64,000 bases of DNA. Source: an uncultured Lachnospiraceae bacterium. Lineage in GTDB: Bacteria; Bacillota; Clostridia; Lachnospirales; Lachnospiraceae. The notes below the pieces were generated by a model that was given only the letters and a program-made list of their open reading frames with translations, was not told the DNA's origin and did no database searches. The position numbers and the translations under genes are program-made. Below are positions 1 to 64,000 of this stretch, one piece after another. Within the stretch, counting starts at the first letter, position 1, and each line of letters begins with the position of its first letter. Location of the stretch: positions 46,202 to 110,201 of the forward strand of contig CALWRS010000006.1 in NCBI GenBank assembly GCA_944384025.1, given 5' to 3'.

Positions 1-2
1 AA

Positions 3-1211
3 ATTTCGGACGTAAGCGCGTACGAGAAAGTGGACGGTAAGAAAGTCCCAAGCGAAGGAAAACTTTATTATCAGGGCTACAGCGTTCAGGATATGGTAAA
101 GGGCTTTGAAGGAAGACGGTATGCGTTTGAAGAGACGACGTACCTGCTTTTGTTTGGTGAACTGCCAAACAAAAAACAGCTGGAAAACTTCCTTGCGGTA
201 ATTTCCAGCTGCCAAACGCTTTCCAATCAGTTTATCCGAGACGTTATTATGAAGGCTGCCAGCGGAAATATTATGAACAGCCTCCAAAAAAGTCTTTTGA
301 CGCTCTACAGCTACGACAGCGACGCGGAAAACATTTCCACAGCGAACGTATTGCGTCAGTCGATTAACTTAATTGCTAAGATTCCGGTAATTTCCATTTA
401 CGCGTACTGGTCTTATTTGCACTTTAAGATGGATGAGAGCCTCATTATCCGGAACCCGAAGCCAGAGTACTCAACGGCGGAAAATATTCTTGCCATGCTG
501 CGTCCGGACGGGAAGTTCACGGAGCTGGAGGCGCGGGTTTTGGATATCTGCCTTGTTATTCACGCGGAACACGGCGGCGGAAATAATTCCACGTTTACTA
601 CACATGTAGTAACCTCTTCCGGAACGGATACCTACTCCGCGATTGCGGCGGCAATTGCGTCGCTTAAGGGCTTCCGTCATGGCGGCGCAAACTTGAAGGT
701 GCGCCAGATGTTTGAAGATATCAAAGCGCATATTACGGACTGGAAGGACGAAGGACAGCTTCGCGAATACATAACCAAGATTGTAAATAAAGAAGCGTTT
801 GACAAATCCGGTCTGGTGTACGGCATTGGTCATGCTGTTTACACGCTTTCTGACCCGAGAGAAGTAATTCTTCGCGATTACGCTGTGAAGCTGGCGGAGG
901 AAAAGGGAAGAAACGACGAATTGCAGCTGTATATGGATGTGGAGCGGATTGCAAAAGAAGTTATTCAAAAGAGCCGTCACTTGTTCAAACCGCTGTGCGC
1001 AAACGTTGACTTCTACAGCGGATTCGTGTATGATATGCTTGGGATTCCGGAAGAACTTTATACGCCGATTTTTGCGATTTCGAGAATCAGCGGATGGTGT
1101 GCGCACCGCTTGGAAGAAATCATCAACAATGGAAAAATAATCCGCCCGGCATACAAATACGTAGGAACACACAAACCGTACTACGACTTGTCGGATCGGT
1201 ATTGGGATTAG
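3..1211 (+). CDS. gltA: Citrate synthase, 5' end cut by window edge
   Basis: Condenses acetyl-CoA and oxaloacetate to citrate in the cytosol. The frame is open to the window edge (first full codon at 3), so the true start lies upstream; about 403 residues remain of the roughly 440 usual in Clostridia. Visible active-site features in order: the EHGGGNNSTF region with its catalytic His, GIGHAVYTLSDPR with the second His, and ANVDFYSGFVYDML with the catalytic Asp. A GTG at 30 is only an internal in-frame codon, because the upstream residues (ISDVSAYEK) also match the family. tsaC follows after 4 bp. Citrate versus methylcitrate specificity cannot be settled from the sequence. Confidence 0.93.
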   Translation: MSDVSAYEKVDGKKVPSEGKLYYQGYSVQDMVKGFEGRRYAFEETTYLLLFGELPNKKQLENFLAVISSCQTLSNQFIRDVIMKAASGNIMNSLQKSLLTLYSYDSDAENISTANVLRQSINLIAKIPVISIYAYWSYLHFKMDESLIIRNPKPEYSTAENILAMLRPDGKFTELEARVLDICLVIHAEHGGGNNSTFTTHVVTSSGTDTYSAIAAAIASLKGFRHGGANLKVRQMFEDIKAHITDWKDEGQLREYITKIVNKEAFDKSGLVYGIGHAVYTLSDPREVILRDYAVKLAEEKGRNDELQLYMDVERIAKEVIQKSRHLFKPLCANVDFYSGFVYDMLGIPEELYTPIFAISRISGWCAHRLEEIINNGKIIRPAYKYVGTHKPYYDLSDRYWD

Positions 1212-1215
1212 GCAT

Positions 1216-2292
1216 ATGAAAACAAAATTAACCGCGCTTGACAGAGCGCATCCCGCAGCTTCCGCAGTCGCGGAAGCTGCGGCGCTTCTTCAAGAGGGCG
1301 AGCTTGTAGCGTTTCCAACCGAGACCGTATATGGTCTGGGCGCAGACGCGCTTGACCCTCTCGCTGCAAAGAAAATTTACGCTGCGAAAGGGCGGCCGTC
1401 GGACAATCCTTTGATTGTACACATTGCAAATACGGACGCGCTTGCCGTGCTTGCAAGAGAAGTTCCCGCGTCGGCATACGCGCTTGCAAAGCGCTTCTGG
1501 CCGGGACCGCTTACGATGATCTTAAAAAAAAGCGCGGCGGTTCCTTTGGAGACGACCGGAGGACTGGATACGGTTGCGCTTCGTATGCCAAGCGACTTGA
1601 TTGCCCGCGCTTTATTAGAGACGTCCGGCATTTATATTGCCGCGCCAAGCGCGAACGCATCGGGCAGGCCAAGTCCTACGAGAGCGGAGCACGTTTTGGA
1701 AGATCTTAACGGGAAGATCCCGCTTATTCTTGACGGCGGGCCGGTAGAGATCGGACTAGAGTCTACAATTGTAGACTTGACAGGTGAAACGCCGCTTATT
1801 CTGCGTCCCGGCTTTGTTACGCTTGCCATGCTTCGGGAGGTGCTTCCGGAGGCAGCGTACGACCCGGCGGTGCTTGCAAGAGAGCAAAAACAAAATCTGG
1901 TCGCAAAAGCGCCCGGCATGAAATATCGCCATTACGCGCCTAAAGGAAAGCTTCGGATTTTTGAAGGAAATTTGGAAGACGTTGTACAAAGAGTGCGGCA
2001 GGAAGCGTTCGCAAAACAAAGGGAAGGCTTTTGCGTTGCGGTGCTTGCTTCGGAAGAAACAAAAGACCGTTATTCGGAATTTTCGGTGCGCTCGGTCGGC
2101 GAGCGAAGCAAAGAAGAGACGATCGCCGCGAATTTGTTTCATACGTTGCGGGAATTTGACCACCTTGGCGCGGATTACATCTTTGGCGAGTGCTTTTATC
2201 AAGAAGGACTGGGCGAAGCCATTATGAATCGCCTTTTAAAGGCGGCGGGATATCAGGTGGAACCGGCGGTGCCGTCAGAGAGGAAATCATGA
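1216..2292 (+). CDS. tsaC: L-threonylcarbamoyladenylate synthase, Sua5 type
   Basis: Makes threonylcarbamoyl-AMP from Thr, bicarbonate and ATP, the first step of t6A37 tRNA modification. At 358 residues it is the long Sua5/YwlC form: an N-terminal YrdC domain (FPTETVYGLGADA, then KGRPSDNPLIVHI, and PSANASGRPSPT) followed by the linker motif PGMKYRHYAP and a C-terminal Sua5 domain. The partners tsaE, tsaB and tsaD lie 55 kb downstream in this window. The ATG at 1216 follows the citrate synthase stop by 4 bp with only a weak ribosome binding site. The stop overlaps the start of the next gene (ATGA), which suggests translational coupling. Confidence 0.95.
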   Translation: MKTKLTALDRAHPAASAVAEAAALLQEGELVAFPTETVYGLGADALDPLAAKKIYAAKGRPSDNPLIVHIANTDALAVLAREVPASAYALAKRFWPGPLTMILKKSAAVPLETTGGLDTVALRMPSDLIARALLETSGIYIAAPSANASGRPSPTRAEHVLEDLNGKIPLILDGGPVEIGLESTIVDLTGETPLILRPGFVTLAMLREVLPEAAYDPAVLAREQKQNLVAKAPGMKYRHYAPKGKLRIFEGNLEDVVQRVRQEAFAKQREGFCVAVLASEETKDRYSEFSVRSVGERSKEETIAANLFHTLREFDHLGADYIFGECFYQEGLGEAIMNRLLKAAGYQVEPAVPSERKS

Positions 2293-2780
2293 AGTACGAT
2301 CGACTTTTCTTTTTGTGTCAGGACAACACCAACTTAAGCCTTATGGCGGAAAACCTGTTTATTGCCACATACACAGGGCCGCCGATTAACGTAACTTCGC
2401 GCGGGCTTATCGCGCCTTACAGCGCGCCTTGCAACCCAAAGACGGAGCTGATTTTGGAAAAGCACGGAATTTCCATGGTTCGAAGCGTTACAACGCAGCT
2501 TCGGGAAGAGGAGCTTACGCCGGGGGCGCTTGTCGTTGCGATGGACAAGGCAGTGCGCGACCGCTTTCACAGCCGCCACCCGCATGCCGCTGTTTGCACG
2601 CTGGCGGCGCTTGCGGGAGAAGAGCGCGACTTAACCGACCCATACGGCGGGAATTTAATGGATTACGAGCGTTGCTTTCAGGAGATTAGCCGTATGATAA
2701 AAAAAGCGGCGATTCGGCTGACGGAGGCGCTGGAATCGGCAGACGACATATGGAGCGGAACCGGTTTGTTTGAAGAGTAA
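2289..2780 (+). CDS. Low-molecular-weight protein-tyrosine-phosphatase-like protein lacking catalytic Arg
   Basis: 163 residues, in the position next to Sua5 where Bacillus has ywlE (arginine phosphatase). The N-terminal P-loop reads FLCQDNTNLSLMAE where the family has (C)x5(R)S; Cys10 and the Ser after the loop are kept but residue 16 is Leu instead of the phosphate-binding Arg. The DPYGG motif with the general-acid Asp (residues 117-121) is intact. The start at 2289 overlaps the tsaC stop by 4 nt. Loss of the Arg would normally cripple phosphatase activity, so this may be a phosphate-binding or regulatory relative, or an altered enzyme. Family assignment is good; function is uncertain. Confidence 0.75.
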   Translation: MKYDRLFFLCQDNTNLSLMAENLFIATYTGPPINVTSRGLIAPYSAPCNPKTELILEKHGISMVRSVTTQLREEELTPGALVVAMDKAVRDRFHSRHPHAAVCTLAALAGEERDLTDPYGGNLMDYERCFQEISRMIKKAAIRLTEALESADDIWSGTGLFEE

Positions 2781-2818
2781 AAAGCGCGGAAGCGCAAAAT
2801 GATAGGGAGGACATTAAG

Positions 2819-3256
2819 ATGATAGCACTTGGCTGTGACCACGGCGGTTTTGCATTGATGCAGGAAGTGAAGAAGCTTCTTGACAAGAAAGGGATGGCGT
2901 ATCGGGACTTTGGAACGGACAGCGAAGCGTCCACCGACTACCCGATTTACGCAAAGCGCGTTGGCAAGGCGATTCAGTCGGGAGAGTGCGAGAACGGAAT
3001 TTTAATTTGCGGAACCGGCATCGGCATCTCCATTACGGCAAACAAAATGAAAGGAATTCGCTGCGCACTGTGTCACGACGTATTTAGCGCGGAAGCGACC
3101 AGACTTCATAACGATTCCAACGTTTTGGCGATGGGCGGCCGCGTAGTCGGCGCTGGGCTGGCGCTAAAAATTGTTGAGACGTTTCTTTCCACGCCGTTTT
3201 CGGGCGAGGAGCGGCATCAGAGAAGAATTGCGCAAATGGAAAGCGAAGCAAATTAG
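2819..3256 (+). CDS. rpiB: Ribose-5-phosphate isomerase B
   Basis: Interconverts ribose 5-phosphate and ribulose 5-phosphate in the pentose phosphate pathway; RpiB relatives can also isomerise allose 6-phosphate. The 145-residue length is normal for LacAB_rpiB. Visible motifs: GCDHGGF near the N-terminus, the CGTGIGISI loop with the catalytic Cys, CHDVFSAEATRLHNDSNVL and the glycine-rich GGRVVG. The ribosome binding site GGGAGG lies before the ATG at 2819. It sits between the phosphatase-like gene and galE in the same direction, so a common transcript ending at the 4323 terminator is likely. Confidence 0.95.
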   Translation: MIALGCDHGGFALMQEVKKLLDKKGMAYRDFGTDSEASTDYPIYAKRVGKAIQSGECENGILICGTGIGISITANKMKGIRCALCHDVFSAEATRLHNDSNVLAMGGRVVGAGLALKIVETFLSTPFSGEERHQRRIAQMESEAN

Positions 3257-3285
3257 AACAAAACTCTTAGAGGGGGGCGATTTTT

Positions 3286-4305
3286 GTGAAAGTTTTACTG
3301 GCTGGCGGCGCCGGCTACATCGGAACGCATACGGCGGTAGAAATGGCGGCTGCCGGAAACGAAGTTGTGATTGCGGATAATTTCAGCAACAGTAAGCCAG
3401 AGGCGGTGCGCCGCGTAGAGGCGCTTGTTGGGGAAAAGATTCCCTGCTACTATTTGGACGTAGCGGATAAGAAGCTTCTGACAGAGATTTTTGAGAAAGA
3501 AAAAATTGACGTTGTAGTTCATTTTGCGGGACTGAAGGCGGTTGCAGAGTCCACCAAGATTCCTGTGGAATATTACCGCAACAACATAGACACAACGCTT
3601 TCGCTGCTTGAAGTTATGCAGGAGCAAGGCTGTAGACGTCTGATTTTTAGTTCCTCCGCAACGGTTTACGGAGAGCCAAAGAAATTGCCGCTTGTGGAAG
3701 ATATGCCGCCCGGCGTTTGCGCAAGTCCGTACGGATGGACAAAGTGGATGAACGAGCAGATTCTGCGGGATGCATGCTGTGCAAATCCGGAGCTTTCGGT
3801 TGTCCTTTTGCGCTACTTTAACCCGATTGGCGCGCACGAGAGCGGTACAATCGGCGAAGACCCGCAGGGAATTCCCAACAACCTGTTCCCTTATATCGCG
3901 CAGGTTGCCGTTGGAAAGCGTCCTTGCCTGAGCATTTTTGGAAACGACTATCCGACCAAGGACGGCACATGCGTGCGCGATTATATTCACGTTGTGGATT
4001 TGGCAAAAGGACACGTAAAGGCTTCTGCGTATGCGATGGAGCACGAGGGGCTCGCGACGTTTAACCTTGGCACCGGCGTAGGCTACAGCGTTTTGGAAAT
4101 GGTCAAAGCGTTTGAGCGCGTTAACGAATTAAAGCTTTCGTATCAATTTGCGCCAAGGCGTCCCGGCGATGTCTCGGAGTGCTACGCGGATGCGAAAAAA
4201 GCAAAGGAAATCCTTGGCTGGGAAGCGGAGAAAACACTGGAGGATATGTGCCGCGATACGTATCGCTGGCAGTCGAAAAATCCGCAGGGATATCCGGAAG
4301 GCTAA
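3286..4305 (+). CDS. galE: UDP-glucose 4-epimerase
   Basis: NAD-dependent interconversion of UDP-glucose and UDP-galactose (Leloir pathway and envelope sugar supply). 339 residues, the usual length. The extended-SDR signatures are clear: N-terminal GGAGYIGTHTAVEM Rossmann loop, SSSATVYG with the catalytic Ser, SPYGWTKWM containing the YxxxK pair, and the C-terminal RRPGDVSECYAD region. The GTG start at 3286 is supported by a GAGGGGGG ribosome binding site 8-15 nt upstream. It is the last gene of its run and is followed by a strong intrinsic terminator. Confidence 0.95.
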   Translation: MKVLLAGGAGYIGTHTAVEMAAAGNEVVIADNFSNSKPEAVRRVEALVGEKIPCYYLDVADKKLLTEIFEKEKIDVVVHFAGLKAVAESTKIPVEYYRNNIDTTLSLLEVMQEQGCRRLIFSSSATVYGEPKKLPLVEDMPPGVCASPYGWTKWMNEQILRDACCANPELSVVLLRYFNPIGAHESGTIGEDPQGIPNNLFPYIAQVAVGKRPCLSIFGNDYPTKDGTCVRDYIHVVDLAKGHVKASAYAMEHEGLATFNLGTGVGYSVLEMVKAFERVNELKLSYQFAPRRPGDVSECYADAKKAKEILGWEAEKTLEDMCRDTYRWQSKNPQGYPEG

Positions 4306-4322
4306 GACAAAACGGAGAAAAG

Positions 4323-4375
4323 AAAAAAGTAAAGAAGAGCTTTGGAGAACGTCCAAAGCTCTTCTTTACTTTTTT
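4323..4375. terminator. Strong bidirectional intrinsic terminator after galE
   Basis: A perfect 24-bp inverted repeat (4323-4346 and 4352-4375) with a 5-nt loop GAACG. The stem starts with six A and ends with six T, so it can work in either direction. It separates galE from the scar region that follows. Confidence 0.92.
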
Positions 4376-4383
4376 AATATCAT

Positions 4384-4492
4384 ATGGGAGACGACCCCGC
4401 CTCTATAGGCGGTGGGTAACAAATTTGTATCAGTGGCGGGTGTCAATCCCCCATCTGATATACGCTCCGCGAGGATGCGCAGGGATTCCAGA
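4384..4492 (-). repeat. Dispersed structured repeat, copy 1 (truncated)
   Basis: This 109-nt stretch matches 63423-63531 in inverse orientation with about five differences, counted by eye. It contains a hairpin CCGCCT-CTAT-AGGCGG, an AT palindrome ACAAATTTGT, and the sequence that in copy 2 folds as a nested hairpin. Unlike copy 2 it lacks the two extra GC-rich hairpins at one end; there it runs straight into a serine-recombinase fragment. It could be the end of an IS200/IS605-like element, a MITE or a structured RNA; no transposase is linked to it. Confidence 0.8.
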
Positions 4493-4560
4493 ATGATGCC
4501 CTCCGGTCTGTCGGAGATGTGCTCCTTAGCAGAAACGACTTTCACGCCGTTCTTCCGCAG
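4484..4560 (-). pseudogene. Serine recombinase (resolvase) fragment
   Basis: Read on the minus strand, about 25 codons give LRKNGVKVVSAKEHISD followed by RPEGIILES, a well-known stretch at the end of the catalytic domain of large serine recombinases. Nothing else of the gene is present. Its upstream edge runs into a DUF1016 fragment in another frame and its downstream edge runs into repeat copy 1. It is a scrap left by past mobile-element activity and cannot be functional. Confidence 0.75.
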
Positions 4561-4810
4561 ACTTTGAGCCGGACATAATGAGCAAGTGATTTGTCCAGCT
4601 GATTTGTGTCACCAGTGGTGTCACAGATTCCTCGTCCTTATAAGTCTCGTAAAATTGCTTCATGCGGTAGAGCCCACGACGATTAAAGCCTTTGACACCG
4701 GGATTGGTTTCAGTAATATATGCCGCAATTTCATCAATGACTTTATCTCTAAATCCGAAATTAGCGCACAGCGAAGAAAGGTATTCACCAACGATGCAAA
4801 GGTAATATCC
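4526..4810 (-). pseudogene. DUF1016 (YhcG-type nuclease family) N-terminal fragment
   Basis: On the minus strand an open stretch of about 90 codons reads GEYLSSLCANFGFRDKVIDE, then a segment with NPGVKGFNRRGLYRMKQFYE and QISWTNHLLIMSGSKSAEER. This is the helical N-terminal domain of DUF1016/PDDEXK proteins, where family members continue with EFYL. Here the frame breaks right after SAEERRE and stops at 4526-4528. The same bases, read one frame over, begin the serine-recombinase fragment, so the two scraps meet at a short shared sequence. No start codon or C-terminal nuclease domain remains. Confidence 0.75.
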
Positions 4811-5020
4811 GCGCTTATGCTGGATAGGGCCAGCATTTCCCGGGTTAATGGATATAACGAAGAGGACGGCACGATCCGTCTCTACTTTACTCAGGGGCTT
4901 GGGAAGCCTATAAATTTTTCACTGGACAGAGTAGGTCACTATAGTGTATTCTATTTTAGACAACTGCCGGAGAACCATGCGGGGAACGGCTGTTTTCTAG
5001 AGAGAAGTATGGGAGGATAA
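4800..5020 (+). other. Open stretch, possible C-terminal remnant of an unknown gene; upstream region of the xylanase
   Basis: A forward frame open to 5020 contains a coding-like stretch (DGTIRLYFTQGLGKP, then FSLDRVGHYSVFYFRQL) that I do not recognise. It has no credible start, because upstream it overlaps the antisense DUF1016 scrap. It may be another gene tail left in the same scar. The stretch must also carry the promoter of the xylanase gene; a weak candidate is TGGACA (4923-4928), 18 nt, TATTCT (4947-4952). Confidence 0.4.
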
Positions 5021-5024
5021 AAGC

Positions 5025-6368
5025 GTGAGAAGAAAAAAGGCAGGATTTTGGAGGCTGACTGCTGCAATCGTCCTGCTGCTCTGTCTGGTGGCATGCTCGA
5101 AAGAAAAACAGGGAGGGGAAACCGAGAGCGTCCTCACGGAAGCTGTGACGTCTTCACCACAGCCAAGCGAAGAACCGACGCCAACCGCAACGCCCTCGCC
5201 CACAAAAGAACCAGAACTTACCGAAGAGGAAAAATATTGGAACGATGTGCTCGCTTCGTTTGCCGACAGCAAATACGATTTGACTGCCGCGCTTACGGGA
5301 GAGAGTTTGCAGTCGCTGTGCGAAGACTACTTTTTGCTTGGCGCTGCGATGACCGGAGCATCGTATCAAAATTTTGCCATTCACTCTGCGGAGTATATGG
5401 CGGTACTTGAGAAGCATTTTGGAAGCACGACGGCTACGAATCTGATGAAGCCGGTTCATTTGCTTGATCAGGCGCAGTCGCAGGACAATGCGCAGGCAGG
5501 CAATCCGGAGCCCGCAGTCGATTTTAGCGGTGTGGATGAAACGCTTGCATGGTGCGCGGAGCACGGTGTAAAAATGCGCGGACACACGCTTGTTTGGCAC
5601 AATCAGGTTCCTGATTGGTTTTTCCGAGAAGGATATAAAAACGACGGCGAATACGTCAGCCGGGAGACGATGCTTGTCCGGCTGGAGAGCTACATACGAC
5701 AGGTGCTTAGTTATTGTCAGGAAAATTATCCGGGCGTAGTGTACTGCTGGGACGTAGTAAACGAGGCGGTAGACCCGGAAAGCGGCGATCCGAGCACAGA
5801 TTTTGCTTGCCGTACGCAAGGCGCAGACGGCCCGAATTTGTGGCATAAAATCATCGGAACGGACTACGTTGAAGAGGCATTCCGGTTTGCAAGAAAATAC
5901 GCGGCGGAAGGCGTTTCCCTGTTTTACAACGATTACAGCGTTGTCGATACGGAGAAATGCCAGTACATCTACAACTTGTGCGCTTCGCTTAAGGAAGACG
6001 GACTGATTGACGGAATTGGTCTGCAAGGGTATTGGAATAACGGCTGGCCGTCGATGGGAACGTTAGATTACACCATCCGCAAGTTAGCGGAGCTGGAGCT
6101 GGAAATCCAGATTACCGAGCTGAGTATTGAAGCGGAAGAAGGGGACGAAAGACAGGCGAAGCGCTACGCAGAAATTTTCCAGAAGCTGCAGCGTCTGGAT
6201 ACGGACGGCGGCGGACCGGCGAATATTACGTGCGTTACGCTGTTTGGTTTGATGGATGGCTACGTATTTTACGAGAACGACGAATCGACCTCCCGGTGGT
6301 TTGACACAAATTTCCAGCCGAAGCCGGTAGTCGATCAGGTACGTGCAATATTTAAAATCTACTATTAA
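5025..6368 (+). CDS. Endo-1,4-beta-xylanase, GH10, lipoprotein
   Basis: Hydrolyses internal beta-1,4 bonds of xylan at the cell surface. 447 residues: a lipoprotein signal with lipobox LVAC (Cys24), a Ser/Thr/Pro-rich linker (about 34-62), then a GH10 barrel. Catalytic motifs are WDVVNEAVDP (acid/base Glu247) and QITELSIE (nucleophile Glu365); RGHTLVWHNQ and GIGLQGYW are also typical. The substrate-binding motif that is usually TxENxMKP reads TATNLMKP, a mild departure. The GTG start at 5025 follows GGGAGG. mtnN follows with a 12-bp gap. It is the clearest sign of plant-polysaccharide use in the window. Confidence 0.93.
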   Translation: MRRKKAGFWRLTAAIVLLLCLVACSKEKQGGETESVLTEAVTSSPQPSEEPTPTATPSPTKEPELTEEEKYWNDVLASFADSKYDLTAALTGESLQSLCEDYFLLGAAMTGASYQNFAIHSAEYMAVLEKHFGSTTATNLMKPVHLLDQAQSQDNAQAGNPEPAVDFSGVDETLAWCAEHGVKMRGHTLVWHNQVPDWFFREGYKNDGEYVSRETMLVRLESYIRQVLSYCQENYPGVVYCWDVVNEAVDPESGDPSTDFACRTQGADGPNLWHKIIGTDYVEEAFRFARKYAAEGVSLFYNDYSVVDTEKCQYIYNLCASLKEDGLIDGIGLQGYWNNGWPSMGTLDYTIRKLAELELEIQITELSIEAEEGDERQAKRYAEIFQKLQRLDTDGGGPANITCVTLFGLMDGYVFYENDESTSRWFDTNFQPKPVVDQVRAIFKIYY

Positions 6369-6380
6369 GAGGTGCAAAGC

Positions 6381-7091
6381 GTGACCGGAATTATCGGAGC
6401 AATGGAAGTAGAAATTGAGAAGCTTCGCGAGGCGATGCAGATTCGGCAGGTACAAAGCTTTGCCGGAATGACTTTTTATTCCGGAAGCCTGTACGCGCAG
6501 GACGTCGTACTCGTGAAATCCGGAATTGGCAAGGTGAACGCAGCGCTTTGCGTGCAAGTGCTGTGCGACCGGTTTGGCGTAGAGCGGGTGTGGAACACCG
6601 GTATTGCCGGTTCCTTAGATGCGAGAATTCGGATTGGGGATATCGTTATTTCTTCGGACGCGCTGCAGCACGATATGGATGCAGTCGCTTTCGGATATCC
6701 CAAAGGAACGATTCCGCAGATGGAGACGTCGGTTTTCCCTGCGGACTTACGGACGATCGCCCTTGCAAAGAGCGTCTGCGAGGAAGAACTGTCAGAGCTT
6801 TCCGCATTTTGCGGCCGCGTGTTAAGCGGCGACCAATTTGTAGCGGACCCGAAGAAAAAGCAGGAGCTTTCGGAGACGTTTCAAGGGCTGTGCACGGAAA
6901 TGGAAGGCGCGGCAGTCGCGCAGGCAGCGTTTTTAAACAACGTGCCGTTTTGCATTATCCGCGCTATTTCGGACCAGGCGGACGACTCTGCGGATATGGA
7001 TTACGAGACGTTTGAAAAGCTCGCGGTGGAGCACATGGTGCGTCTTGTTTGCGGAATGCTAAAGCGAATGCAGGAACTTGAACCAGTGTAA
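6381..7091 (+). CDS. mtnN: 5'-methylthioadenosine/S-adenosylhomocysteine nucleosidase
   Basis: Cleaves adenine from MTA and SAH, recycling methionine and removing the methyltransferase inhibitor SAH (the Pfs activity that precedes LuxS). The start GIIGAMEVEIEKL, the SGDQFVADPKKKQ segment, EMEGAAVAQAA (nucleoside-binding Met-Glu) and the catalytic-Asp motif SDQADDSADMD are all present. GTG at 6381 is preferred over GTG at 6372 because GAGGTG at 6369-6374 is then well spaced and the protein begins exactly like family members. No luxS is in the window. Confidence 0.94.
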   Translation: MTGIIGAMEVEIEKLREAMQIRQVQSFAGMTFYSGSLYAQDVVLVKSGIGKVNAALCVQVLCDRFGVERVWNTGIAGSLDARIRIGDIVISSDALQHDMDAVAFGYPKGTIPQMETSVFPADLRTIALAKSVCEEELSELSAFCGRVLSGDQFVADPKKKQELSETFQGLCTEMEGAAVAQAAFLNNVPFCIIRAISDQADDSADMDYETFEKLAVEHMVRLVCGMLKRMQELEPV

Positions 7092-7106
7092 TGGGAGGAT
7101 TGTAAG

Positions 7107-7355
7107 ATGGTATATAAGACAAAAGGGGTATGCTCCGTGCAGATTGAATTTGACGTAGAGGATTCCCCGGAAGGAAAGCTTGTGCATAACGTTCGCTATA
7201 CCGGCGGCTGCAATGGAAACCTTCAAGGGGTTGGCAGACTGGTAGAAGGAATGCCGGTGGACGAAGTCATTCGCCGCTTGGAAGGAATCCGGTGCGGATT
7301 TAAAAATACGTCCTGCCCGGATCAGCTTGCGCAGGCGCTTAAGCAGTATCGGTGA
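7107..7355 (+). CDS. TSCPD domain-containing protein (TIGR03905 family)
   Basis: 82 residues. The family signature is clear: RYTGGCNGNLQGVGRLVEGM in the middle and the eponymous NTSCPDQLA near the end. The TSCPD domain also occurs at the C-terminus of some ribonucleotide reductases, where its Cys-rich motif is thought to bind metal. The role of the stand-alone form is unknown. The GGGAGG ribosome binding site lies 7097-7102. It is closely linked to mtnN upstream and murG downstream (7 bp), so it is probably co-transcribed. Confidence 0.9.
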   Translation: MVYKTKGVCSVQIEFDVEDSPEGKLVHNVRYTGGCNGNLQGVGRLVEGMPVDEVIRRLEGIRCGFKNTSCPDQLAQALKQYR

Positions 7356-7362
7356 GGTGGCA

Positions 7363-8427
7363 ATGAAGAAAATTGTGTTTACCGGGGGCGGAACGGCAGG
7401 ACATGTGACGCCGAATATCGCCCTGATTGACCGGCTGCAAAGCGAAGGCTGGGAAATTAGTTATATTGGATCGAAAAACGGAATCGAGAAGCAGCTGATT
7501 GAAGCTTTAGGGATTCCTTATTACGGCATCAGCTCTGGAAAGCTGCGCCGCTATTTCGATTGGAAAAATTTTACGGACCCTTTTCGGGTGCTGCGTGGCT
7601 GCCGCGAGGCAAAAAAGCTGATGAAGCAGCTTGCGCCGGACGTTTGCTTTTCTAAAGGAGGGTTTGTGACCGTCCCTGTTGTGCGTGCTGCGGCCAAATG
7701 CAAAGTTCCCGCCATTCTCCACGAATCGGACATGACGCCGGGACTTGCGAACCGGCTGAGTATGCGCTATGCGACAAAGATTTGCTGCAATTTCGAGGAA
7801 ACGCTTCGTATGCTTGGCGACAAAGGCGTGCATACCGGAACGCCTATCCGCAAAGAATTGTTTGCGGGCAATCGTTTGCAAGGCTTGAAGCTTGCGGGCT
7901 TTTCTTCGGAAAAACCGGTGCTGCTTGTCGTTGGCGGAAGCACCGGCGCCGTCAGAGTGAATGAGGCGGTGCGCAGCTTGTTAGATAAGCTTTTGCCGAA
8001 GTATCAGATTTTGCACCTTTGCGGAAAAGGAAAGACCGACGAGGCGTATAAAGGGCGGGAAGGCTATGTGCAGCTAGAGTACGCCGACAAAGAAATGAAG
8101 GATTTCTTTGCAATGGCGGACGTAGTTTTGTCACGCGCAGGCGCAAACGCCATCTGTGAGCTGTTAGCGCTTCGAAAGCCGAATATTTTAATTCCGCTGT
8201 CTGCAAACGCAAGCCGGGGTGACCAGATTTTAAACGCCGCTTCGTTTGAAAAGCAGGGCTTTAGCTTTGTGCTTCCGGAAGAGGAGCTGACGCAGGAGAC
8301 GCTTCTTGACGCGATTACGCAAGTTTATTCCAAGCGGCAGGAATACATGGACAGGATGCAGCAAAGTCCAGTTGGAGACGCTACGGAGAAAATTCTGACA
8401 ATAATTCGAACGCTTGCGAATGTATAA
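7363..8427 (+). CDS. murG: UDP-GlcNAc:lipid I N-acetylglucosaminyltransferase MurG
   Basis: Adds GlcNAc to lipid I to make lipid II on the inner face of the membrane, the last cytoplasmic step of peptidoglycan synthesis. 354 residues from the ATG at 7363 (GAGGTGG just upstream). Motifs: GGGTAGHVTPN at the N-terminus, FSKGGFVTVPVVRAA, HESDMTPGLANRL, GGSTGAVRVNEAV (start of the GT-B C-domain) and the UDP-GlcNAc site RAGANAICELLALRKPNILI. It is separated from a dcw cluster; no other division genes are adjacent. Confidence 0.95.
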   Translation: MKKIVFTGGGTAGHVTPNIALIDRLQSEGWEISYIGSKNGIEKQLIEALGIPYYGISSGKLRRYFDWKNFTDPFRVLRGCREAKKLMKQLAPDVCFSKGGFVTVPVVRAAAKCKVPAILHESDMTPGLANRLSMRYATKICCNFEETLRMLGDKGVHTGTPIRKELFAGNRLQGLKLAGFSSEKPVLLVVGGSTGAVRVNEAVRSLLDKLLPKYQILHLCGKGKTDEAYKGREGYVQLEYADKEMKDFFAMADVVLSRAGANAICELLALRKPNILIPLSANASRGDQILNAASFEKQGFSFVLPEEELTQETLLDAITQVYSKRQEYMDRMQQSPVGDATEKILTIIRTLANV

Positions 8428-8447
8428 GCAGACACGGGGGAGTGCAA

Positions 8448-9644
8448 ATGATTACGTGTGAGGATATCTTAAATTTGCAACTGGACGGAGTGCAGCTGAT
8501 TGCCGGAGAAAAAGGCCTGCAGCGAATGGTTTCCTGGACGTATATGGTGCAGACAAGGCCGTATGCCGACCATATGAATCAGGGCAACTTTGCGCTGATC
8601 GTCGTGGACTACATCCGGTTTGACTTTGCGGAAGTTGCGCGGACGATGGAGGAGCTAAACGAGCTGGAAATTTCGGGACTTGCCATTTCGGTTGTGGACG
8701 ACCGCGAGAAAATCCCGCAAAATATTATCGACCGTGCGAATGAGCTGGAGCTTCCGCTGTTTTATATTCGCTGGGAAGGCGCGTCGTTTGTCGATATCGG
8801 ACAAAGCATCGGCAATCTGATTGTCCAGACCGGAATGCAAAACAAGAAGACCGGCGATTACTTGTATAACCTGTTGTTTGGCTATGAAATCAACGACAAG
8901 TATGTAGAGAAGATATCCGGGCAGTTCGGGCTAGATTTTTCAAAGCCCTACCGTGTCGGAATTATTGTTATTGACAGAAAGTACGGGATGAATCTGGAAC
9001 AGGATGAGCACACGTACGAGTATTATGCGGATTGCCTTAACCGCGAAGTAAACAACATGGAAGGCAGCCCGATGTTCATGCGGTTTTTAAACAAGTTTGT
9101 GCTTTTGTTTGAAGCAAGGCAGTCAAAGGAAATCGAGCATGCACTAGAGAGCGTGCTTCGCACGTTGGACGAAAGGCCGCAGTTTAAAGGGCTCATCAAA
9201 AGCACGTGCATTCTGGGAGGCGCTTACCACGACCCAAGAGATTTCCGCGAAAGTTATCAGGAAGCGAAAAACCTGATTCCCAAAAAAGACATTTTGCCAA
9301 ATCCGAAAAACAAAAAGGTGCTAAGCGCCAGCTCGATGGGCGTTTATAAGTACATGTTTAACAGCGGCAACCAGACTGAAATTTTGGATTACTGCAACGA
9401 CAGGCTTCGTAAGCTCGAAGAATACGATCATGCGAACGGAACCTTTTTGCAGGATACGCTGCTTGCGTATTACATGAACGGCTTTAGCGTGGGAAGGACG
9501 GCGGAGGCGCTTTATATCCATCGAAATTCCTTGCAGTACCGGATCAACAAGATTGAGGAGCTGCTGGAAATGGAGCTGGACGATTACATGGAATATTTGA
9601 ATCTGATCAACTGCATTTTGATAAAACGGCTGATGTTTTCGTAA
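8448..9644 (+). CDS. PucR-family transcriptional regulator
   Basis: 398 residues: an N-terminal PucR domain (ITCEDILNLQLDGVQLIAGE, with the typical WTYMVQTRPYADHM segment), a central GGDEF-like region without catalytic motifs (YRVGIIVIDRKYGM), and a C-terminal PucR-type helix-turn-helix (GFSVGRTAEALYIHRNSLQY). These regulators often control purine, amine or amino-acid catabolism and sense small metabolites. The start at 8448 has GGGGGAG 6 nt upstream; a GTG at 8442 is the alternative. Its position just before the amino-acid transporter and aminotransferase genes suggests, without proof, that it controls them. Confidence 0.88.
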   Translation: MITCEDILNLQLDGVQLIAGEKGLQRMVSWTYMVQTRPYADHMNQGNFALIVVDYIRFDFAEVARTMEELNELEISGLAISVVDDREKIPQNIIDRANELELPLFYIRWEGASFVDIGQSIGNLIVQTGMQNKKTGDYLYNLLFGYEINDKYVEKISGQFGLDFSKPYRVGIIVIDRKYGMNLEQDEHTYEYYADCLNREVNNMEGSPMFMRFLNKFVLLFEARQSKEIEHALESVLRTLDERPQFKGLIKSTCILGGAYHDPRDFRESYQEAKNLIPKKDILPNPKNKKVLSASSMGVYKYMFNSGNQTEILDYCNDRLRKLEEYDHANGTFLQDTLLAYYMNGFSVGRTAEALYIHRNSLQYRINKIEELLEMELDDYMEYLNLINCILIKRLMFS

Positions 9645-9685
9645 CGACTGTGCAAAACGACAACCAGAACTGTGCATTTTGAACA

Positions 9686-9714
9686 TTGCAAAAGAATAGG
9701 GCATTGATTACAAT
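9686..9714 (+). promoter_or_regulatory. Candidate promoter TTGCAA-17-TACAAT
   Basis: -35 TTGCAA at 9686-9691, 17-bp spacer, -10 TACAAT at 9709-9714. Transcription would start just before the terminator-like hairpin at 9727-9762, so the amino-acid transporter mRNA would carry that hairpin in its leader. Confidence 0.5.
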
Positions 9715-9726
9715 ACACACAACAGC

Positions 9727-9762
9727 AAAGGCGCTGGAGGAAAAAACCTCCGGCGCTTTTTT
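9727..9762 (+). terminator. Intrinsic terminator after PucR gene, or leader attenuator of the ABC operon
   Basis: Stem GCGCTGGAGG (9731-9740) with CCTCCGGCGC (9747-9756), A6 loop, one G-U pair, then T6. Placed 83 bp after the PucR stop and 45 bp before the binding-protein start. It lies downstream of the candidate promoter at 9686, which makes an attenuator reading possible. Confidence 0.8.
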
Positions 9763-9806
9763 GTTAATAATTATATGCCGCAGCTTTACGGCAGAAGGAG
9801 TGAATT

Positions 9807-10667
9807 ATGTTAAGAAGGAGAGTATTAGCAGCTGCCATGGCAGGGATGATGGCACTCACAATGTTTACCGGATGCGGAGACAAGTCAGAAAAAGACGACA
9901 ACGTTTTAAGAGTCGGCATGGAATGTGCTTACGCACCGTTTAACTGGACGCAGGATTCCGACACGACGCCGGATGGCAGCAAGGCGGTTAAGATTTACGG
10001 TTCCGACTACTATGCATACGGTTACGACGTTGCCGTAGCGCAGATGCTGGCCGACGAACTGGGCATGGAGCTTGAAATTCACAAAGTAGAGTGGTCCTCC
10101 ATTGGTATTTCCATGGACGCGGGCGATTATGACTGCATCATTGCCGGTATGGGACGTACCGCAGAAAGAGAAATGTCTTACGCATTTACCGATCCTTACT
10201 ACTACAGAGATAACTGCATCGTTGTAAAGAAGGGCGGAGCGTATGAAAACGTTACGAAGCTTTCCGATCTGGCAGGAACCGGCTGCAAAGTAACAACGCA
10301 GCTTGGCACAGGCTGGGTACCGCTTCTGGATCAGGTTGAAGGCGCGGAAACCGGAGCAAATTACGAGACTACGTCCGAGTGCTTCATGGCTATTTCCAAC
10401 GGCACCGCAGATGTTTGTATCGTTGACCTGCCAACGGCACAGTCCGCAGCGCTTACAAACGACGATTTAGTAATAATTACGCTTGATGAGAGCGATACGT
10501 TTAGCGGCGACGACGAAATGGTTAACGTATGTATCGCAACGAGAAAAGACGATACGGAACTTCGCGATAAGATTCAGGGCGCTATGGATGCAATCGGCTG
10601 GAACGACAAGGAAAAAATGGATGACTTGATGAGCAAGGTTATTTCACAGCAGCCGGCAGCAAACTAA
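9807..10667 (+). CDS. Polar amino-acid ABC transporter substrate-binding lipoprotein
   Basis: 286 residues, SBP_bac_3 family: captures an amino acid outside the membrane and delivers it to the permease encoded next. Lipoprotein signal with FTGC lipobox (Cys23). The first lobe has GMECAYAPFNW, typical of the ligand-facing segment, and DYDCIIAGMGRTAEREMSYA; the second lobe has LGTGWVPLLDQ. The ribosome binding site AAGGAG precedes the ATG at 9807. The ligand cannot be told from sequence. A hairpin after the gene (10690-10725) may stabilise its mRNA and raise its level over the permease. Confidence 0.93.
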   Translation: MLRRRVLAAAMAGMMALTMFTGCGDKSEKDDNVLRVGMECAYAPFNWTQDSDTTPDGSKAVKIYGSDYYAYGYDVAVAQMLADELGMELEIHKVEWSSIGISMDAGDYDCIIAGMGRTAEREMSYAFTDPYYYRDNCIVVKKGGAYENVTKLSDLAGTGCKVTTQLGTGWVPLLDQVEGAETGANYETTSECFMAISNGTADVCIVDLPTAQSAALTNDDLVIITLDESDTFSGDDEMVNVCIATRKDDTELRDKIQGAMDAIGWNDKEKMDDLMSKVISQQPAAN

Positions 10668-10689
10668 TTCTGTTGGAACGGTTATTCTT

Positions 10690-10725
10690 TCTCATCCCCG
10701 TCATCAAGGCATGGTGGGGATGAGA
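10690..10725 (+). other. Intercistronic hairpin between binding protein and permease genes
   Basis: TCTCATCCCC (10690-10699) pairs perfectly with GGGGATGAGA (10716-10725). The following T-run is short and broken, so it is more likely an mRNA-stabilising or partial-termination element than a full terminator. Confidence 0.6.
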
Positions 10726-10788
10726 CGTTTTATGGGATAAGACCCTGACAATATGAGCCGGTAAGGATGGATAAAGAGAGGTAGCAGA

Positions 10789-11559
10789 ATGTTAAATTTA
10801 TTTTCGATTGAAAATCCGGAAAAATCATGGGAATGGATGATTTTTCTGGCAAAGAAATACTCTGATATGTTCTGGGAAGGAACCAAGCTCACGTTGTTTA
10901 TTGCAATTTTGGGGACTCTTTTGGGATTTGTCTTAGGATATGTAGTTGGAATCATTCAGGACGCCAAGATCAACCAGGGCGACAACATCATCAAAAAGCT
11001 TTTCGTGAGACTGCTTAAAATTATAGCCTCCATTTACGTGGAAATCTTCCGAGACACGCCAATGATCGTTCAGGCGATGATCATTTACTTCGGTATTCGT
11101 ATGCAGGCGCACATCGACATTACGCCGGTCAGCGCAGGTATTCTTGTTACCGTACTAAACACAGGCGCGTACATGGCGGAGACGGTCCGTGGCGGAATTG
11201 GCTCCATTGACCTAGGGCAAAGAGAAGGCGCTTGGGCAATGGGTATGTCGCCGATGAAAACAATGCTTTACATCGTGCTTCCGCAGGCTTTTAAAAATAT
11301 TATCCCGGAAATGGCGAACACGTTCCTGACAAACTTGAAAATGACATCCGTGCTGAATGTAATTGCAGTGCAGGAGCTCTTTATGGCCGCCAAAACGGTA
11401 GGTGGTAATTACTACAAATACTTCGAGTCGTATCTTGTAATTGCGGTAATCTACTTTGTGCTCTGCTTTGCATTTAACAAGGTTTTCATCTATATAGAGA
11501 AGAAAATGCAAGGAAAGAACGATTACGCTTTGGCAGTTGAGTATATGGATAATCAGTGA
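10789..11559 (+). CDS. Amino-acid ABC transporter permease
   Basis: 256 residues, HisM/GlnP type, forming the membrane channel. Several hydrophobic segments are visible (for example LTLFIAILGTLLGFVLGYVV at about residues 35-54). The characteristic cytoplasmic EAA-type loop that docks the ATPase is at QREGAWAMGMSPMKTMLYIV with PQAFKNIIPEM. Signature EIFRDTPMIVQAMIIYFG is typical of polar amino-acid permeases. The next gene starts 11 bp after the stop. Confidence 0.94.
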   Translation: MLNLFSIENPEKSWEWMIFLAKKYSDMFWEGTKLTLFIAILGTLLGFVLGYVVGIIQDAKINQGDNIIKKLFVRLLKIIASIYVEIFRDTPMIVQAMIIYFGIRMQAHIDITPVSAGILVTVLNTGAYMAETVRGGIGSIDLGQREGAWAMGMSPMKTMLYIVLPQAFKNIIPEMANTFLTNLKMTSVLNVIAVQELFMAAKTVGGNYYKYFESYLVIAVIYFVLCFAFNKVFIYIEKKMQGKNDYALAVEYMDNQ

Positions 11560-11570
11560 GGTAAGTGGAT

Positions 11571-12311
11571 ATGAGCGAAACGATTATTTCTATTCAGGAT
11601 CTGAGTAAGTCCTTTGGAGATCACGAGGTACTTAGAAAAATAGACATAGATGTTCATGTCGGAGAGATTATTTGCATCGTCGGCTCTTCGGGCTCCGGCA
11701 AATCGACCCTGCTGCGCTGCATCAACAAGCTGGAGCGTCAGACTTCCGGCAAGATCATGTTTTATGGGAAAGAAATCCGAGATGCACAAAAGGAAATCAA
11801 CGAATATCGTTCCAAGGTAGGGATGGTGTTCCAGTCCTTTAACTTGTTTAACAATATGACGGTGTTAGAAAACTGTATGCTTTGCACCAGGAAGGTTTTG
11901 CACCTGCCAAAGGCGGAAGCGTTTGACCGTGCGATTACGCACCTAAAAGCCGTAGGAATGGCTCCGTTTATTAACGCGAAGCCGGCGCAGCTCTCCGGCG
12001 GACAAAAGCAGCGCGTTGCGATTGCAAGGTCGCTTTGCATGAACCCGGAAGTTTTGCTGTTTGACGAACCGACGTCCGCGCTTGACCCGGAGATGGTCGG
12101 CGAAGTATTAAACGTTATGAAGCAGCTCGCAACGACTGGTCTTACGATGGTAATTGTAACGCACGAGATGGCGTTTGCAAGGGACGTTTCCACAAGAACT
12201 ATTTTTATGGATCGCGGATATGTGGCGGAGGATGCGCCTCCTTCGGAATTGTTTAGCAATCCGAAGAATCCTCGAACCAGAGAGTTCCTTAGCAGATATC
12301 TGGCAGGATAG
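11571..12311 (+). CDS. Amino-acid ABC transporter ATP-binding protein
   Basis: 246 residues, GlnQ/ArtP type, energises uptake. Walker [17 protein letters not shown]-loop [20 protein letters not shown] signature [15 protein letters not shown], Walker [17 protein letters not shown] and the switch His in [15 protein letters not shown] at 11571 is chosen over GTG at 11565 because it is 8 nt from GAGGT. Ends the transporter operon; the next gene begins 35 bp later without a terminator between. Confidence 0.95.
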
Positions 12312-12346
12312 CCCGGGAATGGGACCGGGGGAAATTGGAGGTTGAG

Positions 12347-13039
12347 ATGAATAATTTTGTAGTGACATTTGCAAGAGGTTTTGGCTCCGGCGGCAAGGAG
12401 ATTGCGTCGCGTTTGGCAAAGGAGCTTGGAATTCACTGTTATGAAAACCGAATTCTAACGCTTGCCAGCCAGATGAGCGGACTGGACGAAAAGCTGTTTC
12501 AGGAAGTAAACGAAAAGATTCGAAGCAACGGAGGCTTTTCCAACTTTATGAGAGGGCTTCCAAGAGCGCGCAATTACATTGCAAGAAACGAAAAGTTTGT
12601 CTCCGACGACAAGCTGTTTGAGTACCAAAGCCAGATTATCCGCAATCTTGCGGATCAAGAGTCCTGCGTAATCGTAGGAAAGTGCGCCGATTATGTACTG
12701 CGCGACAGACAAAACGTTGTCAGCATTTACATCGAAGCGCCAAGAGCGTTTTGCGTACAAAGAACGATGGACCATATGGGCGTTACGGAAGAAGTTGCGC
12801 ATGCGACCATCAGCAAAACCGATAAGTACCGTGCGCAGTATTACCAGTACTACACACACGGGAATTACTGGACCAATCCGGTCAACTACGACATGACACT
12901 AAACAGCGAGAAAGCAGGCGTTTACAACTGCGTTAAGGTCATTGAGCAGTACCTGATTATTAAAGGCTTTATTACACCGGATCAGATTCGGCCGGTAATG
13001 GAGCCAAAGCTTGACGAACACGAAGCGGATCAAAAATAA
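12347..13039 (+). CDS. Cytidylate-kinase-like family protein
   Basis: 230 residues, Cytidylate_kin2 family, a P-loop kinase fold related to CMP kinase. It begins FVVTFARGFGSGGKEIASRL (P-loop variant GSGGKE), continues with a helical lid region and a SCVIVGKCADYVLRDR segment. True housekeeping Cmk is a different subfamily; members of this group are common in Clostridia and their substrate is not known to me. GGAGG at 12336-12341 sets the start. Position between the ABC transporter and an aminotransferase is noted but does not reveal the role. Confidence 0.85.
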   Translation: MNNFVVTFARGFGSGGKEIASRLAKELGIHCYENRILTLASQMSGLDEKLFQEVNEKIRSNGGFSNFMRGLPRARNYIARNEKFVSDDKLFEYQSQIIRNLADQESCVIVGKCADYVLRDRQNVVSIYIEAPRAFCVQRTMDHMGVTEEVAHATISKTDKYRAQYYQYYTHGNYWTNPVNYDMTLNSEKAGVYNCVKVIEQYLIIKGFITPDQIRPVMEPKLDEHEADQK

Positions 13040-13060
13040 AACAGCAGGAGGGCGATTACA

Positions 13061-14275
13061 ATGAAACTCGCAGACACAGGACTTACCGCACAGGAGATTA
13101 AGGACAAGGCATCAAAGTATATGATTGAAACTTATGAGCGCTTTGATTTTCTGGCGGAAACGGCAAAGGACCAGTACATTTACGACGAAAAGGGAGAAAA
13201 GTATCTGGACTTTTACGCAGGAATTGCCGTAAACTCGGCCGGCAACTGCAACGAGAAAGTAGTCGAGGCGGTAGTAGAACAGGCAAAAACGTTGATGCAT
13301 ACGTTTAACTACCCTTACACAATTCCGCAGGCAGTTTTGGCGGAAAAAATCTGCACGACGATAGGGATGGACAAAATCTTTTTCCAGAACTCCGGTACGG
13401 AGGCAAACGAGGCCATGATCAAAATGGCGAGAAAATACGGAATCGAAAAATACGGTCCGAACCGTTACCATATCGTAACTGCAAAGATGGGCTTCCACGG
13501 AAGAACTTTCGGCGCTATGTCCGCGACCGGACAGCCCGGAAACGGCTGCCAGATTGGCTTTGGCCCGATGACCTACGGCTTTTCGTATGCGCCTTACAAC
13601 GACCTGCAGGCATTTAAAGACGCGTGCACGGAAAACACGATCGCTATTATGGTTGAGCCGGTACAGGGCGAGGGCGGCGTACATCCTGCAACGCAGGAAT
13701 TTTTGCAGGGCCTTCGGGAGTTCTGTGACGAAAAGGGAATGCTTCTTTTGCTTGACGAAGTGCAGACCGGCTGGTGCAGAACCGGTAAGGTTATGAGCTA
13801 CATGAACTACGGCGTAAAGCCGGATATCGTTTCCATGGCAAAGGCTCTTGGCGGCGGTATGCCAATCGGCGCAATCTGCGCAACAGAGGAAGTGGCAAAG
13901 GCATTTACCGCAGGATCGCACGGAACTACGTTCGGCGGAAATCCGGTTAGCTGCGCAGCTGCCTTAGCGGAGATTGATGAGCTGCTTGGACGCAACTTAG
14001 CGGACAACGCTGCGAAGATGGGCGCGTACTTTATGGAGAAGCTAAAGACGCTGCCGCACGTTAAGGAAGTTCGCGGGCAGGGCTTGCTTGTTGGCGTAGA
14101 GTTTGACGATACAATTAACGCGGTAGACGTTAAGCACGAATGCCTGCACAGACATCTTCTGCTTACGGCAATCGGCGCGCACGTTATCCGTATGGTACCT
14201 CCGCTTATTATTGAAGAAAAGGATTGTGACGAGGCATACGAAATTATTCGGGCGTCCGTAGAAGCGTTGAGTTAA
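13061..14275 (+). CDS. Class III aminotransferase (acetylornithine / omega-amino-acid type)
   Basis: 404-residue PLP enzyme. Motifs: YLDFYAGIAVNSAGNCN, the cofactor-binding FFQNSGTEANEAMIKMARKY, MGFHGRTFGAMSATGQ, the Asp contact LLLLDEVQTGWCRTG and the Schiff-base Lys in SMAKALGGGMPIGA. It is close to ArgD (acetylornithine) but also related to 4-aminobutyrate and other omega-transaminases. No arginine-biosynthesis genes flank it; an amino-acid transporter is upstream and an iron alcohol dehydrogenase is 18 bp downstream, so a catabolic role is equally possible. The ribosome binding site CAGGAGGG lies at 13045-13052. Confidence 0.88.
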   Translation: MKLADTGLTAQEIKDKASKYMIETYERFDFLAETAKDQYIYDEKGEKYLDFYAGIAVNSAGNCNEKVVEAVVEQAKTLMHTFNYPYTIPQAVLAEKICTTIGMDKIFFQNSGTEANEAMIKMARKYGIEKYGPNRYHIVTAKMGFHGRTFGAMSATGQPGNGCQIGFGPMTYGFSYAPYNDLQAFKDACTENTIAIMVEPVQGEGGVHPATQEFLQGLREFCDEKGMLLLLDEVQTGWCRTGKVMSYMNYGVKPDIVSMAKALGGGMPIGAICATEEVAKAFTAGSHGTTFGGNPVSCAAALAEIDELLGRNLADNAAKMGAYFMEKLKTLPHVKEVRGQGLLVGVEFDDTINAVDVKHECLHRHLLLTAIGAHVIRMVPPLIIEEKDCDEAYEIIRASVEALS

Positions 14276-14293
14276 GTTAAAGGCGGTAGAACT

Positions 14294-15442
14294 ATGGATA
14301 CGTTTTCTTTTTCAATTCCACAGAACATTATTTTCGGACCGGGAAGCCTAAAGCGGCTTCCCGAACTGGCGGCAAGGCTTCAAAAAAGGAAGGCGCTTAT
14401 TATTTCCGGACCGCACCTAAACCGGATTGGCATGGTAGCAAGGTGTCAGGCGGCGCTTAGCGCGGCGGGAATGAAAAGCGATGCTTTTACGCAGACCGAA
14501 GGGAATCCAAGTACGGAAACCGTCGAGAAGGCTGCCGAGAAGTATAAAAGCTGCGGCGCAGATTTTATTGTAGCGTTTGGCGGCGGCTCGCCCTTAGACG
14601 TTGCAAAAGCGGTTGCGGTGCTCGTTACTTACGGCGGGAAAATTACCGAGTACGAGGGCGGCGGCAGAGTTCCCGGACCGGTAGTTCCGATGATTGCGAT
14701 TCCTACTACGGCGGGAACCGGCTCGGAGGTTACGACTTTCTCCGTCATTACCGACCACAGCCGCAATTACAAGCTGACCGTTTCCAGCAGCTACCTGCTG
14801 CCCGCTTATGCGATTTTGGATCCGGATTTGATTGCCAGCGTCCCAACAGGCACGGCCGCCGCTTGCGGCGTAGACGCGCTTGTACATGCGCTGGAAGCAT
14901 ATATTTCCTTAGCAGCTTCGCCTTTTTCGGACATGTTTGCGCTAAAGGCGCTTCAGGTGATCGGAAAGAATTTGCGCGCTTACGTAGCGAATCGAAAGGA
15001 CGAGGTGGCGGCGGAAGGCATGATGCTTGGCTCATTGTTTGCCGGCATTGCGTTTTCTCATGCAAGACTTGGCAATGTACATGCGATGAGTCATCCGGTC
15101 AGTGCGTACTTTGACGTAGCGCACGGCGTTGCCAACGCTATCCTTCTTCCTACGGTTGTAAGCTACAATGCGCTTGCGGATCAGGGAAAATATTACGATA
15201 TTTATCGGTGCGTTGCAAAGAAGCCGGTTTCGGAAGGGATGTTCTCCGCCGAAATGCTTGCGGACGCTTTGCGGACGCTGAACCAAGAGCTTGGAATTCC
15301 CGCCCGTCTTCAAGACGTCGGTGTGAAAGAAGAGTATTTCGACGCGATGGCCGATGACGCAATGAAAAGCGGAAACATTGCGGTCAATCCAAGAAGCACG
15401 TCAAAAGCAGACATTGTTTCGCTCTACGAAGAAACGTTTTAA
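14294..15442 (+). CDS. Iron-containing alcohol dehydrogenase
   Basis: 382 residues, type III Fe-ADH. NAD(P)-binding GGGSPLDVAKAVAVL and the IPTTAGTGSEVT motif are present; metal-ligand regions appear at FSHARLGNVHAMSHP and AHGVANAILLP. Such enzymes reduce aldehydes or semialdehydes or oxidise diols. Following the aminotransferase, it could reduce the semialdehyde formed by transamination (for example succinate semialdehyde to 4-hydroxybutyrate), which is an inference from context only. The gene ends at a bidirectional terminator. Confidence 0.93.
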   Translation: MDTFSFSIPQNIIFGPGSLKRLPELAARLQKRKALIISGPHLNRIGMVARCQAALSAAGMKSDAFTQTEGNPSTETVEKAAEKYKSCGADFIVAFGGGSPLDVAKAVAVLVTYGGKITEYEGGGRVPGPVVPMIAIPTTAGTGSEVTTFSVITDHSRNYKLTVSSSYLLPAYAILDPDLIASVPTGTAAACGVDALVHALEAYISLAASPFSDMFALKALQVIGKNLRAYVANRKDEVAAEGMMLGSLFAGIAFSHARLGNVHAMSHPVSAYFDVAHGVANAILLPTVVSYNALADQGKYYDIYRCVAKKPVSEGMFSAEMLADALRTLNQELGIPARLQDVGVKEEYFDAMADDAMKSGNIAVNPRSTSKADIVSLYEETF

Positions 15443-15478
15443 AAAAAGTCAGGTGCGGTTTTCGCACCTGACTTTTTT
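15442..15478. terminator. Bidirectional intrinsic terminator between convergent genes
   Basis: 16-bp perfect stem (15442-15457 with 15463-15478) around loop GTTTT, A-rich on one side and T-rich on the other. It serves the alcohol dehydrogenase on the plus strand and the HIT gene on the minus strand. Confidence 0.92.
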
Positions 15479-15890
15479 AGCAGATCTTTGCCTGTAACTT
15501 TTGCGCAAGCAGCGCAGCTTCGTCGCCCGCGTAACTGCCCTGTTCCCAAACAGGGAGAATTCCGTCCCCTTCGTAGCGGGGGATGACATGTACGTGCAGA
15601 TGAAAGACGCTTTGGCCGGCTGCCGCACCGTTGTTTTGCAAAATATTAACGCCGTCACAGCCAAGTTCTTCCTGAAGAGCTTTGGCTATTTTTTTTGCAA
15701 CCGGCAGGATGCGAGCAAGGATTTCGTCGTCTGCTTCCAGCAGATTTGCCGCGTGTTTTTTGGGAAGAATAATCGTGTGCCCTTTGTGCGCGGGCGCAAT
15801 ATCAAGGATTGCACGCAGATACTCGTCTTCGTATACCGTTGCCGACGGGATTTCCCCTGCTGCAATTTTACAGAAAATACAATCGTTCAT
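15477..15890 (-). CDS. HIT-family (histidine triad) nucleotide-binding protein
   Basis: 137 residues, HINT-like purine nucleoside phosphoramidase/hydrolase fold. It starts with the zinc-type CIFCKIAAGEIPSATVYEDE segment, has AHKGHTIILPKKHAANL and ends with the catalytic histidine triad FHLHVHVIPRY. Physiological substrate is unclear in bacteria. Its 3' end shares the bidirectional terminator with the alcohol dehydrogenase gene. The ribosome binding site GGAGG lies upstream on the minus strand. Confidence 0.94.
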   Translation of the reverse strand: MNDCIFCKIAAGEIPSATVYEDEYLRAILDIAPAHKGHTIILPKKHAANLLEADDEILARILPVAKKIAKALQEELGCDGVNILQNNGAAAGQSVFHLHVHVIPRYEGDGILPVWEQGSYAGDEAALLAQKLQAKIC

Positions 15891-15967
15891 TTTTGCCTCC
15901 GTTGCGGAATATTTTCACAGGCATTATAGTACATCTTGCGCAAATGTGCAAGGGAGGCGTTTTTCTT

Positions 15968-16441
15968 CTAGTAACCGTACCAGTATCTGGTTCTGCTGTT
16001 TTGGCTCTGCCGCCGCAAAACAATTTCGTTGGAAAACAGAATCTGAATCAGTGTAACAATGTACGGATTTCGCGGTTCTTTTGTAAAGGAAAGCAAGGGA
16101 GACGTCCGGGAAGGGAGCAGATCTTCATCCTGCGAAGGGGCGGCGCCCTGGTCATCTGCAAGCTCGTCGTAGATTTCCGCAGAAATTCGCAAAATGCGCT
16201 CCTTATCCGGATAGCGGTCGTAGACAAACGCACCGGGAGAATCGTAGCGGTCGCTTACTTCCCGAATGCGCCTTAACATAGGGTTAATAAAATCCGGATA
16301 CAGAGAAATCAGGTATTTCATATCCTGCTCATAGCTTTTTGGGCTTTCGTAAAAAGAAAGGGGCGCAATCGGGAAAGGGTAGATTTGATCGTTTCGGGGG
16401 TCATAAGAAAAATTGCCGTTAGGATAAATCCATTCGGTCAT
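15968..16441 (-). CDS. Hypothetical protein, 157 residues, Asp/Tyr-rich
   Basis: I do not recognise a named family. Starting at ATG 16441 (GGAG 9-12 nt upstream) it begins MTEWIYPNGNFSYDPRNDQI, is rich in Tyr, Asp and Arg, lacks a signal peptide or membrane segment, and ends RTRYWYGY. A longer in-frame extension upstream is possible but is Phe-rich and unlikely to be coding. It is divergent from the large exoprotein gene at 16627, with a 185-bp region between, so the two may share control. Confidence 0.6.
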   Translation of the reverse strand: MTEWIYPNGNFSYDPRNDQIYPFPIAPLSFYESPKSYEQDMKYLISLYPDFINPMLRRIREVSDRYDSPGAFVYDRYPDKERILRISAEIYDELADDQGAAPSQDEDLLPSRTSPLLSFTKEPRNPYIVTLIQILFSNEIVLRRQSQNSRTRYWYGY

Positions 16442-16546
16442 GACAATACTCCATGCATGGCTTATGGTACGCTTTATTCTATGCGAAGCGTTAAAAAAAG
16501 GTGCCCCAGCGATACAACGCGTGGGCTGGTAAAAAAAGAAAAAGAA

Positions 16547-16575
16547 TTGCACAAAAGCGAAAAAGAAGGTAAGAT
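16547..16575 (+). promoter_or_regulatory. Promoter of the 856-residue exoprotein gene
   Basis: -35 TTGCAC (16547-16552), 17-bp spacer, -10 TAAGAT (16570-16575), about 50 bp before the start codon at 16627. Confidence 0.6.
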
Positions 16576-16626
16576 ATACGAAAGGGAGTTCCCGACTGCG
16601 GAATAGGTTCGTTTTATGAGGAAAAT

Positions 16627-19197
16627 ATGAAAGTCAGATATCGAATTGTTATATTGAGTGTTGTCTTTTTGGCAGCGCTGTTTTACTTCTACCAAAAGGT
16701 GCCAGAGCACACGTATTTAGCGGAGCAAAAAACAGTTTCCGCTGCGTCTGCGACGCTGCCGGTCGTCTCTTTTTGCGTGGACGGCGCAGAGCTGAATCAA
16801 ACGCTTGGGTATACGTTTCAGCCGGAAGAAGCGCTGCTTCGCCAAACGATTACGCCGGTGATGTCCGACCTGCGGTTTCAGGTGCTGATTGACCAAAAAG
16901 AAAGCATTGTAAAGCGCTTAGTTTGTACGGTTATGGAAGTCTCCAGCGGTTTTGTCGTGGAAGAGACGGAGATTATGGCGCTTAAAGCGCAGGACGACGG
17001 CAGAGTTCTCGCCTCGGTTATTTTGACCGGAAATTATGCCCGCAACGTAGAATATACGATGCGGATTACGCTTACGACAAACGAGGGACGAAGCATTTAC
17101 TACTACACGCGGCTTTTGGTGACGGACGATTCTTCGCTTGCGCAAAAGCTCTCCTTTGCCATGCTCTTTCACAACAGCGTTCTTGATGAGGACGCGAAGT
17201 TTGCTATGGAGAAGTACTTAGAAACTTCGGCCACGAGCACCGGGCAGGATTATTCGCTTGTTACGCTCTCTGACAGCATCGAAGTAGTAGGCTACGGGGA
17301 GATGCGGCCGGTTCAGGTTGCGTGCGCGGTTCCATCGGTGACGGAGTACAACGAAAAGTATTTAAGCGTAACGCTTGATTTCTGGCTGGAAATCGTAACT
17401 GGCGACGCAAGAGAATCGTACTGGGCAAGAGAAGAGTACCGGTATTTTAGCGAGGGCGAAAAAAACATCCTCTATAACTACAAAAGAACGCTAAACGCCC
17501 GCTTTGACGGGACGCTTGTAAGCATTAACAAAAATCAGATCAAGCTTGGCCTTACGACCGAGACGAAGCTGAATTATTTGTTAAGCGAAAACGAAGATTA
17601 CCTGCTTTTTGTGCGCGACGGCGCGCTTTGGCAGTACGATATGAACACCAATACAATGGTTCGCGTCTTTGGGTTTTACAAAGAGGGGATGGATTATGCG
17701 CGCTACGATAACCGCGAGCACGATTTCAAGCTGATTTCGCTTGACGACGAAGGAAACGCCGACTTCGTCTTTTACGGCTACATTACCCGCGGAGAGTACG
17801 AAGGCCGCGTAGGGATTTTGTATTACCGTTATTATGCGAAAGAGCACCGTTTGGAGGAAATGATGTTTGTCCCCGTCAGCGTGCCTTACGAAATTCTAAA
17901 AGAAGAATTCGGCGAGTTTGTTTATCGAAACGAGTACGACGAGTTTTATTTTTCACTCTACGATACGTTATATCTGTACCGGACGCTTGTGAACGACTTC
18001 TCCGTTGTGACGGATCAGTTTTCGGGCGAATGGGTGCATTTCCCGGAAGAGAGCTTGCTTGTATATCCGGAGACGTCGGAGGATGCTTCCAATTCGGCGC
18101 TTGTATTTTACGATTTGGAAAATCGCGCGGCAACGAAAAAAGAAGCGAAAGGCGCAGAGCGGATTCTTCTTCTTGGAACAATTGACAACCGGATTGTGTA
18201 CGGACTGGCAAAAGAAGAAGACATTACGTTTTACGAGAACGGGACAGACTGCGTTCCCATGTACGCGCTGTTTATCGAGGAGCTAAGCGGAGAAATTGTA
18301 AAAGAGTATTCCAGCGAAGGGCAATACATTGCCTCTGCAGCGGTTGAGGGCAACGTTATATCCATTAAGCTTTGTAAAAAAACAGGAACCGCTCTCGTAA
18401 CTGTTACGGAAGACGGCGCAGAGCGCAGCTGGGAGCGTCCGCTGTACGAAGAAGCCGGAGACGATATTATTTTAAATATTAAGGAAAATGCGACGGAGCA
18501 TATTACAATTACAAGCCGGACGACGGATTTGATGCATAAGGAGTATTATCTGTCGCTTCCTTCCGGCTATCAGCTAGAGAGAATCCCTAAAAGCGCAGAA
18601 ACCATTTTCACTGTTTTAACGGACAATACGGTTGTGCGGGTAGATAACTGGCTAAAGCCGCGCTATTACACGGTCGCATACGGGCATGTGCTGCTTGCAA
18701 GCGAGAGTCTGGGCGCTTGCATTGCGGCGGCGGACGCGGCGCTTGGAACTGTTTACAGTGGGAATGGAACGGTTGTATGGATGCGCGGAACGAAGGCAAA
18801 CGCAGCTTCTCTTGTTAATTTTAAAAGGACATACGCGTCCGAAAATTTAAGTCCGGAGCAGGCGGTTTTGCAAATGTTTTTCGACTACAAAGGAGCGTCC
18901 GTTTCGGGAAGTGAATGCAACTTAAACGAAAAAGCGCTTCTTACGTGGCTTTTGGAAAAAACGTCGGGGACGCCGGTTTGCTTGTCCGGAGTAACGCTTG
19001 CGCAGGCATTGGCATTTGTCTCGGAACAAATTCCGGTGGCGGTTAGAAACGACGATTCTATTTTCGTTTTGACCGGCTATTCCTCCAGCTTAGTAACCTA
19101 CGTAGATCCGGCGCGGGGAAAGACGTTTACGGTCTCTTTGGAAGAATTTGCCGCCGCGCTTGAGCGGGGCGCAGTTTATTACACCTACCTCAAATAG
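16627..19197 (+). CDS. Large membrane-anchored extracellular protein with C-terminal degenerate C39-like domain
   Basis: 856 residues, no named function recognised. An N-terminal signal anchor (about residues 5-23, IVILSVVFLAALFYFYQ) is followed by a long extracellular part rich in beta strands, with repeated segments such as LLFVRDGALWQYDMNTNTMV that look propeller-like. The last 110 residues (from about PEQAVLQMFFDYKG, through CLSGVTLAQALAFVSEQIPV, to TYVDPARGKTFTVSLEEF) resemble the fold of C39-like cysteine peptidases, but the His expected before the GY motif is replaced (SIFVLTGYSSS), so it is probably not an active peptidase. It stands alone with its own promoter, divergent from the 157-residue gene. 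Confidence 0.7.
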   Translation: MKVRYRIVILSVVFLAALFYFYQKVPEHTYLAEQKTVSAASATLPVVSFCVDGAELNQTLGYTFQPEEALLRQTITPVMSDLRFQVLIDQKESIVKRLVCTVMEVSSGFVVEETEIMALKAQDDGRVLASVILTGNYARNVEYTMRITLTTNEGRSIYYYTRLLVTDDSSLAQKLSFAMLFHNSVLDEDAKFAMEKYLETSATSTGQDYSLVTLSDSIEVVGYGEMRPVQVACAVPSVTEYNEKYLSVTLDFWLEIVTGDARESYWAREEYRYFSEGEKNILYNYKRTLNARFDGTLVSINKNQIKLGLTTETKLNYLLSENEDYLLFVRDGALWQYDMNTNTMVRVFGFYKEGMDYARYDNREHDFKLISLDDEGNADFVFYGYITRGEYEGRVGILYYRYYAKEHRLEEMMFVPVSVPYEILKEEFGEFVYRNEYDEFYFSLYDTLYLYRTLVNDFSVVTDQFSGEWVHFPEESLLVYPETSEDASNSALVFYDLENRAATKKEAKGAERILLLGTIDNRIVYGLAKEEDITFYENGTDCVPMYALFIEELSGEIVKEYSSEGQYIASAAVEGNVISIKLCKKTGTALVTVTEDGAERSWERPLYEEAGDDIILNIKENATEHITITSRTTDLMHKEYYLSLPSGYQLERIPKSAETIFTVLTDNTVVRVDNWLKPRYYTVAYGHVLLASESLGACIAAADAALGTVYSGNGTVVWMRGTKANAASLVNFKRTYASENLSPEQAVLQMFFDYKGASVSGSECNLNEKALLTWLLEKTSGTPVCLSGVTLAQALAFVSEQIPVAVRNDDSIFVLTGYSSSLVTYVDPARGKTFTVSLEEFAAALERGAVYYTYLK

Positions 19198-19221
19198 CGC
19201 GCGTGATTTGAGAAAAAACGC

Positions 19222-19250
19222 TTGACAGAAGAAATGGAAGGTGCTAGAAT
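19222..19250 (+). promoter_or_regulatory. tRNA-Leu promoter
   Basis: Consensus -35 TTGACA (19222-19227), 17-bp spacer, -10 TAGAAT (19245-19250), 12 bp before the tRNA. Confidence 0.88.
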
Positions 19251-19261
19251 TACCCTTGCTT

Positions 19262-19345
19262 GCAGTCGTGGCGGAATTGGCATACGCGCATGATTCAGGT
19301 TCATGTCCATGTAGGTGGGTGTGGGTTCAAGTCCCATCGACTGCA
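19262..19345 (+). tRNA. tRNA-Leu (anticodon CAG)
   Basis: 84-nt class II tRNA. Acceptor GCAGTCG pairs with CGACTGC, the discriminator is A. The anticodon stem CATGA/TCATG encloses loop TTCAGGT, giving anticodon CAG for codon CUG. A long variable arm (15 nt) and TTCAAGT T-loop are present; no encoded CCA. Confidence 0.95.
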
Positions 19346-19350
19346 TTGCA

Positions 19351-19384
19351 AGGGGTTCTGATTTTTTTCAGAATCCCTTTTTTT
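19351..19384 (+). terminator. Terminator after tRNA-Leu
   Basis: AGGGGTTCTG (19351-19360) pairs with CAGAATCCCT (19369-19378), one G-U pair, T-rich loop, followed by a T-run to 19384. The next coding gene starts only 30 bp further on. Confidence 0.82.
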
Positions 19385-19414
19385 GTAGAGGGAGCCAAAA
19401 GAGGCAGGGTACAA

Positions 19415-20218
19415 ATGAAAAACAAAATTCTTTTTATTATATTTCCGCTTTCACAGGCGCTTATGGTTGCCGGATGCTGGATTGCAGTTGGACATTTAAA
19501 TGTGCAAGGGTTTTTATGTATTGCCTTTGCACTCGCCTCGGATGCGATTGTATTTCGGATTATGAAAAGCGCGTCCCAAAAAGAGGAAGTAGATAAAAAA
19601 GTTCGGGAAATGCGCTACTTGTACGAGTTGGAAGAGCTGAATAACCGCCTTGTGAACGAAAAGCAGGAAGAGCTTTTGCAGATGCGAAATATGCTATCTG
19701 AGGAGTTTCGGCGCGTAGAGCAGCGGCTTCGCACGAAAGGAAGAGAAGGCGCAGACGGAGAAATTGCAAAGTTTCGCGAAATGCTTGAGCGCACAAGACC
19801 GGATTTGTACACGGCAAATCACGTCGTAAACGCGATTCTTGCGGAGAAGCAAAAGCTCTGCCAGGCGCAATACGGCTTTTCTCTGACGGTGGATATGCAA
19901 GTGCCGGTGGAAGTGGCGCTCGACCCGATGCATTTGTGCAGCATTTTTTCCAACATTATTGACAACGCCTGCGAAGCTGTGGCGGATTTTCCGAAAGAGG
20001 AACGTTATATTCGGCTGTTTGCACGGATGAAAGGAAATTATCTGGTCATAGAGGCGAAAAATCCCGCCCGCAAGGAACACGTTGTGCGGGAGAGACGCGG
20101 CGGAAGAGGTTACGGAACAAAAATCTTAAATGACATTGCAGAAAAGTACGACGGAGAACTGCGAAGCGAATACAGTGGGGGAATTTACGCAGTTTCGCTT
20201 GTAGTTAAAGCGCTGTAA
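19415..20218 (+). CDS. AgrC-like GHKL ATPase protein with Asn at the phospho-acceptor position
   Basis: 267 residues. Two hydrophobic segments (about 4-25 and 31-48), a coiled coil (55-110), then a DHp/GHKL region of the HPK10 (AgrC) class: RPDLYTANHVVNAILAEKQK (X-region), the N-box IFSNIIDNACEAVADF (180-195) and the G-box GGRGYGTKIL (229-238). Where AgrC kinases have the RHD phospho-acceptor box this protein has QMRNMLSEEF, with Asn92 in place of His. It therefore looks able to bind ATP but not to autophosphorylate on its own helix. The two sensor proteins downstream have the His box but no ATPase. Start at ATG 19415; a longer frame upstream runs through the tRNA and is not real. Confidence 0.82.
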   Translation: MKNKILFIIFPLSQALMVAGCWIAVGHLNVQGFLCIAFALASDAIVFRIMKSASQKEEVDKKVREMRYLYELEELNNRLVNEKQEELLQMRNMLSEEFRRVEQRLRTKGREGADGEIAKFREMLERTRPDLYTANHVVNAILAEKQKLCQAQYGFSLTVDMQVPVEVALDPMHLCSIFSNIIDNACEAVADFPKEERYIRLFARMKGNYLVIEAKNPARKEHVVRERRGGRGYGTKILNDIAEKYDGELRSEYSGGIYAVSLVVKAL

Positions 20219-20230
20219 GGGAGGATAACG

Positions 20231-20932
20231 ATGCGGGTTGCGGTATGTGATGATCTTAAAGAGTCCTTAAAGGAGACAGAAAATCTTTTAAGGGAGTTGG
20301 ACTACGTCTCGGAATACAAGCTTTATCATAACCTGGATACGTTTTTAGAAGCGGTTTCGGCGGGAGAGAGATACGACGTAGTTTTGATGGATATTTGCTG
20401 GAAGAGCAGCCAAACCGGAATTGACGCGGTGGAGAGGCTTAGCGAAAAAACAAAGGTTATTTTCGTTACTGCGTACCCGCTTACATACGTCGAATCGGTT
20501 TACGGCAAGGAATTTACGCCCAGCGGCTTTTTAATGAAGCCGGTCAAACGGGAGTCTTTTCAAGCGCAGATGGACAAAGTGTATCGGCAGCTTGCGCAAG
20601 GAAAACAAGCATTGTGCGTGTCAATTCATTCCAAAAGCGTGCAAATTCCATATCTGGATGTTTGCTATTTGGAATCGCAGCTGCATAAAGTCGATATCAA
20701 CTTGTGCTCCGGAAAGAAGTATACGGTAACGTCAAGTATGCGGGAGATGAAGACGCGCCTGACGCAGGAATTTGTGACGATCCATCAGTCGTACGTTGTT
20801 AATCTGGCGCACGTTCGGGAAATCGGAAAGCGCGAATGCGTTATGGCAAGTGGGAAAACGCTTCCGCTTAGCAAAACATATGCGTCCTCTGCAAAGACCG
20901 CGTTTATGAATTTTTTGCGCAGGGAGGCGTAG
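20231..20932 (+). CDS. LytTR-family response regulator (AgrA-like)
   Basis: 233 residues. N-terminal receiver domain with acidic pocket CDD (6-8) and phosphorylation site Asp54 in VVLMDICWKSS; K-containing FLMKPVKRESF. C-terminal LytTR DNA-binding domain (about 125-230), with YLESQLHKVDINL and FVTIHQSYVVNLAHVREI, which binds direct-repeat operators. It lies 12 bp after the GHKL ATPase gene and 18 bp before the first sensor gene and is the evident output protein of the operon. Confidence 0.92.
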   Translation: MRVAVCDDLKESLKETENLLRELDYVSEYKLYHNLDTFLEAVSAGERYDVVLMDICWKSSQTGIDAVERLSEKTKVIFVTAYPLTYVESVYGKEFTPSGFLMKPVKRESFQAQMDKVYRQLAQGKQALCVSIHSKSVQIPYLDVCYLESQLHKVDINLCSGKKYTVTSSMREMKTRLTQEFVTIHQSYVVNLAHVREIGKRECVMASGKTLPLSKTYASSAKTAFMNFLRREA

Positions 20933-20950
20933 CGAAAGGGAGGGCAGGAG

Positions 20951-21775
20951 ATGAACATACTGCTTTCGCAAACGAGCGTTTTACTGGATACGCTTTTATT
21001 TACGAAAACGAGCGACATTTTGCTGGAGCGCAGGCTGGCAAAGCCGCAGGCGCGCATTGTCATTTTGCTGTTTTCGCTGTTTGCCCTTGTGAAAAATATG
21101 CTGACGTATAAGGTGGGTTTTCCGCTTACACGCCTTTTTATTGTGCTTGCGTGGCTGTTTACAGTGCTTTCGCTTGTTCTCGTATATAAAGGGACGCTGT
21201 TTCGGTACTTATTCGCCTTAGGCATGCACGCGACTTTTTCCGGATTGCTTTCGATGATTGCGGTATTTGCTACCGGTCTTCGCTATCCCAACTACGATAT
21301 GCTTGACGTTAACAGTGAAGGGACGAGCTTTTCCTTCCTGCTCTTTCTTTTGCTCCGGGGCATAACGGTTATGGCAATTGTCAAAATTAACCAAAAGGTT
21401 CGGGGGCTTTTGGAAGAATACAGCGGCGAGGGGAAAGGAATCCTTATCTTGTTTATATCCAATGTCACATGTATTTTCCTCCTGATTGAGACGCAGGGAA
21501 AAGACAGCTTTTTCGGTCTATTGGGATGCGCGGCAGGAGTTGCAGGCGCTTTGTACGCCGTTTTTCTTTTTTGCAGGGATGCGGAACGTCTTCGGGAAGA
21601 AAAGCGTCTAAGAGAGTACCGCCTTATGTATGAAAACGAGCGAATCCGGTACGAGCAGATAAAAGAAAAAGGAAGGGAAGCAGCGCAGCTGCGGCACGAT
21701 TTTGCGAATCAGATGCTTGCCCTGCAAAATTTATATGAGCAGGAGCGCATAAGCGCAGGGGAGGAGACATGCTAA
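20951..21775 (+). CDS. AgrC-like membrane sensor with His box but no ATPase domain (sensor 1)
   Basis: 274 residues. About six membrane segments (for example RLFIVLAWLFTVLSLVLVY, and GILILFISNVTCIFLLIE) followed by a charged coiled coil (from about 210) and the phospho-acceptor box QLRHDFANQMLALQNL with His249. It ends 25 residues later, with no N- or G-box. A normal AgrC continues with about 150 residues of DHp helix 2 and GHKL domain. The stop is not a recent frameshift, because the next gene begins in a 7-nt overlap with its own different membrane domain. Infer that it is phosphorylated in trans by the 19415 protein. Confidence 0.78.
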   Translation: MNILLSQTSVLLDTLLFTKTSDILLERRLAKPQARIVILLFSLFALVKNMLTYKVGFPLTRLFIVLAWLFTVLSLVLVYKGTLFRYLFALGMHATFSGLLSMIAVFATGLRYPNYDMLDVNSEGTSFSFLLFLLLRGITVMAIVKINQKVRGLLEEYSGEGKGILILFISNVTCIFLLIETQGKDSFFGLLGCAAGVAGALYAVFLFCRDAERLREEKRLREYRLMYENERIRYEQIKEKGREAAQLRHDFANQMLALQNLYEQERISAGEETC

Positions 21776-22578
21776 AGGAAATTTATCCCATGGTTGGGAT
21801 GTGGATGTTAGATATATACTTTTTGCTTCGAACGGCAGAAATCCTAGCGCAGCCGCAATCTTTTAAAGGGACAAAACCGAGGCTGCAAAGAATTTTTTTT
21901 GTTTTGCTTGTCGCCGCTGTAAAGCTTGCGACCTTGCAGTATATTACCAAGGAGTTTGTCGTGGCGGTAAGCATTTTGATGGTGTTTCTGACATATTTCC
22001 TTTTGGCGCTTTATCTAAAGAAAAAGTGGCTTTACGCGCTTTTTGCCCTTTTGTTTTATGCAGCAACGGCAGGCGCCGGTGAAAATCTGGCTTTGGTTGC
22101 CGCGCGTCTTGCAGACCCGCAGTTTGACCCTTACGTGCGTTCTTATCCTGAAGATTTGATTATTATCAGCATCTACCTTTGCCTTTTTTCCCTGCGCCAG
22201 CTTGTTACGATTGTGCTGTTTAAGAAGCTGCGCAGAAGGGGAGGCGTATCTTACGAATTGCAAGGCCTGCTCATTACCGTATATTTTCTGTCAAATCTGA
22301 TTCTCCATTACAACTTTCTTAGCATTCAGCTTGTCGCACCGCCGATTACTTGTCTGGGCGGTTTGATTGGAGCGCTTGGGACGATGCTTTCGGGCTATTG
22401 GCTGTATCAAGACGGCGAGCGGAGAAAAACAGAGAAAGAGCTTTTGGAGTTGGAGCAAATGTACGCGCTGGAGCGCGAAAAGTACGAAAAGCTCAAAGAG
22501 AAGGAAGAACAGATGGCGCAAATCCGGCACGACTACGCAAACCAGATGCTTGTGCTGGAGCGAATGCAAAATACATAA
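21769..22578 (+). CDS. AgrC-like membrane sensor with His box but no ATPase domain (sensor 2)
   Basis: 269 residues, same plan as sensor 1 but divergent in the membrane part: about seven hydrophobic segments (for example FVVAVSILMVFLTYFLLALY), a coiled coil rich in Glu/Lys (about 215-250) and QIRHDYANQMLVLERM with His254. It ends 15 residues after the His. None of the downstream frames continue into a GHKL domain. Start overlaps sensor 1 by 7 nt, so translation is coupled. Two non-identical sensors with the same truncation argue for a designed split rather than decay. Confidence 0.78.
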   Translation: MLKEIYPMVGMWMLDIYFLLRTAEILAQPQSFKGTKPRLQRIFFVLLVAAVKLATLQYITKEFVVAVSILMVFLTYFLLALYLKKKWLYALFALLFYAATAGAGENLALVAARLADPQFDPYVRSYPEDLIIISIYLCLFSLRQLVTIVLFKKLRRRGGVSYELQGLLITVYFLSNLILHYNFLSIQLVAPPITCLGGLIGALGTMLSGYWLYQDGERRKTEKELLELEQMYALEREKYEKLKEKEEQMAQIRHDYANQMLVLERMQNT

Positions 22579-22801
22579 CCAAGTATGCAGAAACCGGGGC
22601 TGATTATGCGGCAGGGCTTTTTTATTTCGACAATGTGTGCTAGAGTAAGCGTCAGAGAGCTTACCGGACACAGAGAACAAAGGCAAGCGTCTCGCTTAGT
22701 TTTGTTGGTTATTTCGTTTCAATTTGTTCAGCAAAGCTCCGGGACATCGAGCATCCCTAAACGCTTTCACTCCCGGAAGTCTTTGCCTTGGATAGCTGCA
22801 A
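22579..22801. other. Non-coding stretch after the split-kinase operon
   Basis: No convincing gene on either strand. Short open frames lack ribosome binding sites and family resemblance. I looked for an agrD-like signal-peptide gene and saw none. The stretch ends in the operon terminator at 22802. Confidence 0.5.
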
Positions 22802-22850
22802 GAAGAGAGGCAGGTCTGTTGTTTTAGCAGATCTGCCTCTCTTCATTTTT
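22802..22850 (+). terminator. Terminator of the split-kinase operon
   Basis: 16-bp stem GAAGAGAGGCAG... (22802-22817) with its complement (22829-22844), one G-U pair, then ATTTTT. Confidence 0.88.
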
Positions 22851-22852
22851 GC

Positions 22853-22890
22853 AAAAAACAGGCGTATGCAAAAAGGTTTGCATACGCCTG
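22853..22890 (-). terminator. Terminator of pckA
   Basis: 14-bp perfect stem (22859-22872 with 22877-22890), loop AAGG; on the minus strand it is followed by six T (22853-22858). It lies 20 bp beyond the pckA stop and back to back with the plus-strand terminator. Confidence 0.92.
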
Positions 22891-22910
22891 TCAGGCTCGT
22901 TATTCGAAAA

Positions 22911-24515
22911 TTACTTCTGCGGACCTGCTGCAACAAGCGCTTTTCCGGCTTCGTTAGTTTCGTACTTAGCAAAGTTCTTTACAAATCTGTCTGCAAGATC
23001 TTTTGCCTTTACTTCCCACTCGGAAGCGTCTGCGTAGGTGTCGCGAGGATCAAGAATCTTCGGATCTACGCCCGGAAGCTCGGTAGGAACTTCGAAGTTG
23101 AAGTAAGGAATCTTCTTGGTCGGAGCGCTTAAGATATCGCCGTTTAAGATAGCGTCGATAATGCCGCGGGTATCTTTAATGGAGATACGCTTGCCTGTTC
23201 CGTTCCAGCCGGTGTTTACAAGGTACGCCTTAGCACCGCTCTTTTCCATCTTCTTAACAAGTTCTTCTGCGTACTTGGTCGGATGCAGCTCAAGGAAAGC
23301 CTGTCCGAAGCATGCGGAGAAGGTAGGAGTCGGCTCGGTAATACCACGCTCTGTACCGGCAAGCTTAGCGGTAAAGCCGGACAGGAAGTAGTACTGGGTC
23401 TGCTCCGGAGTAAGAACGGATACCGGAGGAAGTACGCCAAATGCGTCTGCGGACAGGAAGATTACGTTCTTTGCTGCCGGTGCAGAGGAAACCGGACGTA
23501 CAATGTTGTCGATGTGGTTAATCGGGTAAGATACGCGGGTGTTCTCGGTTACGCTCTTGTCAGCGAAATCGATCTTGCCGTTTTCGTCAAGCGTTACGTT
23601 TTCAAGCAAAGCGTCGCGCTTGATAGCGTTGTAAATATCCGGCTCGGATTCTTTGTCAAGGTTGATAACCTTTGCGTAGCAGCCGCCCTCGAAGTTGAAA
23701 ACGCCGTTGTCGTCCCAGCCGTGCTCGTCGTCGCCAATCAAAAGACGCTTCGGATCGGTGGAAAGGGTTGTCTTACCGGTACCGGAAAGTCCGAAGAAGA
23801 TAGCGGTGTTTTCGCCGTTCATGTCGGTGTTTGCGGAGCAGTGCATGGAAGCAATGCCCTTAAGCGGCAGGTAGTAGTTCATCATGGAGAACATACCCTT
23901 CTTCATTTCGCCGCCGTACCAAGTGTTAATAATAACCTGCTCACGGCTGGTGATGTTGAAGGCAACGCAGGTCTCAGAGTTCAGACCAAGCTCTTTGTAG
24001 TTTTCCACCTTTGCCTTAGATGCGTTGTATACGATGAAGTCCGGCTCGAAGCTCTCAAGCTCTTCTGCGGAAGGCGCGATGAACATGTTCTTAATAAAGT
24101 GTGCCTGCCAAGCTACTTCAACGATAAAACGAACTGCCATACGAGTGTCTTTGTTTGCGCCGCAGAAAGCGTCAACAACAAACAGTCTCTTATTGGAAAG
24201 CTCTTTCTTTGCGAGTTCCTTTACAACTTCCCAAGTCGCTTCGGTCATCGGGTGGTTGTCGTTCTTATAAGAATCGGAAGTCCACCATACCGTGTCCTTG
24301 GAGTTCTCGTCCATAACGATATACTTGTCTTTCGGGGAACGGCCCGTGTAAACGCCGGTCATTACGTTTACTGCGCCAAGCTCGCTGACCTGACCTTTTT
24401 CGTATCCTTCAAGGCCCGGCTTTGTCTCTTCTTCGAACAGCATCTCGTAAGAAGGGTTGCGAACAATCTCGGTAGTTCCGGTAATGCCATACTTGGTCAA
24501 ATTAAGTTCTGCCAT
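22911..24515 (-). CDS. pckA: Phosphoenolpyruvate carboxykinase (ATP)
   Basis: 534 residues, full length. In fermenting anaerobes it can run either as gluconeogenic oxaloacetate to PEP or in the CO2-fixing direction that yields ATP. Motifs: the substrate-binding [15 protein letters not shown], the kinase-1a P-loop [13 protein letters not shown], the metal site [20 protein letters not shown] and the adenine-site [17 protein letters not shown]. Single gene with its own promoter (24608-24636) and terminator. The start is preceded by AAAGAGGTAAAAC on the minus strand. Confidence 0.97.
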
Positions 24516-24607
24516 TTTGTTTTACCTCTTTCTTTATCAAAATATTCCCGGAAAGTGACATGTAAAAGCCCGCAAAATAAGGCTGCAATTTCTTTCCAGC
24601 TTTCAGT

Positions 24608-24636
24608 ATCATAGCATATGCGCAAGACAAAAGCAA
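24608..24636 (-). promoter_or_regulatory. pckA promoter
   Basis: Minus strand -35 TTGCTT (24631-24636), 17-bp spacer, -10 TATGAT (24608-24613), giving a 5' leader of about 85 nt. Confidence 0.7.
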
Positions 24637-24675
24637 TAAAAATCCTCTGAATTTTTCAGAGGTGCCTTGAGAAAC

Positions 24676-24713
24676 AAAAAAGACTGCACGGCTTTTGCTG
24701 TGCAGTCTTTTTT
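24676..24713. terminator. Bidirectional terminator between pckA and the tRNA pair
   Basis: AAAAAAGACTGCAC (24676-24689) pairs with GTGCAGTCTTTTTT (24700-24713). Probably ends the minus-strand Pro-Thr tRNA transcript. Confidence 0.88.
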
Positions 24714-24760
24714 GGTTTTTATGAAAACTGTCAAGTTGCAACCCAAACGGGGCAACGCTC

Positions 24761-24833
<73 letters not shown>

Positions 24834-24868
24834 AAAAGAGCTTTTTCGGAAGTTACCGAAAAAGCAAG

Positions 24869-24942
24869 TCGAGGCGACGGGACTCGAACCCACGACCTCT
24901 GCGTCCCGAACGCAGCGCTCTACCAAACTGAGCCACGCCTCG
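24869..24942 (-). tRNA. tRNA-Pro (anticodon CGG)
   Basis: 74 nt. Acceptor CGAGGCG/CGCCTCG, discriminator A; anticodon stem CTGCG/CGCAG around TTCGGGA, anticodon CGG for codon CCG; T-arm GGTTCGAGTCC. The two tRNAs are separated by 35 bp with a small hairpin (24841-24864). Confidence 0.95.
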
Positions 24943-24976
24943 AAAAAAACGGACACGTTTTTTCCCGTGCTTGCCC

Positions 24977-25005
24977 ATTATGCAACAACCCAGAGAAAAA
25001 GTCAA
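24977..25005 (-). promoter_or_regulatory. Promoter of the tRNA-Pro/tRNA-Thr unit
   Basis: Minus strand -35 TTGACT (25000-25005), 17-bp spacer, -10 CATAAT (24977-24982). Confidence 0.8.
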
Positions 25006-25071
25006 GAAGAAATTATAAAAATTCTTCCAAAAGAGATCCTCTTCTTCCATATCGGCTGTGAAGCAGGAGCC

Positions 25072-26067
25072 TTACAGTGTGCATTGCCCGGTTTGCAAAT
25101 AGCGGATTGTATCCCGCACCGTATCCTTCATATCTCTTGGCGAGTAGCCAAAAGCCATGGTTGCCTTATCATGCGAGAACCGTCCGTTGGAATCCATCGT
25201 GTAAAGGGAATATCTCGTAAACAGCGGACGTTTCTTGGTAACCTTTCCTTTCCATTCGAAAAACGGCGCCATCAGCTTTGCCAGTCGGAGCGGAAAACAG
25301 ATTTTCCGGTGTCCGTTGACGGCGACGCGCATGTATTCGAGCATATCCTTAATGGGGATGTAGCGGTTGGAGAGAATATAGCATTCCCCTTTCTTGCCGG
25401 TTTGCGCTGCGCGAATGCATCCAAGGGCGACGTCGCGCACATCGACAAAGTCGTAGCCTCCGGTAACGCCTCCGGGAAGACGTCCGGAAAGGTAGGCCTG
25501 AATAAACTGCGTAATGTGGTTATTGCCGTTGTCAAAGGGCCCAAGAATTCCGGAAGGGTGGACAATTACCGCGTCCAGCCCGTTTGCTACCGCGTCCATA
25601 ACCGCCTGTGTTGCCTCGGCCTTTGTGCGGGCGTACGCTCCGGTTACGTGTTCGGGAGAAAAAGAGGAACGCTCTTTAATTACGCTTAGAGAATCGCCCT
25701 CGTCGATGGCGTGAACGGAGCTGACGTAGAGAAGGCGCCCCACCGCGTATTTTTTGCACATGGCAAGGATGTTTTTTGTGCCGTTTACATTCACATCGTA
25801 CAGCGCCTTTGTCAATTCGTTTCCAATCGATACCAGTCCGGCGGCATGAATAACCGTTACGTCATAGCCTTGTATGTTTGCAAACAGGGGATGCAAAGAG
25901 TCCGGCTTTGTAACATCGCCGTGAAGGTAAACCGTGTTTTTTGTATCGTCCTTCTTTTCGGAAGGCAGCAAAAGCCCGCGAATCTCGCAGTCTGTCTGCT
26001 GCAAATAGCGGATAATCGTACCGGCCAGATGTCCGCCGGCTCCGGTAATAAGATACAGCTTCTTCAT
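25072..26067 (-). CDS. NAD(P)-dependent epimerase/dehydratase, extended SDR
   Basis: 331 residues. N-terminal Rossmann motif TGAGGHLAGTIIRYL, then VIHAAGLVSIGNE, the catalytic region LLYVSSVHAIDEG and YARTKAEATQAVMD (YxxxK pair), and HPSGILGPFD. Resembles the dihydroflavonol-4-reductase / 3-beta-HSD branch often annotated as an epimerase. Substrate unknown. The DegV-family gene begins 24 bp upstream on the same strand, so the two are probably co-transcribed. Confidence 0.85.
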   Translation of the reverse strand: MKKLYLITGAGGHLAGTIIRYLQQTDCEIRGLLLPSEKKDDTKNTVYLHGDVTKPDSLHPLFANIQGYDVTVIHAAGLVSIGNELTKALYDVNVNGTKNILAMCKKYAVGRLLYVSSVHAIDEGDSLSVIKERSSFSPEHVTGAYARTKAEATQAVMDAVANGLDAVIVHPSGILGPFDNGNNHITQFIQAYLSGRLPGGVTGGYDFVDVRDVALGCIRAAQTGKKGECYILSNRYIPIKDMLEYMRVAVNGHRKICFPLRLAKLMAPFFEWKGKVTKKRPLFTRYSLYTMDSNGRFSHDKATMAFGYSPRDMKDTVRDTIRYLQTGQCTL

Positions 26068-26091
26068 TTTTATGCAGCCCCTTTCTTTAAA

Positions 26092-26928
26092 TTAGTAAGC
26101 AACAATCAGGCCGTGGCGCTCCGCGTAGAAACTGCACAGACCGCCCGTTGTAAGAATTTTGATTCGCGCCGTCTGCCACAGCTCGGTAATCCGCTCCTGA
26201 AGCTTTTTGGCAGTATCCTCGTTCTGGCAGTGGCTGATGACAACGTCGCCGCCGCGAAAATCGTTTTCTTTCATATCGTTTATAAACGCTTCCAAAATAC
26301 GCTTAAGTCCCCTAGTCTTTTCCTTTACGGCAATCGTCCCTTCTTTTGTTGCGACGCCAATGCCCCAAATGCCAAGCTTACCGGCGATAAATCCTGCCAG
26401 CCGTCCGACCCGCCCGTTTTTTACCAGATTGTCAAAGGAAGCAAGTGCGAAAATCGTGTGGGTTTGCCGCGAAAAATCCTCCAGGCGGGAGACAACTGCG
26501 TCAAATCCCCAGCCCTCGCGGATTAGCTGCACCGCTTTTTCCGCGTACATAGCAAGCGCAGAGCCGGCGCTGCGGGAATCCAGCACGTAAATTTTCTTCT
26601 CCGGCGATTTCTCTAGAATCATCTTTCTTGCGGTAACGGCGCTGTTGTAGCTGCCGGACAAGTTGGAAGAAATGGTAATGGCAATCGTTTGGTCGGCCTG
26701 CTCTAGCTGCTCGCACCATGCGGCAGGAGACGGACAGGAAGACTGTCCGGCGGTTGCGCACTCCTCCATGTGCGTAAGCATTTGCGTAAGATCTAACGAA
26801 GCGTCGTCAACGTAATCCGTTTGGCCAATGCGAAGAGTAAAGGGAACTTTTGCAAAATTGATAGGCGGCTCTGTTTGAGGAAGAGAGCGCAAATCGCAGC
26901 TGGAATCGGTAATAATACTCCATTTCAT
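26092..26928 (-). CDS. DegV-family fatty-acid-binding protein
   Basis: 278 residues. Members bind a fatty acid; in many Firmicutes they serve as FakB subunits that present exogenous fatty acids to the kinase FakA. Typical features: N-terminal ITDSSCDLRS, the TSQPS-like motif here ATAGQSSCPSPAAWCEQLEQ, SSNLSGSYNSAV, the DSRSAGSALAMYAEKAVQLI segment and FDNLVKNGRVGRLAGFIAGK. Start at 26928 with GGAGG on the minus strand. No fakA is adjacent. Divergent from the TetR gene. Confidence 0.92.
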   Translation of the reverse strand: MKWSIITDSSCDLRSLPQTEPPINFAKVPFTLRIGQTDYVDDASLDLTQMLTHMEECATAGQSSCPSPAAWCEQLEQADQTIAITISSNLSGSYNSAVTARKMILEKSPEKKIYVLDSRSAGSALAMYAEKAVQLIREGWGFDAVVSRLEDFSRQTHTIFALASFDNLVKNGRVGRLAGFIAGKLGIWGIGVATKEGTIAVKEKTRGLKRILEAFINDMKENDFRGGDVVISHCQNEDTAKKLQERITELWQTARIKILTTGGLCSFYAERHGLIVAY

Positions 26929-27010
26929 ACTAAAAACCTCCATAAGCAACATACTGCGAATTCGTCGGAATTCGATTGACAGGATTGGAATCCTTGCGCT
27001 ATTATCTTAC

Positions 27011-27088
27011 CAACAACCTGTTGTCGATTCAACAAACAGCATTCGCAAAGACGACGCGTTTCCAACAGAATGCCACAATTTGTTGGAA
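27011..27088. promoter_or_regulatory. Inverted repeats in the DegV/TetR divergent region, candidate operators
   Basis: TTCCAACA (27060-27067) and TGTTGGAA (27081-27088) form a perfect dyad with 13-bp spacing; CAACA-ACC-TGTTG (27011-27023) is a second dyad sharing the half-site core CAACA/TGTTG. Placement between divergent genes fits binding by the adjacent TetR regulator. Confidence 0.5.
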
Positions 27089-27141
27089 CAATGCGGCGTC
27101 CGTTTCTTAAATTTCCATAAACGCTGCCAAGGAGGGGAAAA

Positions 27142-27681
27142 ATGGAAAACAGAAGAGTAAAACTAACAAAAAAAATGATGAAAGAGGCGCTGCTTGAGCT
27201 ACTGGAGAAAAAGCCTTTAGAAAAAATTACCGTAACGGAAATTTGTGAAAGTGCAGATGTCAACCGCTCCACTTTTTATTCTTATTACGAGGAAATCGGC
27301 GACGTTTTGCAGGAAATCGAGGCAGACCTTTTGGAAGCTCTCCCGCAGTTTCCGGGGACGACGGCATGGGAGTCTGAGGCAGGATTTCTTTCGGCGCTAG
27401 AAGACTTTTTTGAATACGTAAAGGAGCACGAGCGGCTTTTTCGAGTTTTGATTGTTTTGCGGGAGAGCAGCAGTTTTAATGAGCGGCTGATTTCCTGCGC
27501 CATGGATAAGTATAAGCTTTCAGAAAGCACGTCAATGCAAAAGCTGGGGCGCTACGCGTACATCTATTGTATAAACGGCGTTATGGGTGTCCTAAAAGAG
27601 TGGCTAAACAGCAATTTCGATATGGGGACAAAAGAGTTTGCCGCTATTGTTTTGCAAATGTCCGCAAAGGCAATCGCGTAG
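27142..27681 (+). CDS. TetR/AcrR-family transcriptional regulator
   Basis: 179 residues. N-terminal helix-turn-helix: LTKKMMKEALLELLEKKPLE, then ITVTEICESADVNRSTFY and SYYEEIGDVLQEIE. The C-terminal domain matches the TetR_C_7-like group (SSSFNERLISCAMDKY, then YCINGVMGVLKEWLNS). Divergent from the DegV gene with dyads between, so autoregulation and control of the DegV-SDR pair is plausible. Ligand unknown. The GGAGGGG ribosome binding site is strong. Confidence 0.9.
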   Translation: MENRRVKLTKKMMKEALLELLEKKPLEKITVTEICESADVNRSTFYSYYEEIGDVLQEIEADLLEALPQFPGTTAWESEAGFLSALEDFFEYVKEHERLFRVLIVLRESSSFNERLISCAMDKYKLSESTSMQKLGRYAYIYCINGVMGVLKEWLNSNFDMGTKEFAAIVLQMSAKAIA

Positions 27682-27717
27682 GCAGCGTACGGAAAGAGGC
27701 TGCAAGTTGATTTCTCT

Positions 27718-27746
27718 TTGCAACCGGTAGGAACCTATGGTATAAT
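27718..27746 (+). promoter_or_regulatory. Promoter of the FGGY kinase gene
   Basis: -35 TTGCAA (27718-27723), 17-bp spacer, consensus -10 TATAAT (27741-27746), 60 bp before the ATG. Confidence 0.85.
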
Positions 27747-27805
27747 TAAACGTGATTTGGATTTAACAAAAAAATCGGAAAGAATCCGAAAATTGGAGGG
27801 GAAAT

Positions 27806-29380
27806 ATGACAGCTGTAGAAAAGATAAGGCAGGGAAAAACCTGCCTCGGAATTGAATTTGGTTCCACGCGCATTAAGGCGGTGCTCGTGGACGATACGTG
27901 CACGCCGCTTGCGTCGGGAAGTTACGACTGGGAAAACCGTTTCGAAAACGGGTATTGGACGTATTCTTTGGAAGATATCCATACGGGATTGCAGTCTTGC
28001 TACGCTTCTTTGCGGGAAGATGTTTCCCGGCAGTACGGCGAGACGCTAACAACGGTAGGAGCTATGGGTATTTCTGCGATGATGCACGGATATCTGGCTT
28101 TTTCGGAGCAGGATACGCTGCTTGTGCCGTTTCGCACGTGGAGAAATACGACGACCGAGCAAGCGGCGTCGGAGCTTTCGGAGCTGCTGCACTTTAACAT
28201 TCCGCAGCGGTGGAGCATTGCGCACCTGTATCAGGCGATTTTGAATAGGGAACCGCACATTCCGCAGCTTGCACATGTGACGACGCTGGCGGGTTATATC
28301 CACTACCGTCTGACAGGCAGAAGGGAAGTGGGAATCGGCGAAGCGTCGGGTATTTTCCCGGTAAAGGAAGGCGATTACGACAAAGACCTTCTCTCCCGCA
28401 CACAAAAGGCATGCGAACAGAAAGGCTTTACAAGGGATTTAAAAGAAGTGCTTCCAAAAGTTGTTTTGGCCGGAAACAAAGGCGCGGTGCTTACGCAGCA
28501 GGGCGCAGCTTTTCTGGATCCAACCGGAAATCTGAAGGCGGGTGTAGCGCTTTGTCCTCCGGAGGGCGACGCAGGCACCGGAATGGTAGCGACGAACAGC
28601 GTATTGCCCAGAACCGGAAACGTATCTGCCGGAACTTCGATTTTTGCCATGCTTGTATTAGAGCGTCCGTTAAACGGCGTGTATCCGGAGATTGACCTTG
28701 TGACGACGCCGGACGGTGCGCCGGTTGCTATGGTGCATTGCAATAATTGCTGTTCCGAGCTGGACGCATGGGTTCGGCTCTTTGACGAATTCGCGCAGCT
28801 AAGCGGACTTGCCATGGATAAATCAAAGCTTTACGAGACGCTTTACCGAAACGCTCTGAAGGGCGATGCTGACTGCGGCGGCGTAGTTGCATTTAACTAC
28901 CTTTCCGGGGAACCGGTTACAGGTCTTGAGAGCGGAAGACCGATGTATTTCCGCCGCGCGGACGGCCGGTTTAATTTGGCGAACTTCTTCCGGGCAGAGC
29001 TGTATTCGGCTATGGCGTCGCTCAAGCTCGGAATGGACATCCTGTTTGAAAAAGAACAGGTTGCCGCAGACAAGTTTACGGGTCACGGCGGATTGTTTAA
29101 AATAGAGGGAGTTGCACAGCAGTTTTTGGCGGACGGTCTGTGCACGCCGGTTGCCGTTATGAAAACGGCGGGCGAAGGCGGCGCATGGGGCATGGCGGTG
29201 CTTGCCGCATACATGCTTTGGGGCGGCGAGGCTTCGCTTCCAGATTACTTAGAGACAAAAGTCTTTGCTTCCATGGAGAGCCGGACGCTTGCGCCGGAAT
29301 CGGAAGGAAGCGCGGGCTTTGCAGCATTTATGGAGAACTATCGCGCGGGACTTCCGGCGGAAAAACTGCTTTCTGTCTAA
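27806..29380 (+). CDS. FGGY-family carbohydrate kinase (xylulokinase/ribulokinase-like)
   Basis: 524 residues. Phosphorylates a sugar or sugar alcohol with ATP. N-domain phosphate loop GIEFGSTRIKAVLVD, a GISAMMHGYLAF segment, FRTWRNTTTEQAA, and the C-domain with the catalytic-Asp motif PEGDAGTGMVATN, RTGNVSAGTSIF and AGEGGAWGMAVLAAYM. The exact sugar cannot be fixed; xylulose or ribulose are likely given the xylanase in the window and family similarity. Start at 27806 with GGAGGGG. The GGDEF/EAL gene follows 51 bp downstream without a terminator. Confidence 0.85.
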   Translation: MTAVEKIRQGKTCLGIEFGSTRIKAVLVDDTCTPLASGSYDWENRFENGYWTYSLEDIHTGLQSCYASLREDVSRQYGETLTTVGAMGISAMMHGYLAFSEQDTLLVPFRTWRNTTTEQAASELSELLHFNIPQRWSIAHLYQAILNREPHIPQLAHVTTLAGYIHYRLTGRREVGIGEASGIFPVKEGDYDKDLLSRTQKACEQKGFTRDLKEVLPKVVLAGNKGAVLTQQGAAFLDPTGNLKAGVALCPPEGDAGTGMVATNSVLPRTGNVSAGTSIFAMLVLERPLNGVYPEIDLVTTPDGAPVAMVHCNNCCSELDAWVRLFDEFAQLSGLAMDKSKLYETLYRNALKGDADCGGVVAFNYLSGEPVTGLESGRPMYFRRADGRFNLANFFRAELYSAMASLKLGMDILFEKEQVAADKFTGHGGLFKIEGVAQQFLADGLCTPVAVMKTAGEGGAWGMAVLAAYMLWGGEASLPDYLETKVFASMESRTLAPESEGSAGFAAFMENYRAGLPAEKLLSV

Positions 29381-29431
29381 ATAAAAGATGGAAGCGGAGC
29401 CGGTTTGGCGCGCGGGCAGGAGGAAAGCGAT

Positions 29432-30964
29432 ATGGGAATTTATTTAATGCTTGGCCTTTGTGTTATACTGCTTGTTGTAATCCTTGTAATGGCTATCCAG
29501 CTTAAAAAAACAAAACAGACGCTCGAATTAACAAGCAAGGAATTGACGCAGACGGCGTCGCGGCTGCATAAGACGGACGGTATGTACCGAGAGACGCTGC
29601 TTGGCAAGGAAAATCTGAATACGATTTACGAGGAGCTAAAAGAGCAATACGAGCGGGCAAACCGGCTGGCTTATACGGACCCGGTTACGGAACTGCCAAA
29701 CCGGCAGCAGTTTGAAGAAATTTTAGACGGCGTTATCAAGACGCTTCGCAGTACAGAGAGCGCTGCGTTATCGATTTTAGAATTTCCGGATTTGCGCAAG
29801 GTTGGTGACGTTTTGGGAAGAAGTTCGCAAAACGAGCTGCTTATGGATTTGACGCAGCGCCTTAAAGCAAATATCGGATTTCAGGACGAGTACTTAGCGC
29901 GCGTAGGAGAAGATTCGTTTGCCGTGATCCATCAGAACTTCGACCACGCGGGCGAACTGGAAGAGCGGCTTGGCAAGCTGTTTCGGATTTTTAAAACGCC
30001 GCTGCAGTCGGGCGGACGGGTACTTACGCCGCGCATTTACGGCGCATGCGCGATTGCGCCAAAAGATGGAAAAACCGCGCAGCTGCTTTTCATGAACGCA
30101 GAATTGGCGCTTTGCGAAGCCAGACGGCGGGGAGAAGACAACTACTGCTATTACGAAAACGAATTTGCCGTAAAAGCTATGCAGCAAATGGAGATGCAAG
30201 TAGATTTGCGCAGAGCTTTTCGGGAAGAGCAGATGGGCTTTGCCTACGGCGCACAGGTTAATTTGCGTACCAATCAGATTGAAGCGTACGAAGTGGTTCT
30301 CCAGTGGAAACATCCGACCCGCGGGACGCTTGCGATGTCGGATTTTCGCGCACTGCTTGCAGAGAGCGAATTTTGCATGACCGCGCTTACTTCCTTGGTA
30401 ACGGAAGCATTCCGGCGGCAGAAGGAGTGGGAAGAAAAAGGATACCGAGATTTGCAAGTTGCTATTCCCTGCCTTACACGGCAGCTTTTGGACGACGATT
30501 TTGCTAAGACGGTGTACGATGCTTTGCAAAATACAGGAGCAAATCCTGCAAGGATTGTGTTCCAGATTAGCGCGGACGCGCTTGCAGACAAAACTCGGGA
30601 AGTTCCGGATATGCTAAAGAAGCTGACGCGCTCCGGCTTTCGGTTTGTGCTGGACGATTACGGTTTTGAGAAGCTTCCGTTTTCGGTTCTGTTTTCAGCG
30701 CCGCTACAAGGCGTTATTTTCGGCAACTCGCTGCTTGCCGCCGAGGGAGCCGATGCGGAGAAGATGCTGCAGACGCTTATTCCAATGCTGCATACGCTGC
30801 GCTTAAAAGTTCTTGTACGGGACATTGCGCTGGAAGACCAAAGCGATTTTCTGCGCCGCGTAGGCTGCGACTTAGCGCAGGGCGAGCTTTACGGAGCGTA
30901 TTTGGGCGAGGAAATGGCTGTGCAATATTTACGAATGAGCAGCGCGGAACGCAGAAGAAAATAA
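29432..30964 (+). CDS. Degenerate GGDEF-EAL membrane protein
   Basis: 510 residues from ATG 29432 (AGGAGG 9-14 nt upstream). One N-terminal membrane helix (about 4-24), a coiled coil, then a GGDEF domain recognisable by LAYTDPVTELPNRQQFEEIL but with the active-site loop changed to RVGEDSFAVI, then an EAL domain with EVV in place of EAL (YEVVLQWKHPTRG), loss of the Glu in the TE motif (FQISADALAD) and DDYGFEKLP... ending FGN instead of KxD. It should not make or cleave c-di-GMP and may act as a c-di-GMP or nucleotide receptor or scaffold. It probably shares the kinase transcript and ends at the 31060 terminator. Confidence 0.85.
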   Translation: MGIYLMLGLCVILLVVILVMAIQLKKTKQTLELTSKELTQTASRLHKTDGMYRETLLGKENLNTIYEELKEQYERANRLAYTDPVTELPNRQQFEEILDGVIKTLRSTESAALSILEFPDLRKVGDVLGRSSQNELLMDLTQRLKANIGFQDEYLARVGEDSFAVIHQNFDHAGELEERLGKLFRIFKTPLQSGGRVLTPRIYGACAIAPKDGKTAQLLFMNAELALCEARRRGEDNYCYYENEFAVKAMQQMEMQVDLRRAFREEQMGFAYGAQVNLRTNQIEAYEVVLQWKHPTRGTLAMSDFRALLAESEFCMTALTSLVTEAFRRQKEWEEKGYRDLQVAIPCLTRQLLDDDFAKTVYDALQNTGANPARIVFQISADALADKTREVPDMLKKLTRSGFRFVLDDYGFEKLPFSVLFSAPLQGVIFGNSLLAAEGADAEKMLQTLIPMLHTLRLKVLVRDIALEDQSDFLRRVGCDLAQGELYGAYLGEEMAVQYLRMSSAERRRK

Positions 30965-31059
30965 GCGAGCCTCGGACAAATTTGACAAAAAACGCACCCG
31001 GTTTTCTATGAAAGTGCAAAAGGAAAACGCTTGCATTTCAAAAAGAATATCGTTACCAT

Positions 31060-31091
31060 AAGAGCTGTTCGATACCGAACGGCTCTTTTTT
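31060..31091 (+). terminator. Terminator after the GGDEF-EAL gene
   Basis: 12-bp stem AAGAGCTGTTCG (31060-31071) with CGAACGGCTCTT (31076-31087), one G-U pair, loop ATAC, followed by T-run. Confidence 0.9.
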
Positions 31092-31175
31092 CTTGGAACA
31101 AATCCAAACTCTTATCGCAGCAGGTCGCTGCAAAATTCAGCATTTTGAATATTTATTTTTCGAAGGAGGAAATTT

Positions 31176-32099
31176 ATGAAACAAGGAGAAAATTACAGAA
31201 GATTTTGCGAGGCTGTGCGCGACGCCGTACGGCATCGGCTGGGGCATACGTATCAGGTATCGCTGCACAGCGTGACAAAAAATAATAACGTGCGGCTGGA
31301 GAGTTTGCTTATTGGTACCGAAAAAACGTCGGTGATGCCGGCGGTTTATTTAAACGATTTTTACCGCTCCTATCAAAACGGCGCGGATTGGGAAGACGTT
31401 ATTTCCGGCATTCTACAGCTGTATGAAACGAATAGAAACTTCTGCTACGACAGCGTTTCGTTTGCGTACGAAGACGTTCAAGAGGATATTTTTTACCGGC
31501 TGGTTAATTACGAGCGGAATAAAGAAAGCCTAGAGGCGATGCCGCATTACCGCGTGGGCGGCTACGCGATTGTGTTTCACTGTATGGTGCTTGCGGGAGA
31601 GGAGCGTGCAGGAAATATTCGTCTGACAACGGAACATATGAAATACTGGGGGATTTCCAAAGAAGAACTTCTAAGGCGGGCCTGTGCGAATTCTGCCCGC
31701 CTCCAGCCCACCAGCCTGCGCCCGATGGCAGAAGTGATGAAGGAATTAATGCGTCAGGATGTGGAGGCTTGCGCAAGCGCCGAGGAAGTCCCTATGTATG
31801 TGCTGACAAATGACAGCGGAAATTACGGAGCGTCGGCGCTTCTAGATATTGAACTGCTTGACCGCTTTGCAGCCGCCCTTTCGGATGATTTTTACATTCT
31901 TCCATCGAGCGTGCACGAAGTTTTGCTGCTCCCGCTTCACGTTGCGCCGCAGGCGGAGCGGATTGCGGCTATGGTAAGGGAAATTAACGAGACGCAAGTG
32001 CCGGAGATGGAATACCTTTCAGACGATGTTTTGCTGTATTCCGAGTTCCGCGCCCTGCTTCCAGGGCAGCTGTTTTCTGCTGCATGCGCGAAACAGTGA
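31176..32099 (+). CDS. DUF5688 family protein
   Basis: 307 residues. The family, common and often multi-copy in Lachnospiraceae, is recognised by NNVRLESLLIGTEKTSVMPA, AVYLNDFYRSYQNGADWEDV near the N-terminus and MYVLTNDSGNYGASALLDIE with LPSSVHEVLLLP towards the end. No signal peptide or membrane segment. Function unknown. GGAGG precedes the start. Its stop codon lies inside one copy of the direct repeat that brackets the IS remnant downstream, so the original 3' end may have been slightly altered by that insertion. Confidence 0.85.
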   Translation: MKQGENYRRFCEAVRDAVRHRLGHTYQVSLHSVTKNNNVRLESLLIGTEKTSVMPAVYLNDFYRSYQNGADWEDVISGILQLYETNRNFCYDSVSFAYEDVQEDIFYRLVNYERNKESLEAMPHYRVGGYAIVFHCMVLAGEERAGNIRLTTEHMKYWGISKEELLRRACANSARLQPTSLRPMAEVMKELMRQDVEACASAEEVPMYVLTNDSGNYGASALLDIELLDRFAAALSDDFYILPSSVHEVLLLPLHVAPQAERIAAMVREINETQVPEMEYLSDDVLLYSEFRALLPGQLFSAACAKQ

Positions 32100-32121
32100 G
32101 AAAAGGGTAATTTTTTATATA

Positions 32122-32722
32122 TGTAGGCTTGTTGAGCATGCGTTGCACCCTCATCCATAAATTCTCCTAGAACAGTTTGAGGAGATTTTCATCCCAAAGG
32201 ATGCATAGGGAACCGGTTATAATCCCGTTGCATTCGATCGGCATGGGAAACGCACGAATCAGGTGTTCCAGAAACTGGAGTGAGGGCCAAGTGCTATGCT
32301 TCTCAAAGGCTTCCAAAAAGCGCCAGCGGGGGCATTTGTCGATTGCCGTATACTGATAGAACTTCTGTCTTTTTGCCTGATTCACGAGACAGACGGCAGG
32401 GACGAACTTCACGTCGACTTGGATCCGTTGCCCGGGATACTGCACTTGCTCATAAGGCTTAGGAACGTATGTGGGATTTGGCAGCTTTACCGCTACGAGC
32501 CCCTGTTTTCGGAGGAAGCGGTAAAGTCTCGTAAGGGAACGCTTATATCCCCGTTGGCGAAGCTTGACCAAAAAATAACGAAACCGGCATGGAGATTCCG
32601 GCGCCTCGTATTCTGAATTAGCCTGATTCCTGTGGGGTATGCTGATTGGGATGAGAGTTCGGCTTTCTTGAGCGGTCTCGTACTTTTTTGTTCCGTTGTA
32701 ACACATGTGTTGTAAGCCTACA
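32122..32722 (-). mobile_element. Decayed insertion sequence, IS481/IS3-like
   Basis: About 600 bp bounded by inverted ends: TGTAGGCTT at 32122-32130 and AAGCCTACA at 32714-32722, with further imperfect matching inwards. It holds a broken transposase gene on the minus strand. A complete element of this kind would be about twice as long, so much of the transposase, including part of the catalytic core, is missing. Confidence 0.8.
32167..32700 (-). pseudogene. Transposase (integrase core, IS481-like), frameshifted and truncated
   Basis: The minus strand encodes KLRQRGYKRSLTRLYRFLRK, KPYEQVQYPGQRIQVDVKFV (first catalytic Asp) and YTAIDKCPRWRFLEAFEKHS, then LIRAFPMPIECNG, where intact members continue with a TDNGxEF motif containing the second Asp. 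That motif is lost. The N-terminal part (KVRDRSRKPNSHPNQHTP) lies in a different frame near 32640-32700, showing a frameshift. Not functional. Confidence 0.85.
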
Positions 32723-32753
32723 CTGTGAGAAAAGGTAATTTTTTATATAGTGC

Positions 32754-32782
32754 TTGCGTTGCACGGATACATGTGATATACT
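32754..32782 (+). promoter_or_regulatory. Promoter of the YD-repeat lipoprotein gene
   Basis: -35 TTGCGT (32754-32759), 17-bp spacer, -10 TATACT (32777-32782), starting 31 bp beyond the IS remnant. Confidence 0.65.
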
Positions 32783-32858
32783 TGATACGAGATGAACAAT
32801 CTCTTGATTTATAACAGAAAAACTAAAAAAGTGCATGAAAGCAAAGGAGGCGGTGCAA

Positions 32859-34298
32859 ATGAAAAAATTTGAAAAACAAATAGTCTTTTCCCGGCTGCTC
32901 CTTTTGCTTGCCGCCTTCTTGCTACTTTGTGCATGTAACAAGGAATCACCAAAGCCCGGTGAAAATCGCCCGCCTGCGTTGACTACGCCGTCCCAAACAG
33001 CGGTGAGCGAGTCTCCGACGCCGACGAGCAAGCCAAGTGTAATGCCGAGTACAGAGCCGACGCCGTTTTTAGAATTTCCTAAGCCGGAGTATGCCCTGAT
33101 AAAGGAAACAACGATATGTTATGAAGGAAACGAGGAGCAGGTGCTTGACACTTTGGAAATGAGCGCTGCTTATACGGAGGATGGATACTTACTGTCTCGG
33201 AACAGTGAAAACTGCAGCGAGGAATGGAATTACGAACCGGTAGAATCTTCCGGCGAAAGGCGGTTAACGCGTTATGTGAAAACAGAAATCGACGGAAGCG
33301 GCGAAACGCAGACGGAGACAAGAGTGTATTCTTATGACAGCAATGGCCGCATCTTAAGCGTCGATATTACACAGGCTTCCTTGTCCGATGGCACGTCTCC
33401 TAATAAGCGTGAGCTGCGCTATAACTACCGTGCGGATGGATCCGGGTATGAGGCTTGGGAGTTGGGTGATGACGGAGAGGAAAAAATCCGATATACATAC
33501 GAAAACGGCGTGTGCGTAGGAATCCGGATTGCAAATGGCCAAGAGTATCGATACGATGCCATGGGGCATGTTATTGAAGTGACTTATGCGGGCGGAGAGG
33601 TTCAGTATCAGGCAGTTTACAGTGAAAAAGGGGAGCTGCTTCGCGCATATCAGTGTGAGACCAATGACAGCACGGAAGATACCACCTACTTTGTAACAAC
33701 TTATGAGGCGACTTACAAGGAGGGAAAGCTTCAAACGGAGACTGTGCGGAAGGAATACGCAGCAGAACGGACGGAGGATTTTATCCGTACCTATCTGTAT
33801 GACGAAGACGGAACGCTTATGCAAGTTCTTCGTACGGATGCGGGAAAAACAGAAGCCTGGGTAGAATTCCAATATTCAGAACAAATGGAGGAGGATGTCC
33901 GTGTAGTTCGCGAGTTGGAGTATGGGAATAGCAGTGTTCATGAATCTCGCGTGTGCTGGTATGACAAAAACGGCGTATTGCTTGAGGAATTCGGCAAGGA
34001 CGATGTCAAACGAGCCTATACCTACGGAGCAAGCGGCGAACGTTTGACGGTTTCGTATGTGGCATCCGGGGAAAACGTGTGGGAAGAATATCGTTATAAC
34101 GAATACGGACTTCCGGAGACAAAAACTTGTCTGAAATACTCTGATGGCGTAATTAACAGTAAGACGGTTACGACGTACGAGTATGCATTTTTTGATGCAC
34201 TTCCGGTACAGGAGCCGGTGGAACTTGGTTATCCGTATTCGGGAGTTTACATTGATACAGGTATTTTGTATCGTCATTTGAATGAGAGAATACGGTAA
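32859..34298 (+). CDS. Lipoprotein with YD-like repeats
   Basis: 479 residues. Lipoprotein signal with LCAC lipobox (Cys26), a Ser/Thr/Pro-rich spacer (about 30-70) and then a series of imperfect RHS/YD-type repeats: YSYDSNGRILSV, YRYDAMGHVIEV, YLYDEDGTLMQV, CWYDKNGVLLEE, YRYNEYGLPETK. Such repeats form extended beta structures and are found in surface proteins and toxins, but there is no toxin-like C-terminal domain here. ATG 32859 is preferred over 32835 because AAAGGAGG lies at 32842-32849. It sits alone between the IS remnant and tRNA-Arg. Function unknown. Confidence 0.8.
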   Translation: MKKFEKQIVFSRLLLLLAAFLLLCACNKESPKPGENRPPALTTPSQTAVSESPTPTSKPSVMPSTEPTPFLEFPKPEYALIKETTICYEGNEEQVLDTLEMSAAYTEDGYLLSRNSENCSEEWNYEPVESSGERRLTRYVKTEIDGSGETQTETRVYSYDSNGRILSVDITQASLSDGTSPNKRELRYNYRADGSGYEAWELGDDGEEKIRYTYENGVCVGIRIANGQEYRYDAMGHVIEVTYAGGEVQYQAVYSEKGELLRAYQCETNDSTEDTTYFVTTYEATYKEGKLQTETVRKEYAAERTEDFIRTYLYDEDGTLMQVLRTDAGKTEAWVEFQYSEQMEEDVRVVRELEYGNSSVHESRVCWYDKNGVLLEEFGKDDVKRAYTYGASGERLTVSYVASGENVWEEYRYNEYGLPETKTCLKYSDGVINSKTVTTYEYAFFDALPVQEPVELGYPYSGVYIDTGILYRHLNERIR

Positions 34299-34340
34299 GA
34301 GGGAGGAACCATCCGACACGATCGTTTTTTGAAAATGGGC

Positions 34341-34369
34341 TTTACAAACGGGAGGCCATTCGCTATAAT
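34341..34369 (+). promoter_or_regulatory. tRNA-Arg promoter
   Basis: -35 TTTACA (34341-34346), 17-bp spacer, -10 TATAAT (34364-34369), 55 bp before the tRNA. Confidence 0.75.
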
Positions 34370-34424
34370 AATCAGCGTGGTTCTTATTTTTCTGGAAGAT
34401 TCCGTCCGGAAAATCAAGATGCTT

Positions 34425-34498
34425 GCACTTGTAGCTCAGCTGGATAGAGTAGTGGCTTCCGAAGCCAAAGGTCGGGGGTTCGAATCCCTTCAGGTGCA
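34425..34498 (+). tRNA. tRNA-Arg (anticodon CCG)
   Basis: 74 nt. Acceptor GCACTTG/CAGGTGC with one G-U pair, discriminator A; anticodon loop TTCCGAA gives CCG for codon CGG; T-arm GGGTTCGAATCCC. The outermost anticodon-stem pair is mismatched. No encoded CCA. Confidence 0.93.
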
Positions 34499-34532
34499 AA
34501 AAATGTGTCCTGCGCGGGAAATGTGCGGAACA

Positions 34533-34581
34533 AAAAAGGCAGGAACCGGAGGGCACGCAGTCTTCCGGTTCCTGCCTTTTT
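34533..34581 (+). terminator. Terminator after tRNA-Arg
   Basis: 18-bp perfect stem (34533-34550 with 34564-34581), A-rich at the base on one side and T-rich on the other. Confidence 0.92.
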
Positions 34582-34678
34582 AGTCGGCAGAAAAATTCGC
34601 TTTGTGAAATAAAATTCAGGAATTTTGCCTATCCTATTCCTGCACGGCAGTTACTACTTTATGACATGTGAGGGAAAA

Positions 34679-35665
34679 ATGAATCAGGTATCTTTTTATG
34701 ACACAAAACCGTATGACCGCACTTTTTTTGATGAACTTGCCGGTCAATACGGCGTACAAATCCATTACTTTGACGAAAAACTAAATCAGAAAACAGCGAC
34801 GTTTGCGGAGGGAGAAGCGGTTATTGCCTTTGTAAACGACAACTTAAACGAGGAATGTTTAAAAACACTGTACGAAAAGGGCGTCCGCGCGATTGCCATG
34901 CGCTGTTCCGGCTATAACAACGTGAACTTGAAATATGCGAAAGACAAGTTTCACGTGTTCCGTGTTCCGGCGTATTCTCCTTACGCGGTAGCGGAGTATG
35001 CGATGGGCACGCTGCTTACAGTGAACCGAAAGCTGCACCGCGCTTACAACCGCACGAAAGAGTTTAATTTCAGCTTAAACGGTCTGACCGGCTTTGACTT
35101 GCACGGAAAAACCATCGGCGTGATTGGAACCGGCCGAATTGGGCAGGCATTTATTTCTATCTGCAAAGGCTTTGGAATGCGCGTTTTGGCGTACGACGTA
35201 TACCCAATGCCAAATCCGGACTTTTCCTACGTAAGTCTTCCGGAGCTTTACCGGGAGTCGGATATTATTTCGCTTCATTGTCCGCTGACAAGGGAGTCAT
35301 ACCATATGATTGATAAAGAATCTATCGGACAAATGAAACAGGGCGTATACCTTTTGAATACTTCGCGCGGCGCGCTTATTGACAGCGAAGCGCTTTTGGA
35401 AGGGCTTATGTCTAGGAAAATTGGCGGCGCGGCGCTTGACGTGTACGAAGAGGAGACGGAGTACTTTTACGAAGACTTCTCGAACGATATTATTGACGAC
35501 GATACGCTGGCGCGGCTTGTCTCGCTTCCAAACGTGCTCATTACTTCGCACCAGGCTTTTTTGACGCGCGAAGCGCTGAAAAACATTGCGGCAACCACGC
35601 TGGAAAATTTGAAGGAATATTTTGATGGGAAAACGGAATTCACAAACGAAATTAAAATCTCGTAA
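34679..35665 (+). CDS. D-lactate dehydrogenase-like 2-hydroxyacid dehydrogenase
   Basis: 328 residues. Reduces pyruvate or a related 2-oxoacid with NADH; likely a fermentative role. NAD-binding IGVIGTGRIGQAFISI, the substrate Arg region LLNTSRGALIDSEAL, the catalytic Glu in DVYEEETEYF and His in ITSHQAFLTREAL. The arrangement RCSGYNNVNL and YFYEDFSNDIIDDD is typical of the D-LDH subgroup rather than phosphoglycerate dehydrogenase. ATG 34679 is chosen for the GTGAGGG ribosome binding site and family-like start (QVSFYDTKPYD). The next gene overlaps its last 41 bases. Confidence 0.9.
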   Translation: MNQVSFYDTKPYDRTFFDELAGQYGVQIHYFDEKLNQKTATFAEGEAVIAFVNDNLNEECLKTLYEKGVRAIAMRCSGYNNVNLKYAKDKFHVFRVPAYSPYAVAEYAMGTLLTVNRKLHRAYNRTKEFNFSLNGLTGFDLHGKTIGVIGTGRIGQAFISICKGFGMRVLAYDVYPMPNPDFSYVSLPELYRESDIISLHCPLTRESYHMIDKESIGQMKQGVYLLNTSRGALIDSEALLEGLMSRKIGGAALDVYEEETEYFYEDFSNDIIDDDTLARLVSLPNVLITSHQAFLTREALKNIAATTLENLKEYFDGKTEFTNEIKIS

Positions 35666-36470
35666 GGGCATATTTCTTTACCTTGTGTTCGCGGTCTCGT
35701 GCCTGCTTTTTTCCTGTGCTAAGGACGCGGCTACGCCCGTAACAGGCGGCGCGAGCGTATCGCCCTCGGGCGCTGCGGCAACGCAGCCGCTCTCGTCCGA
35801 AGAGCCTGCGCTTTCGCAGCAGGCGCAGGGCGAATACCAGTTTCGCCAGCCAACTGCCGGAGAAGAGTGCGCGGAAATTGTAATTTCCGGATACGGCTCT
35901 ATTTTCGTCCGGCTCTTCCCCGAAGACGCGCCAAAAGCGGTGGAAAATTTTGTTTCGCTTGCAAAAGAAGGCTACTACGACAATATGAAAATTGACCGCA
36001 TTATCGCGGATTACCTTTTGCAAAGCGGAAGTCCGGACGGGGACTCCGGAAAGAGCATTTACGGCGGCGGCTTTGAAAATGAAATATCAAACCGGCTGAT
36101 TCCGGCAAGAGGGGCGCTTTGCATGGCAAACTTCGGCGAGGACGGTACGAACACGAGCCAGTTTTTCCTTGTGCAAACAAAAGCGGAAATTGTCCGCTCG
36201 CTTGCGGATCCGTTAGAAAACCGCTACCATATGAGCCTTAGGGAGTACTTTAAAGAAGCGTACCAAACGGACATTACGGAAGAGGAGCTAAAGCGCTACG
36301 AGCTCTACGGCGGCGCGCCGTGGCTCTTTGGCCATCACACGGTATTTGGACAAATTTACGACGGGTTTTCGGTGCTGGACGCTTTGATGGAAGCAAAAGT
36401 TACGTCGAAATTAAAGCCGAATCCGACAATTCGGATTGAGACCGTGCGTATTTTTACGTTTGCAGGGTAA
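35625..36470 (+). CDS. Peptidyl-prolyl cis-trans isomerase (cyclophilin), lipoprotein
   Basis: 281 residues. Lipoprotein signal with lipobox LFSC (Cys31), an Ala/Ser/Pro-rich spacer, then a cyclophilin domain (from about 80): FPEDAPKAVENFVSLAKEGY, KIDRIIADYLLQSGSPDGDS (catalytic Arg in DRII), GALCMANFGEDGTNTSQFF and HHTVFGQIYDGFSVLDAL. Acts on extracellular protein folding. An insertion of about 45 residues (RYHMSLREYFKEAYQTDITE...) before the last strand is common in clostridial forms. It overlaps the dehydrogenase gene by 41 nt in another frame. Confidence 0.9.
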   Translation: MGKRNSQTKLKSRKGIFLYLVFAVSCLLFSCAKDAATPVTGGASVSPSGAAATQPLSSEEPALSQQAQGEYQFRQPTAGEECAEIVISGYGSIFVRLFPEDAPKAVENFVSLAKEGYYDNMKIDRIIADYLLQSGSPDGDSGKSIYGGGFENEISNRLIPARGALCMANFGEDGTNTSQFFLVQTKAEIVRSLADPLENRYHMSLREYFKEAYQTDITEEELKRYELYGGAPWLFGHHTVFGQIYDGFSVLDALMEAKVTSKLKPNPTIRIETVRIFTFAG

Positions 36471-36484
36471 GAAAAGGCGGCGCG

Positions 36485-36516
36485 TTCACATACCCTTCAC
36501 ACACCCGTGTTAAAAT
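36485..36516 (+). promoter_or_regulatory. Tandem TTCACA repeats and -10 upstream of the response-regulator gene
   Basis: TTCACA at 36485-36490 and 36496-36501, spaced 11 bp as in binding sites of OmpR/PhoB-class regulators, followed by a -10-like TAAAAT at 36511-36516. Fits autoregulation by the regulator encoded next. Confidence 0.5.
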
Positions 36517-36549
36517 AACGGCAGTATTTCTGCAGGGGAGGCGAGCGCA

Positions 36550-37218
36550 ATGGAAGAAATTAAAATCTTAGTCGTAGATGACGAGAGCCGAATGAGAAAA
36601 CTCGTATGCGACTTTTTGCAAAAAAGAGGATATCAAACGTACGAGGCCGGAAACGGAGAAGAAGCAGTAGATTTATTTTTCCAGAAGAAGGACGTAGATT
36701 TAATCATTCTGGACGTAATGATGCCAAAGATGGATGGCTGGCAGACCTGCCGGGAAATTCGCAGGTACTCCAAAGTCCCGATTATTATGCTGACAGCCAA
36801 AAGCGAAGAAAAAGACGAGCTTCTGGGTTTTCAGCTTGGCGTTGACGAGTATATCAGCAAGCCGTTTAGCCCGCGTATTTTGGTAGCAAGAGTCGATGCG
36901 ATTTTGCGAAGAAGCGGAACAGCGGACGACAAACTAGAAGTTGGCGGCATTGCCATGGATAAATCCGCGCATCAAGTGACGGTGGACGGCGAGCCTATTG
37001 ATTTAAGCGTCAAGGAATTTGAACTGCTGGATTATTTTATGACGAACCGCGGCGTGGCGCTCTCCCGCGAAAAAATCTTGAACAACGTTTGGAATTATGA
37101 TTATTTCGGCGATGCCCGAACGATTGATACGCATGTGAAGAAGCTCCGCAGTAAAATGGGAGAAAAAGGAAGCTACATTAAGACAATCTGGGGAATGGGA
37201 TATAAATTTGAAGTATAA
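36550..37218 (+). CDS. OmpR-family response regulator
   Basis: 222 residues. Receiver domain with the acidic pocket VVDDES, phosphorylation site Asp55 in LIILDVMMPKMDGW, and Lys in YISKPFSPRIL; winged-helix output domain with LSVKEFELLDYFMTNRG and RTIDTHVKKLRSKMGEKG. Pairs with the histidine kinase encoded 70 bp downstream. A hairpin in the gap (37231-37251) may reduce kinase expression relative to the regulator. Confidence 0.95.
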   Translation: MEEIKILVVDDESRMRKLVCDFLQKRGYQTYEAGNGEEAVDLFFQKKDVDLIILDVMMPKMDGWQTCREIRRYSKVPIIMLTAKSEEKDELLGFQLGVDEYISKPFSPRILVARVDAILRRSGTADDKLEVGGIAMDKSAHQVTVDGEPIDLSVKEFELLDYFMTNRGVALSREKILNNVWNYDYFGDARTIDTHVKKLRSKMGEKGSYIKTIWGMGYKFEV

Positions 37219-37230
37219 GAAAGTGCACGA

Positions 37231-37251
37231 AGAGCCCGGTTGACGGGCTCT
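37231..37251 (+). other. Hairpin between response regulator and kinase genes
   Basis: AGAGCCCG pairs with CGGGCTCT around GTTGA. Only three T follow, so it is at most a weak or partial terminator. Confidence 0.55.
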
Positions 37252-37288
37252 TTATGTATTTTACAAATGTGTTAAAAGGAGAAAAACG

Positions 37289-38836
37289 ATGAAACGGTCC
37301 GTTTCCTTCCGAACCAAAGTGTCGTTGGCGTTTGCCGTTGCTGTAGCGAGTGCAGTTGCTCTGTGCTGGCTTATGTCGCGCTGCTTCCTGAAAGATTACT
37401 ACATGAAAGAGAAGCTCGAAAGCTTAGAGGGCGCCTACCATGTCGTCAACCAGGCTTTTGGCGCGGATATGGAGCTTACGGACGATGCCGATTTGCTGCT
37501 TGAGCAGCTCTCGGACAACGGGCGCATCAGCCTGCTGATTATTAATCCCGGCAGCAGCGGAAACGACAAGTACATCTTCACGACAGAGTATAACGACATG
37601 GTGCTTGGGCGGATGCTCTCCTCCATCCAGAAATATCTGAATTTAAGCACTGGCAAGGAACCTTACGAGGTGCTTCGCTCGGACTCGGAAAACTATTCTA
37701 TTTACAAGCTCTACGACGAGGCGATGGATCGCAACAACATCGACTTGTTTGGAAAGTTAGACAACGGCTGCTACGTTTTTTTGAGCATGAGCTATCAAAG
37801 CATAACAGACGCGGCGGATATTGCCTCGCGCTTTATGGCGTATGTGGGCGTTGCCGTCACGCTTTGCGGAGCGGTGCTCGTGTACTTCTTGAGCACCGTA
37901 TTGACGCGCCCTATCGAGCAGCTCTCGGAAATCGCCCAAAGGATGAGCCATCAGGATTTTGAAGCGCGCTTTCCTGTTCGCGGAAACGACGAAATCGGCG
38001 TTTTGGGCGCATCGATGAACCGGCTCTCCGAGCGGCTGGAGGTTACGATTAAGGAGCTAAAGGAAGCAAACAATGAGCTGCAAAAGGACATTCAGCGTAA
38101 AATGGAAATCGACAATATGCGCACGGACTTTATCTCCAACGTTTCGCACGAGCTGAAGACGCCGCTAGCTCTAATCCAAGGGTACGCCGAGGGCTTGCAG
38201 GAAAACATTAACGAAGACGCGCAAAGCCGCGAGTTTTACTGCGAAGTGATTGTGGACGAGGCAAGAAAGATGAGCCGGATGGTGAAAAAGCTGCTGACGC
38301 TGCATCAGATTGAATTCGGGCAGAATACGTTAGAAATGGAGCGCTTTGACATTGTCTCCATGCTGCAGACCGTTCTTGCCGCAACGGACATTTTGCGGGA
38401 ACAAAAGGACGTTACGCTGCATTTTCAGGAAAAAGGACCGGTTTACGTGTGGGCAGACGAGTACTTGATTGAAGAAGTGGTCACCAATTATCTTAGCAAC
38501 GCCATGAACCATGTGTCGAAATCGAAAGAAATTGCCGTTTCCCTTCAGAAAAAGGGTGCAAGTGTACGCGTTTGCGTGTATAATACAGGAGAGCCGATTC
38601 CGGAGGAAGATCTGGAAAACATCTGGGTCAAGTTCTACAAAGTAGACAAGGCGAGGACAAGAGAGTACGGCGGAAGCGGAATCGGACTTTCTATTGTAAA
38701 AGCAATCATGGAAAACCATAATCAAAAATATGGAGTTATCAATCACCCCGGCGGAGTAGAGTTCTGGTTTGAGCTGGACGCTGCCGGTGAAGTTTCAGCA
38801 AAAGGAGAGACGGACGAACATGATAGCGATCATTGA
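37289..38836 (+). CDS. HAMP-domain sensor histidine kinase
   Basis: 515 residues. Membrane helices at about 12-31 and 183-204 flank an extracellular sensor domain of about 150 residues. HAMP domain (about 203-256), HisKA with FISNVSHELKTPLALIQGY (phospho-acceptor His287), and HATPase with N-box YLSNAMNHVSKSKEIAVS and G-box YGGSGIGLSIVKAIMENH. The partner is the OmpR-type regulator upstream. Its end overlaps hisH by 17 nt, an unusual coupling of a two-component system with a biosynthetic gene. Signal unknown. Confidence 0.94.
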   Translation: MKRSVSFRTKVSLAFAVAVASAVALCWLMSRCFLKDYYMKEKLESLEGAYHVVNQAFGADMELTDDADLLLEQLSDNGRISLLIINPGSSGNDKYIFTTEYNDMVLGRMLSSIQKYLNLSTGKEPYEVLRSDSENYSIYKLYDEAMDRNNIDLFGKLDNGCYVFLSMSYQSITDAADIASRFMAYVGVAVTLCGAVLVYFLSTVLTRPIEQLSEIAQRMSHQDFEARFPVRGNDEIGVLGASMNRLSERLEVTIKELKEANNELQKDIQRKMEIDNMRTDFISNVSHELKTPLALIQGYAEGLQENINEDAQSREFYCEVIVDEARKMSRMVKKLLTLHQIEFGQNTLEMERFDIVSMLQTVLAATDILREQKDVTLHFQEKGPVYVWADEYLIEEVVTNYLSNAMNHVSKSKEIAVSLQKKGASVRVCVYNTGEPIPEEDLENIWVKFYKVDKARTREYGGSGIGLSIVKAIMENHNQKYGVINHPGGVEFWFELDAAGEVSAKGETDEHDSDH

Positions 38837-39425
38837 TTATGACGCAGGAAATATAAGAAACGTAGAGAACGCGCTGCAAGCGCTCTCGCAGGAGACGGTT
38901 CTTACAAGGGACGCGGAGACGATTTTGCGCGCGGATCGCTGTATTCTGCCCGGGGTCGGCGCCTTTGGAGACGCTATGGACAAGCTGCACCGCTACGGAC
39001 TCGTTTCAGTGATTCGTGAGTTTACAAAGAGCGGGAAGCCGTTTCTTGGTATCTGCCTTGGCTTACAGCTTTTGTTTTCTGCGAGCGAAGAGTCGGAAGG
39101 CGCAAAGGGACTGGACATTCTGCCCGGAAAAATATGCCGGATTCCAAGCGGGGAAGGACTTAAGATTCCGCACATTGGCTGGAACGATTTACATTTCTTA
39201 AAGCGGACCCGGCTTTTTGCGGGTGTGGACGAGGGCGCGTACGCCTACTTTGTACACTCGTATTATCTTAAAGCGGAGGATGAGCGAATTGTGGCTGCAA
39301 CGACCGAGTACGGCGTAACGATTCATGCCGCAGTCGAAAAAGACAACGTATTTGCCTGTCAATTTCATCCGGAAAAAAGCGGAAACGTGGGCAGGAAAAT
39401 TTTGGAAAACTTCTGCAACCTTTAA
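38820..39425 (+). CDS. hisH: Imidazole glycerol phosphate synthase, glutaminase subunit
   Basis: 201 residues. Supplies ammonia from glutamine to HisF for histidine biosynthesis. Class I glutaminase: [15 protein letters not shown] at the N-terminus, [13 protein letters not shown], the catalytic Cys in [19 protein letters not shown], and the His/Glu pair in [12 protein letters not shown] at 38820 has AAAGGAGAG just upstream, inside the end of the kinase gene. hisF follows after 22 bp. The remaining his genes are not in the window. Confidence 0.95.
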
Positions 39426-39447
39426 AATACGGCCGGGAGGAGAAAAA

Positions 39448-40203
39448 ATGTTTACAAAGCGAATTATCCCTTGCCTAGATGTACATAACGGCAGGGTTGT
39501 AAAAGGAGTTAATTTTGTAAATCTAAAAGATGCCGGTGACCCGGTAGAAGTCGGCAGAGCGTACGGAGAAGCCGGCGCGGACGAACTTGTTTTTCTTGAT
39601 ATTACGGCTTCCTCGGATGCGCGGACGATTCGCGCAGAGATGGTGCGCCGGGTTGCGCAGACGATATTTATTCCGTTTACGGTTGGCGGAGGCATCCGAA
39701 GCGTAGAGGATTTTCGGATGATTTTGCGCGAGGGCGCGGACAAAGTAGCGGTAAATTCCGCCGCGATTATGAACCCGGAGTTGATTACGGAGGCGGCGCA
39801 GAAATTTGGCAGCCAGTGCGTAGTCGTTGCCATTGACGCAAAGCGCACGCCCGACGGATTTCACATATACAAAAACGGCGGACGCATTGATATGGGCATG
39901 GATGCCATCGAGTGGGCAAAGCGCGCCGAAGCGCTTGGCGCAGGCGAGCTGCTTGTGACAAGCATGGACTGCGATGGCACGAAAAACGGCTACGATATGG
40001 AGCTGACGCGGCGCATTTCCGAAAGCGTTTCCATTCCGGTTATCGCTTCCGGCGGCGCAGGAAACTGCGAGCACTTTTACGACGTTTTGACGGAGGGAAA
40101 GGCGGACGCAGCGCTTGCGGCATCGCTGTTTCACTACGAGGAACTGGAAATTGGACAGGTGAAAAAATACCTTCGGGATAAAGGGGTCAGCGTGAGAATC
40201 TGA
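39448..40203 (+). CDS. hisF: Imidazole glycerol phosphate synthase, cyclase subunit
   Basis: 251 residues, TIM barrel that joins ammonia to PRFAR, giving imidazole glycerol phosphate and [25 protein letters not shown] contains the first catalytic Asp; [14 protein letters not shown] and the second Asp in [14 protein letters not shown] are present, as are the phosphate loops [13 protein letters not shown] and [14 protein letters not shown]. Start fixed by GGGAGGAG. Forms the complete HisHF enzyme with the preceding gene. Confidence 0.96.
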
Positions 40204-40218
40204 CCGGAAGGAGCATAG

Positions 40219-40908
40219 ATGGCAGCGATTACGGGAGAATGGCTGGAAACGCTTGGCGGAGAGTTTCAAAAAGAGTATTACCGGGAATTGTATCGATTTG
40301 TAGTAGATGAGTATCGGACGCAGAAAATTTTCCCTGCAAAGGAAGATATTTTTCAGGCGTTTCACCTTACGCCGCTTTCCAAAGTGAAAATAGTGATTTT
40401 GGGGCAGGATCCGTATCACAACGACGGACAGGCGCACGGGCTTTGCTTTTCGGTGCAGCCCCACGTAGACATTCCGCCGTCGCTTGTAAACATTTACAAA
40501 GAATTGAACGCGGATTTGGGATGCCGGATTCCAAGCCACGGTTGTTTGACAAAGTGGGCAAAGCAGGGCGTTTTGCTTTTAAATACTGTGCTGACGGTGC
40601 GGGCACATCAGGCGTTTTCTCATCAAGGGAAAGGCTGGGAGCAGTTTACGGACGAAGTAATCCGCGTGCTTAACCGCGAGGATCGGCCGATCGTCTTTTT
40701 GCTTTGGGGCAGTCCGGCGCAAAAAAAAGCGTCGATGCTTACAAACCCGAAACACCTTGTTTTAAAAGCGCCGCATCCAAGTCCGCTGTCTGCATACCGC
40801 GGATTTTTTGGCTGTCGGCATTTTAGCTTGGCAAACGAGTTTTTGCGTGCAAACGGTGAGAAGGAAATTGACTGGCAGATAGAGGAATTCAACACGCCAA
40901 AGCTGTAG
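40219..40908 (+). CDS. ung: Uracil-DNA glycosylase
   Basis: 229 residues, family 1 UDG. Removes uracil from DNA at the start of base-excision repair. Catalytic water-activating motif VILGQDPYHNDGQAHGLCFS, the uracil pocket VLLLNTVLTVRAHQAFSHQG and the DNA-intercalation loop KAPHPSPLSAYRGFFGC are complete. It is 15 bp after hisF in the same direction and probably rides on the same transcript. Confidence 0.97.
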   Translation: MAAITGEWLETLGGEFQKEYYRELYRFVVDEYRTQKIFPAKEDIFQAFHLTPLSKVKIVILGQDPYHNDGQAHGLCFSVQPHVDIPPSLVNIYKELNADLGCRIPSHGCLTKWAKQGVLLLNTVLTVRAHQAFSHQGKGWEQFTDEVIRVLNREDRPIVFLLWGSPAQKKASMLTNPKHLVLKAPHPSPLSAYRGFFGCRHFSLANEFLRANGEKEIDWQIEEFNTPKL

Positions 40909-40930
40909 CGAAGGCAGGGGGGAAGGCAAG

Positions 40931-41782
40931 ATGATGCAGAAGTTTTATTCGGACATGGTAAGGCAGGAGCTAAATCCGACCATTCTTTATTGCAGTAAAG
41001 TAAAGGATTCGCATTTTACGGAGCTGCACACGCATCCAAATATTGAAATTGCATACATACTTTCTGGAACCGGTCACTACCAGGTGGAGGATAAAGTTTA
41101 CGAAGTGAAACAGGGCGATTTGCTGATTTGCAACCCCGGTGTCCCGCATCGAAGCATTATTTCCGACGCGTCGGATCTTTCTTTGGAGTTTGTCATTGGC
41201 TTTACGGATTTGTTCTTTCAGGGAATGCCGGATAATCAGATTGTTTTGCCGGACGGCGGGGTGCTGCTGACGCTCTCGGACGAAGCAAAAAGAGAGTGCA
41301 GCCGCTGCTGCTACGAAATTATCGAAGAAAACGCTTCCAAGGAACCGGGGCGCTACTACATGATTCAGGCGCAGATGATTCGCATGCTCGTGCTGATTTA
41401 CCGCGCCATCAGCGTCCGCAGGGAACCGGAAATGGTCAGCTTGACGTTTGAGAGCTATTCGCGCAGCTACGTCGTAAAAAAGATTATACATTACATAAAC
41501 GAGAACTACGCGCAAAAAATCTCGCTCGATCAAATTGCACATAACATGTACCTAAGTCCGGTATATATTTCAAAAATCTTCAAAGAAAAAACAGGCGATT
41601 CGCCGATTAATTACTTAATTCGGATTCGCCTCTCCAGAGCGAAAGAGCTGCTGGATAAAGATACTGGAAGCATTAAGGAGATTGCGGCGGCAGTTGGCTA
41701 CGACGACGTATACCATTTCTCCAAGCTGTTTAAAAAATATTTTGGCGTATCGCCAATGAATTACCGCAAGAGCGTGCAGTAA
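40931..41782 (+). CDS. AraC-family transcriptional regulator
   Basis: 283 residues. N-terminal cupin-like sensor domain (FTELHTHPNIEIAYILSGTG, KQGDLLICNPGVPHR), a helical linker, and a C-terminal double helix-turn-helix (from about 185): ISLDQIAHNMYLSPVYISKI, EKTGDSPINYLIRIRLSRAK and IKEIAAAVGYDDVYHFSKLF. Members usually activate sugar-utilisation genes on binding a sugar. The next gene is an EIIA-Glc protein, but no dedicated sugar operon adjoins, so the target is open. Confidence 0.93.
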   Translation: MMQKFYSDMVRQELNPTILYCSKVKDSHFTELHTHPNIEIAYILSGTGHYQVEDKVYEVKQGDLLICNPGVPHRSIISDASDLSLEFVIGFTDLFFQGMPDNQIVLPDGGVLLTLSDEAKRECSRCCYEIIEENASKEPGRYYMIQAQMIRMLVLIYRAISVRREPEMVSLTFESYSRSYVVKKIIHYINENYAQKISLDQIAHNMYLSPVYISKIFKEKTGDSPINYLIRIRLSRAKELLDKDTGSIKEIAAAVGYDDVYHFSKLFKKYFGVSPMNYRKSVQ

Positions 41783-41859
41783 GGAAAGTATAATTTAGGC
41801 GTCTTTGCAAAAAATAGCTTTGATGCAGGCGAAACGTCTGCGAAAGAGCGGAGGCGCGT

Positions 41860-42321
41860 ATGGAAGATATTACAATTTATTCTCCCTTGCAAGGGAAGAT
41901 TGTGCCGTTAGAAAAAATTGCCGACCAGCGGTTTTCCAATCTACATTTTGGTCCCGGCGTTGCCATTCTTCCGCACAAAAATTCCGTTTGCGCACCGTTT
42001 GACGGAATGCTTTTGGGCGTTGCAAAAAACAGACACGGCGTTTGGTTTCGCAGTCCGGAAGGCATTGAGGTGCTTGTTCATGTGGGGCTGGATACGGTTT
42101 TTTTAAACGGAGCCGGATTTTCTATAATAGTAGAACCCGGAACACACGTGATTCGCGGTCAAGTGGTATTGGAATTTGACCGAAGGTACTTGCGGCGGCA
42201 AGGGTATTCTTCGCTGACGCCGGTTGTTGTGACAAACACCGAATTGCCGGGGGAGCTTCACATTACGAAAAGACGGCGTATAGGCACAGAGCAGGTGCTG
42301 ATGTACGTTTCGTGTTCATAA
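41860..42321 (+). CDS. PTS glucose-type EIIA protein
   Basis: 153 residues, stand-alone IIA-Glc (Crr/PtsA fold). Accepts phosphate from HPr and passes it to a IIB domain. Contains SPLQGKIVPLEKI, the strand FGPGVAILPHKNSVCAPFDG, the active-site His74 in GIEVLVHVGLDTVFLNG and the partner His59 in NRHGV. The C-terminus is a little longer and more basic than usual. No EIIBC lies nearby, so it must work with an enzyme encoded elsewhere. GGAGG lies 7 nt before the ATG. Confidence 0.9.
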   Translation: MEDITIYSPLQGKIVPLEKIADQRFSNLHFGPGVAILPHKNSVCAPFDGMLLGVAKNRHGVWFRSPEGIEVLVHVGLDTVFLNGAGFSIIVEPGTHVIRGQVVLEFDRRYLRRQGYSSLTPVVVTNTELPGELHITKRRRIGTEQVLMYVSCS

Positions 42322-42340
42322 AAAATTCACTTGCTTTTAC

Positions 42341-42369
42341 TTGTCTTTTCGACCTTCTTTCACTATAAT
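42341..42369 (+). promoter_or_regulatory. ftsH promoter
   Basis: -35 TTGTCT (42341-42346), 17-bp spacer, consensus -10 TATAAT (42364-42369), 36 bp before the GTG start. Confidence 0.8.
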
Positions 42370-42405
42370 GATAACAGAAATTTACGGGAATTTCAGGAGG
42401 GTTTC

Positions 42406-44316
42406 GTGGAAGACAAAAACAGCAACAACTCGCCGCAGCGTAAAGACGACGGAAACCGGAAAGGTTTTTTTATGCGGATCGGAATTACGATCCTGACTTT
42501 TCTGCTGTTCGTCGGCGCTTATATGCTGATCAGCGATTATATTGCGACAAAGAAAAATAAAGAAATAACCTATAACGAATTTCTGTCCATGATCGAAGAA
42601 GGGACGATTGAATCGGTAGAACTTCAGCCGGACTACGACCGGATCGTGATTGAACCGAAAAAAGAATCCATTCCGCAGGGTTCGCTGCTTGAGACCTATT
42701 ATACGGGTATGGTAGAAGACGACGGACTGGTCTCCTTGCTTGTAGAAAAGCAAATTCCGGTTCAGCGTTTGATTATTAATAAAAGCACTACGATTATCGA
42801 CATTTTTGTCGGTTATATTCTGCCGTTTATCCTTATTTACGTTGTGATGTACGCACTGTTTCGGATGCTGTCAAAAAGCGGCGGTCTGGGCGGTATCGGA
42901 AAGAGCCACGCAAAAGTGTACGAGCAGAAGGAAACCGGCGTGACGTTTAAAGACGTAGCCGGACAAGAGGAAGCAAAAGAGTCCGTCATGGAACTTGTCG
43001 ATTTCCTGCACGACCCGGCAAAGTATACGCGCATTGGCGCAAAGCTTCCAAAAGGTGCGCTTTTAGTTGGGCCTCCCGGAACAGGAAAAACGCTGCTTGC
43101 CAAAGCAGTGGCAGGAGAAGCGAAAGTGCCTTTCTTCTTCCTTTCGGGCTCGGACTTTGTAGAAATGTTCGTAGGCGTAGGCGCCTCCCGCGTAAGAGAG
43201 CTGTTTAAGCAGGCGCAGCAAATGGCGCCGTGTATTATTTTCATCGACGAGATTGACGCTATCGGAAAGAGCCGTGATAACCGCTACGGCGGAAACGACG
43301 AGCGGGAGCAGACGCTTAACCAGCTGCTTGCGGAAATGGACGGTTTTGACACTTCCAAGGGAATTGTAATTTTGGCAGCGACGAACCGGCCGGAAGTGCT
43401 TGATAAAGCGCTGCTTCGTCCGGGGCGGTTTGACAGAAGAATTATCGTTGACAAGCCGGATTTGAAAGGGCGTCTTGCCGTTTTAAAAGTACATGCCAAA
43501 AATGTGTTAATGCACGACTCGGTGGATTTGGACGAGATTGCGCATGCGACAAGCGGCGCGGTAGGCTCCGACCTAGCGAATATCATTAACGAAGCTGCTA
43601 TCCTTGCGGTAAAGGAAGGCAGAACCGTTGTACAGCAGTCGGATTTGATGGAATCGGTCGAAGTTGTCTTTGCAGGCAAGGAAAAGAAGGATCGTATTTT
43701 GGGCGCGGAAGAAAAGAAGATTGTTGCGTACCACGAAGTGGGACATGCGATGATTGTAGCGCTGCAAAAAAACGCCGAACCGGTGCAAAAGATTACGATT
43801 GTACCTCGAACGATGGGTTCCCTGGGCTACACGATGCAGGTGCCGGAAGAAGAGAAGTATTTAAATTCCAAAGAAGAAATGCTTACGATGATCCGCACGC
43901 TTTGCGGCGGCCGTGCAGCGGAGCAAGTAAAGTTTGCGTCCGTTACAACGGGCGCAAGCAACGACATCCAGCGTGCAACACAGCTGGCGCGTCAAATGGT
44001 AACGCTTTACGGCATGTCGGATAAATTTGGCATGGTTGCGCTGGAATCCGTAGAAAACCAATATCTGGACGGAAGAACGGTGCTTAATTGCAGCGAGACG
44101 ACCGCCGCGCAAGTGGACGTCGAGGTGCAAAGAATTTTGCAAGAATGCTACCAGACAGCGGTTTCGTATCTGGAAGACAACCGCGAATTGATGGACGAAG
44201 TCGCCGCGTTTTTGATTGAAAAAGAAACGATTACCGGCAAGCAGTTCATGGAAATTTTCCACCGGTACAAAGATCCAAAACCAGATGAAAATCAGGAATC
44301 TACTTCTGTAGAATAA
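42406..44316 (+). CDS. ftsH: ATP-dependent zinc metalloprotease FtsH
   Basis: 636 residues, membrane-bound AAA protease that degrades misfolded membrane proteins and regulators. First membrane helix about 23-41 ([20 protein letters not shown] region), extracellular domain, second helix about 130-150, then the AAA domain with Walker [19 protein letters not shown], Walker [17 protein letters not shown] and [20 protein letters not shown], then the zinc motif [10 protein letters not shown] (HExxH). The GTG start at 42406 has CAGGAGGG upstream; a longer frame from 42331 would cover the promoter and is rejected. Confidence 0.96.
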
Positions 44317-44321
44317 ACAAG

Positions 44322-44351
44322 AAAAGCCGTTGTTGCATGCGACGGCTTTTT
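44322..44351 (+). terminator. Terminator after ftsH
   Basis: AAAAGCCGT (44322-44330) pairs with ACGGCTTTT (44342-44350). The T-run is short, so some readthrough into uvrC is likely. Confidence 0.75.
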
Positions 44352-44380
44352 CCGATTGCAAAGGGGGAGGTGCGGGCGCG

Positions 44381-46222
44381 ATGGAGTTTGTACTTGAAGA
44401 AGAATTAAAAAAACTGCCGGAACAGCCCGGCGTTTACCTCATGCACGATAGCGCGGACCGGATTATCTACGTTGGGAAAGCGAAGGTTTTAAAAAACAGG
44501 GTGAGACAATATTTTCAAAATCCGGCGCGTCTTTCCCCGAAAATCCGAAAAATGGTTTCTAACATTGCATGGTTTGAGTATATTGTAGTAGATACGGAAC
44601 TGGAAGCGCTTGTGCTGGAGTGCAACTTGATTAAAGAGCACCGTCCGAAGTATAACACAATGCTTAAAGACGACAAAACGTACCCTTACATAAAGGTTAC
44701 GCTTGGGGAACCTTTTCCGCGCGTCCTTTTGTCCCGCGGACAAAAAAAGGACAAGGCAAGGTATTTTGGGCCGTATACAAACGGCGTTGCCATAAACGAT
44801 ACGATAGAGCTTTTGCGCAAAATCTACCGGATTCGAACGTGCAATAAAGCGCTGCCAAAGGAAGCAGGGCAGGATCGACCTTGCTTGTATTACCAGATAC
44901 ACCAATGCGACGCCCCGTGCATGGGCCTTATTTCTCAGGAAGATTACGCAAAAACCGTAGAAAAAGTATTGGCGTTTTTAAACGGAGAATACGCCGAGGT
45001 GCTTGGAATCTTAAAAGAGAAAATGCTTGCCGCAAGCGAGCGGCTGGCGTTTGAGGAGGCCGCTGGGTATCGGGATTTGATCGAGCGGGTGCGCGCGTTA
45101 GCGCAAAAACAAAAGGCGACCGATACGAAAAGCGACGAAAGAGACATTCTCGCTTTGGCGCAAAAAGATGCGCACTGCGTTGTGCAGGTGTTTTTTGAGC
45201 GCGCAGGCAAGCTCCTTGGCAGAGAGCATTATCATATGACCGGCATTTCCGGGCAGAACGCCGGAGACATTCTTACCGACTTTGTTAAGCAATATTACGC
45301 AGGAACTCCATACGTTCCAAAGGAGCTGCTTTTGGAAGTGCCGCTTCAGGAAGAAGAGCTGCTTGCAGAGTGGCTCTCAGCGAAAAAAGGGCAGAAAGTG
45401 ACGCTTCGCGTGCCGAAAATCGGAAACAAAGAACGTCTCGTTCTTTTAGCAAAGCAAAACGCAGAAACAGTGCTCTTAAAGGATTTGGAGAAGCTAACGA
45501 AGGAAGAGCAAAGAACGGTTGGCGCGGCGGCAGAGCTTGCAAAACTTCTTGGCTTGCCGGAAATAAAGCGGATGGAGTCGTACGATATTTCCAATACGAG
45601 CGGATTTCATAACGTCGGCTCTATGGTTGTGTTTGAAAACGGGAGAGCAAAAAAGAGCGACTACCGCAAGTTCCGCATTCGCGGCGTGAGCGGGCCAAAC
45701 GACTACGCTTCCATGGAGGAGCTGCTAACAAGACGCTTTTTGCATGGACAAAGAGACAAGGAACAGGCGCTGCAAAACAGCTTTACGCGCTACCCCGACC
45801 TGATTTTAATGGATGGAGGCAAGGGGCAGGTGCATATAGCGGAAGAAGTGCTTGCGAAGCTTCAATTAACGATTCCTGTGTGCGGGATGGTCAAGGACGA
45901 CCGGCACAGAACGAGAGGTCTTTATTTTAACGACCGTGAAATCGAAATCGACACGCGCACAGAAGGGTTTGCTCTGCTTACACGCATTCAGGACGAGACG
46001 CACCGGTTCGCCATTGAGTATCACCGGGCTTTGCGCGGCGCGTCGCAAGTGCGCTCGGTTTTAGACGGCATCCCCGGCATAGGGGAAAAACGCCGCCGTG
46101 CGCTGATGCGCCACTTTGCAAATCTGGACGCGATTCGTCAGGCAAGCGAGGAGGAATTAGCGGGGCTTCCGGGGATGAATCGTAATGCGGCCAAATCTGT
46201 TTACGCTTTTTTTCACGAATAG
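44381..46222 (+). CDS. uvrC: Excinuclease ABC subunit C
   Basis: 613 residues, makes both incisions in nucleotide-excision repair. GIY-YIG domain at the N-terminus ([20 protein letters not shown]), UVR/UvrB-contact motif (about 205-240), RNase H-like second nuclease ([38 protein letters not shown]) and tandem HhH at the end ([17 protein letters not shown]). ATG 44381 is preferred because of the GGGGGAGG ribosome binding site. Normal length. Confidence 0.96.
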
Positions 46223-46224
46223 CA

Positions 46225-46253
46225 TTGCAAAAGCCGTTTCTGTAAAATATAAT
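46225..46253 (+). promoter_or_regulatory. hprK promoter
   Basis: -35 TTGCAA (46225-46230), 17-bp spacer, -10 TATAAT (46248-46253), 31 bp before the ATG at 46285. Confidence 0.8.
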
Positions 46254-46284
46254 AAATACAATGCGAGGAAAAGGGAGGGGAGAC

Positions 46285-47220
46285 ATGTATTCCGTTAGTT
46301 TAAAGAAAATTGTAGAGAGGGTCGGTCTTGTAAATCTGACCCCGGAGATTGACATCACGGAGCGTAAAATCACCAAGCCGGAAATTAACCGTCCGGCATT
46401 GCAGCTTGCCGGGTTTTTCAGCGACTTTGACAAGGAGCGCATTCAGCTGATTGGAAACGTAGAGTACGCGTACATGTACCAAAACGAAATGACATCGGAA
46501 CAGCGTCACGCCTGCTTTTCCCGGCTGATGGGATACGACGTTCCCTGTATTGTTTTTTGCCGGAACTTAGAAGTAAGTCCTGGAATGAAAAAGCTGGCGC
46601 TTGAAAAGGGCGTTCCTTTGTTTAACGCTCCGCAGGAGACAACGGCGCTTGTGGCCGAGCTGGTGCGGATTCTTCAAGTGGAGCTGGCGCCTCGTATTAG
46701 CATTCACGGCGTTTTGGTGGACGTGTTTGGCGAAGGTGTTTTAATTACGGGCGAAAGCGGTATCGGAAAGAGCGAGGCGGCCTTAGAGCTTATTAAGCGC
46801 GGACACCGGCTTGTGTCGGACGACGTTGTGGAAATTAAGCGCGTTAGCGACGAGACGCTGCTTGGAACTGCGCCGGAAGTGACGAAGTATTTGATTGAGC
46901 TGCGCGGTATTGGGATTATCGACATCAAAATGCTCTACGGTGTGCAAAGCGTGAAGGAAACCCAGTCAATCAATCTTGTGATTCGCCTAGAAGACTGGGA
47001 TAAAGATAAGGAGTACGACCGGCTGGGACTGGAAGAAAATTATACCGAAATCCTTGGGAATAAAGTCGTCTGCCATAACATCCCTATTCGTCCCGGACGA
47101 AATCTTGCGATTATTTGCGAGGCGGCGGCAATCAACTACCGCCAGAAGAAGATGGGCTACAACGCAACGGAAGAGCTGTACCGGCGCGTAACGAACAACC
47201 TGATGAAAAATACGCAGTGA
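46285..47220 (+). CDS. hprK: HPr kinase/phosphorylase
   Basis: 311 residues, bifunctional enzyme that phosphorylates and dephosphorylates Ser46 of HPr and Crh, the central switch of carbon-catabolite repression in Firmicutes. The C-terminal catalytic domain has SIHGVLVDVFGEGVLITGES followed by the P-loop GESGIGKSEAALEL, GHRLVSDDVVEIKR and the signature ELRGIGIIDIKMLYGV. GGGAGGGG precedes the ATG. A glucokinase follows directly, and a Crh-like protein lies three genes downstream. Confidence 0.96.
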   Translation: MYSVSLKKIVERVGLVNLTPEIDITERKITKPEINRPALQLAGFFSDFDKERIQLIGNVEYAYMYQNEMTSEQRHACFSRLMGYDVPCIVFCRNLEVSPGMKKLALEKGVPLFNAPQETTALVAELVRILQVELAPRISIHGVLVDVFGEGVLITGESGIGKSEAALELIKRGHRLVSDDVVEIKRVSDETLLGTAPEVTKYLIELRGIGIIDIKMLYGVQSVKETQSINLVIRLEDWDKDKEYDRLGLEENYTEILGNKVVCHNIPIRPGRNLAIICEAAAINYRQKKMGYNATEELYRRVTNNLMKNTQ

Positions 47221-47250
47221 AGCTTTCGGGACTGCAAAAGGGAGGACAAC

Positions 47251-48186
47251 ATGAAATATTGCTTTGGAATTGACGTTGGCGGCACAACGGTAAAGTGCGG
47301 TTTGTTTACGAAGGACGGGGAAGTTGTTAAAAAGTGGGAGATTCCAACGGATCGTTCAGAAAAAGGGAAGAACGTGCCGTCGGATATTGCCGCTGCGATC
47401 CGCGCCGCAATGAAAGAAGAAGGCTTGTCTGCGGCAGACGTTCTGGGCGTTGGGATTGGCGTGCCGGGACCGGTTTTGGAAAACGGCGTAGTTTTGGGCT
47501 GCGCAAACCTTGGCTGGGGCGAGATGGACGTGAAAGATTGCATGGAGCAAATGCTTGGCCTTCCTGTGCGCGTTGGAAACGACGCGAACGTAGCTGCGCT
47601 TGGAGAAATGTGGAAGGGCGGCGGCAGAGGATATAAGGATTTGCTTATGATTACGCTTGGCACGGGCGTTGGCGGCGGACTCATTCTTGGCGGCAAAATC
47701 GTCTGTGGATCAAACGGCGCGGCGGCGGAGATTGGTCATATCATTGTAAATCCGTCGGAAACGGATGTGTGCGGATGCGGCGGACACGGTCATTTGGAGC
47801 AGTACGCTTCCGCGACCGGGATTGTCCGTATGGCAAAACAGGCGCTTTTGAAAGAGCAAGAAGAGACGTCGCTTAGAAGCTTTGAGTCGCTTACCGCAAA
47901 AGATATTTTCGATGAAGCAAAAAAAGGCGACGCAGTTGCAAAGCGTTTGGTGGACCGGCTGGGAAGCTATTTGGCGCTTGCATTGACGCACGTGGCAGCA
48001 GTTGTCGATCCGAAAGTTTTTGTCATTGGCGGCGGCGTCAGCAGAGCAGGGACGATTTTGATCGACGCGGTAGCCGGTCATTACAACAAAAATATTATGA
48101 ATGCGCTTAAAAACAAAGAATTCCGCTTGGCAGAGCTTGCAAACGACGCGGGTATTTTTGGCGCGGCGAAAATGATTTTGGAATAA
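47251..48186 (+). CDS. glcK: ROK-family glucokinase
   Basis: 311 residues; phosphorylates glucose to glucose 6-phosphate with ATP. N-terminal phosphate loop FGIDVGGTTVKCGLF, VGIGVPGPVLENG, RVGNDANVAALGEMWKGGGR with the catalytic Asp, LGTGVGGGLILGGKI and IGHIIVNPSE. The ROK zinc motif CxCGxxGCxE reads CGCGGHGHLE: the third Cys is His, which could still ligate zinc. Located between hprK and murB, consistent with intracellular glucose supply for glycolysis and cell wall. Confidence 0.93.
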   Translation: MKYCFGIDVGGTTVKCGLFTKDGEVVKKWEIPTDRSEKGKNVPSDIAAAIRAAMKEEGLSAADVLGVGIGVPGPVLENGVVLGCANLGWGEMDVKDCMEQMLGLPVRVGNDANVAALGEMWKGGGRGYKDLLMITLGTGVGGGLILGGKIVCGSNGAAAEIGHIIVNPSETDVCGCGGHGHLEQYASATGIVRMAKQALLKEQEETSLRSFESLTAKDIFDEAKKGDAVAKRLVDRLGSYLALALTHVAAVVDPKVFVIGGGVSRAGTILIDAVAGHYNKNIMNALKNKEFRLAELANDAGIFGAAKMILE

Positions 48187-48201
48187 AACGGGAGCACGAC
48201 A

Positions 48202-49182
48202 TTGCAGGAAAAAACAATTATACGCTTGTGCGAAATTCTGGGAAGCGACCGGGTTTTGCAAAATGAACCAATGCGGCTGCACACTACGTTTCGGATTGGC
48301 GGGCCTGCGGATGTTTTCGTTCGCATCCGGAGTGCGGGCGAGCTGTGCGATGCGCTGCGCGTTTGCAGGGAAGAGGCGGTTCCGGTTTACGTTATCGGAA
48401 ACGGAAGCAATTTGCTGGTAGCGGACAAAGGCATTTCCGGAGTCGTTCTTTCGCTTAGCGCAGGAGAGCAGGAGTTGTTTGAAGAAGCGGTTTTTAAAGA
48501 CGATGGAAGCGTAGCCGTTACTGTTTGGGCTGGCGAGATGCTGGCGACCTTTGCGAAACAGGCGACGAAAAAAGGCTTTCTTGGAATGGAGTGGGCAAGC
48601 GGGATTCCGGGAACCGTCGGCGGAGCGCTGCGCATGAACGCGGGCGCATACGACGGATGTATTCGGGATTGTTTGCTCGCAGCAGAGGTTCTTACAAAAC
48701 AAGGAGAGCGCCTTTTAAAGACAGCGGAAGACTTGTCGCTTTCGTATCGGCACAGCAACCTAGAGGAAAAGGGGCAGACAGCGCTGTCGGCTACGTTTTT
48801 GCTTCGCCGCGGAAACGCAGAAGAAGGGCTGGCGCGGATTGCTGAGCTGACAAAACTGCGCTGCGAAAAGCAGCCGCTTTCTTATCCGAGCGCGGGAAGC
48901 ACATTTCGCCGTCCGGAAGGCTATTTTGCGGGGAAGCTCATTCAAGATGCCGGACTTCGCGGCTACCGTGTGGGTGATGCGCAGGTGTCGGAAAAACATT
49001 GCGGCTTTGTTATAAATTTGGGCAGCGCCACGGCAGTGGACATTCTTACGCTTATTGCGGACGTAAAGGAAAGAGTACAGGCGGATTTTGGAGTGGAGCT
49101 GGAGCCGGAAATTCGGTTTCTTGGCGATTTCTCCGGTCTTGCGGAAAGGGTGATGCAGGCGTGTCGTTTGCAGGGGAGGTAA
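48202..49182 (+). CDS. murB: UDP-N-acetylenolpyruvoylglucosamine reductase
   Basis: 326 residues, FAD enzyme completing UDP-MurNAc synthesis. FAD-binding GNGSNLLVADKGISGVVL, GIPGTVGGALRMNAGAY, the SYRHSNL active-site Tyr/Arg region and the catalytic Ser in YPSAGSTFRRPEGYFAGKLI; type IIb-like without the extra loop. The TTG start at 48202 is supported by ACGGGAG 8-14 nt upstream and alignment with family N-termini. whiA starts inside its last 22 bases; in many Firmicutes rapZ and yvcK would lie between, but they are absent here. Confidence 0.95.
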   Translation: MQEKTIIRLCEILGSDRVLQNEPMRLHTTFRIGGPADVFVRIRSAGELCDALRVCREEAVPVYVIGNGSNLLVADKGISGVVLSLSAGEQELFEEAVFKDDGSVAVTVWAGEMLATFAKQATKKGFLGMEWASGIPGTVGGALRMNAGAYDGCIRDCLLAAEVLTKQGERLLKTAEDLSLSYRHSNLEEKGQTALSATFLLRRGNAEEGLARIAELTKLRCEKQPLSYPSAGSTFRRPEGYFAGKLIQDAGLRGYRVGDAQVSEKHCGFVINLGSATAVDILTLIADVKERVQADFGVELEPEIRFLGDFSGLAERVMQACRLQGR

Positions 49183-50102
49183 AAAAAGAACTTTGCGAAC
49201 GCGGCGGCGGGCAAAAAGCGCTTTGCCTTGCGGAGCTGTCTGCGCTGTTTTTTCTTGGCAGTGAGCTAAAAAAAGGGGAGAAGGGGCAGACAATTCTGCG
49301 TTTTTCTTCCGAAAATCCTCTAATTGCAAAAAAATGCTTTACTTTTCTTAAAAAGTCCTTTAATATGTCCCTTAGAGTGTCCAAAGGAGAAAAAACGGAA
49401 GGACGCCGGACAGTTTTTTTTGTAATGCTTGAGACAGAAGAATCGGTTCGGACTGTACTACGTGCGCTGGGGCTTCGCCCACGAAGCGAAGACGTTCCCC
49501 CTTATTACGAATGGGACTGCGGCATTTTAAAAAATCCAAATTGCAAACGAGCATGGATTCGCGGTCTGTTTTTGATGGATGGGACAATTAACGACCCGGC
49601 GAAAAGCTATCATTTTGAAATCGGTTTGCCGGATTTGCAAATGGCAGACTTTTTAATAAACTGCATTGGGGAATTCACTCGAAAGCCCAAGCTGATGCGG
49701 AGAAAGCAGCGGTGGGTTGTCTACGTGAAAGACGGGACGCAAATTGCAGATTTGCTGACCGTTATGGAAGCGCATGTTTCCTTGATGCAATACGAAAACG
49801 AACGTGTAGTGAAAGAAGTACGCGGAAGCGTTAACCGCCGTGTTAACTGCGAAGTGTCCAATTTAAACAAGACGCTTGCGGCAGCCAGAAAACAGGCGGA
49901 AGACATTGCGTACATCAGGGAGCGGATCGGACTTGAGCAGCTGCCGGAGAACTTAAAGGAAATTGCCCGGCTTCGCTTAGAGAACACGGAAGCGTCCCTG
50001 CAGGAGTTAGGGGAAATGCTGCACCCGCCGTTGGGGCGGTCGGGTGTGAATCACAGGCTGAAAAAACTATGTGAAATTGCTGAGGGTTTACGGTCAAATT
50101 AA
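49161..50102 (+). CDS. whiA: DNA-binding protein WhiA
   Basis: 313 residues, LAGLIDADG-like N-terminal domain plus C-terminal helix-turn-helix; linked to division and chromosome segregation in Firmicutes and sporulation in Streptomyces. Typical segments: SFAGEVKKELCERG, RAWIRGLFLMDGTINDPAKS, YHFEIGLPDLQMADFL, RRVNCEVSNLNKTLAAARKQ and the HTH LQELGEMLHPPLGRSGVNHR. The GTG start at 49161 overlaps murB by 22 nt; the frame upstream is a murB shadow. The Crh-like gene follows after 14 bp, the same order as yvcL-crh in Bacillus. Confidence 0.95.
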   Translation: MSFAGEVKKELCERGGGQKALCLAELSALFFLGSELKKGEKGQTILRFSSENPLIAKKCFTFLKKSFNMSLRVSKGEKTEGRRTVFFVMLETEESVRTVLRALGLRPRSEDVPPYYEWDCGILKNPNCKRAWIRGLFLMDGTINDPAKSYHFEIGLPDLQMADFLINCIGEFTRKPKLMRRKQRWVVYVKDGTQIADLLTVMEAHVSLMQYENERVVKEVRGSVNRRVNCEVSNLNKTLAAARKQAEDIAYIRERIGLEQLPENLKEIARLRLENTEASLQELGEMLHPPLGRSGVNHRLKKLCEIAEGLRSN

Positions 50103-50116
50103 GGAGGGCATTTTTC

Positions 50117-50371
50117 ATGATTTCGAAAAGCGTAACAATCAACATTCCTAACGGTTTAGAAGCAAGACCGATTGCGTTGTTGGTGCAAGTGGCAAGCAAG
50201 TATGAAAGCAGCGTGTACGTCGCATGTGGGGACAAACGTGTAAATGCCAAAAGCATTATGGGAATGATGAGTTTGGCGCTTCCTTCGGGTGCAGAACTTA
50301 CTGTGACGACATCGGGAGCAGACGAAGAGGCCGCGATGGACAACATTGTCGAATACCTTTGCGGGGCGTGA
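50117..50371 (+). CDS. crh: Crh-like HPr-family protein with Glu at position 15
   Basis: 84 residues, HPr fold. In HPr the motif is GLHARP with phosphorylated His15; here it is GLEARP with Glu15, so PTS phosphate transfer is not possible. Ser46 and its context NAKSIMGMMSL, the HPr-kinase target, are kept. This is the pattern of Crh (Gln15 in Bacillus), a catabolite-repression co-effector of CcpA. Position after whiA is the same as in Bacillus, and hprK is three genes upstream. Whether the permanent negative charge at 15 mimics phospho-His is an open question. Confidence 0.88.
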   Translation: MISKSVTINIPNGLEARPIALLVQVASKYESSVYVACGDKRVNAKSIMGMMSLALPSGAELTVTTSGADEEAAMDNIVEYLCGA

Positions 50372-50416
50372 TGCGCCCTTTTGCAGCATCTTTCGCAAAA
50401 TCCAAAAACATAAAAA

Positions 50417-50458
50417 GGGGAGACGCCTTGTAAAGAGGGCTCTCCCTTCCGGTTTTTT
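50417..50458 (+). terminator. Terminator 1 after crh
   Basis: GGGGAGACGCC pairs imperfectly with GGCTCTCCC (about 50438-50447), followed after a few bases by T6. First of two in tandem. Confidence 0.65.
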
Positions 50459-50513
50459 AAGCGCCAAAGAGGGCATTTTAAAAGAATGCACGCAAATTGG
50501 CGCTTGTTTTTTT
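50459..50513 (+). terminator. Terminator 2 after crh
   Basis: AAGCGCCAA (50459-50467) pairs with TTGGCGCTT (50497-50505), with an inner GCATT/AATGC stem, then GTTTTTTT. Confidence 0.8.
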
Positions 50514-50523
50514 GCGCGAACTA

Positions 50524-50552
50524 TTAACTTTCGTTTCCCGCTGTGTTATAAT
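50524..50552 (+). promoter_or_regulatory. Promoter of the small-protein gene and dnaE
   Basis: -35 TTAACT (50524-50529), 17-bp spacer, -10 TATAAT (50547-50552), 35 bp before the small ORF. Confidence 0.7.
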
Positions 50553-50587
50553 GTACAAAACGCTAGGAATGCGCTTGGAGGAAAGGT

Positions 50588-50710
50588 ATGGGGGAAGAAA
50601 AAGGACGGCGCCGCAAGAAGCGGGTTCGGTATAACCGCCTGCTTATTTTGGAAATTTTTGTTTTGCTCAGCCTTTTGGTTGCACTGATTCTTTTGTATGT
50701 TTTAAAATAG
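50588..50710 (+). CDS. Small single-pass membrane protein, 40 residues
   Basis: A short gene with its own promoter and a good GGAGG (50577-50581) 6 nt before the ATG. Product: a basic N-terminus (MGEEKGRRRKKRVRYNR), then one hydrophobic helix (LLILEIFVLLSLLVALILL) and YVLK. Positive-inside rule places the N-terminus in the cytosol. I do not recognise it. It ends 17 bp before dnaE and is likely co-transcribed with it. Codon use and the clear amphipathic design support a real gene. Confidence 0.72.
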   Translation: MGEEKGRRRKKRVRYNRLLILEIFVLLSLLVALILLYVLK

Positions 50711-50727
50711 CACGTTGGGGTTCGACT

Positions 50728-53700
50728 ATGAAATTTACGCATTTGCACGTTCATACGGAATACAGTTTGCTGGACGGCTCCAGCAAGATTCGCGAATTGG
50801 TTCACCGCGCAAAAGAGCTTGGTATGGATGCTCTTGCAATTACCGACCACGGCGTTATGTACGGCGTCATTGACTTTTACCGCGCTTGCAAAGCAGAAGG
50901 AATCCGGCCGGTGATTGGCTGCGAAGTTTACGTTGCGCCGGGGTCCAGATTCGAAAAAGAGGGAGCGCAAAGCGATAAGCGGTACTATCACCTTGTGTTG
51001 CTGGCGGAAAACCAGCAAGGGTACCAAAACCTGATGAAAATTGTCTCCCGAGGGTTTACGGAAGGATTTTATTATAAACCGCGTGTAGATTACGAATTGC
51101 TTGAAAAATATCACGAAGGTCTGATTGCGCTTTCGGCGTGCTTAGCGGGCGAAGTGCCTACAGCGCTTCGTATGGGGAACTACGAGGAAGCAAAAGAATC
51201 CGCTCTTGGCTTGCAGAAAATTTTCGGGAAAGACAACTTCTTTTTGGAGCTGCAAGACCACGGAATTCCTGCGCAAAAAAGCGTTAATCAGGGACTGATG
51301 CGGCTGCATGAGGAAACGAAAATCCCGCTTGTAGCAACGAACGACGTTCACTATACGCTTGCGGAAGACGCCGCCGCGCACGATATTTTGCTGTGCATTC
51401 AGACGTTAAGCAAAGTAGCGGACAAGGATCGGATGCGCTACGAAGGCGGGCAGTATTACTTAAAATCGCCGGAAGAGATGCAGCAGCTGTTTCCTTATGC
51501 AAAGCAGGCTTTGCAAAACACATGGGAAATTTCAAACCGCTGTCAGGTGGAGATTGTGTTTGGCGAATACAAGCTGCCGCGCTTTGACGTGCCGGACGGC
51601 TTTACGGCAAAAGCGTATTTGCGGATGCTGTGCGAGGAAGGGTTAAAATCCCGCTATCCGGAGTGCTTTTTGCAGCACAAAGAAAGACTAGAATACGAAC
51701 TATCCATTATAGAAAATATGGGCTTCGTAGACTATTTCCTCATCGTCTGGGATTTTATTCGCTACGCGAGAGAAAACCAAATCCCGGTCGGCCCTGGAAG
51801 AGGAAGCGGCGCGGGCAGCATTGCCGCTTATGCGCTGCGGATTACCGACATTGACCCGATTCGCTACAACTTGCTGTTTGAGCGGTTCCTAAACCCGGAA
51901 CGCCTTACAATGCCGGATTTTGACGTGGACTTTTGCTTTGAGCGCAGGCAGGAAGTGATTGATTACGTTGTAAGAAAATACGGTTCCGACCGGGTTGTGC
52001 AAATTGTAACGTTTGGAACGCTTGCCGCAAGAGGCGTTATTCGGGACGTAGGAAGAGCGCTTGATTTGCCTTACGGGAAAGTCGATGCGATTGCCAAAAT
52101 GATTCCAATGGAAATTGGCATCACAATCGAATCGGCGCTTTCTATGAACTCGGAATTAAGAGAGCTTTCGGAGTCGGACGAGTCCGTTCGCAATTTGCTT
52201 GAAATGTCAAAACGACTGGAGGGGCTCCCCCGCCACGCGTCCATGCACGCTGCCGGTGTAATTATCGCAAACGCACCGGCCGACGAATATGTCCCGCTTT
52301 CCTGCTCGGCAGACGGTACTGTGACGACGCAGTATACGATGACGACGCTTGAGGAATTGGGCCTTTTAAAAATGGACTTTCTTGGCCTTCGAACGCTCAC
52401 AGTTTTAAAAAATGCGGAGACGCTTGCAAAGAAAAAAGACCCGAAATTTTCCCTTGAAAAAATCTCTTATGAGGATGCAAATATTTACACGCTTCTTTCC
52501 TCCGGAAAGACGGAAGGCGTGTTCCAGTTAGAAAGTTCCGGCATGAAAAGCTTCATGAAGGAATTAAAACCGAACAGCTTAGAAGACGTAATTGCAGGAA
52601 TTTCGCTTTATCGCCCCGGCCCAATGGATTTCATTCCCAAATACATCAAAGGGAAGGATTACCCGGAAACGATTACGTACGACTGCAAGGAGCTTGAGCC
52701 GATTTTAAAGCCGACTTACGGCTGTATTGTGTATCAGGAACAGGTGATGCAAATTGTGCGGGATCTTGCCGGATACAGCTACGGCAGGAGCGATTTGGTA
52801 CGGCGCGCCATGAGCAAGAAAAAAGCGTCGGTTATGGAAAAGGAAAGGCAGAACTTCGTATACGGAAATCCGGAAGAAGGAGTTCCCGGCTGTATGGCGC
52901 GTGGAATTTCCGAAGAAATCGCAAACAAGATATACGACGAGATGACGGATTTCGCGAAATACGCTTTTAATAAATCTCACGCCGCGTGTTATGCTGTCGT
53001 AGCATACCAAACTGCTTATATGAAATACTACTATCCGGTAGAATTTATGGCGGCGCTCATCACTTCGGTGATTGACAACTCCGCAAAAGTGGCAGGGTAT
53101 ATTGCCAATCTCCGGCAGATGAACATCGCGCTGCTGCCCCCGGACATTAACGAAGGAATTGCGGAATTCAGCGTTGGAGTAAGCAGCGGAAAGAGCGCCG
53201 TTCGGTACGGCTTGTCTGCGATTAAAGGAGTCGGGAAGTCCGTTATTGACGAAATCGTGCGGGAGCGGGAAGCAAAAGGTCCTTACCGAGATTTAAAAGA
53301 TTTTCTTACGCGTATGACAGGAAAGGAAGTCAATAAGCGTGCGATCGAAAATTTCATCAAATCCGGCGCTTTTGACGCTTTCCCCGGAACGCGCAAGCAA
53401 AAGATGGAAGACTATCCGCAGATTTTAGAAGGCGTGCTTCGGGAAAAAAAGGACAGCATCAGCGGTCAGATATCGCTGTTTGCCTTTATGGAAGAAGAGG
53501 AAGTAGACGAAGCGCCCACGGACGACGCCTGCGAGTACGAAAAGCAGGAGTTGCTTGCCTTAGAAAAGGAAGTGCTCGGTTTTTATGTCAGCGGACATCC
53601 GCTTCAAGACGATATGGACTTGCTGCAAAAAGTAGCGACGAAGAGCACGTCGGACTTCGAATTAAACGACGAAACGGGGCTTCCGCATGTAAAGGACGGC

Positions 53701-54198
53701 GAAACTGAAATTATCGGCGGCATGGTCGTTGACAAAAAGCAAATGACAACCAGAAGCAATTCTTTGATGTGCTTTTTGACAATCGAGGATATGGCGGGAA
53801 CGGTGGAAGTGATCGTTTTCCCAAAAGATTACGAAAAATACCGCGCACTCCTTGTGCCCGATGCGAAACTGTTTATAAAAGGCAAAGTGGCGGTAGAGGA
53901 AGAAAAGGCGGCGAAACTTATTTGCCAAGCGGTGTGCCCTTTTGCGGACGTCCCAAAAGAAGTGTGGATTTGCTTTTCGGACAAGCAAGCATACCAAAAG
54001 GAAAGCGCCGCGCTAGAGAGTATGCTTGGTCACGGAAGTGCGCCGGTTATTATTTATTGCGAGCGGGAAAAACAATATCTGCGCCTTCCGGCAGCGCTGG
54101 CGGCAAAAGCCGATGCAGACTTTTTGCATCAGCTAAGAGAACGCTATGGAACGGAAAAAGTGGTTGTTAGAAATACTATAAATTCATTTTGGAGGTAA
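50728..54198 (+). CDS. dnaE: DNA polymerase III subunit alpha (DnaE)
   Basis: 1156 residues, class I DnaE (no internal exonuclease). PHP domain at the N-terminus (FTHLHVHTEYSLLDGSSKI), palm with the catalytic aspartates in TMPDFDVDFCFERRQEVID, finger/thumb segments (GPGRGSGAGSIAAYAL, GVFQLESSGMKSFMKEL), HhH region and OB fold (GGMVVDKKQMTTRSNSLMCF, MAGTVEVIVFPKDYEK). In Firmicutes it works beside PolC, extending primers on the lagging strand. pfkA starts 5 bp after the stop, a common clostridial pairing. Confidence 0.97.
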   Translation: MKFTHLHVHTEYSLLDGSSKIRELVHRAKELGMDALAITDHGVMYGVIDFYRACKAEGIRPVIGCEVYVAPGSRFEKEGAQSDKRYYHLVLLAENQQGYQNLMKIVSRGFTEGFYYKPRVDYELLEKYHEGLIALSACLAGEVPTALRMGNYEEAKESALGLQKIFGKDNFFLELQDHGIPAQKSVNQGLMRLHEETKIPLVATNDVHYTLAEDAAAHDILLCIQTLSKVADKDRMRYEGGQYYLKSPEEMQQLFPYAKQALQNTWEISNRCQVEIVFGEYKLPRFDVPDGFTAKAYLRMLCEEGLKSRYPECFLQHKERLEYELSIIENMGFVDYFLIVWDFIRYARENQIPVGPGRGSGAGSIAAYALRITDIDPIRYNLLFERFLNPERLTMPDFDVDFCFERRQEVIDYVVRKYGSDRVVQIVTFGTLAARGVIRDVGRALDLPYGKVDAIAKMIPMEIGITIESALSMNSELRELSESDESVRNLLEMSKRLEGLPRHASMHAAGVIIANAPADEYVPLSCSADGTVTTQYTMTTLEELGLLKMDFLGLRTLTVLKNAETLAKKKDPKFSLEKISYEDANIYTLLSSGKTEGVFQLESSGMKSFMKELKPNSLEDVIAGISLYRPGPMDFIPKYIKGKDYPETITYDCKELEPILKPTYGCIVYQEQVMQIVRDLAGYSYGRSDLVRRAMSKKKASVMEKERQNFVYGNPEEGVPGCMARGISEEIANKIYDEMTDFAKYAFNKSHAACYAVVAYQTAYMKYYYPVEFMAALITSVIDNSAKVAGYIANLRQMNIALLPPDINEGIAEFSVGVSSGKSAVRYGLSAIKGVGKSVIDEIVREREAKGPYRDLKDFLTRMTGKEVNKRAIENFIKSGAFDAFPGTRKQKMEDYPQILEGVLREKKDSISGQISLFAFMEEEEVDEAPTDDACEYEKQELLALEKEVLGFYVSGHPLQDDMDLLQKVATKSTSDFELNDETGLPHVKDGETEIIGGMVVDKKQMTTRSNSLMCFLTIEDMAGTVEVIVFPKDYEKYRALLVPDAKLFIKGKVAVEEEKAAKLICQAVCPFADVPKEVWICFSDKQAYQKESAALESMLGHGSAPVIIYCEREKQYLRLPAALAAKADADFLHQLRERYGTEKVVVRNTINSFWR

Positions 54199-54203
54199 TC
54201 ACC

Positions 54204-55196
54204 ATGGCATTTTTGAAAGGGAAAAAGAAAGACCTGAAAACCATTGCGGTGCTCACAAGCGGCGGAGACGCGCCAGGAATGAACGCGGCGGTACGCGCGG
54301 TCGTACGTACGGCGATTGTAAACGGCTTAAAAGTTCAGGGCGTCCTCCGAGGATATACAGGCCTTTTAGAGGAAGATTTTTTTGATATGGATGCCCGAAG
54401 CGTGTCCGATATTATCCAGCGCGGCGGTACGATTCTTTACACGGCCCGCTGTCCGGAAATGCTGCGTGCGGACGGCGTGGAAAAGGCTGCTTACATTTGT
54501 AAAAAACACGGGATCGACGGGCTAGTCGTTATTGGCGGAGACGGTTCCTACCGCGGAGCGCAGAAGCTCTCGGAACACGGCGTGAACGTTATTGGCGTGC
54601 CGGGAACTATTGACCTTGACATTGCCTGCACGGAATATACGATTGGCTTTGATACGGCGCTTAATACGGCAATGGAGGCTATCGACCGTGTGCGGGATAC
54701 GTCTACTTCGCACGAGCGGTGCAGCATTATCGAAGTAATGGGACGAAAAGCCGGACATATTGCGCTGTGGTGCGGGATTGCTAACGGTGCGGAAGAAATT
54801 TTGGTTCCAGAGCGATACGACTACGAGGAGCAGGAAATTATTGACCGGATTATTACGCGGAAGCGTCTCGGAAAGAAGCTGCACATTATTATCAATGCCG
54901 AAGGAATCGGCGATTCCAACGGTATGGCAAAGCGCGTAGAGGCGGCTACCGGTCTGGAGACGCGTGCGACGATTATCGGCTACATTCAAAGAGGTGGAAG
55001 CCCGACCTGCCGCGACCGCGTGTTCGCTTCTGCTATGGGCGCGAAGGCGGTGGATATTTTAGTATCGGGCGGAACGAACCGCGTTGTCTGCTACCAAAAG
55101 GGCGCGTTTGTAGATATGGATATCCAAGAGGCGCTGCTGATGCAAAAGGATCTCGATCAGTCTTTGTGGGAAATTTCCCGGAAGCTTTGCCGCTGA
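54204..55196 (+). CDS. pfkA: ATP-dependent 6-phosphofructokinase
   Basis: 330 residues; fructose 6-phosphate to fructose 1,6-bisphosphate, the committed step of glycolysis. ATP site LTSGGDAPGMNAAVRA and GGDGSYRGAQKL (Gly rather than Asp after GGD, the ATP-type signature), catalytic PGTIDLDIACTEYT where most PFKs have TIDND, MGRKAGHIALWCG, and the substrate motif GYIQRGGSPTCRDR. The Asn-to-Leu change in the TIDND motif is worth noting but the catalytic aspartates stay. Start at 54204 with GGAGG. Follows dnaE. Confidence 0.96.
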   Translation: MAFLKGKKKDLKTIAVLTSGGDAPGMNAAVRAVVRTAIVNGLKVQGVLRGYTGLLEEDFFDMDARSVSDIIQRGGTILYTARCPEMLRADGVEKAAYICKKHGIDGLVVIGGDGSYRGAQKLSEHGVNVIGVPGTIDLDIACTEYTIGFDTALNTAMEAIDRVRDTSTSHERCSIIEVMGRKAGHIALWCGIANGAEEILVPERYDYEEQEIIDRIITRKRLGKKLHIIINAEGIGDSNGMAKRVEAATGLETRATIIGYIQRGGSPTCRDRVFASAMGAKAVDILVSGGTNRVVCYQKGAFVDMDIQEALLMQKDLDQSLWEISRKLCR

Positions 55197-55207
55197 GGGA
55201 GGTTTTG

Positions 55208-55732
55208 ATGTACTGGCCGGGAAATTACAAACACAATTGCAGCGTCCGTCTCCCAAGCGGAACGCTAAACGGGCAGGGCGTAGGCGCGCTTGCTAAGATG
55301 CGCTACGGTCTTTCCACGCTTGCGCATTCCGGCTGCGGAACGCTTGCCGTATATAACGCGCTTGTTGCCCTTGGCCGGCCGGAACCGCTTCCGAAAATTA
55401 TCCGAGAGCTGGAATTGTACGCAGAGTCGTTTTTTGGACTGCTTGGAACGATCCCTTTCTTTTTGGAAATTTATTTTCGCCGCCATCGCGTTCCATTGCA
55501 CATAACGTTTTCTTACCGGAAGACTTTTCGGAGCAGGTACGCGGTTGTGGCGTACTGGACAAAGCGCCCGCTTTTTTCCGGCGCACACGTCGTCTTTTTG
55601 GAGCGGTTAGAGCAAGGCGGCTACCGTGTTTACAACCGCTACAGTAACCGCGCGGTGCCGTACGACTTGCTATCGGCAAAAGAATTGACAACACGCGCAA
55701 GGTTTATTGTAGGATATTCGTATCGTCCTTAA
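55208..55732 (+). CDS. C39-like cysteine-peptidase-fold protein
   Basis: 174 residues, cytosolic by appearance (no signal peptide). A papain-like arrangement is visible: MRYGLSTLAHSGCGTLAVYN (candidate nucleophile Cys before a helix), VAYWTKRPLFSGAHVVFLER (candidate His) and RVYNRYSNRA (candidate Asn). These positions fit C39-like/BtrH-type peptidases. No partner substrate or transporter is adjacent; it lies 11 bp after pfkA and has GAGGGAGG. Function unknown; proteolytic activity is an inference. Confidence 0.65.
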   Translation: MYWPGNYKHNCSVRLPSGTLNGQGVGALAKMRYGLSTLAHSGCGTLAVYNALVALGRPEPLPKIIRELELYAESFFGLLGTIPFFLEIYFRRHRVPLHITFSYRKTFRSRYAVVAYWTKRPLFSGAHVVFLERLEQGGYRVYNRYSNRAVPYDLLSAKELTTRARFIVGYSYRP

Positions 55733-55740
55733 AAAAGCGC

Positions 55741-55769
55741 TTGACTTTTTTTTAGGGGCGCGGTAGAGT
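55741..55769 (+). promoter_or_regulatory. Promoter of the FMN riboswitch-ribU unit
   Basis: -35 TTGACT (55741-55746), 17-bp spacer, -10 TAGAGT (55764-55769), about 20 bp before the aptamer. Confidence 0.75.
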
Positions 55770-55787
55770 AGGCATGACAAAAAAATA

Positions 55788-55905
55788 ATTCTTCGGGGGC
55801 AGGGTGACTCGAAAGAGGATTCCCGACCGGCGGTAAAGTCCGCGAGCGTAAGCAGATCCGGTGTAATTCCGGAACCGACAGTAAAGTCTGGATGAGATGA
55901 AGAAG
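55788..55905 (+). promoter_or_regulatory. FMN riboswitch (RFN element)
   Basis: All conserved blocks occur in order: CTTCGGGGGCAGGGTGA, GATTCCCGACCGGCGGT, AGTCCGCGAGC, GATCCGGTGTAATTCCGGAA, CCGACAGTAAAGTCTGGATG and the closing GAAGAAG that pairs with TTCTTC at the start (P1). Followed by a terminator at 55992, so FMN binding should stop transcription of the riboflavin transporter gene ribU. Confidence 0.97.
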
Positions 55906-55991
55906 AAAAGCAAGTCCGTGCGCCGCCGCACGGGAAATTGTGTGTGCCACAAATGTTTTTGGTGTACAAAAAGCGTAAGAACAACACTTTC

Positions 55992-56017
55992 CCCCTGAGT
56001 TTTCTCAGGGGTTTTTT
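55992..56017 (+). terminator. Riboswitch expression-platform terminator
   Basis: CCCCTGAG (55992-55999) pairs with CTCAGGGG (56004-56011), followed by T6. Lies 60 bp before the ribU start and forms the off-state of the FMN switch. Confidence 0.9.
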
Positions 56018-56076
56018 GTCGCCTTGGTGACCGCCGCTTTTCGAAACCGGAGAAGACAAGTCACAGGAGGTTATCT

Positions 56077-56826
56077 ATGAAAACAATTCTCAACAATCTT
56101 AAGGACATGGCGGGACAGGCGAAGGAACATCTGGGATTTTTATTCGCCGCACTTTGCGTTGTGGCAGCGATTATCGCGCTTGCCTACGTTTCGGAAAAGC
56201 TGATTGACAAAGTACATAAGCTGGAAAAAACCCGTAAGCAGGAGACGCGCCTCCGTAAAATGACGCTGATTGCAATGCTGGGCGCGATTGCCACCGTTTT
56301 AATGCTGTTTGACTTTCCCGTTTGGTTTATTCCAAGCTTCTACAAGATGGACTTTAGCGAACTTCCGGTTATTATCGGCGCGTTTGCGCTGGGGCCGGTG
56401 GCGGGCGTTGCCATCGAGTTTTTAAAAGTGTTTTTAAATTTGTTCCTGAACGGAACCGACACAGCGTTTGTCGGAGAGTTTGCAAACTTTTGCATGGGCT
56501 GCTGCTACGTAGTCCCGGCGTCGATTTTCTACTACGCGAAAAAGAAAAGAAAGAACGCGGCGTTTGGTCTGGGGCTTGGGATCGCCGTAGCGGTACTTGC
56601 GGGCTGTCTGTTAAACGCTTATTTGCTCATTCCGACGTATTCCAAAGTTTTTCACTTGGATCTAAATATCATCATCGGCATGGGGACGGAAAAGAATGCA
56701 AATGTAGGCGATCTGCTTACGTTTGTCGTTTTGCTCGTAGCGCCGTTTAATCTTGTAAAATATACGCTGATGTCGCTTATAACGATGTTTAGCTATAAGC
56801 ATATCAGTCGGTTATTAAAAGGCTGA
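56077..56826 (+). CDS. ribU: Riboflavin ECF transporter S component RibU
   Basis: 249 residues, membrane protein that binds riboflavin and docks on a shared EcfAAT module. An extra N-terminal membrane helix with a charged linker (about 1-60) precedes the ECF core: KMTLIAMLGAIATVLMLFDF, the Ala-rich YKMDFSELPVIIGAFALGPV motif diagnostic of RibU, EFLKVFLNLFLNGTDTAFVG and later helices. The FMN riboswitch upstream confirms the flavin assignment. GGAGG precedes the ATG. Confidence 0.95.
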   Translation: MKTILNNLKDMAGQAKEHLGFLFAALCVVAAIIALAYVSEKLIDKVHKLEKTRKQETRLRKMTLIAMLGAIATVLMLFDFPVWFIPSFYKMDFSELPVIIGAFALGPVAGVAIEFLKVFLNLFLNGTDTAFVGEFANFCMGCCYVVPASIFYYAKKKRKNAAFGLGLGIAVAVLAGCLLNAYLLIPTYSKVFHLDLNIIIGMGTEKNANVGDLLTFVVLLVAPFNLVKYTLMSLITMFSYKHISRLLKG

Positions 56827-56831
56827 TATGC

Positions 56832-56859
56832 TTGCAATCCCGCTGTTATCTGCTATAAT
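56832..56859 (+). promoter_or_regulatory. Promoter of the tsaE-tsaB-rimI operon
   Basis: -35 TTGCAA (56832-56837), 16-bp spacer, -10 TATAAT (56854-56859). Confidence 0.7.
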
Positions 56860-56912
56860 CATTCTTGTGATGCGGCGGCGCGAATTGCCGCGCGCAGGAA
56901 GGGAAGGACGTT

Positions 56913-57410
56913 TTGCAGGATTTAAATAGCGGGCAGGAAAACCGGTCGGGGCGCGTTGTAATGGAAAGCAACTGTGCGCAGGATACTTTTTGCATCGGAC
57001 AGCTTCTTGGAGAAAAAGCGAAGGCAGGAATGCTTTTTTGCTTAGACGGAGAGCTTGGAACCGGAAAAACAGTCTTTGCAAAAGGATTTGCGAAAGGGCT
57101 TGGGATTACCGAACCGGTAAACAGCCCAACGTTTACGATATTGCAGGAATACAAAGGCGGGCGGCTGCCTTTGTATCATTTTGACGTTTACCGTATTGGC
57201 AGTCCGGAGGAAATGGACGAACTGGGTTACGAGGACTACTTTTACGGAGACGGCGTATGTCTTGTGGAGTGGGCGTCACGGATTTCGGAAGTGCTTCCCG
57301 CAGATACGATTTACATTAAACTGGAAAAAGATCTGGAAAAGGGGCTGTCTTATCGCAGGATTGTTCTTATTTTCGCCGGAGAAGGAAGTAATGAAGATTT
57401 TAGCTATTGA
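56913..57410 (+). CDS. tsaE: tRNA threonylcarbamoyladenosine biosynthesis ATPase TsaE
   Basis: 165 residues from a TTG at 56913 (GGGAAGG upstream); an ATG at 56961 giving 149 residues would fit the usual family start better (MESNCAQDTFCIGQLLGEKA) but has a poorer ribosome binding site. P-loop GELGTGKTVFAKGFAKGLG, switch region VNSPTFTILQEYKGGRLPLY, HFDVYRI and Walker-B-like VCLVEWASR. It energises the TsaBD complex. Overlaps tsaB by 20 nt. Confidence 0.93.
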   Translation: MQDLNSGQENRSGRVVMESNCAQDTFCIGQLLGEKAKAGMLFCLDGELGTGKTVFAKGFAKGLGITEPVNSPTFTILQEYKGGRLPLYHFDVYRIGSPEEMDELGYEDYFYGDGVCLVEWASRISEVLPADTIYIKLEKDLEKGLSYRRIVLIFAGEGSNEDFSY

Positions 57411-58089
57411 CAGTTCGGGCGCTGTAGCGTCCGTAGCTGTATTAAACGAAACCGCATTGATAGGAGAAATTTCACTGAATAATAAGCGGACGCATTCGCA
57501 GTCGCTGCTGCCGATGATCGACGAAGTTTTGCACATGACGGAAACGACGGGCGAGGAGCTCTCGGGCATTGCCATTGCGGCAGGACCGGGGTCGTTTACC
57601 GGACTGCGGATTGGCGCGTCTACCGTAAAGGGACTGGCAATGGTTTACAATCTGCCGATTATTGCAGTGCCAACGGTTGATGCGCTTGCTTGCAATTATT
57701 ACGGCGCATCGCCGCTTTTGTGTCCGCTGCTAGACGCTCGCCGCAAGCAGGTGTACGGCGGCTTGTACCGGTTTACGGAAGGAAAGCTGCAAGTGCTTGT
57801 GCCGCAGACGTGTACAATGCTCTCAGAGCTCTTGCAAAAAGTTAACGCGCTTGGAGAAGAAGTTATTTTTCTTGGAGACGGCGCAGACGCTTACCGGGAG
57901 CAGATTGCTGCGGGATGTGTGGTTTCGCATGTGTTCGCACCTTCGCATATGTCTAGGCAGCGGGCGGGCAGCGTAGGGCTGTTGGCGCTGCAATACATGG
58001 CGGAAAACAAGTGCACTACTGCTGTAGAATTCGTGCCCGAATATCTCCGAAAAAGCCAAGCAGAGCAAGAAAGGGAAGCGCGGGAATGA
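57391..58089 (+). CDS. tsaB: tRNA threonylcarbamoyladenosine biosynthesis protein TsaB
   Basis: 232 residues, inactive ASKHA-fold partner that binds TsaD and TsaE. ILAIDSSGAVASVAVLN at the N-terminus, RTHSQSLLPMIDEVL, the signature AAGPGSFTGLRIGASTVKGL and LDARRKQVYGGLY. ATG 57391 has GAAGGAAG; the frame upstream is a tsaE shadow. It overlaps tsaE by 20 nt and rimI by 4 nt (ATGA). Confidence 0.95.
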   Translation: MKILAIDSSGAVASVAVLNETALIGEISLNNKRTHSQSLLPMIDEVLHMTETTGEELSGIAIAAGPGSFTGLRIGASTVKGLAMVYNLPIIAVPTVDALACNYYGASPLLCPLLDARRKQVYGGLYRFTEGKLQVLVPQTCTMLSELLQKVNALGEEVIFLGDGADAYREQIAAGCVVSHVFAPSHMSRQRAGSVGLLALQYMAENKCTTAVEFVPEYLRKSQAEQEREARE

Positions 58090-58538
58090 AGCAGGAGGAA
58101 TGGCGGATTGTCCCAATGACGGCAGAACATGTGCCGCAGGTAGCGGCCTATGAAAAGGAGATATTTTCGGAGCCTTGGAGTGAAGAAAGTCTTTTTCAGG
58201 CAGTTTATGAGGACGCGTATTGCTATCTTGTATGCGTAAAGGAGCAGCAAGTGGCAGGCTACGCTGGACTTTTGTGCAGCCTAGACGAAGGGCAGATAAC
58301 AAATATTGCGGTAGGCAAACGCTACCGTGGGCAGGGGTTTGGCACTTTGCTCGTTCGTGCGCTTTGCGCGCAGGCGAAGGAACGCGGAATTACAAAGCTA
58401 TTTTTGGAAGTGCGTGCTGGAAACGAGACGGCACGGCGCCTATACGAAAAAAACGGTTTTCTTGCCGTTGGCAGGCGGCCGGGCTTTTACCGGAAGCCGG
58501 CAGAGGACGCGATTGTTATGTTCTGTCCTGTCCTGTAA
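58086..58538 (+). CDS. rimI: Ribosomal protein S18 alanine N-acetyltransferase RimI
   Basis: 150 residues, GNAT fold; acetylates the N-terminal Ala of bS18. Typical EKEIFSEPWSEESLFQAV near the start, acetyl-CoA motif A NIAVGKRYRGQGFGTLL, LFLEVRAGNETARRLYEKNG and FLAVGRRPGFYRKP. The tsaE-tsaB-rimI order is a widespread Firmicutes arrangement. Translationally coupled to tsaB. Confidence 0.94.
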   Translation: MKQEEWRIVPMTAEHVPQVAAYEKEIFSEPWSEESLFQAVYEDAYCYLVCVKEQQVAGYAGLLCSLDEGQITNIAVGKRYRGQGFGTLLVRALCAQAKERGITKLFLEVRAGNETARRLYEKNGFLAVGRRPGFYRKPAEDAIVMFCPVL

Positions 58539-58621
58539 TTCCCACTAGGAATCGTCGTTTTTTTTCGATATAATTTTACCACGGCAGACATTTTGTGACG
58601 GCTTTGGCAAGGGAGGACACG

Positions 58622-58828
58622 ATGGACGAGAGATTTTGTAATTGCTGCGGGAAAAAATTAGGAAAACGAAGCGAAGAAGACGCATTGGAAGTTATAAAGG
58701 AGTGGGGATACTTTTCCGGAAAGGATTTGGAGCGCCACGCCTTTATCTTGTGCGAAGGCTGCTACGACAAATGGATTGGGACGTTTGTACGTCCCGTTAA
58801 AAAGAGCGAAGTAACAGAGGCAATGTAA
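58622..58828 (+). CDS. Small Cys-rich protein, 68 residues
   Basis: Conserved-looking clostridial small protein without a name known to me. It has FCNCCGKKLG near the N-terminus and ILCEGCYDKW later, two CxxC pairs that suggest a zinc ribbon, with a central IKEWGYFSGKDLERH motif. Start at 58622 with GGGAGG. It lies between rimI and rnz, 11 bp before rnz, and is probably expressed with it. Function unknown. Confidence 0.8.
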   Translation: MDERFCNCCGKKLGKRSEEDALEVIKEWGYFSGKDLERHAFILCEGCYDKWIGTFVRPVKKSEVTEAM

Positions 58829-58839
58829 GAGAGGTTTGC

Positions 58840-59760
58840 ATGTTAGAAGTATGTCTGCTTGGGACAGGCGGTATGATGCCGCTGCCGGGGCGGTTTTTGA
58901 CCGCCTGTATGACGCGCTGCAACGGAAGCAGTCTGTTAATTGACTGCGGAGAAGGAACGCAGGTTGCGATACGAAAAAAAGGCTGGAGCTGTCACGATAT
59001 TGACGTGATTTGCATTACGCATTGGCACGGAGATCACGTAAGCGGACTTCCGGGGCTTTTGCTTTCCATGGGAAATTCCGAGCGCACCCGGCCGGTAACG
59101 CTAATTGGCCCCAAAGGGATTGCGGACGTTGTAAATGCGCTTCGCATAATTGCGCCGGAGCTTCCGTTTGCGGTAGAATACCGCGAGCTTACGGAAAATA
59201 AAGAGCAAATAGAGTTTCCGGGATATACGGTTGAGGCGTTTCGCGTGAGCCATAATATCGTTTGCTACGGTTATACGCAGCGAATTTCCCGCGCCGGTAA
59301 ATTTGACCCGGAGAAAGCGAAAAAAAATGCAGTTCCGATGAAGGTGTGGAGCAGGCTGCAAAAAGGCCAGACCGTGGAAGAAGACGGTATCGTTTACACG
59401 CAGGATATGATTCTTGGACCGCAGAGAAAAGGCCTGAAGCTTACGTATTGTACGGATACCCGTCCAATACGCCAGATTGCCGCATGTGCCGAAGGAGCGG
59501 ATTTGTTTATTTGCGAAGGCATGTACGGGGAGCCGGGTTCGGAGGCAAAAGCCAAAGATCATAAGCATATGACGTTTGCGGAGGCGGCCGCGCTTGCCGC
59601 GCACGCAAACGTAGCGGAGCTTTGGCTGACGCACTACAGCCCTTCGCTGGCGTATCCAAAAGCGTTCGAATGGGTTGCCAAAGAATTGTTCGCGAACAGT
59701 CGGACTTGTAGAGATGGGTACACAAAAATGCTGGAATTTGAGAAAGACGAGGAAAAGTAG
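58840..59760 (+). CDS. rnz: Ribonuclease Z family protein (MBL fold)
   Basis: 306 residues. Metallo-beta-lactamase fold endonuclease that trims tRNA 3' ends. Zinc motif THWHGDHVSGLPGLLLSMGN, LGTGGMMPLPGR at the start, SHNIVCYGYTQRISRAGKFD, CTDTRPIRQIAAC, a further Asp/His region FICEGMYGEPGSEAKAKDHK and LTHYSP near the end. None of the six tRNAs in this window encodes CCA, so 3' processing by RNase Z is expected. tsaD follows 6 bp later. Confidence 0.92.
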   Translation: MLEVCLLGTGGMMPLPGRFLTACMTRCNGSSLLIDCGEGTQVAIRKKGWSCHDIDVICITHWHGDHVSGLPGLLLSMGNSERTRPVTLIGPKGIADVVNALRIIAPELPFAVEYRELTENKEQIEFPGYTVEAFRVSHNIVCYGYTQRISRAGKFDPEKAKKNAVPMKVWSRLQKGQTVEEDGIVYTQDMILGPQRKGLKLTYCTDTRPIRQIAACAEGADLFICEGMYGEPGSEAKAKDHKHMTFAEAAALAAHANVAELWLTHYSPSLAYPKAFEWVAKELFANSRTCRDGYTKMLEFEKDEEK

Positions 59761-59766
59761 CTTATT

Positions 59767-60855
59767 ATGAAAAGCACATATATCCTGGCAATCGAATCGT
59801 CCTGCGATGAGACGGCTGCGGCGGTCGTCCGGGACGGGCGATGCGTATTATCCAACATTATTTCTTCTCAGATTGATCTTCACGCCCTTTATGGCGGCGT
59901 GGTTCCGGAAATTGCGTCCAGAAAGCACATCGAGCATATTATTCCGGTTACGACGGAGGCGCTAAAAGCTGCAAATGTTTCGCTTGCCGAGATCGACGCG
60001 GTTGCCGTTACGTACGGACCGGGGCTTGTCGGCTCGCTTTTAGTAGGCGTTGGCGCTGCAAAAGCGATTGCTTACGCGGCGAAAAAACCGCTCGTTGGCG
60101 TGCATCACATAGAAGGGCATATTGCCGCGAATTATATCTCGCATCCGGATTTGGAACCGCCGTTTTTGTGTCTGATCGTATCCGGCGGGCATACGCATCT
60201 TGCGATGATTGAAGACTACGGAAGCTGCCGGATTTTAGGCAGAACGCACGACGACGCGGCAGGAGAAGCTTACGATAAAGTCGCGCGTGCAATTGGCCTT
60301 GGATACCCCGGCGGGCCGAAAATCGACCGGCTGGCAAAGGAAGGAAATCCGGAGGCAGTCGCATTTCCGCGCGCGCATATCGAAGGAAGTCCGTACGATT
60401 TTAGCTTCAGCGGTGTAAAATCTGCGGTTTTAAATTACTTAAACAGCTGTAAAATGAAAGCGCTGACCGGCGAGACGAGGCATCCTGCAAACATGGCGCA
60501 CGCCGGAGAAGAGGACTACCTTTCCTACCTTCCGGAAGGGATTACGCAGGCGGACATTGCCGCCTCCTTCCAGGCAGCCGTTGTCGATGTCCTTACAATG
60601 CGTACGGTTGCTGCCGCAAAGGCGCAGGGCGTAAAGAAAGTGGCTATGGCGGGCGGCGTTGCCTCCAACAGCGCGCTTCGCAGCCGTATGCGGGAACTTT
60701 GCGAGGAAAATGGACTTTGCCTGTATTATCCGGAGCCGATTTTCTGCACGGACAACGCGGCAATGATTGGCGCGGCGGCCTACTACGAGTACCGCCGCGG
60801 AGTAACGCACGATTGGACGCTAAATGCAGTGCCGAATTTGAAGCTCGGTGAGTAG
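59767..60855 (+). CDS. tsaD: tRNA N6-adenosine threonylcarbamoyltransferase TsaD
   Basis: 362 residues; transfers the threonylcarbamoyl group to A37. ASKHA fold with [32 protein letters not shown], the [11 protein letters not shown] metal-binding His pair, [33 protein letters not shown] and [17 protein letters not shown]. Completes the t6A set with tsaC, tsaE and tsaB in this window. Convergent with the beta-propeller gene, with only 17 bp between stops and no obvious terminator. Confidence 0.97.
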
Positions 60856-60872
60856 GCTGCATACGTAACCGT

Positions 60873-62696
60873 TTACGGCTGATTTTCTAAAATAGGAACG
60901 ACTGCGAAATCATCCGTGCCAAATGCATACAGGGAGCCGTCAATATAGGCGGCTCTTTTTGTTTGGCAATCGCCAAACAGCGGAAAATCCGCAAGCACGT
61001 GCAAACGATAGCCGTCAAAGGAGAGCAGCAAATATCGATCGATCATTTCGCTCTGATCGGTATAGCCAAGGCCGATCAGATGATTCTCCCGATCAATGAG
61101 GTACGACTTATAAAATTCTGAGAAGTTGACGCTTGGCAGTTCGTACGCGCAGACGGAAACAACGTCGGCCGTCGCCTCTTCGTATACTTCCACCTTCAGG
61201 CTGGCCCATTCTGCGCCAACGCCAATCCCAAGCAGAAAACCGTTTCCGAAGTTTACAAGCGATGTGGAAAATCCGGCAATCGTTCCGGTGTCTTTGTAAG
61301 TAATGTTATTTAAATCGCTCAGGTCAAAGAAAAATACCGGGTCGGAAATTTCAATCGCCGTACAGACATAAGCGGCGGTTTTGTCAAATCGTACCGACCG
61401 AACCGTTTCGCCTTTTGGGGCAAAGTTTTCTACGCTTGCAGCGACTTTCCAGTTTGCAAGGTCGATGCAGTAAAGGCTTGCGCTCGTTGCTGCCGCAAAA
61501 TCCGTCGTCGTTACCAAACGAAGGATGCCTTCGTACTCATCTAAGCTGTATTGGTCTTTTACATAGCCGGGAACGACAACGGAGCCAAGCAGCGAAAGCT
61601 TCTCGCCTGCGTAGCGAAGGCCGGAGACTTCGGTCTGTACGGCAGAGAGGTCCTCTTTATCGGCTTCTTCTATGAAACGGCGCGTTACAAAAACGTTTTC
61701 TTCGGAAACGTAGAGATCTTCCGAATAGGAGAGAAAAGCAAGCGTGTCTTCAAGCGTGAGCGTTGCCTCGTCATACTTGCTGACAACCGTATAGCGGGTG
61801 CTTGTAACACATTCTGGCGATATAATGTTTTCCGCGGGAATGCTCTCGAACCCGTTTCCGGTATCAATTTGCGGAACGAAATTCGCTTCGCGGGAGAAGT
61901 CGGTTCCGTTAATCCGAAACTCGCTTATCAAAAGAAGCTTGCCGTTTGTCACGCGTGCAGACTGGTAGCCGCCGGTAAGTATAACGCGGTTTGCCTCCCG
62001 TATATTTCCCGGGTCGGAGACGTCAAGGGAAAGCAAGAGGATGCACCCGTTTGGACCGGACGCGTTTCCGGGAAGAAGCACCGTAATGGTTTTGCCGTCT
62101 TGGGAGAGGAAAAACTCAGCGCTGTCGGTATACAAAAAAAGCGTATCCTCCTGTGCGGTAAGGCTGTACTCGCCTACTTGTGTAGAATCAAGTCCCGCAA
62201 TGGAAAAAACCTTCAGAACTCCGTTATCCAGATAAAAGAGATACTGATCCGTTCGCTTTAGCAAATCTCCCTCGATAACGCCTTCGACCTGATTGTCAGT
62301 CGTCTCCTGATAGGAGGGGGCCGCGTCTACACCTTCTAGGGCATCTCCGGTCATGTCTTCCGCGCTTTTTTCATCCGTAGGAGAGAGCATTGACATTAGG
62401 CGGTCAAAATTGTTTTTGTACTCTGGCGGCGTTGCGTAAAGTTCGTTGATTTTTTGAATAATTGCATAATATTCGCTGTCGGCGTACCGGGAAACATCCG
62501 GTAATTTCGTACGGTTTGGAAGAAAGAGAATAAAGCCAAGGGCGGCGGCTACCGCGCAAAAGCAGGCAGCGGCAATCCCAAAGCGTTTTTTAAAGGTGCA
62601 CCCCTTCCTTTTTCCAGAAATATTTTCCGACGCGGCTTCGGTAATGTACGATTCGTCAATTTCATTCATGGTCAGAAGCAGATCTTCTTTTTTCAT
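60873..62696 (-). CDS. Membrane-anchored beta-propeller protein, probable anti-sigma factor
   Basis: 607 residues. The cytosolic N-terminus (1-38) starts MKKEDLLLTMNEIDESYITE, like clostridial anti-sigma proteins, followed by one membrane helix (about 39-59, GIAAACFCAVAAALGFILFL) and a large extracellular beta-propeller domain of the PF09826 type (Beta_propel), with DNQVEGVIEGDLLKRTDQYL and a series of YCIDLANWKV / FFFDLSDLNN blades. The start overlaps the ECF sigma stop by 4 nt (ATGA), the usual sigma/anti-sigma arrangement. The propeller may be the sensor for an envelope or ligand signal. Confidence 0.82.
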   Translation of the reverse strand: MKKEDLLLTMNEIDESYITEAASENISGKRKGCTFKKRFGIAAACFCAVAAALGFILFLPNRTKLPDVSRYADSEYYAIIQKINELYATPPEYKNNFDRLMSMLSPTDEKSAEDMTGDALEGVDAAPSYQETTDNQVEGVIEGDLLKRTDQYLFYLDNGVLKVFSIAGLDSTQVGEYSLTAQEDTLFLYTDSAEFFLSQDGKTITVLLPGNASGPNGCILLLSLDVSDPGNIREANRVILTGGYQSARVTNGKLLLISEFRINGTDFSREANFVPQIDTGNGFESIPAENIISPECVTSTRYTVVSKYDEATLTLEDTLAFLSYSEDLYVSEENVFVTRRFIEEADKEDLSAVQTEVSGLRYAGEKLSLLGSVVVPGYVKDQYSLDEYEGILRLVTTTDFAAATSASLYCIDLANWKVAASVENFAPKGETVRSVRFDKTAAYVCTAIEISDPVFFFDLSDLNNITYKDTGTIAGFSTSLVNFGNGFLLGIGVGAEWASLKVEVYEEATADVVSVCAYELPSVNFSEFYKSYLIDRENHLIGLGYTDQSEMIDRYLLLSFDGYRLHVLADFPLFGDCQTKRAAYIDGSLYAFGTDDFAVVPILENQP

Positions 62697-63244
62697 ACAG
62701 GAATCCCTTCTTTCTGTAAATAATTTTTAAGCTTGGTTCGAGTTCGCGAGAGGATGACTTTCACGTTATTTTCGGTTCGACCGCAGTTTTGCGCAATTTC
62801 CTTTACCGAATAAAAGTGCCAATACCTTTGGACAAAGAGAATTCGTTTTTCCTTTGGCAGTTCCTCCAAAAAGCGGTTGAGAAGATCCCGGAGAACAACT
62901 TCGTCAAACGACGCATCCGTCGCCGCAGGCAGCATTTGCTCCGCCTCGTCTAAGATAAGATTCGTCTCGGGACAGCGCTTTTTCGCGTGCTCGTGGAAGT
63001 AGCGGTTGAGCGCCTTGTTTCGGGTAAGCTTCGCAAGAAATGTGCAAAGTCGCTGCGGTTTATGCGGCGGCATAGCGTTCCAAGCGCTTAAATAAGCGTC
63101 GTTCACGCATTCTTCCGCGTCCGGATTCGAATTTAAAATACGGTAGGCAATAAAATGACAGTACTTTCCGTATTTTTTTTGCGTTTCGGCAATAGCCGCC
63201 TGTGAGCGCTCCCAGTATAGAGCAACGATTTTCTCATCTTCCAT
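62693..63244 (-). CDS. ECF-type RNA polymerase sigma factor
   Basis: 183 residues. Region 2 (about 20-85): YGKYCHFIAYRILNSNPDAE, ECVNDAYLSAWNAMPP; region 4 (about 125-180): LNRFLEELPKEKRILFVQRY, FYSVKEIAQNCGRTENNVKV. Regions 1.1 and 3 are absent, as in ECF sigmas. Co-transcribed and translationally coupled to the beta-propeller protein. A likely autoregulated promoter is upstream at 63288-63318. Confidence 0.93.
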   Translation of the reverse strand: MEDEKIVALYWERSQAAIAETQKKYGKYCHFIAYRILNSNPDAEECVNDAYLSAWNAMPPHKPQRLCTFLAKLTRNKALNRYFHEHAKKRCPETNLILDEAEQMLPAATDASFDEVVLRDLLNRFLEELPKEKRILFVQRYWHFYSVKEIAQNCGRTENNVKVILSRTRTKLKNYLQKEGIPV

Positions 63245-63287
63245 GAAAACTCCCCCTTCTCTTCGCCCTTTTCGAACTTCCTATATA

Positions 63288-63318
63288 AGTACACAAGAAT
63301 GCAGGATACAAGGTTACA
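63288..63318 (-). promoter_or_regulatory. Candidate ECF-type autoregulated promoter
   Basis: On the minus strand GTGTAACCTTG carries the TGTAACC motif (63312-63318) typical of ECF -35 elements, followed after about 15 bp by CTTGTGTACT (63288-63297). About 45 bp before the sigma start. Confidence 0.45.
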
Positions 63319-63360
63319 CCGGATTTTGAAAAAATTACGCGTTTTCTTACGCATCCTTAT

Positions 63361-63535
63361 TCAAGACTCGCTCGCGAGTCTTGGCGCGGGATTCGGGTCG
63401 GCTTTTGCCGACATAATTCCTATCTGAATCCCTGCGCATCTTCGCGGAGCGTATATCAGATGGGGGATTGACACCCGCCGCTGATACAAATTTGTTACCC
63501 ACCGCCTATAGAGGCGGGGGTCATCTCCCATCTAA
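63361..63535 (+). repeat. Dispersed structured repeat, copy 2 (longer copy)
   Basis: About 175 nt with a series of hairpins: GACTCG-CTCG-CGAGTC (63364-63379), GTCGGC-TTTT-GCCGAC (63395-63410), an outer TATCTGA...TCAGAT with inner CTGCGC/GCGGAG (from 63421), an ACAAATTTGT palindrome and CCGCCT-ATAG-AGGCGG. Nucleotides 63423-63531 are the inverted match of 4384-4492 (about 95% by eye). No protein is encoded. It looks like a folded RNA or single-stranded DNA element, for example the end of an IS200/IS605-like transposon with its guide-RNA scaffold, but no TnpA/TnpB/IscB gene is linked. Confidence 0.75.
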
Positions 63536-63625
63536 TATAACACGGATTATTTTTTTGGTCTATATGCGTGTGGGAAGGCTCCCTAGACGGCTTTGATGCG
63601 GCGCAAAAAAAAAGAAAATGAGGGC

Positions 63626-63654
63626 TTGACACGTTTTGGGCGGTGTGTTAAGAT
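63626..63654 (+). promoter_or_regulatory. tRNA-Ser promoter
   Basis: Consensus -35 TTGACA (63626-63631), 17-bp spacer, -10 TAAGAT (63649-63654), 15 bp before the first tRNA-Ser. Confidence 0.88.
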
Positions 63655-63669
63655 AGCAAAGCGTTCTTT

Positions 63670-63755
63670 GGAGAGTTGCCCGAGTGGTTTAAGGGGCCGG
63701 TCTTGAAAACCGGTGATTCCGAAAGGGACCGTGGGTTCGAATCCCACATTCTCCG
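63670..63755 (+). tRNA. tRNA-Ser (anticodon TGA)
   Basis: 86-nt class II tRNA. Acceptor GGAGAGT/ATTCTCC, discriminator G; loop CTTGAAA gives anticodon TGA for codon UCA; long variable arm (GATTCCGAAAGGGACC); T-arm GGGTTCGAATCCC. No encoded CCA. Confidence 0.96.
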
Positions 63756-63841
63756 TCGGTTTCACACAGCAGCACATTGAACCGAATTTCATATGGATTG
63801 GGAAAGCACGGCGGCTTTTCAGTCGGTCGCCGCTAAAATCT

Positions 63842-63930
63842 GGAGAAGTACCCAAGAGGCTGAAGGGACACCCCTGGAAAGGGTGCAGGTCGTTAATAGC
63901 GGCGCGAGGGTTCAAATCCCTCCTTCTCCG
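63842..63930 (+). tRNA. tRNA-Ser (anticodon GGA)
   Basis: 89-nt class II tRNA. Acceptor GGAGAAG/CTTCTCC, discriminator G; loop CTGGAAA gives anticodon GGA for codons UCC/UCU; long variable arm; T-arm GGGTTCAAATCCC. Lies 86 bp after the first tRNA-Ser and is probably on the same transcript. Confidence 0.96.
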
Positions 63931-63960
63931 TCGCTTCCGAAAAAAACCGAAAAAAAGTGC

Positions 63961-63989
63961 TTGACAGTTTCCGAACTCTGTTGTATACT
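63961..63989 (+). promoter_or_regulatory. Strong promoter at the window edge
   Basis: -35 TTGACA (63961-63966), 17-bp spacer, -10 TATACT (63984-63989). The transcribed gene, probably another stable RNA, lies beyond the window. Confidence 0.85.
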
Positions 63990-64000
63990 GTCAAAGCTGC

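Follow-up and report, generated by a model that had tools for sequence, protein, structure and literature searches.

Four adjacent genes from an uncultured Lachnospiraceae bacterium appear to encode a single AgrC-type (HPK10-like) histidine kinase spread over separate chains, together with its response regulator. Judging from sequence, we give a probability of roughly 85% to this reading, in which an ATPase subunit lacking the phosphoacceptor His (K) would phosphorylate a receptor subunit (S1 or S2) in trans and the receptor would pass the phosphate to the regulator (RR). The genes lie in a 64,000-nucleotide stretch of DNA, henceforth referred to as the window (Table 1).

Table 1. Features of the split kinase locus in window coordinates
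Feature	Position	Strand	Remarks
tRNA-Leu(cag), 5' of K	19261-19346		
Terminator-like hairpin between tRNA-Leu(cag) and K	19350-19379	+	Consensus scan only
K, His-less GHKL ATPase subunit	19415-20218	+	267 aa, 2 TM, ATG start
RR, response regulator: receiver and LytTR DNA-binding domain	20231-20932	+	233 aa, ATG start
S1, multi-TM receptor without GHKL, H-box QLRHDFANQM	20951-21775	+	274 aa, ATG start
S2, multi-TM receptor without GHKL, H-box QIRHDYANQM	21769-22578	+	269 aa, ATG start
Terminator-like hairpin, 20 pairs, 3' of S2	22802-22844	+	Consensus scan only

K and RR are separated by 12 bp and RR and S1 by 18 bp, and the start of S2 overlaps the stop of S1 by 7 bp. GGAGG-type sites precede RR, S1 and S2, and a weaker GAGG/AGGG is found before K. 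We searched the four proteins against Pfam at E up to 1. RR matched LytTR (3.4e-16) and Response_reg (5.5e-9), which together with the gene reading agrees with the initial annotation in placing a LytTR regulator between the ATPase gene and the sensor genes; a regulator of this type adjoins the kinase in the AgrC-type/HPK10 layout as well.

Direct reading confirmed that the N-box (SNIIDNACEA) and the G-box (GGRGYGTKIL) of K are intact and that its translated H-box, QMRNMLSEEF, has Asn at residue 92 where His is expected. The acid that follows the His and the Asn at +4 have also been lost. K thus consists of DHp-like helices with Asn92 in the His position, ahead of a GHKL ATPase that matches HATPase_c_5 (PF14501, 3.4e-13). 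It had been described as a soluble-side ATPase; this part of the description has to be dropped, since the hydropathy scan predicts two N-terminal transmembrane (TM) helices. When a K profile was compared with PDB sequences, the AgrC ATPase structure 4bxi (E 0.0029) ranked third, behind VanS (8dvq, 4.2e-5) and the histidine kinase 9m08.

Both S1 and S2 combine a multi-pass membrane sensor (six TM segments under strict and seven under loose hydropathy settings in S1, four and six in S2) with an H-box of the form RHDxxxN. The phosphorylatable-type His of S1, His249, lies 25 residues before the C-terminus, and that of the S2 H-box, His254, lies 15 residues before it. Translation and Pfam bear out the earlier observation that neither sensor carries a GHKL domain: each gave a single insignificant match (E 0.73 and 0.38) and none to any HisKA family. 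The best match of an S profile among PDB sequences was to the AgrC kinase-module construct 6e52/6e95 (E 2.2e-5, N-terminal part). There is no detached GHKL part behind S1 or S2, because neither the genome-wide K search nor any of the eight PF14501 matches in the host genome at E 1, K among them, places one there. The second DHp helix is missing from both receptors, so the helix bundle and the regulator docking surface cannot be canonical. S1 and S2 are paralogues, 31% identical across residues 11-261 of S1 (E 2.2e-20).

The initial annotation had proposed a survey of Lachnospiraceae for the same gene set, and the complementary split indeed recurs. Counted by hand, 20 split loci from 13 genera of one family, the window's own among them, contain a His-less GHKL protein and one to four His-bearing, GHKL-less receptors; gene order varies and the genes stay together. 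At the thresholds used, the window's genus has the system in two genomes only, one split and one fused. This tally omits G209, whose His-less GHKL follows a flagellin-like N-terminal part, although G209 is among the 15 His-less proteins of the co-occurrence count below. G353, in which an S lies beside a His-less K with a frame change ahead of the G-box, enters neither count, and S matches cut by contig ends (G511, G583, G706) were not counted. At one locus (G396) a short receptor adjoins a full kinase, and G299 appears to have the reverse arrangement, with one small His carrier serving two sensor-ATPases. Neither K nor S1 had a match in plasmid searches. Among rejected candidates, the Erysipelotrichaceae loci L031 and L033 (read) and L032 and L034 (from tabulated survey results) are ordinary full-length kinases, and short soluble GHKL proteins considered as K candidates (e.g. 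L039-L045, L048) retain an RHDxxNH box.

The tally bears on whether S1 and S2 provide two inputs or act only jointly, as an S1/S2 heterodimer that with K would deliver one composite signal. Their 7-bp gene overlap suggests coupled synthesis, and the pair has diverged most in the sensor (27% identity, compared with 50% in the H-box region). Against obligate joint action, 10 of the 20 loci have a single receptor with a single K and one has four receptors, and we consider it rather unlikely. Among relatives, then, an ATPase often comes with only one receptor, and with four at most.

Two further loci encode both halves in one chain of about 600 residues. That of the window's genus (G019) is a 601-aa chain, directly 3' of a LytTR regulator, in which a multi-TM sensor and an RHDYKN H-box are followed by two TM segments and a His-less GHKL; the other (G170:C3) has 589 aa and the same layout. 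Sensor, DHp and CA, which are separate genes in the window, therefore share a chain only in these two relatives and in two-module form. Full-length kinases of which the sensor genes would be frameshifted copies, a form of decay raised in the initial annotation, were looked for in the window's genus; none was found, and the closest protein is the 601-aa fused chain. One may ask whether the fused chain is ancestral and was split by gene fission, rather than whole kinases having been duplicated with complementary loss. In a quick tree, the window K clusters with the K module of the G019 fusion and the K of G281 (SH-aLRT 97), as fission would have it. However, K has its own multi-TM sensor in five loci (G304, G170:C1, G299, G308 and G725), which is expected after whole-kinase duplication, and the two TM segments between the modules of the fused chains suggest the joining of two entire proteins. 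We therefore regard fission as unlikely. A broader proposal strikes us as an even bet: that these loci form a class of two-component system with a dedicated His-less ATPase subunit and one to four interchangeable receptors, that the class had more than one origin by duplication and complementary loss, and that the second DHp helix missing from the receptors is contributed by K in the window's clade.

We assessed the association between the two losses in a set of 116 distinct proteins with a K-profile match (E up to 1e-3) reaching model position 230. Three were dropped (L076, no N-box found; L065, contig end; L160 83-715, by eye an unrelated HATPase), His status was read from the aligned column and receptor neighbours came from a pattern scan. 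The His was lost in 15 of the 113 GHKL proteins with a readable DHp column (Q in seven, N in three, otherwise S, A, E, R or K). For all 15, a membrane protein with the His and no GHKL is encoded on the same strand no more than 5 kb away or is part of the same chain, compared with 1 of the 98 His-bearing GHKL proteins (Fisher 8.8e-18; rows are not phylogenetically independent, and flanks were <900 bp in 28 of the 98). Without proteins held only in L102-L130, the loci from the S-profile search, the contrast was 14/0 versus 1/55 with flanks ≥900 bp (7.8e-14) and 14/0 versus 1/41 with flanks ≥1300 bp (2.6e-12). The His is absent as well from nine K proteins added after this count. Of the 15, 8 retain the acidic residue that would follow the His.

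K could instead be an ATP-binding pseudokinase modulating receptors that another histidine kinase phosphorylates. Its loss of the His, the acid and the Asn would fit this role, and the host genome has seven other PF14501 matches at E 1 (frames of 462-570 aa, six over the cut-off). These score at most 31.3 bits, whereas K has the top score of 49.8 bits, and when the whole genome was searched with K at E 0.01, K was the only match. In addition, both fused chains unite a His-bearing with a His-less module, and the His-less proteins keep the N-box in 15/15 and the G-x-G of the G-box in 14/15 cases; in the K of G451 the first Gly of G-x-G is gone, and ATP binding is accordingly less well supported in that protein. 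We judge the pseudokinase role very improbable.

In the seven genomes of a related genus, g257, purifying selection acts on both K and S. Median dN/dS is 0.14 for K (range 0.10-0.21; 19 of 21 pairs measurable), 0.20 for S (0.11-0.33; 22 of 28 pairs) and 0.10 for RR (12 of 21 pairs). The S1/S2 pair has saturated dS, so this is selection in relatives and not a measure for the window's own genes. That K, S1 and S2 are decaying, functionless remnants of truncated kinases is scarcely credible: none of the chains is a complete kinase by itself, and decay does occur in this class (a stop interrupts one receptor copy of G164, and the K of G353 goes out of frame ahead of the G-box), but recurrence in 13 genera, purifying selection in g257 and the one-chain fusions argue strongly against it, as do the lack of a GHKL remnant behind S1 or S2 and a compact operon with ribosome-site-like sequences, and the initial annotation's case against decay is strengthened accordingly.

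We return to the reading of one kinase in several chains. S1 and S2 would be receptor subunits, each with its own membrane sensor, coiled coil, phosphorylatable His and HDxxN motif, and K the catalytic subunit, which would bind ATP and has no His of its own. K may associate with S1 or with S2 by way of the coiled coil next to the membrane and the DHp-like helices, and in the mixed complex its GHKL domain would phosphorylate the receptor His in trans. The phosphorylated receptor would then serve the LytTR regulator as donor, and a free receptor may act as the regulator's phosphatase. With one ATPase common to two receptors, two inputs would converge on one regulator. The sequences show the anatomy, the complementary losses and their co-occurrence and, in relatives, fusion and purifying selection; from these we infer ATP binding, complex formation, phosphotransfer and its direction, and the phosphatase role, along with the signals and target genes.

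If this is correct, complementary halves of an AgrC-type kinase have been separated in nature, and one could test which way the reaction runs, what each half does and whether receptors can be swapped, all without recourse to kinase mutants. Such loci would also show a direct way in which several sensors can be connected to a single regulator, and might serve as a chassis for multi-input circuits. Annotation pipelines call for caution, as Pfam finds nothing significant in the receptors and the ATPase could be labelled a complete kinase.

We compared the locus to known systems. It resembles AgrC-AgrA of Staphylococcus aureus in the multi-TM sensor, the RHD H-box, the HATPase_c_5-type GHKL and the LytTR regulator. 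According to the portion of PMC6755735 consulted, AgrC unites DHp and CA in a single chain and functions as a dimer, whereas here they are on different proteins and one ATPase is accompanied by two receptors. AgrB (PF04647) had no match in the host genome at E 1 (assembly 96.7% complete), and none of the 14 control genomes provided a positive control over the cut-off. The consulted part of PMC3591291 describes CheA3 and CheA4 of Rhodobacter sphaeroides, in which the phosphorylated domain and the kinase domain are on separate proteins and neither autophosphorylates alone. By sequence, the phosphoacceptor His and the ATPase domain are on different polypeptides here too. The CheA3/CheA4 pair, however, is of the CheA class, forms a cytoplasmic cluster, has a P1-type domain and acts as one pair on CheY6, whereas the window has membrane receptors with their own sensors and a LytTR regulator; Hpt/P1 and CheA-type domains had no Pfam match in K, S1 or S2. 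A kinase divided between two genes is also known from Synechocystis, where Hik36 and Hik43 are a split CheA homologue (PilL) whose products interact in a two-hybrid assay (PMC7656254, in part). The same portion of PMC3591291 gives a SMART count of 1556 HisKA proteins without HATPase out of 42,417 and proposes DHp-only HisKA proteins as possible split kinases; this is a database count for another kinase class, whose families S1 and S2 do not match, and partner ATPases are unnamed in that portion. Split kinases are thus already known in the CheA class, and a split AgrC/HPK10 kinase was not described among the matches listed from the open-access PMC literature (titles and abstract beginnings) or in the portion of PMC8895600 consulted. 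The proposed class, with its dedicated ATPase subunit and interchangeable receptor subunits, would be built like a cytokine receptor and its kinase.

We re-read the window and found all four genes at the positions claimed for them: a GHKL ATPase protein without the H-box His (K), a LytTR response regulator (RR) and two His-bearing membrane receptors without GHKL (S1 and S2; S for such receptors in general). K and RR are 12 bp apart, RR and S1 18 bp, and S1 and S2 overlap by 7 bp. Direct reading confirmed Asn92 in place of His in K, whose N- and G-boxes are present and whose Pfam match is HATPase_c_5 (3.4e-13). The description of S1 and S2 as having H-boxes and no GHKL likewise stood, and neither had a significant match in the Pfam search. 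They are paralogues (31% identity, S1 residues 11-261, E 2.2e-20). Searching the whole genome with K (E 0.01) returned K alone, and of the genome's eight PF14501 matches (E 1) none is located behind either receptor; thus neither S1 nor S2 is followed by a separate GHKL part. AgrB was not found in a genome-wide search.

Coordinates of the window genes and of individual loci in relatives
Feature	Sequence	Positions	Length	Description
K	window	19415-20218	267 aa	two predicted N-terminal TM helices, DHp-like helical stretch, N- and G-box
RR	window	20231-20932		receiver-LytTR regulator
S1	window	20951-21775		multi-TM; H-box QLRHDFANQM; stop 25 residues past His249
S2	window	21769-22578		multi-TM; H-box QIRHDYANQM; stop 15 residues past His254
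Protein 5' of the operon	window	16627-19197	856 aa	matched by neither Pfam nor NCBIfam at E 1; C-terminal end may resemble a C39-type peptidase domain
L131	G304:C138	5613-11385		LytTR regulator, then four tandem truncated receptors and a 443-aa kinase with Arg at the H-box His; receptor H-box regions 87-91% identical, sensors 49-78%
L099	G299:C72	101-3951		reversed arrangement: a single His-bearing membrane protein (148 aa) and two full-sensor kinases, both with Gln for His
L134	G209:C24	2839-4131		flagellin-like N-terminal part and GHKL ATPase domain in one open frame, adjoining a 165-aa receptor
L124	G353:C12	1456-3458		receptor adjoining a His-less GHKL protein whose frame apparently changes before the G-box

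Among 99 genomes, the closest relative of K (31%, E 1.3e-34) is the C-terminal half of a single 601-aa protein in G019, a genome of the window's genus. The N-terminal half of this chain, a multi-TM sensor in which strict hydropathy finds 5 TM, has the H-box ALLRHDYKNRLI. A linker and two TM helices connect the sensor to a His-less GHKL module that is 32% identical to K over 242 compared residues; a LytTR regulator lies directly upstream of the chain. A second fused chain, of 589 aa, lies behind a regulator in G170. Because proteins that are separate elsewhere are fused in these two genomes, the chains are evidence that K and receptor halves function jointly.

We searched relatives with K itself and with profiles of K and of S, and then read the gene neighbourhoods; most regulators there were identified from a LytTR sequence pattern or by eye. 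The complementary split occurred in 20 loci (window included, tallied by hand) from 20 genomes, which belong to 13 genera of the window's family; gene order varies. Ten loci have one S per K and eight have two; one has four S to a single K, and one has two K for a single S. Judged from these gene sets, the split is a recurrent design. Of 397 genomes sampled evenly across the family, at least 11 had a confirmed split locus. In G511 and G583, from another family, the S matches run into contig ends, and these two were left out of the tally.

Gene orders of the split loci
Order	Genomes
K-RR-S-S	window
RR-S-S-K	G281
RR-S-K	G710; six further genomes from the genus of G281
RR-K-S-S	G451, G308
RR-K-S	G242
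S-K-RR	G301, G725
S-S-K-RR	G716; G164 (a stop interrupts the second S)
S-K-S	G328 (listed ORFs include no regulator)
RR-S-K-S	G170
RR-S-S-S-S-K	G304
RR-S-K-K	G299

The reading also turned up other arrangements. The flagellin-like frame of L134 is either a gene chimera or an assembly error, and L124 is either a decaying pair or a sequencing error. On an 11-kb contig, L098 (G183:C2) has five tandem full-length AgrC-like kinases around a single LytTR regulator.

We compared His loss with the presence of a receptor neighbour, defined by pattern scan as a His-bearing, GHKL-less membrane protein with ≥2 TM, near or fused. The rows were distinct locus proteins matched by the K profile as far as the end of the GHKL region, and the residue at the His position was taken from their alignment. 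Of 115 rows, one truncated at a contig end and another considered to be an unrelated HATPase were removed; 98 of the rest had the His and 15 did not. A receptor was near or fused for 15/15 His-less proteins vs 1/98 His-bearing ones, the exception being L101 in G396 (Fisher p = 8.8e-18; this and the following p-values are descriptive, because rows are related and short-frame loci were read more widely than others). Without proteins found only in the S-profile loci L102-L130, the counts were 14/14 vs 1/56 with flanks ≥900 bp (p = 7.8e-14) and 14/14 vs 1/42 with flanks ≥1300 bp (p = 2.6e-12); the G164 row was kept although its locus was first noticed by an S match, its K being also in the K-profile list. 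The His is replaced by Gln in seven proteins, Asn in three, and Ser, Ala, Glu, Arg and Lys in one each. The acid after this position is kept in 8 of the 15, and Asn at +4 occurs in 1/15 vs 69/98 His-bearing proteins. The N-box is present in 15/15 and the G-box G-x-G in 14/15, the G451 K reading HYG with the first Gly missing. Nine further K proteins (six from genus g257 and those of G716, G710 and G725) likewise have no His in this column.

The split genes are most unlikely to be decay, which the initial annotation also argued. In genus g257, 7/16 genomes have K (E 1e-20), each with S and a regulator, and dN/dS does not exceed 0.33. Among the pairs that could be measured its median is 0.14 for K, 0.20 for S and 0.10 for RR; ratios are approximate, most dS being >1. 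For S1 and S2 of the window dS is saturated; the selection figures come from the g257 genes. Among paralogous receptors of the same locus, the H-box region was more alike than the sensor in all 12 pairs, drawn from seven loci, with only a slight margin in the G328 pair (51% vs 46%). This pattern fits putative different inputs to a common partner, although in most kinases the sensor is the faster-diverging part in any case.

A GHKL-domain tree (DHp region left out, 80 rows, 146 columns, quick method) required 7 changes of the His-less label vs a shuffled mean of 13.9, and its starred branches force at least two. Several origins of His-less K are likely, their number being unsure. In this tree the K of the window clusters with that of G281 and with the module from the fused G019 chain (SH-aLRT 97). 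K keeps its own multi-TM sensor in five loci (G304, G170:C1, G299, G308 and G725), and in G304 this sensor resembles, by eye, those of its four receptors; this suggests that a whole kinase was duplicated, with the ATPase lost in one copy and the His in the other. K would have lost its sensor later, and the receptors would have multiplied.

AgrC autophosphorylates in trans, as mutant complementation has shown. In the split system, phosphate would likely pass from ATP on K to the His of S and on to the Asp of RR. In the PDB, the S profile matches best the N-terminal part of the AgrC kinase-module construct 6e52/6e95 (E 2.2e-5), and the K profile matches VanS 8dvq (4.2e-5), histidine kinase 9m08 (0.0016) and the AgrC ATPase structure 4bxi (0.0029), so that S and K resemble complementary parts of a histidine kinase. 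AgrC is described as a dimer, with His239 in the DHp part and the G-box in the CA part (PMC6755735). Since the window's receptors and those of g257 are missing the second DHp helix, which is kept in most other S read, K may supply the rest of their helix bundle. Because S retains HDxxN, and HE/DxxN/T is given as a phosphatase motif (PMC3591291), free S could dephosphorylate the regulator, by analogy with free CheA3 (PMC3591291).

Among the matches listed from open-access full texts in PMC, none described a split AgrC/HPK10 kinase or more than one receptor served by a single His-less ATPase. HisKA proteins without HATPase are counted at 1556/42417 (PMC3591291). Kinases are also split in CheA3/CheA4 (PMC3591291) and Hik36/Hik43 (PMC7656254), but these are of the CheA class, whereas the putative split kinase of the window is of the AgrC/HPK10 type.
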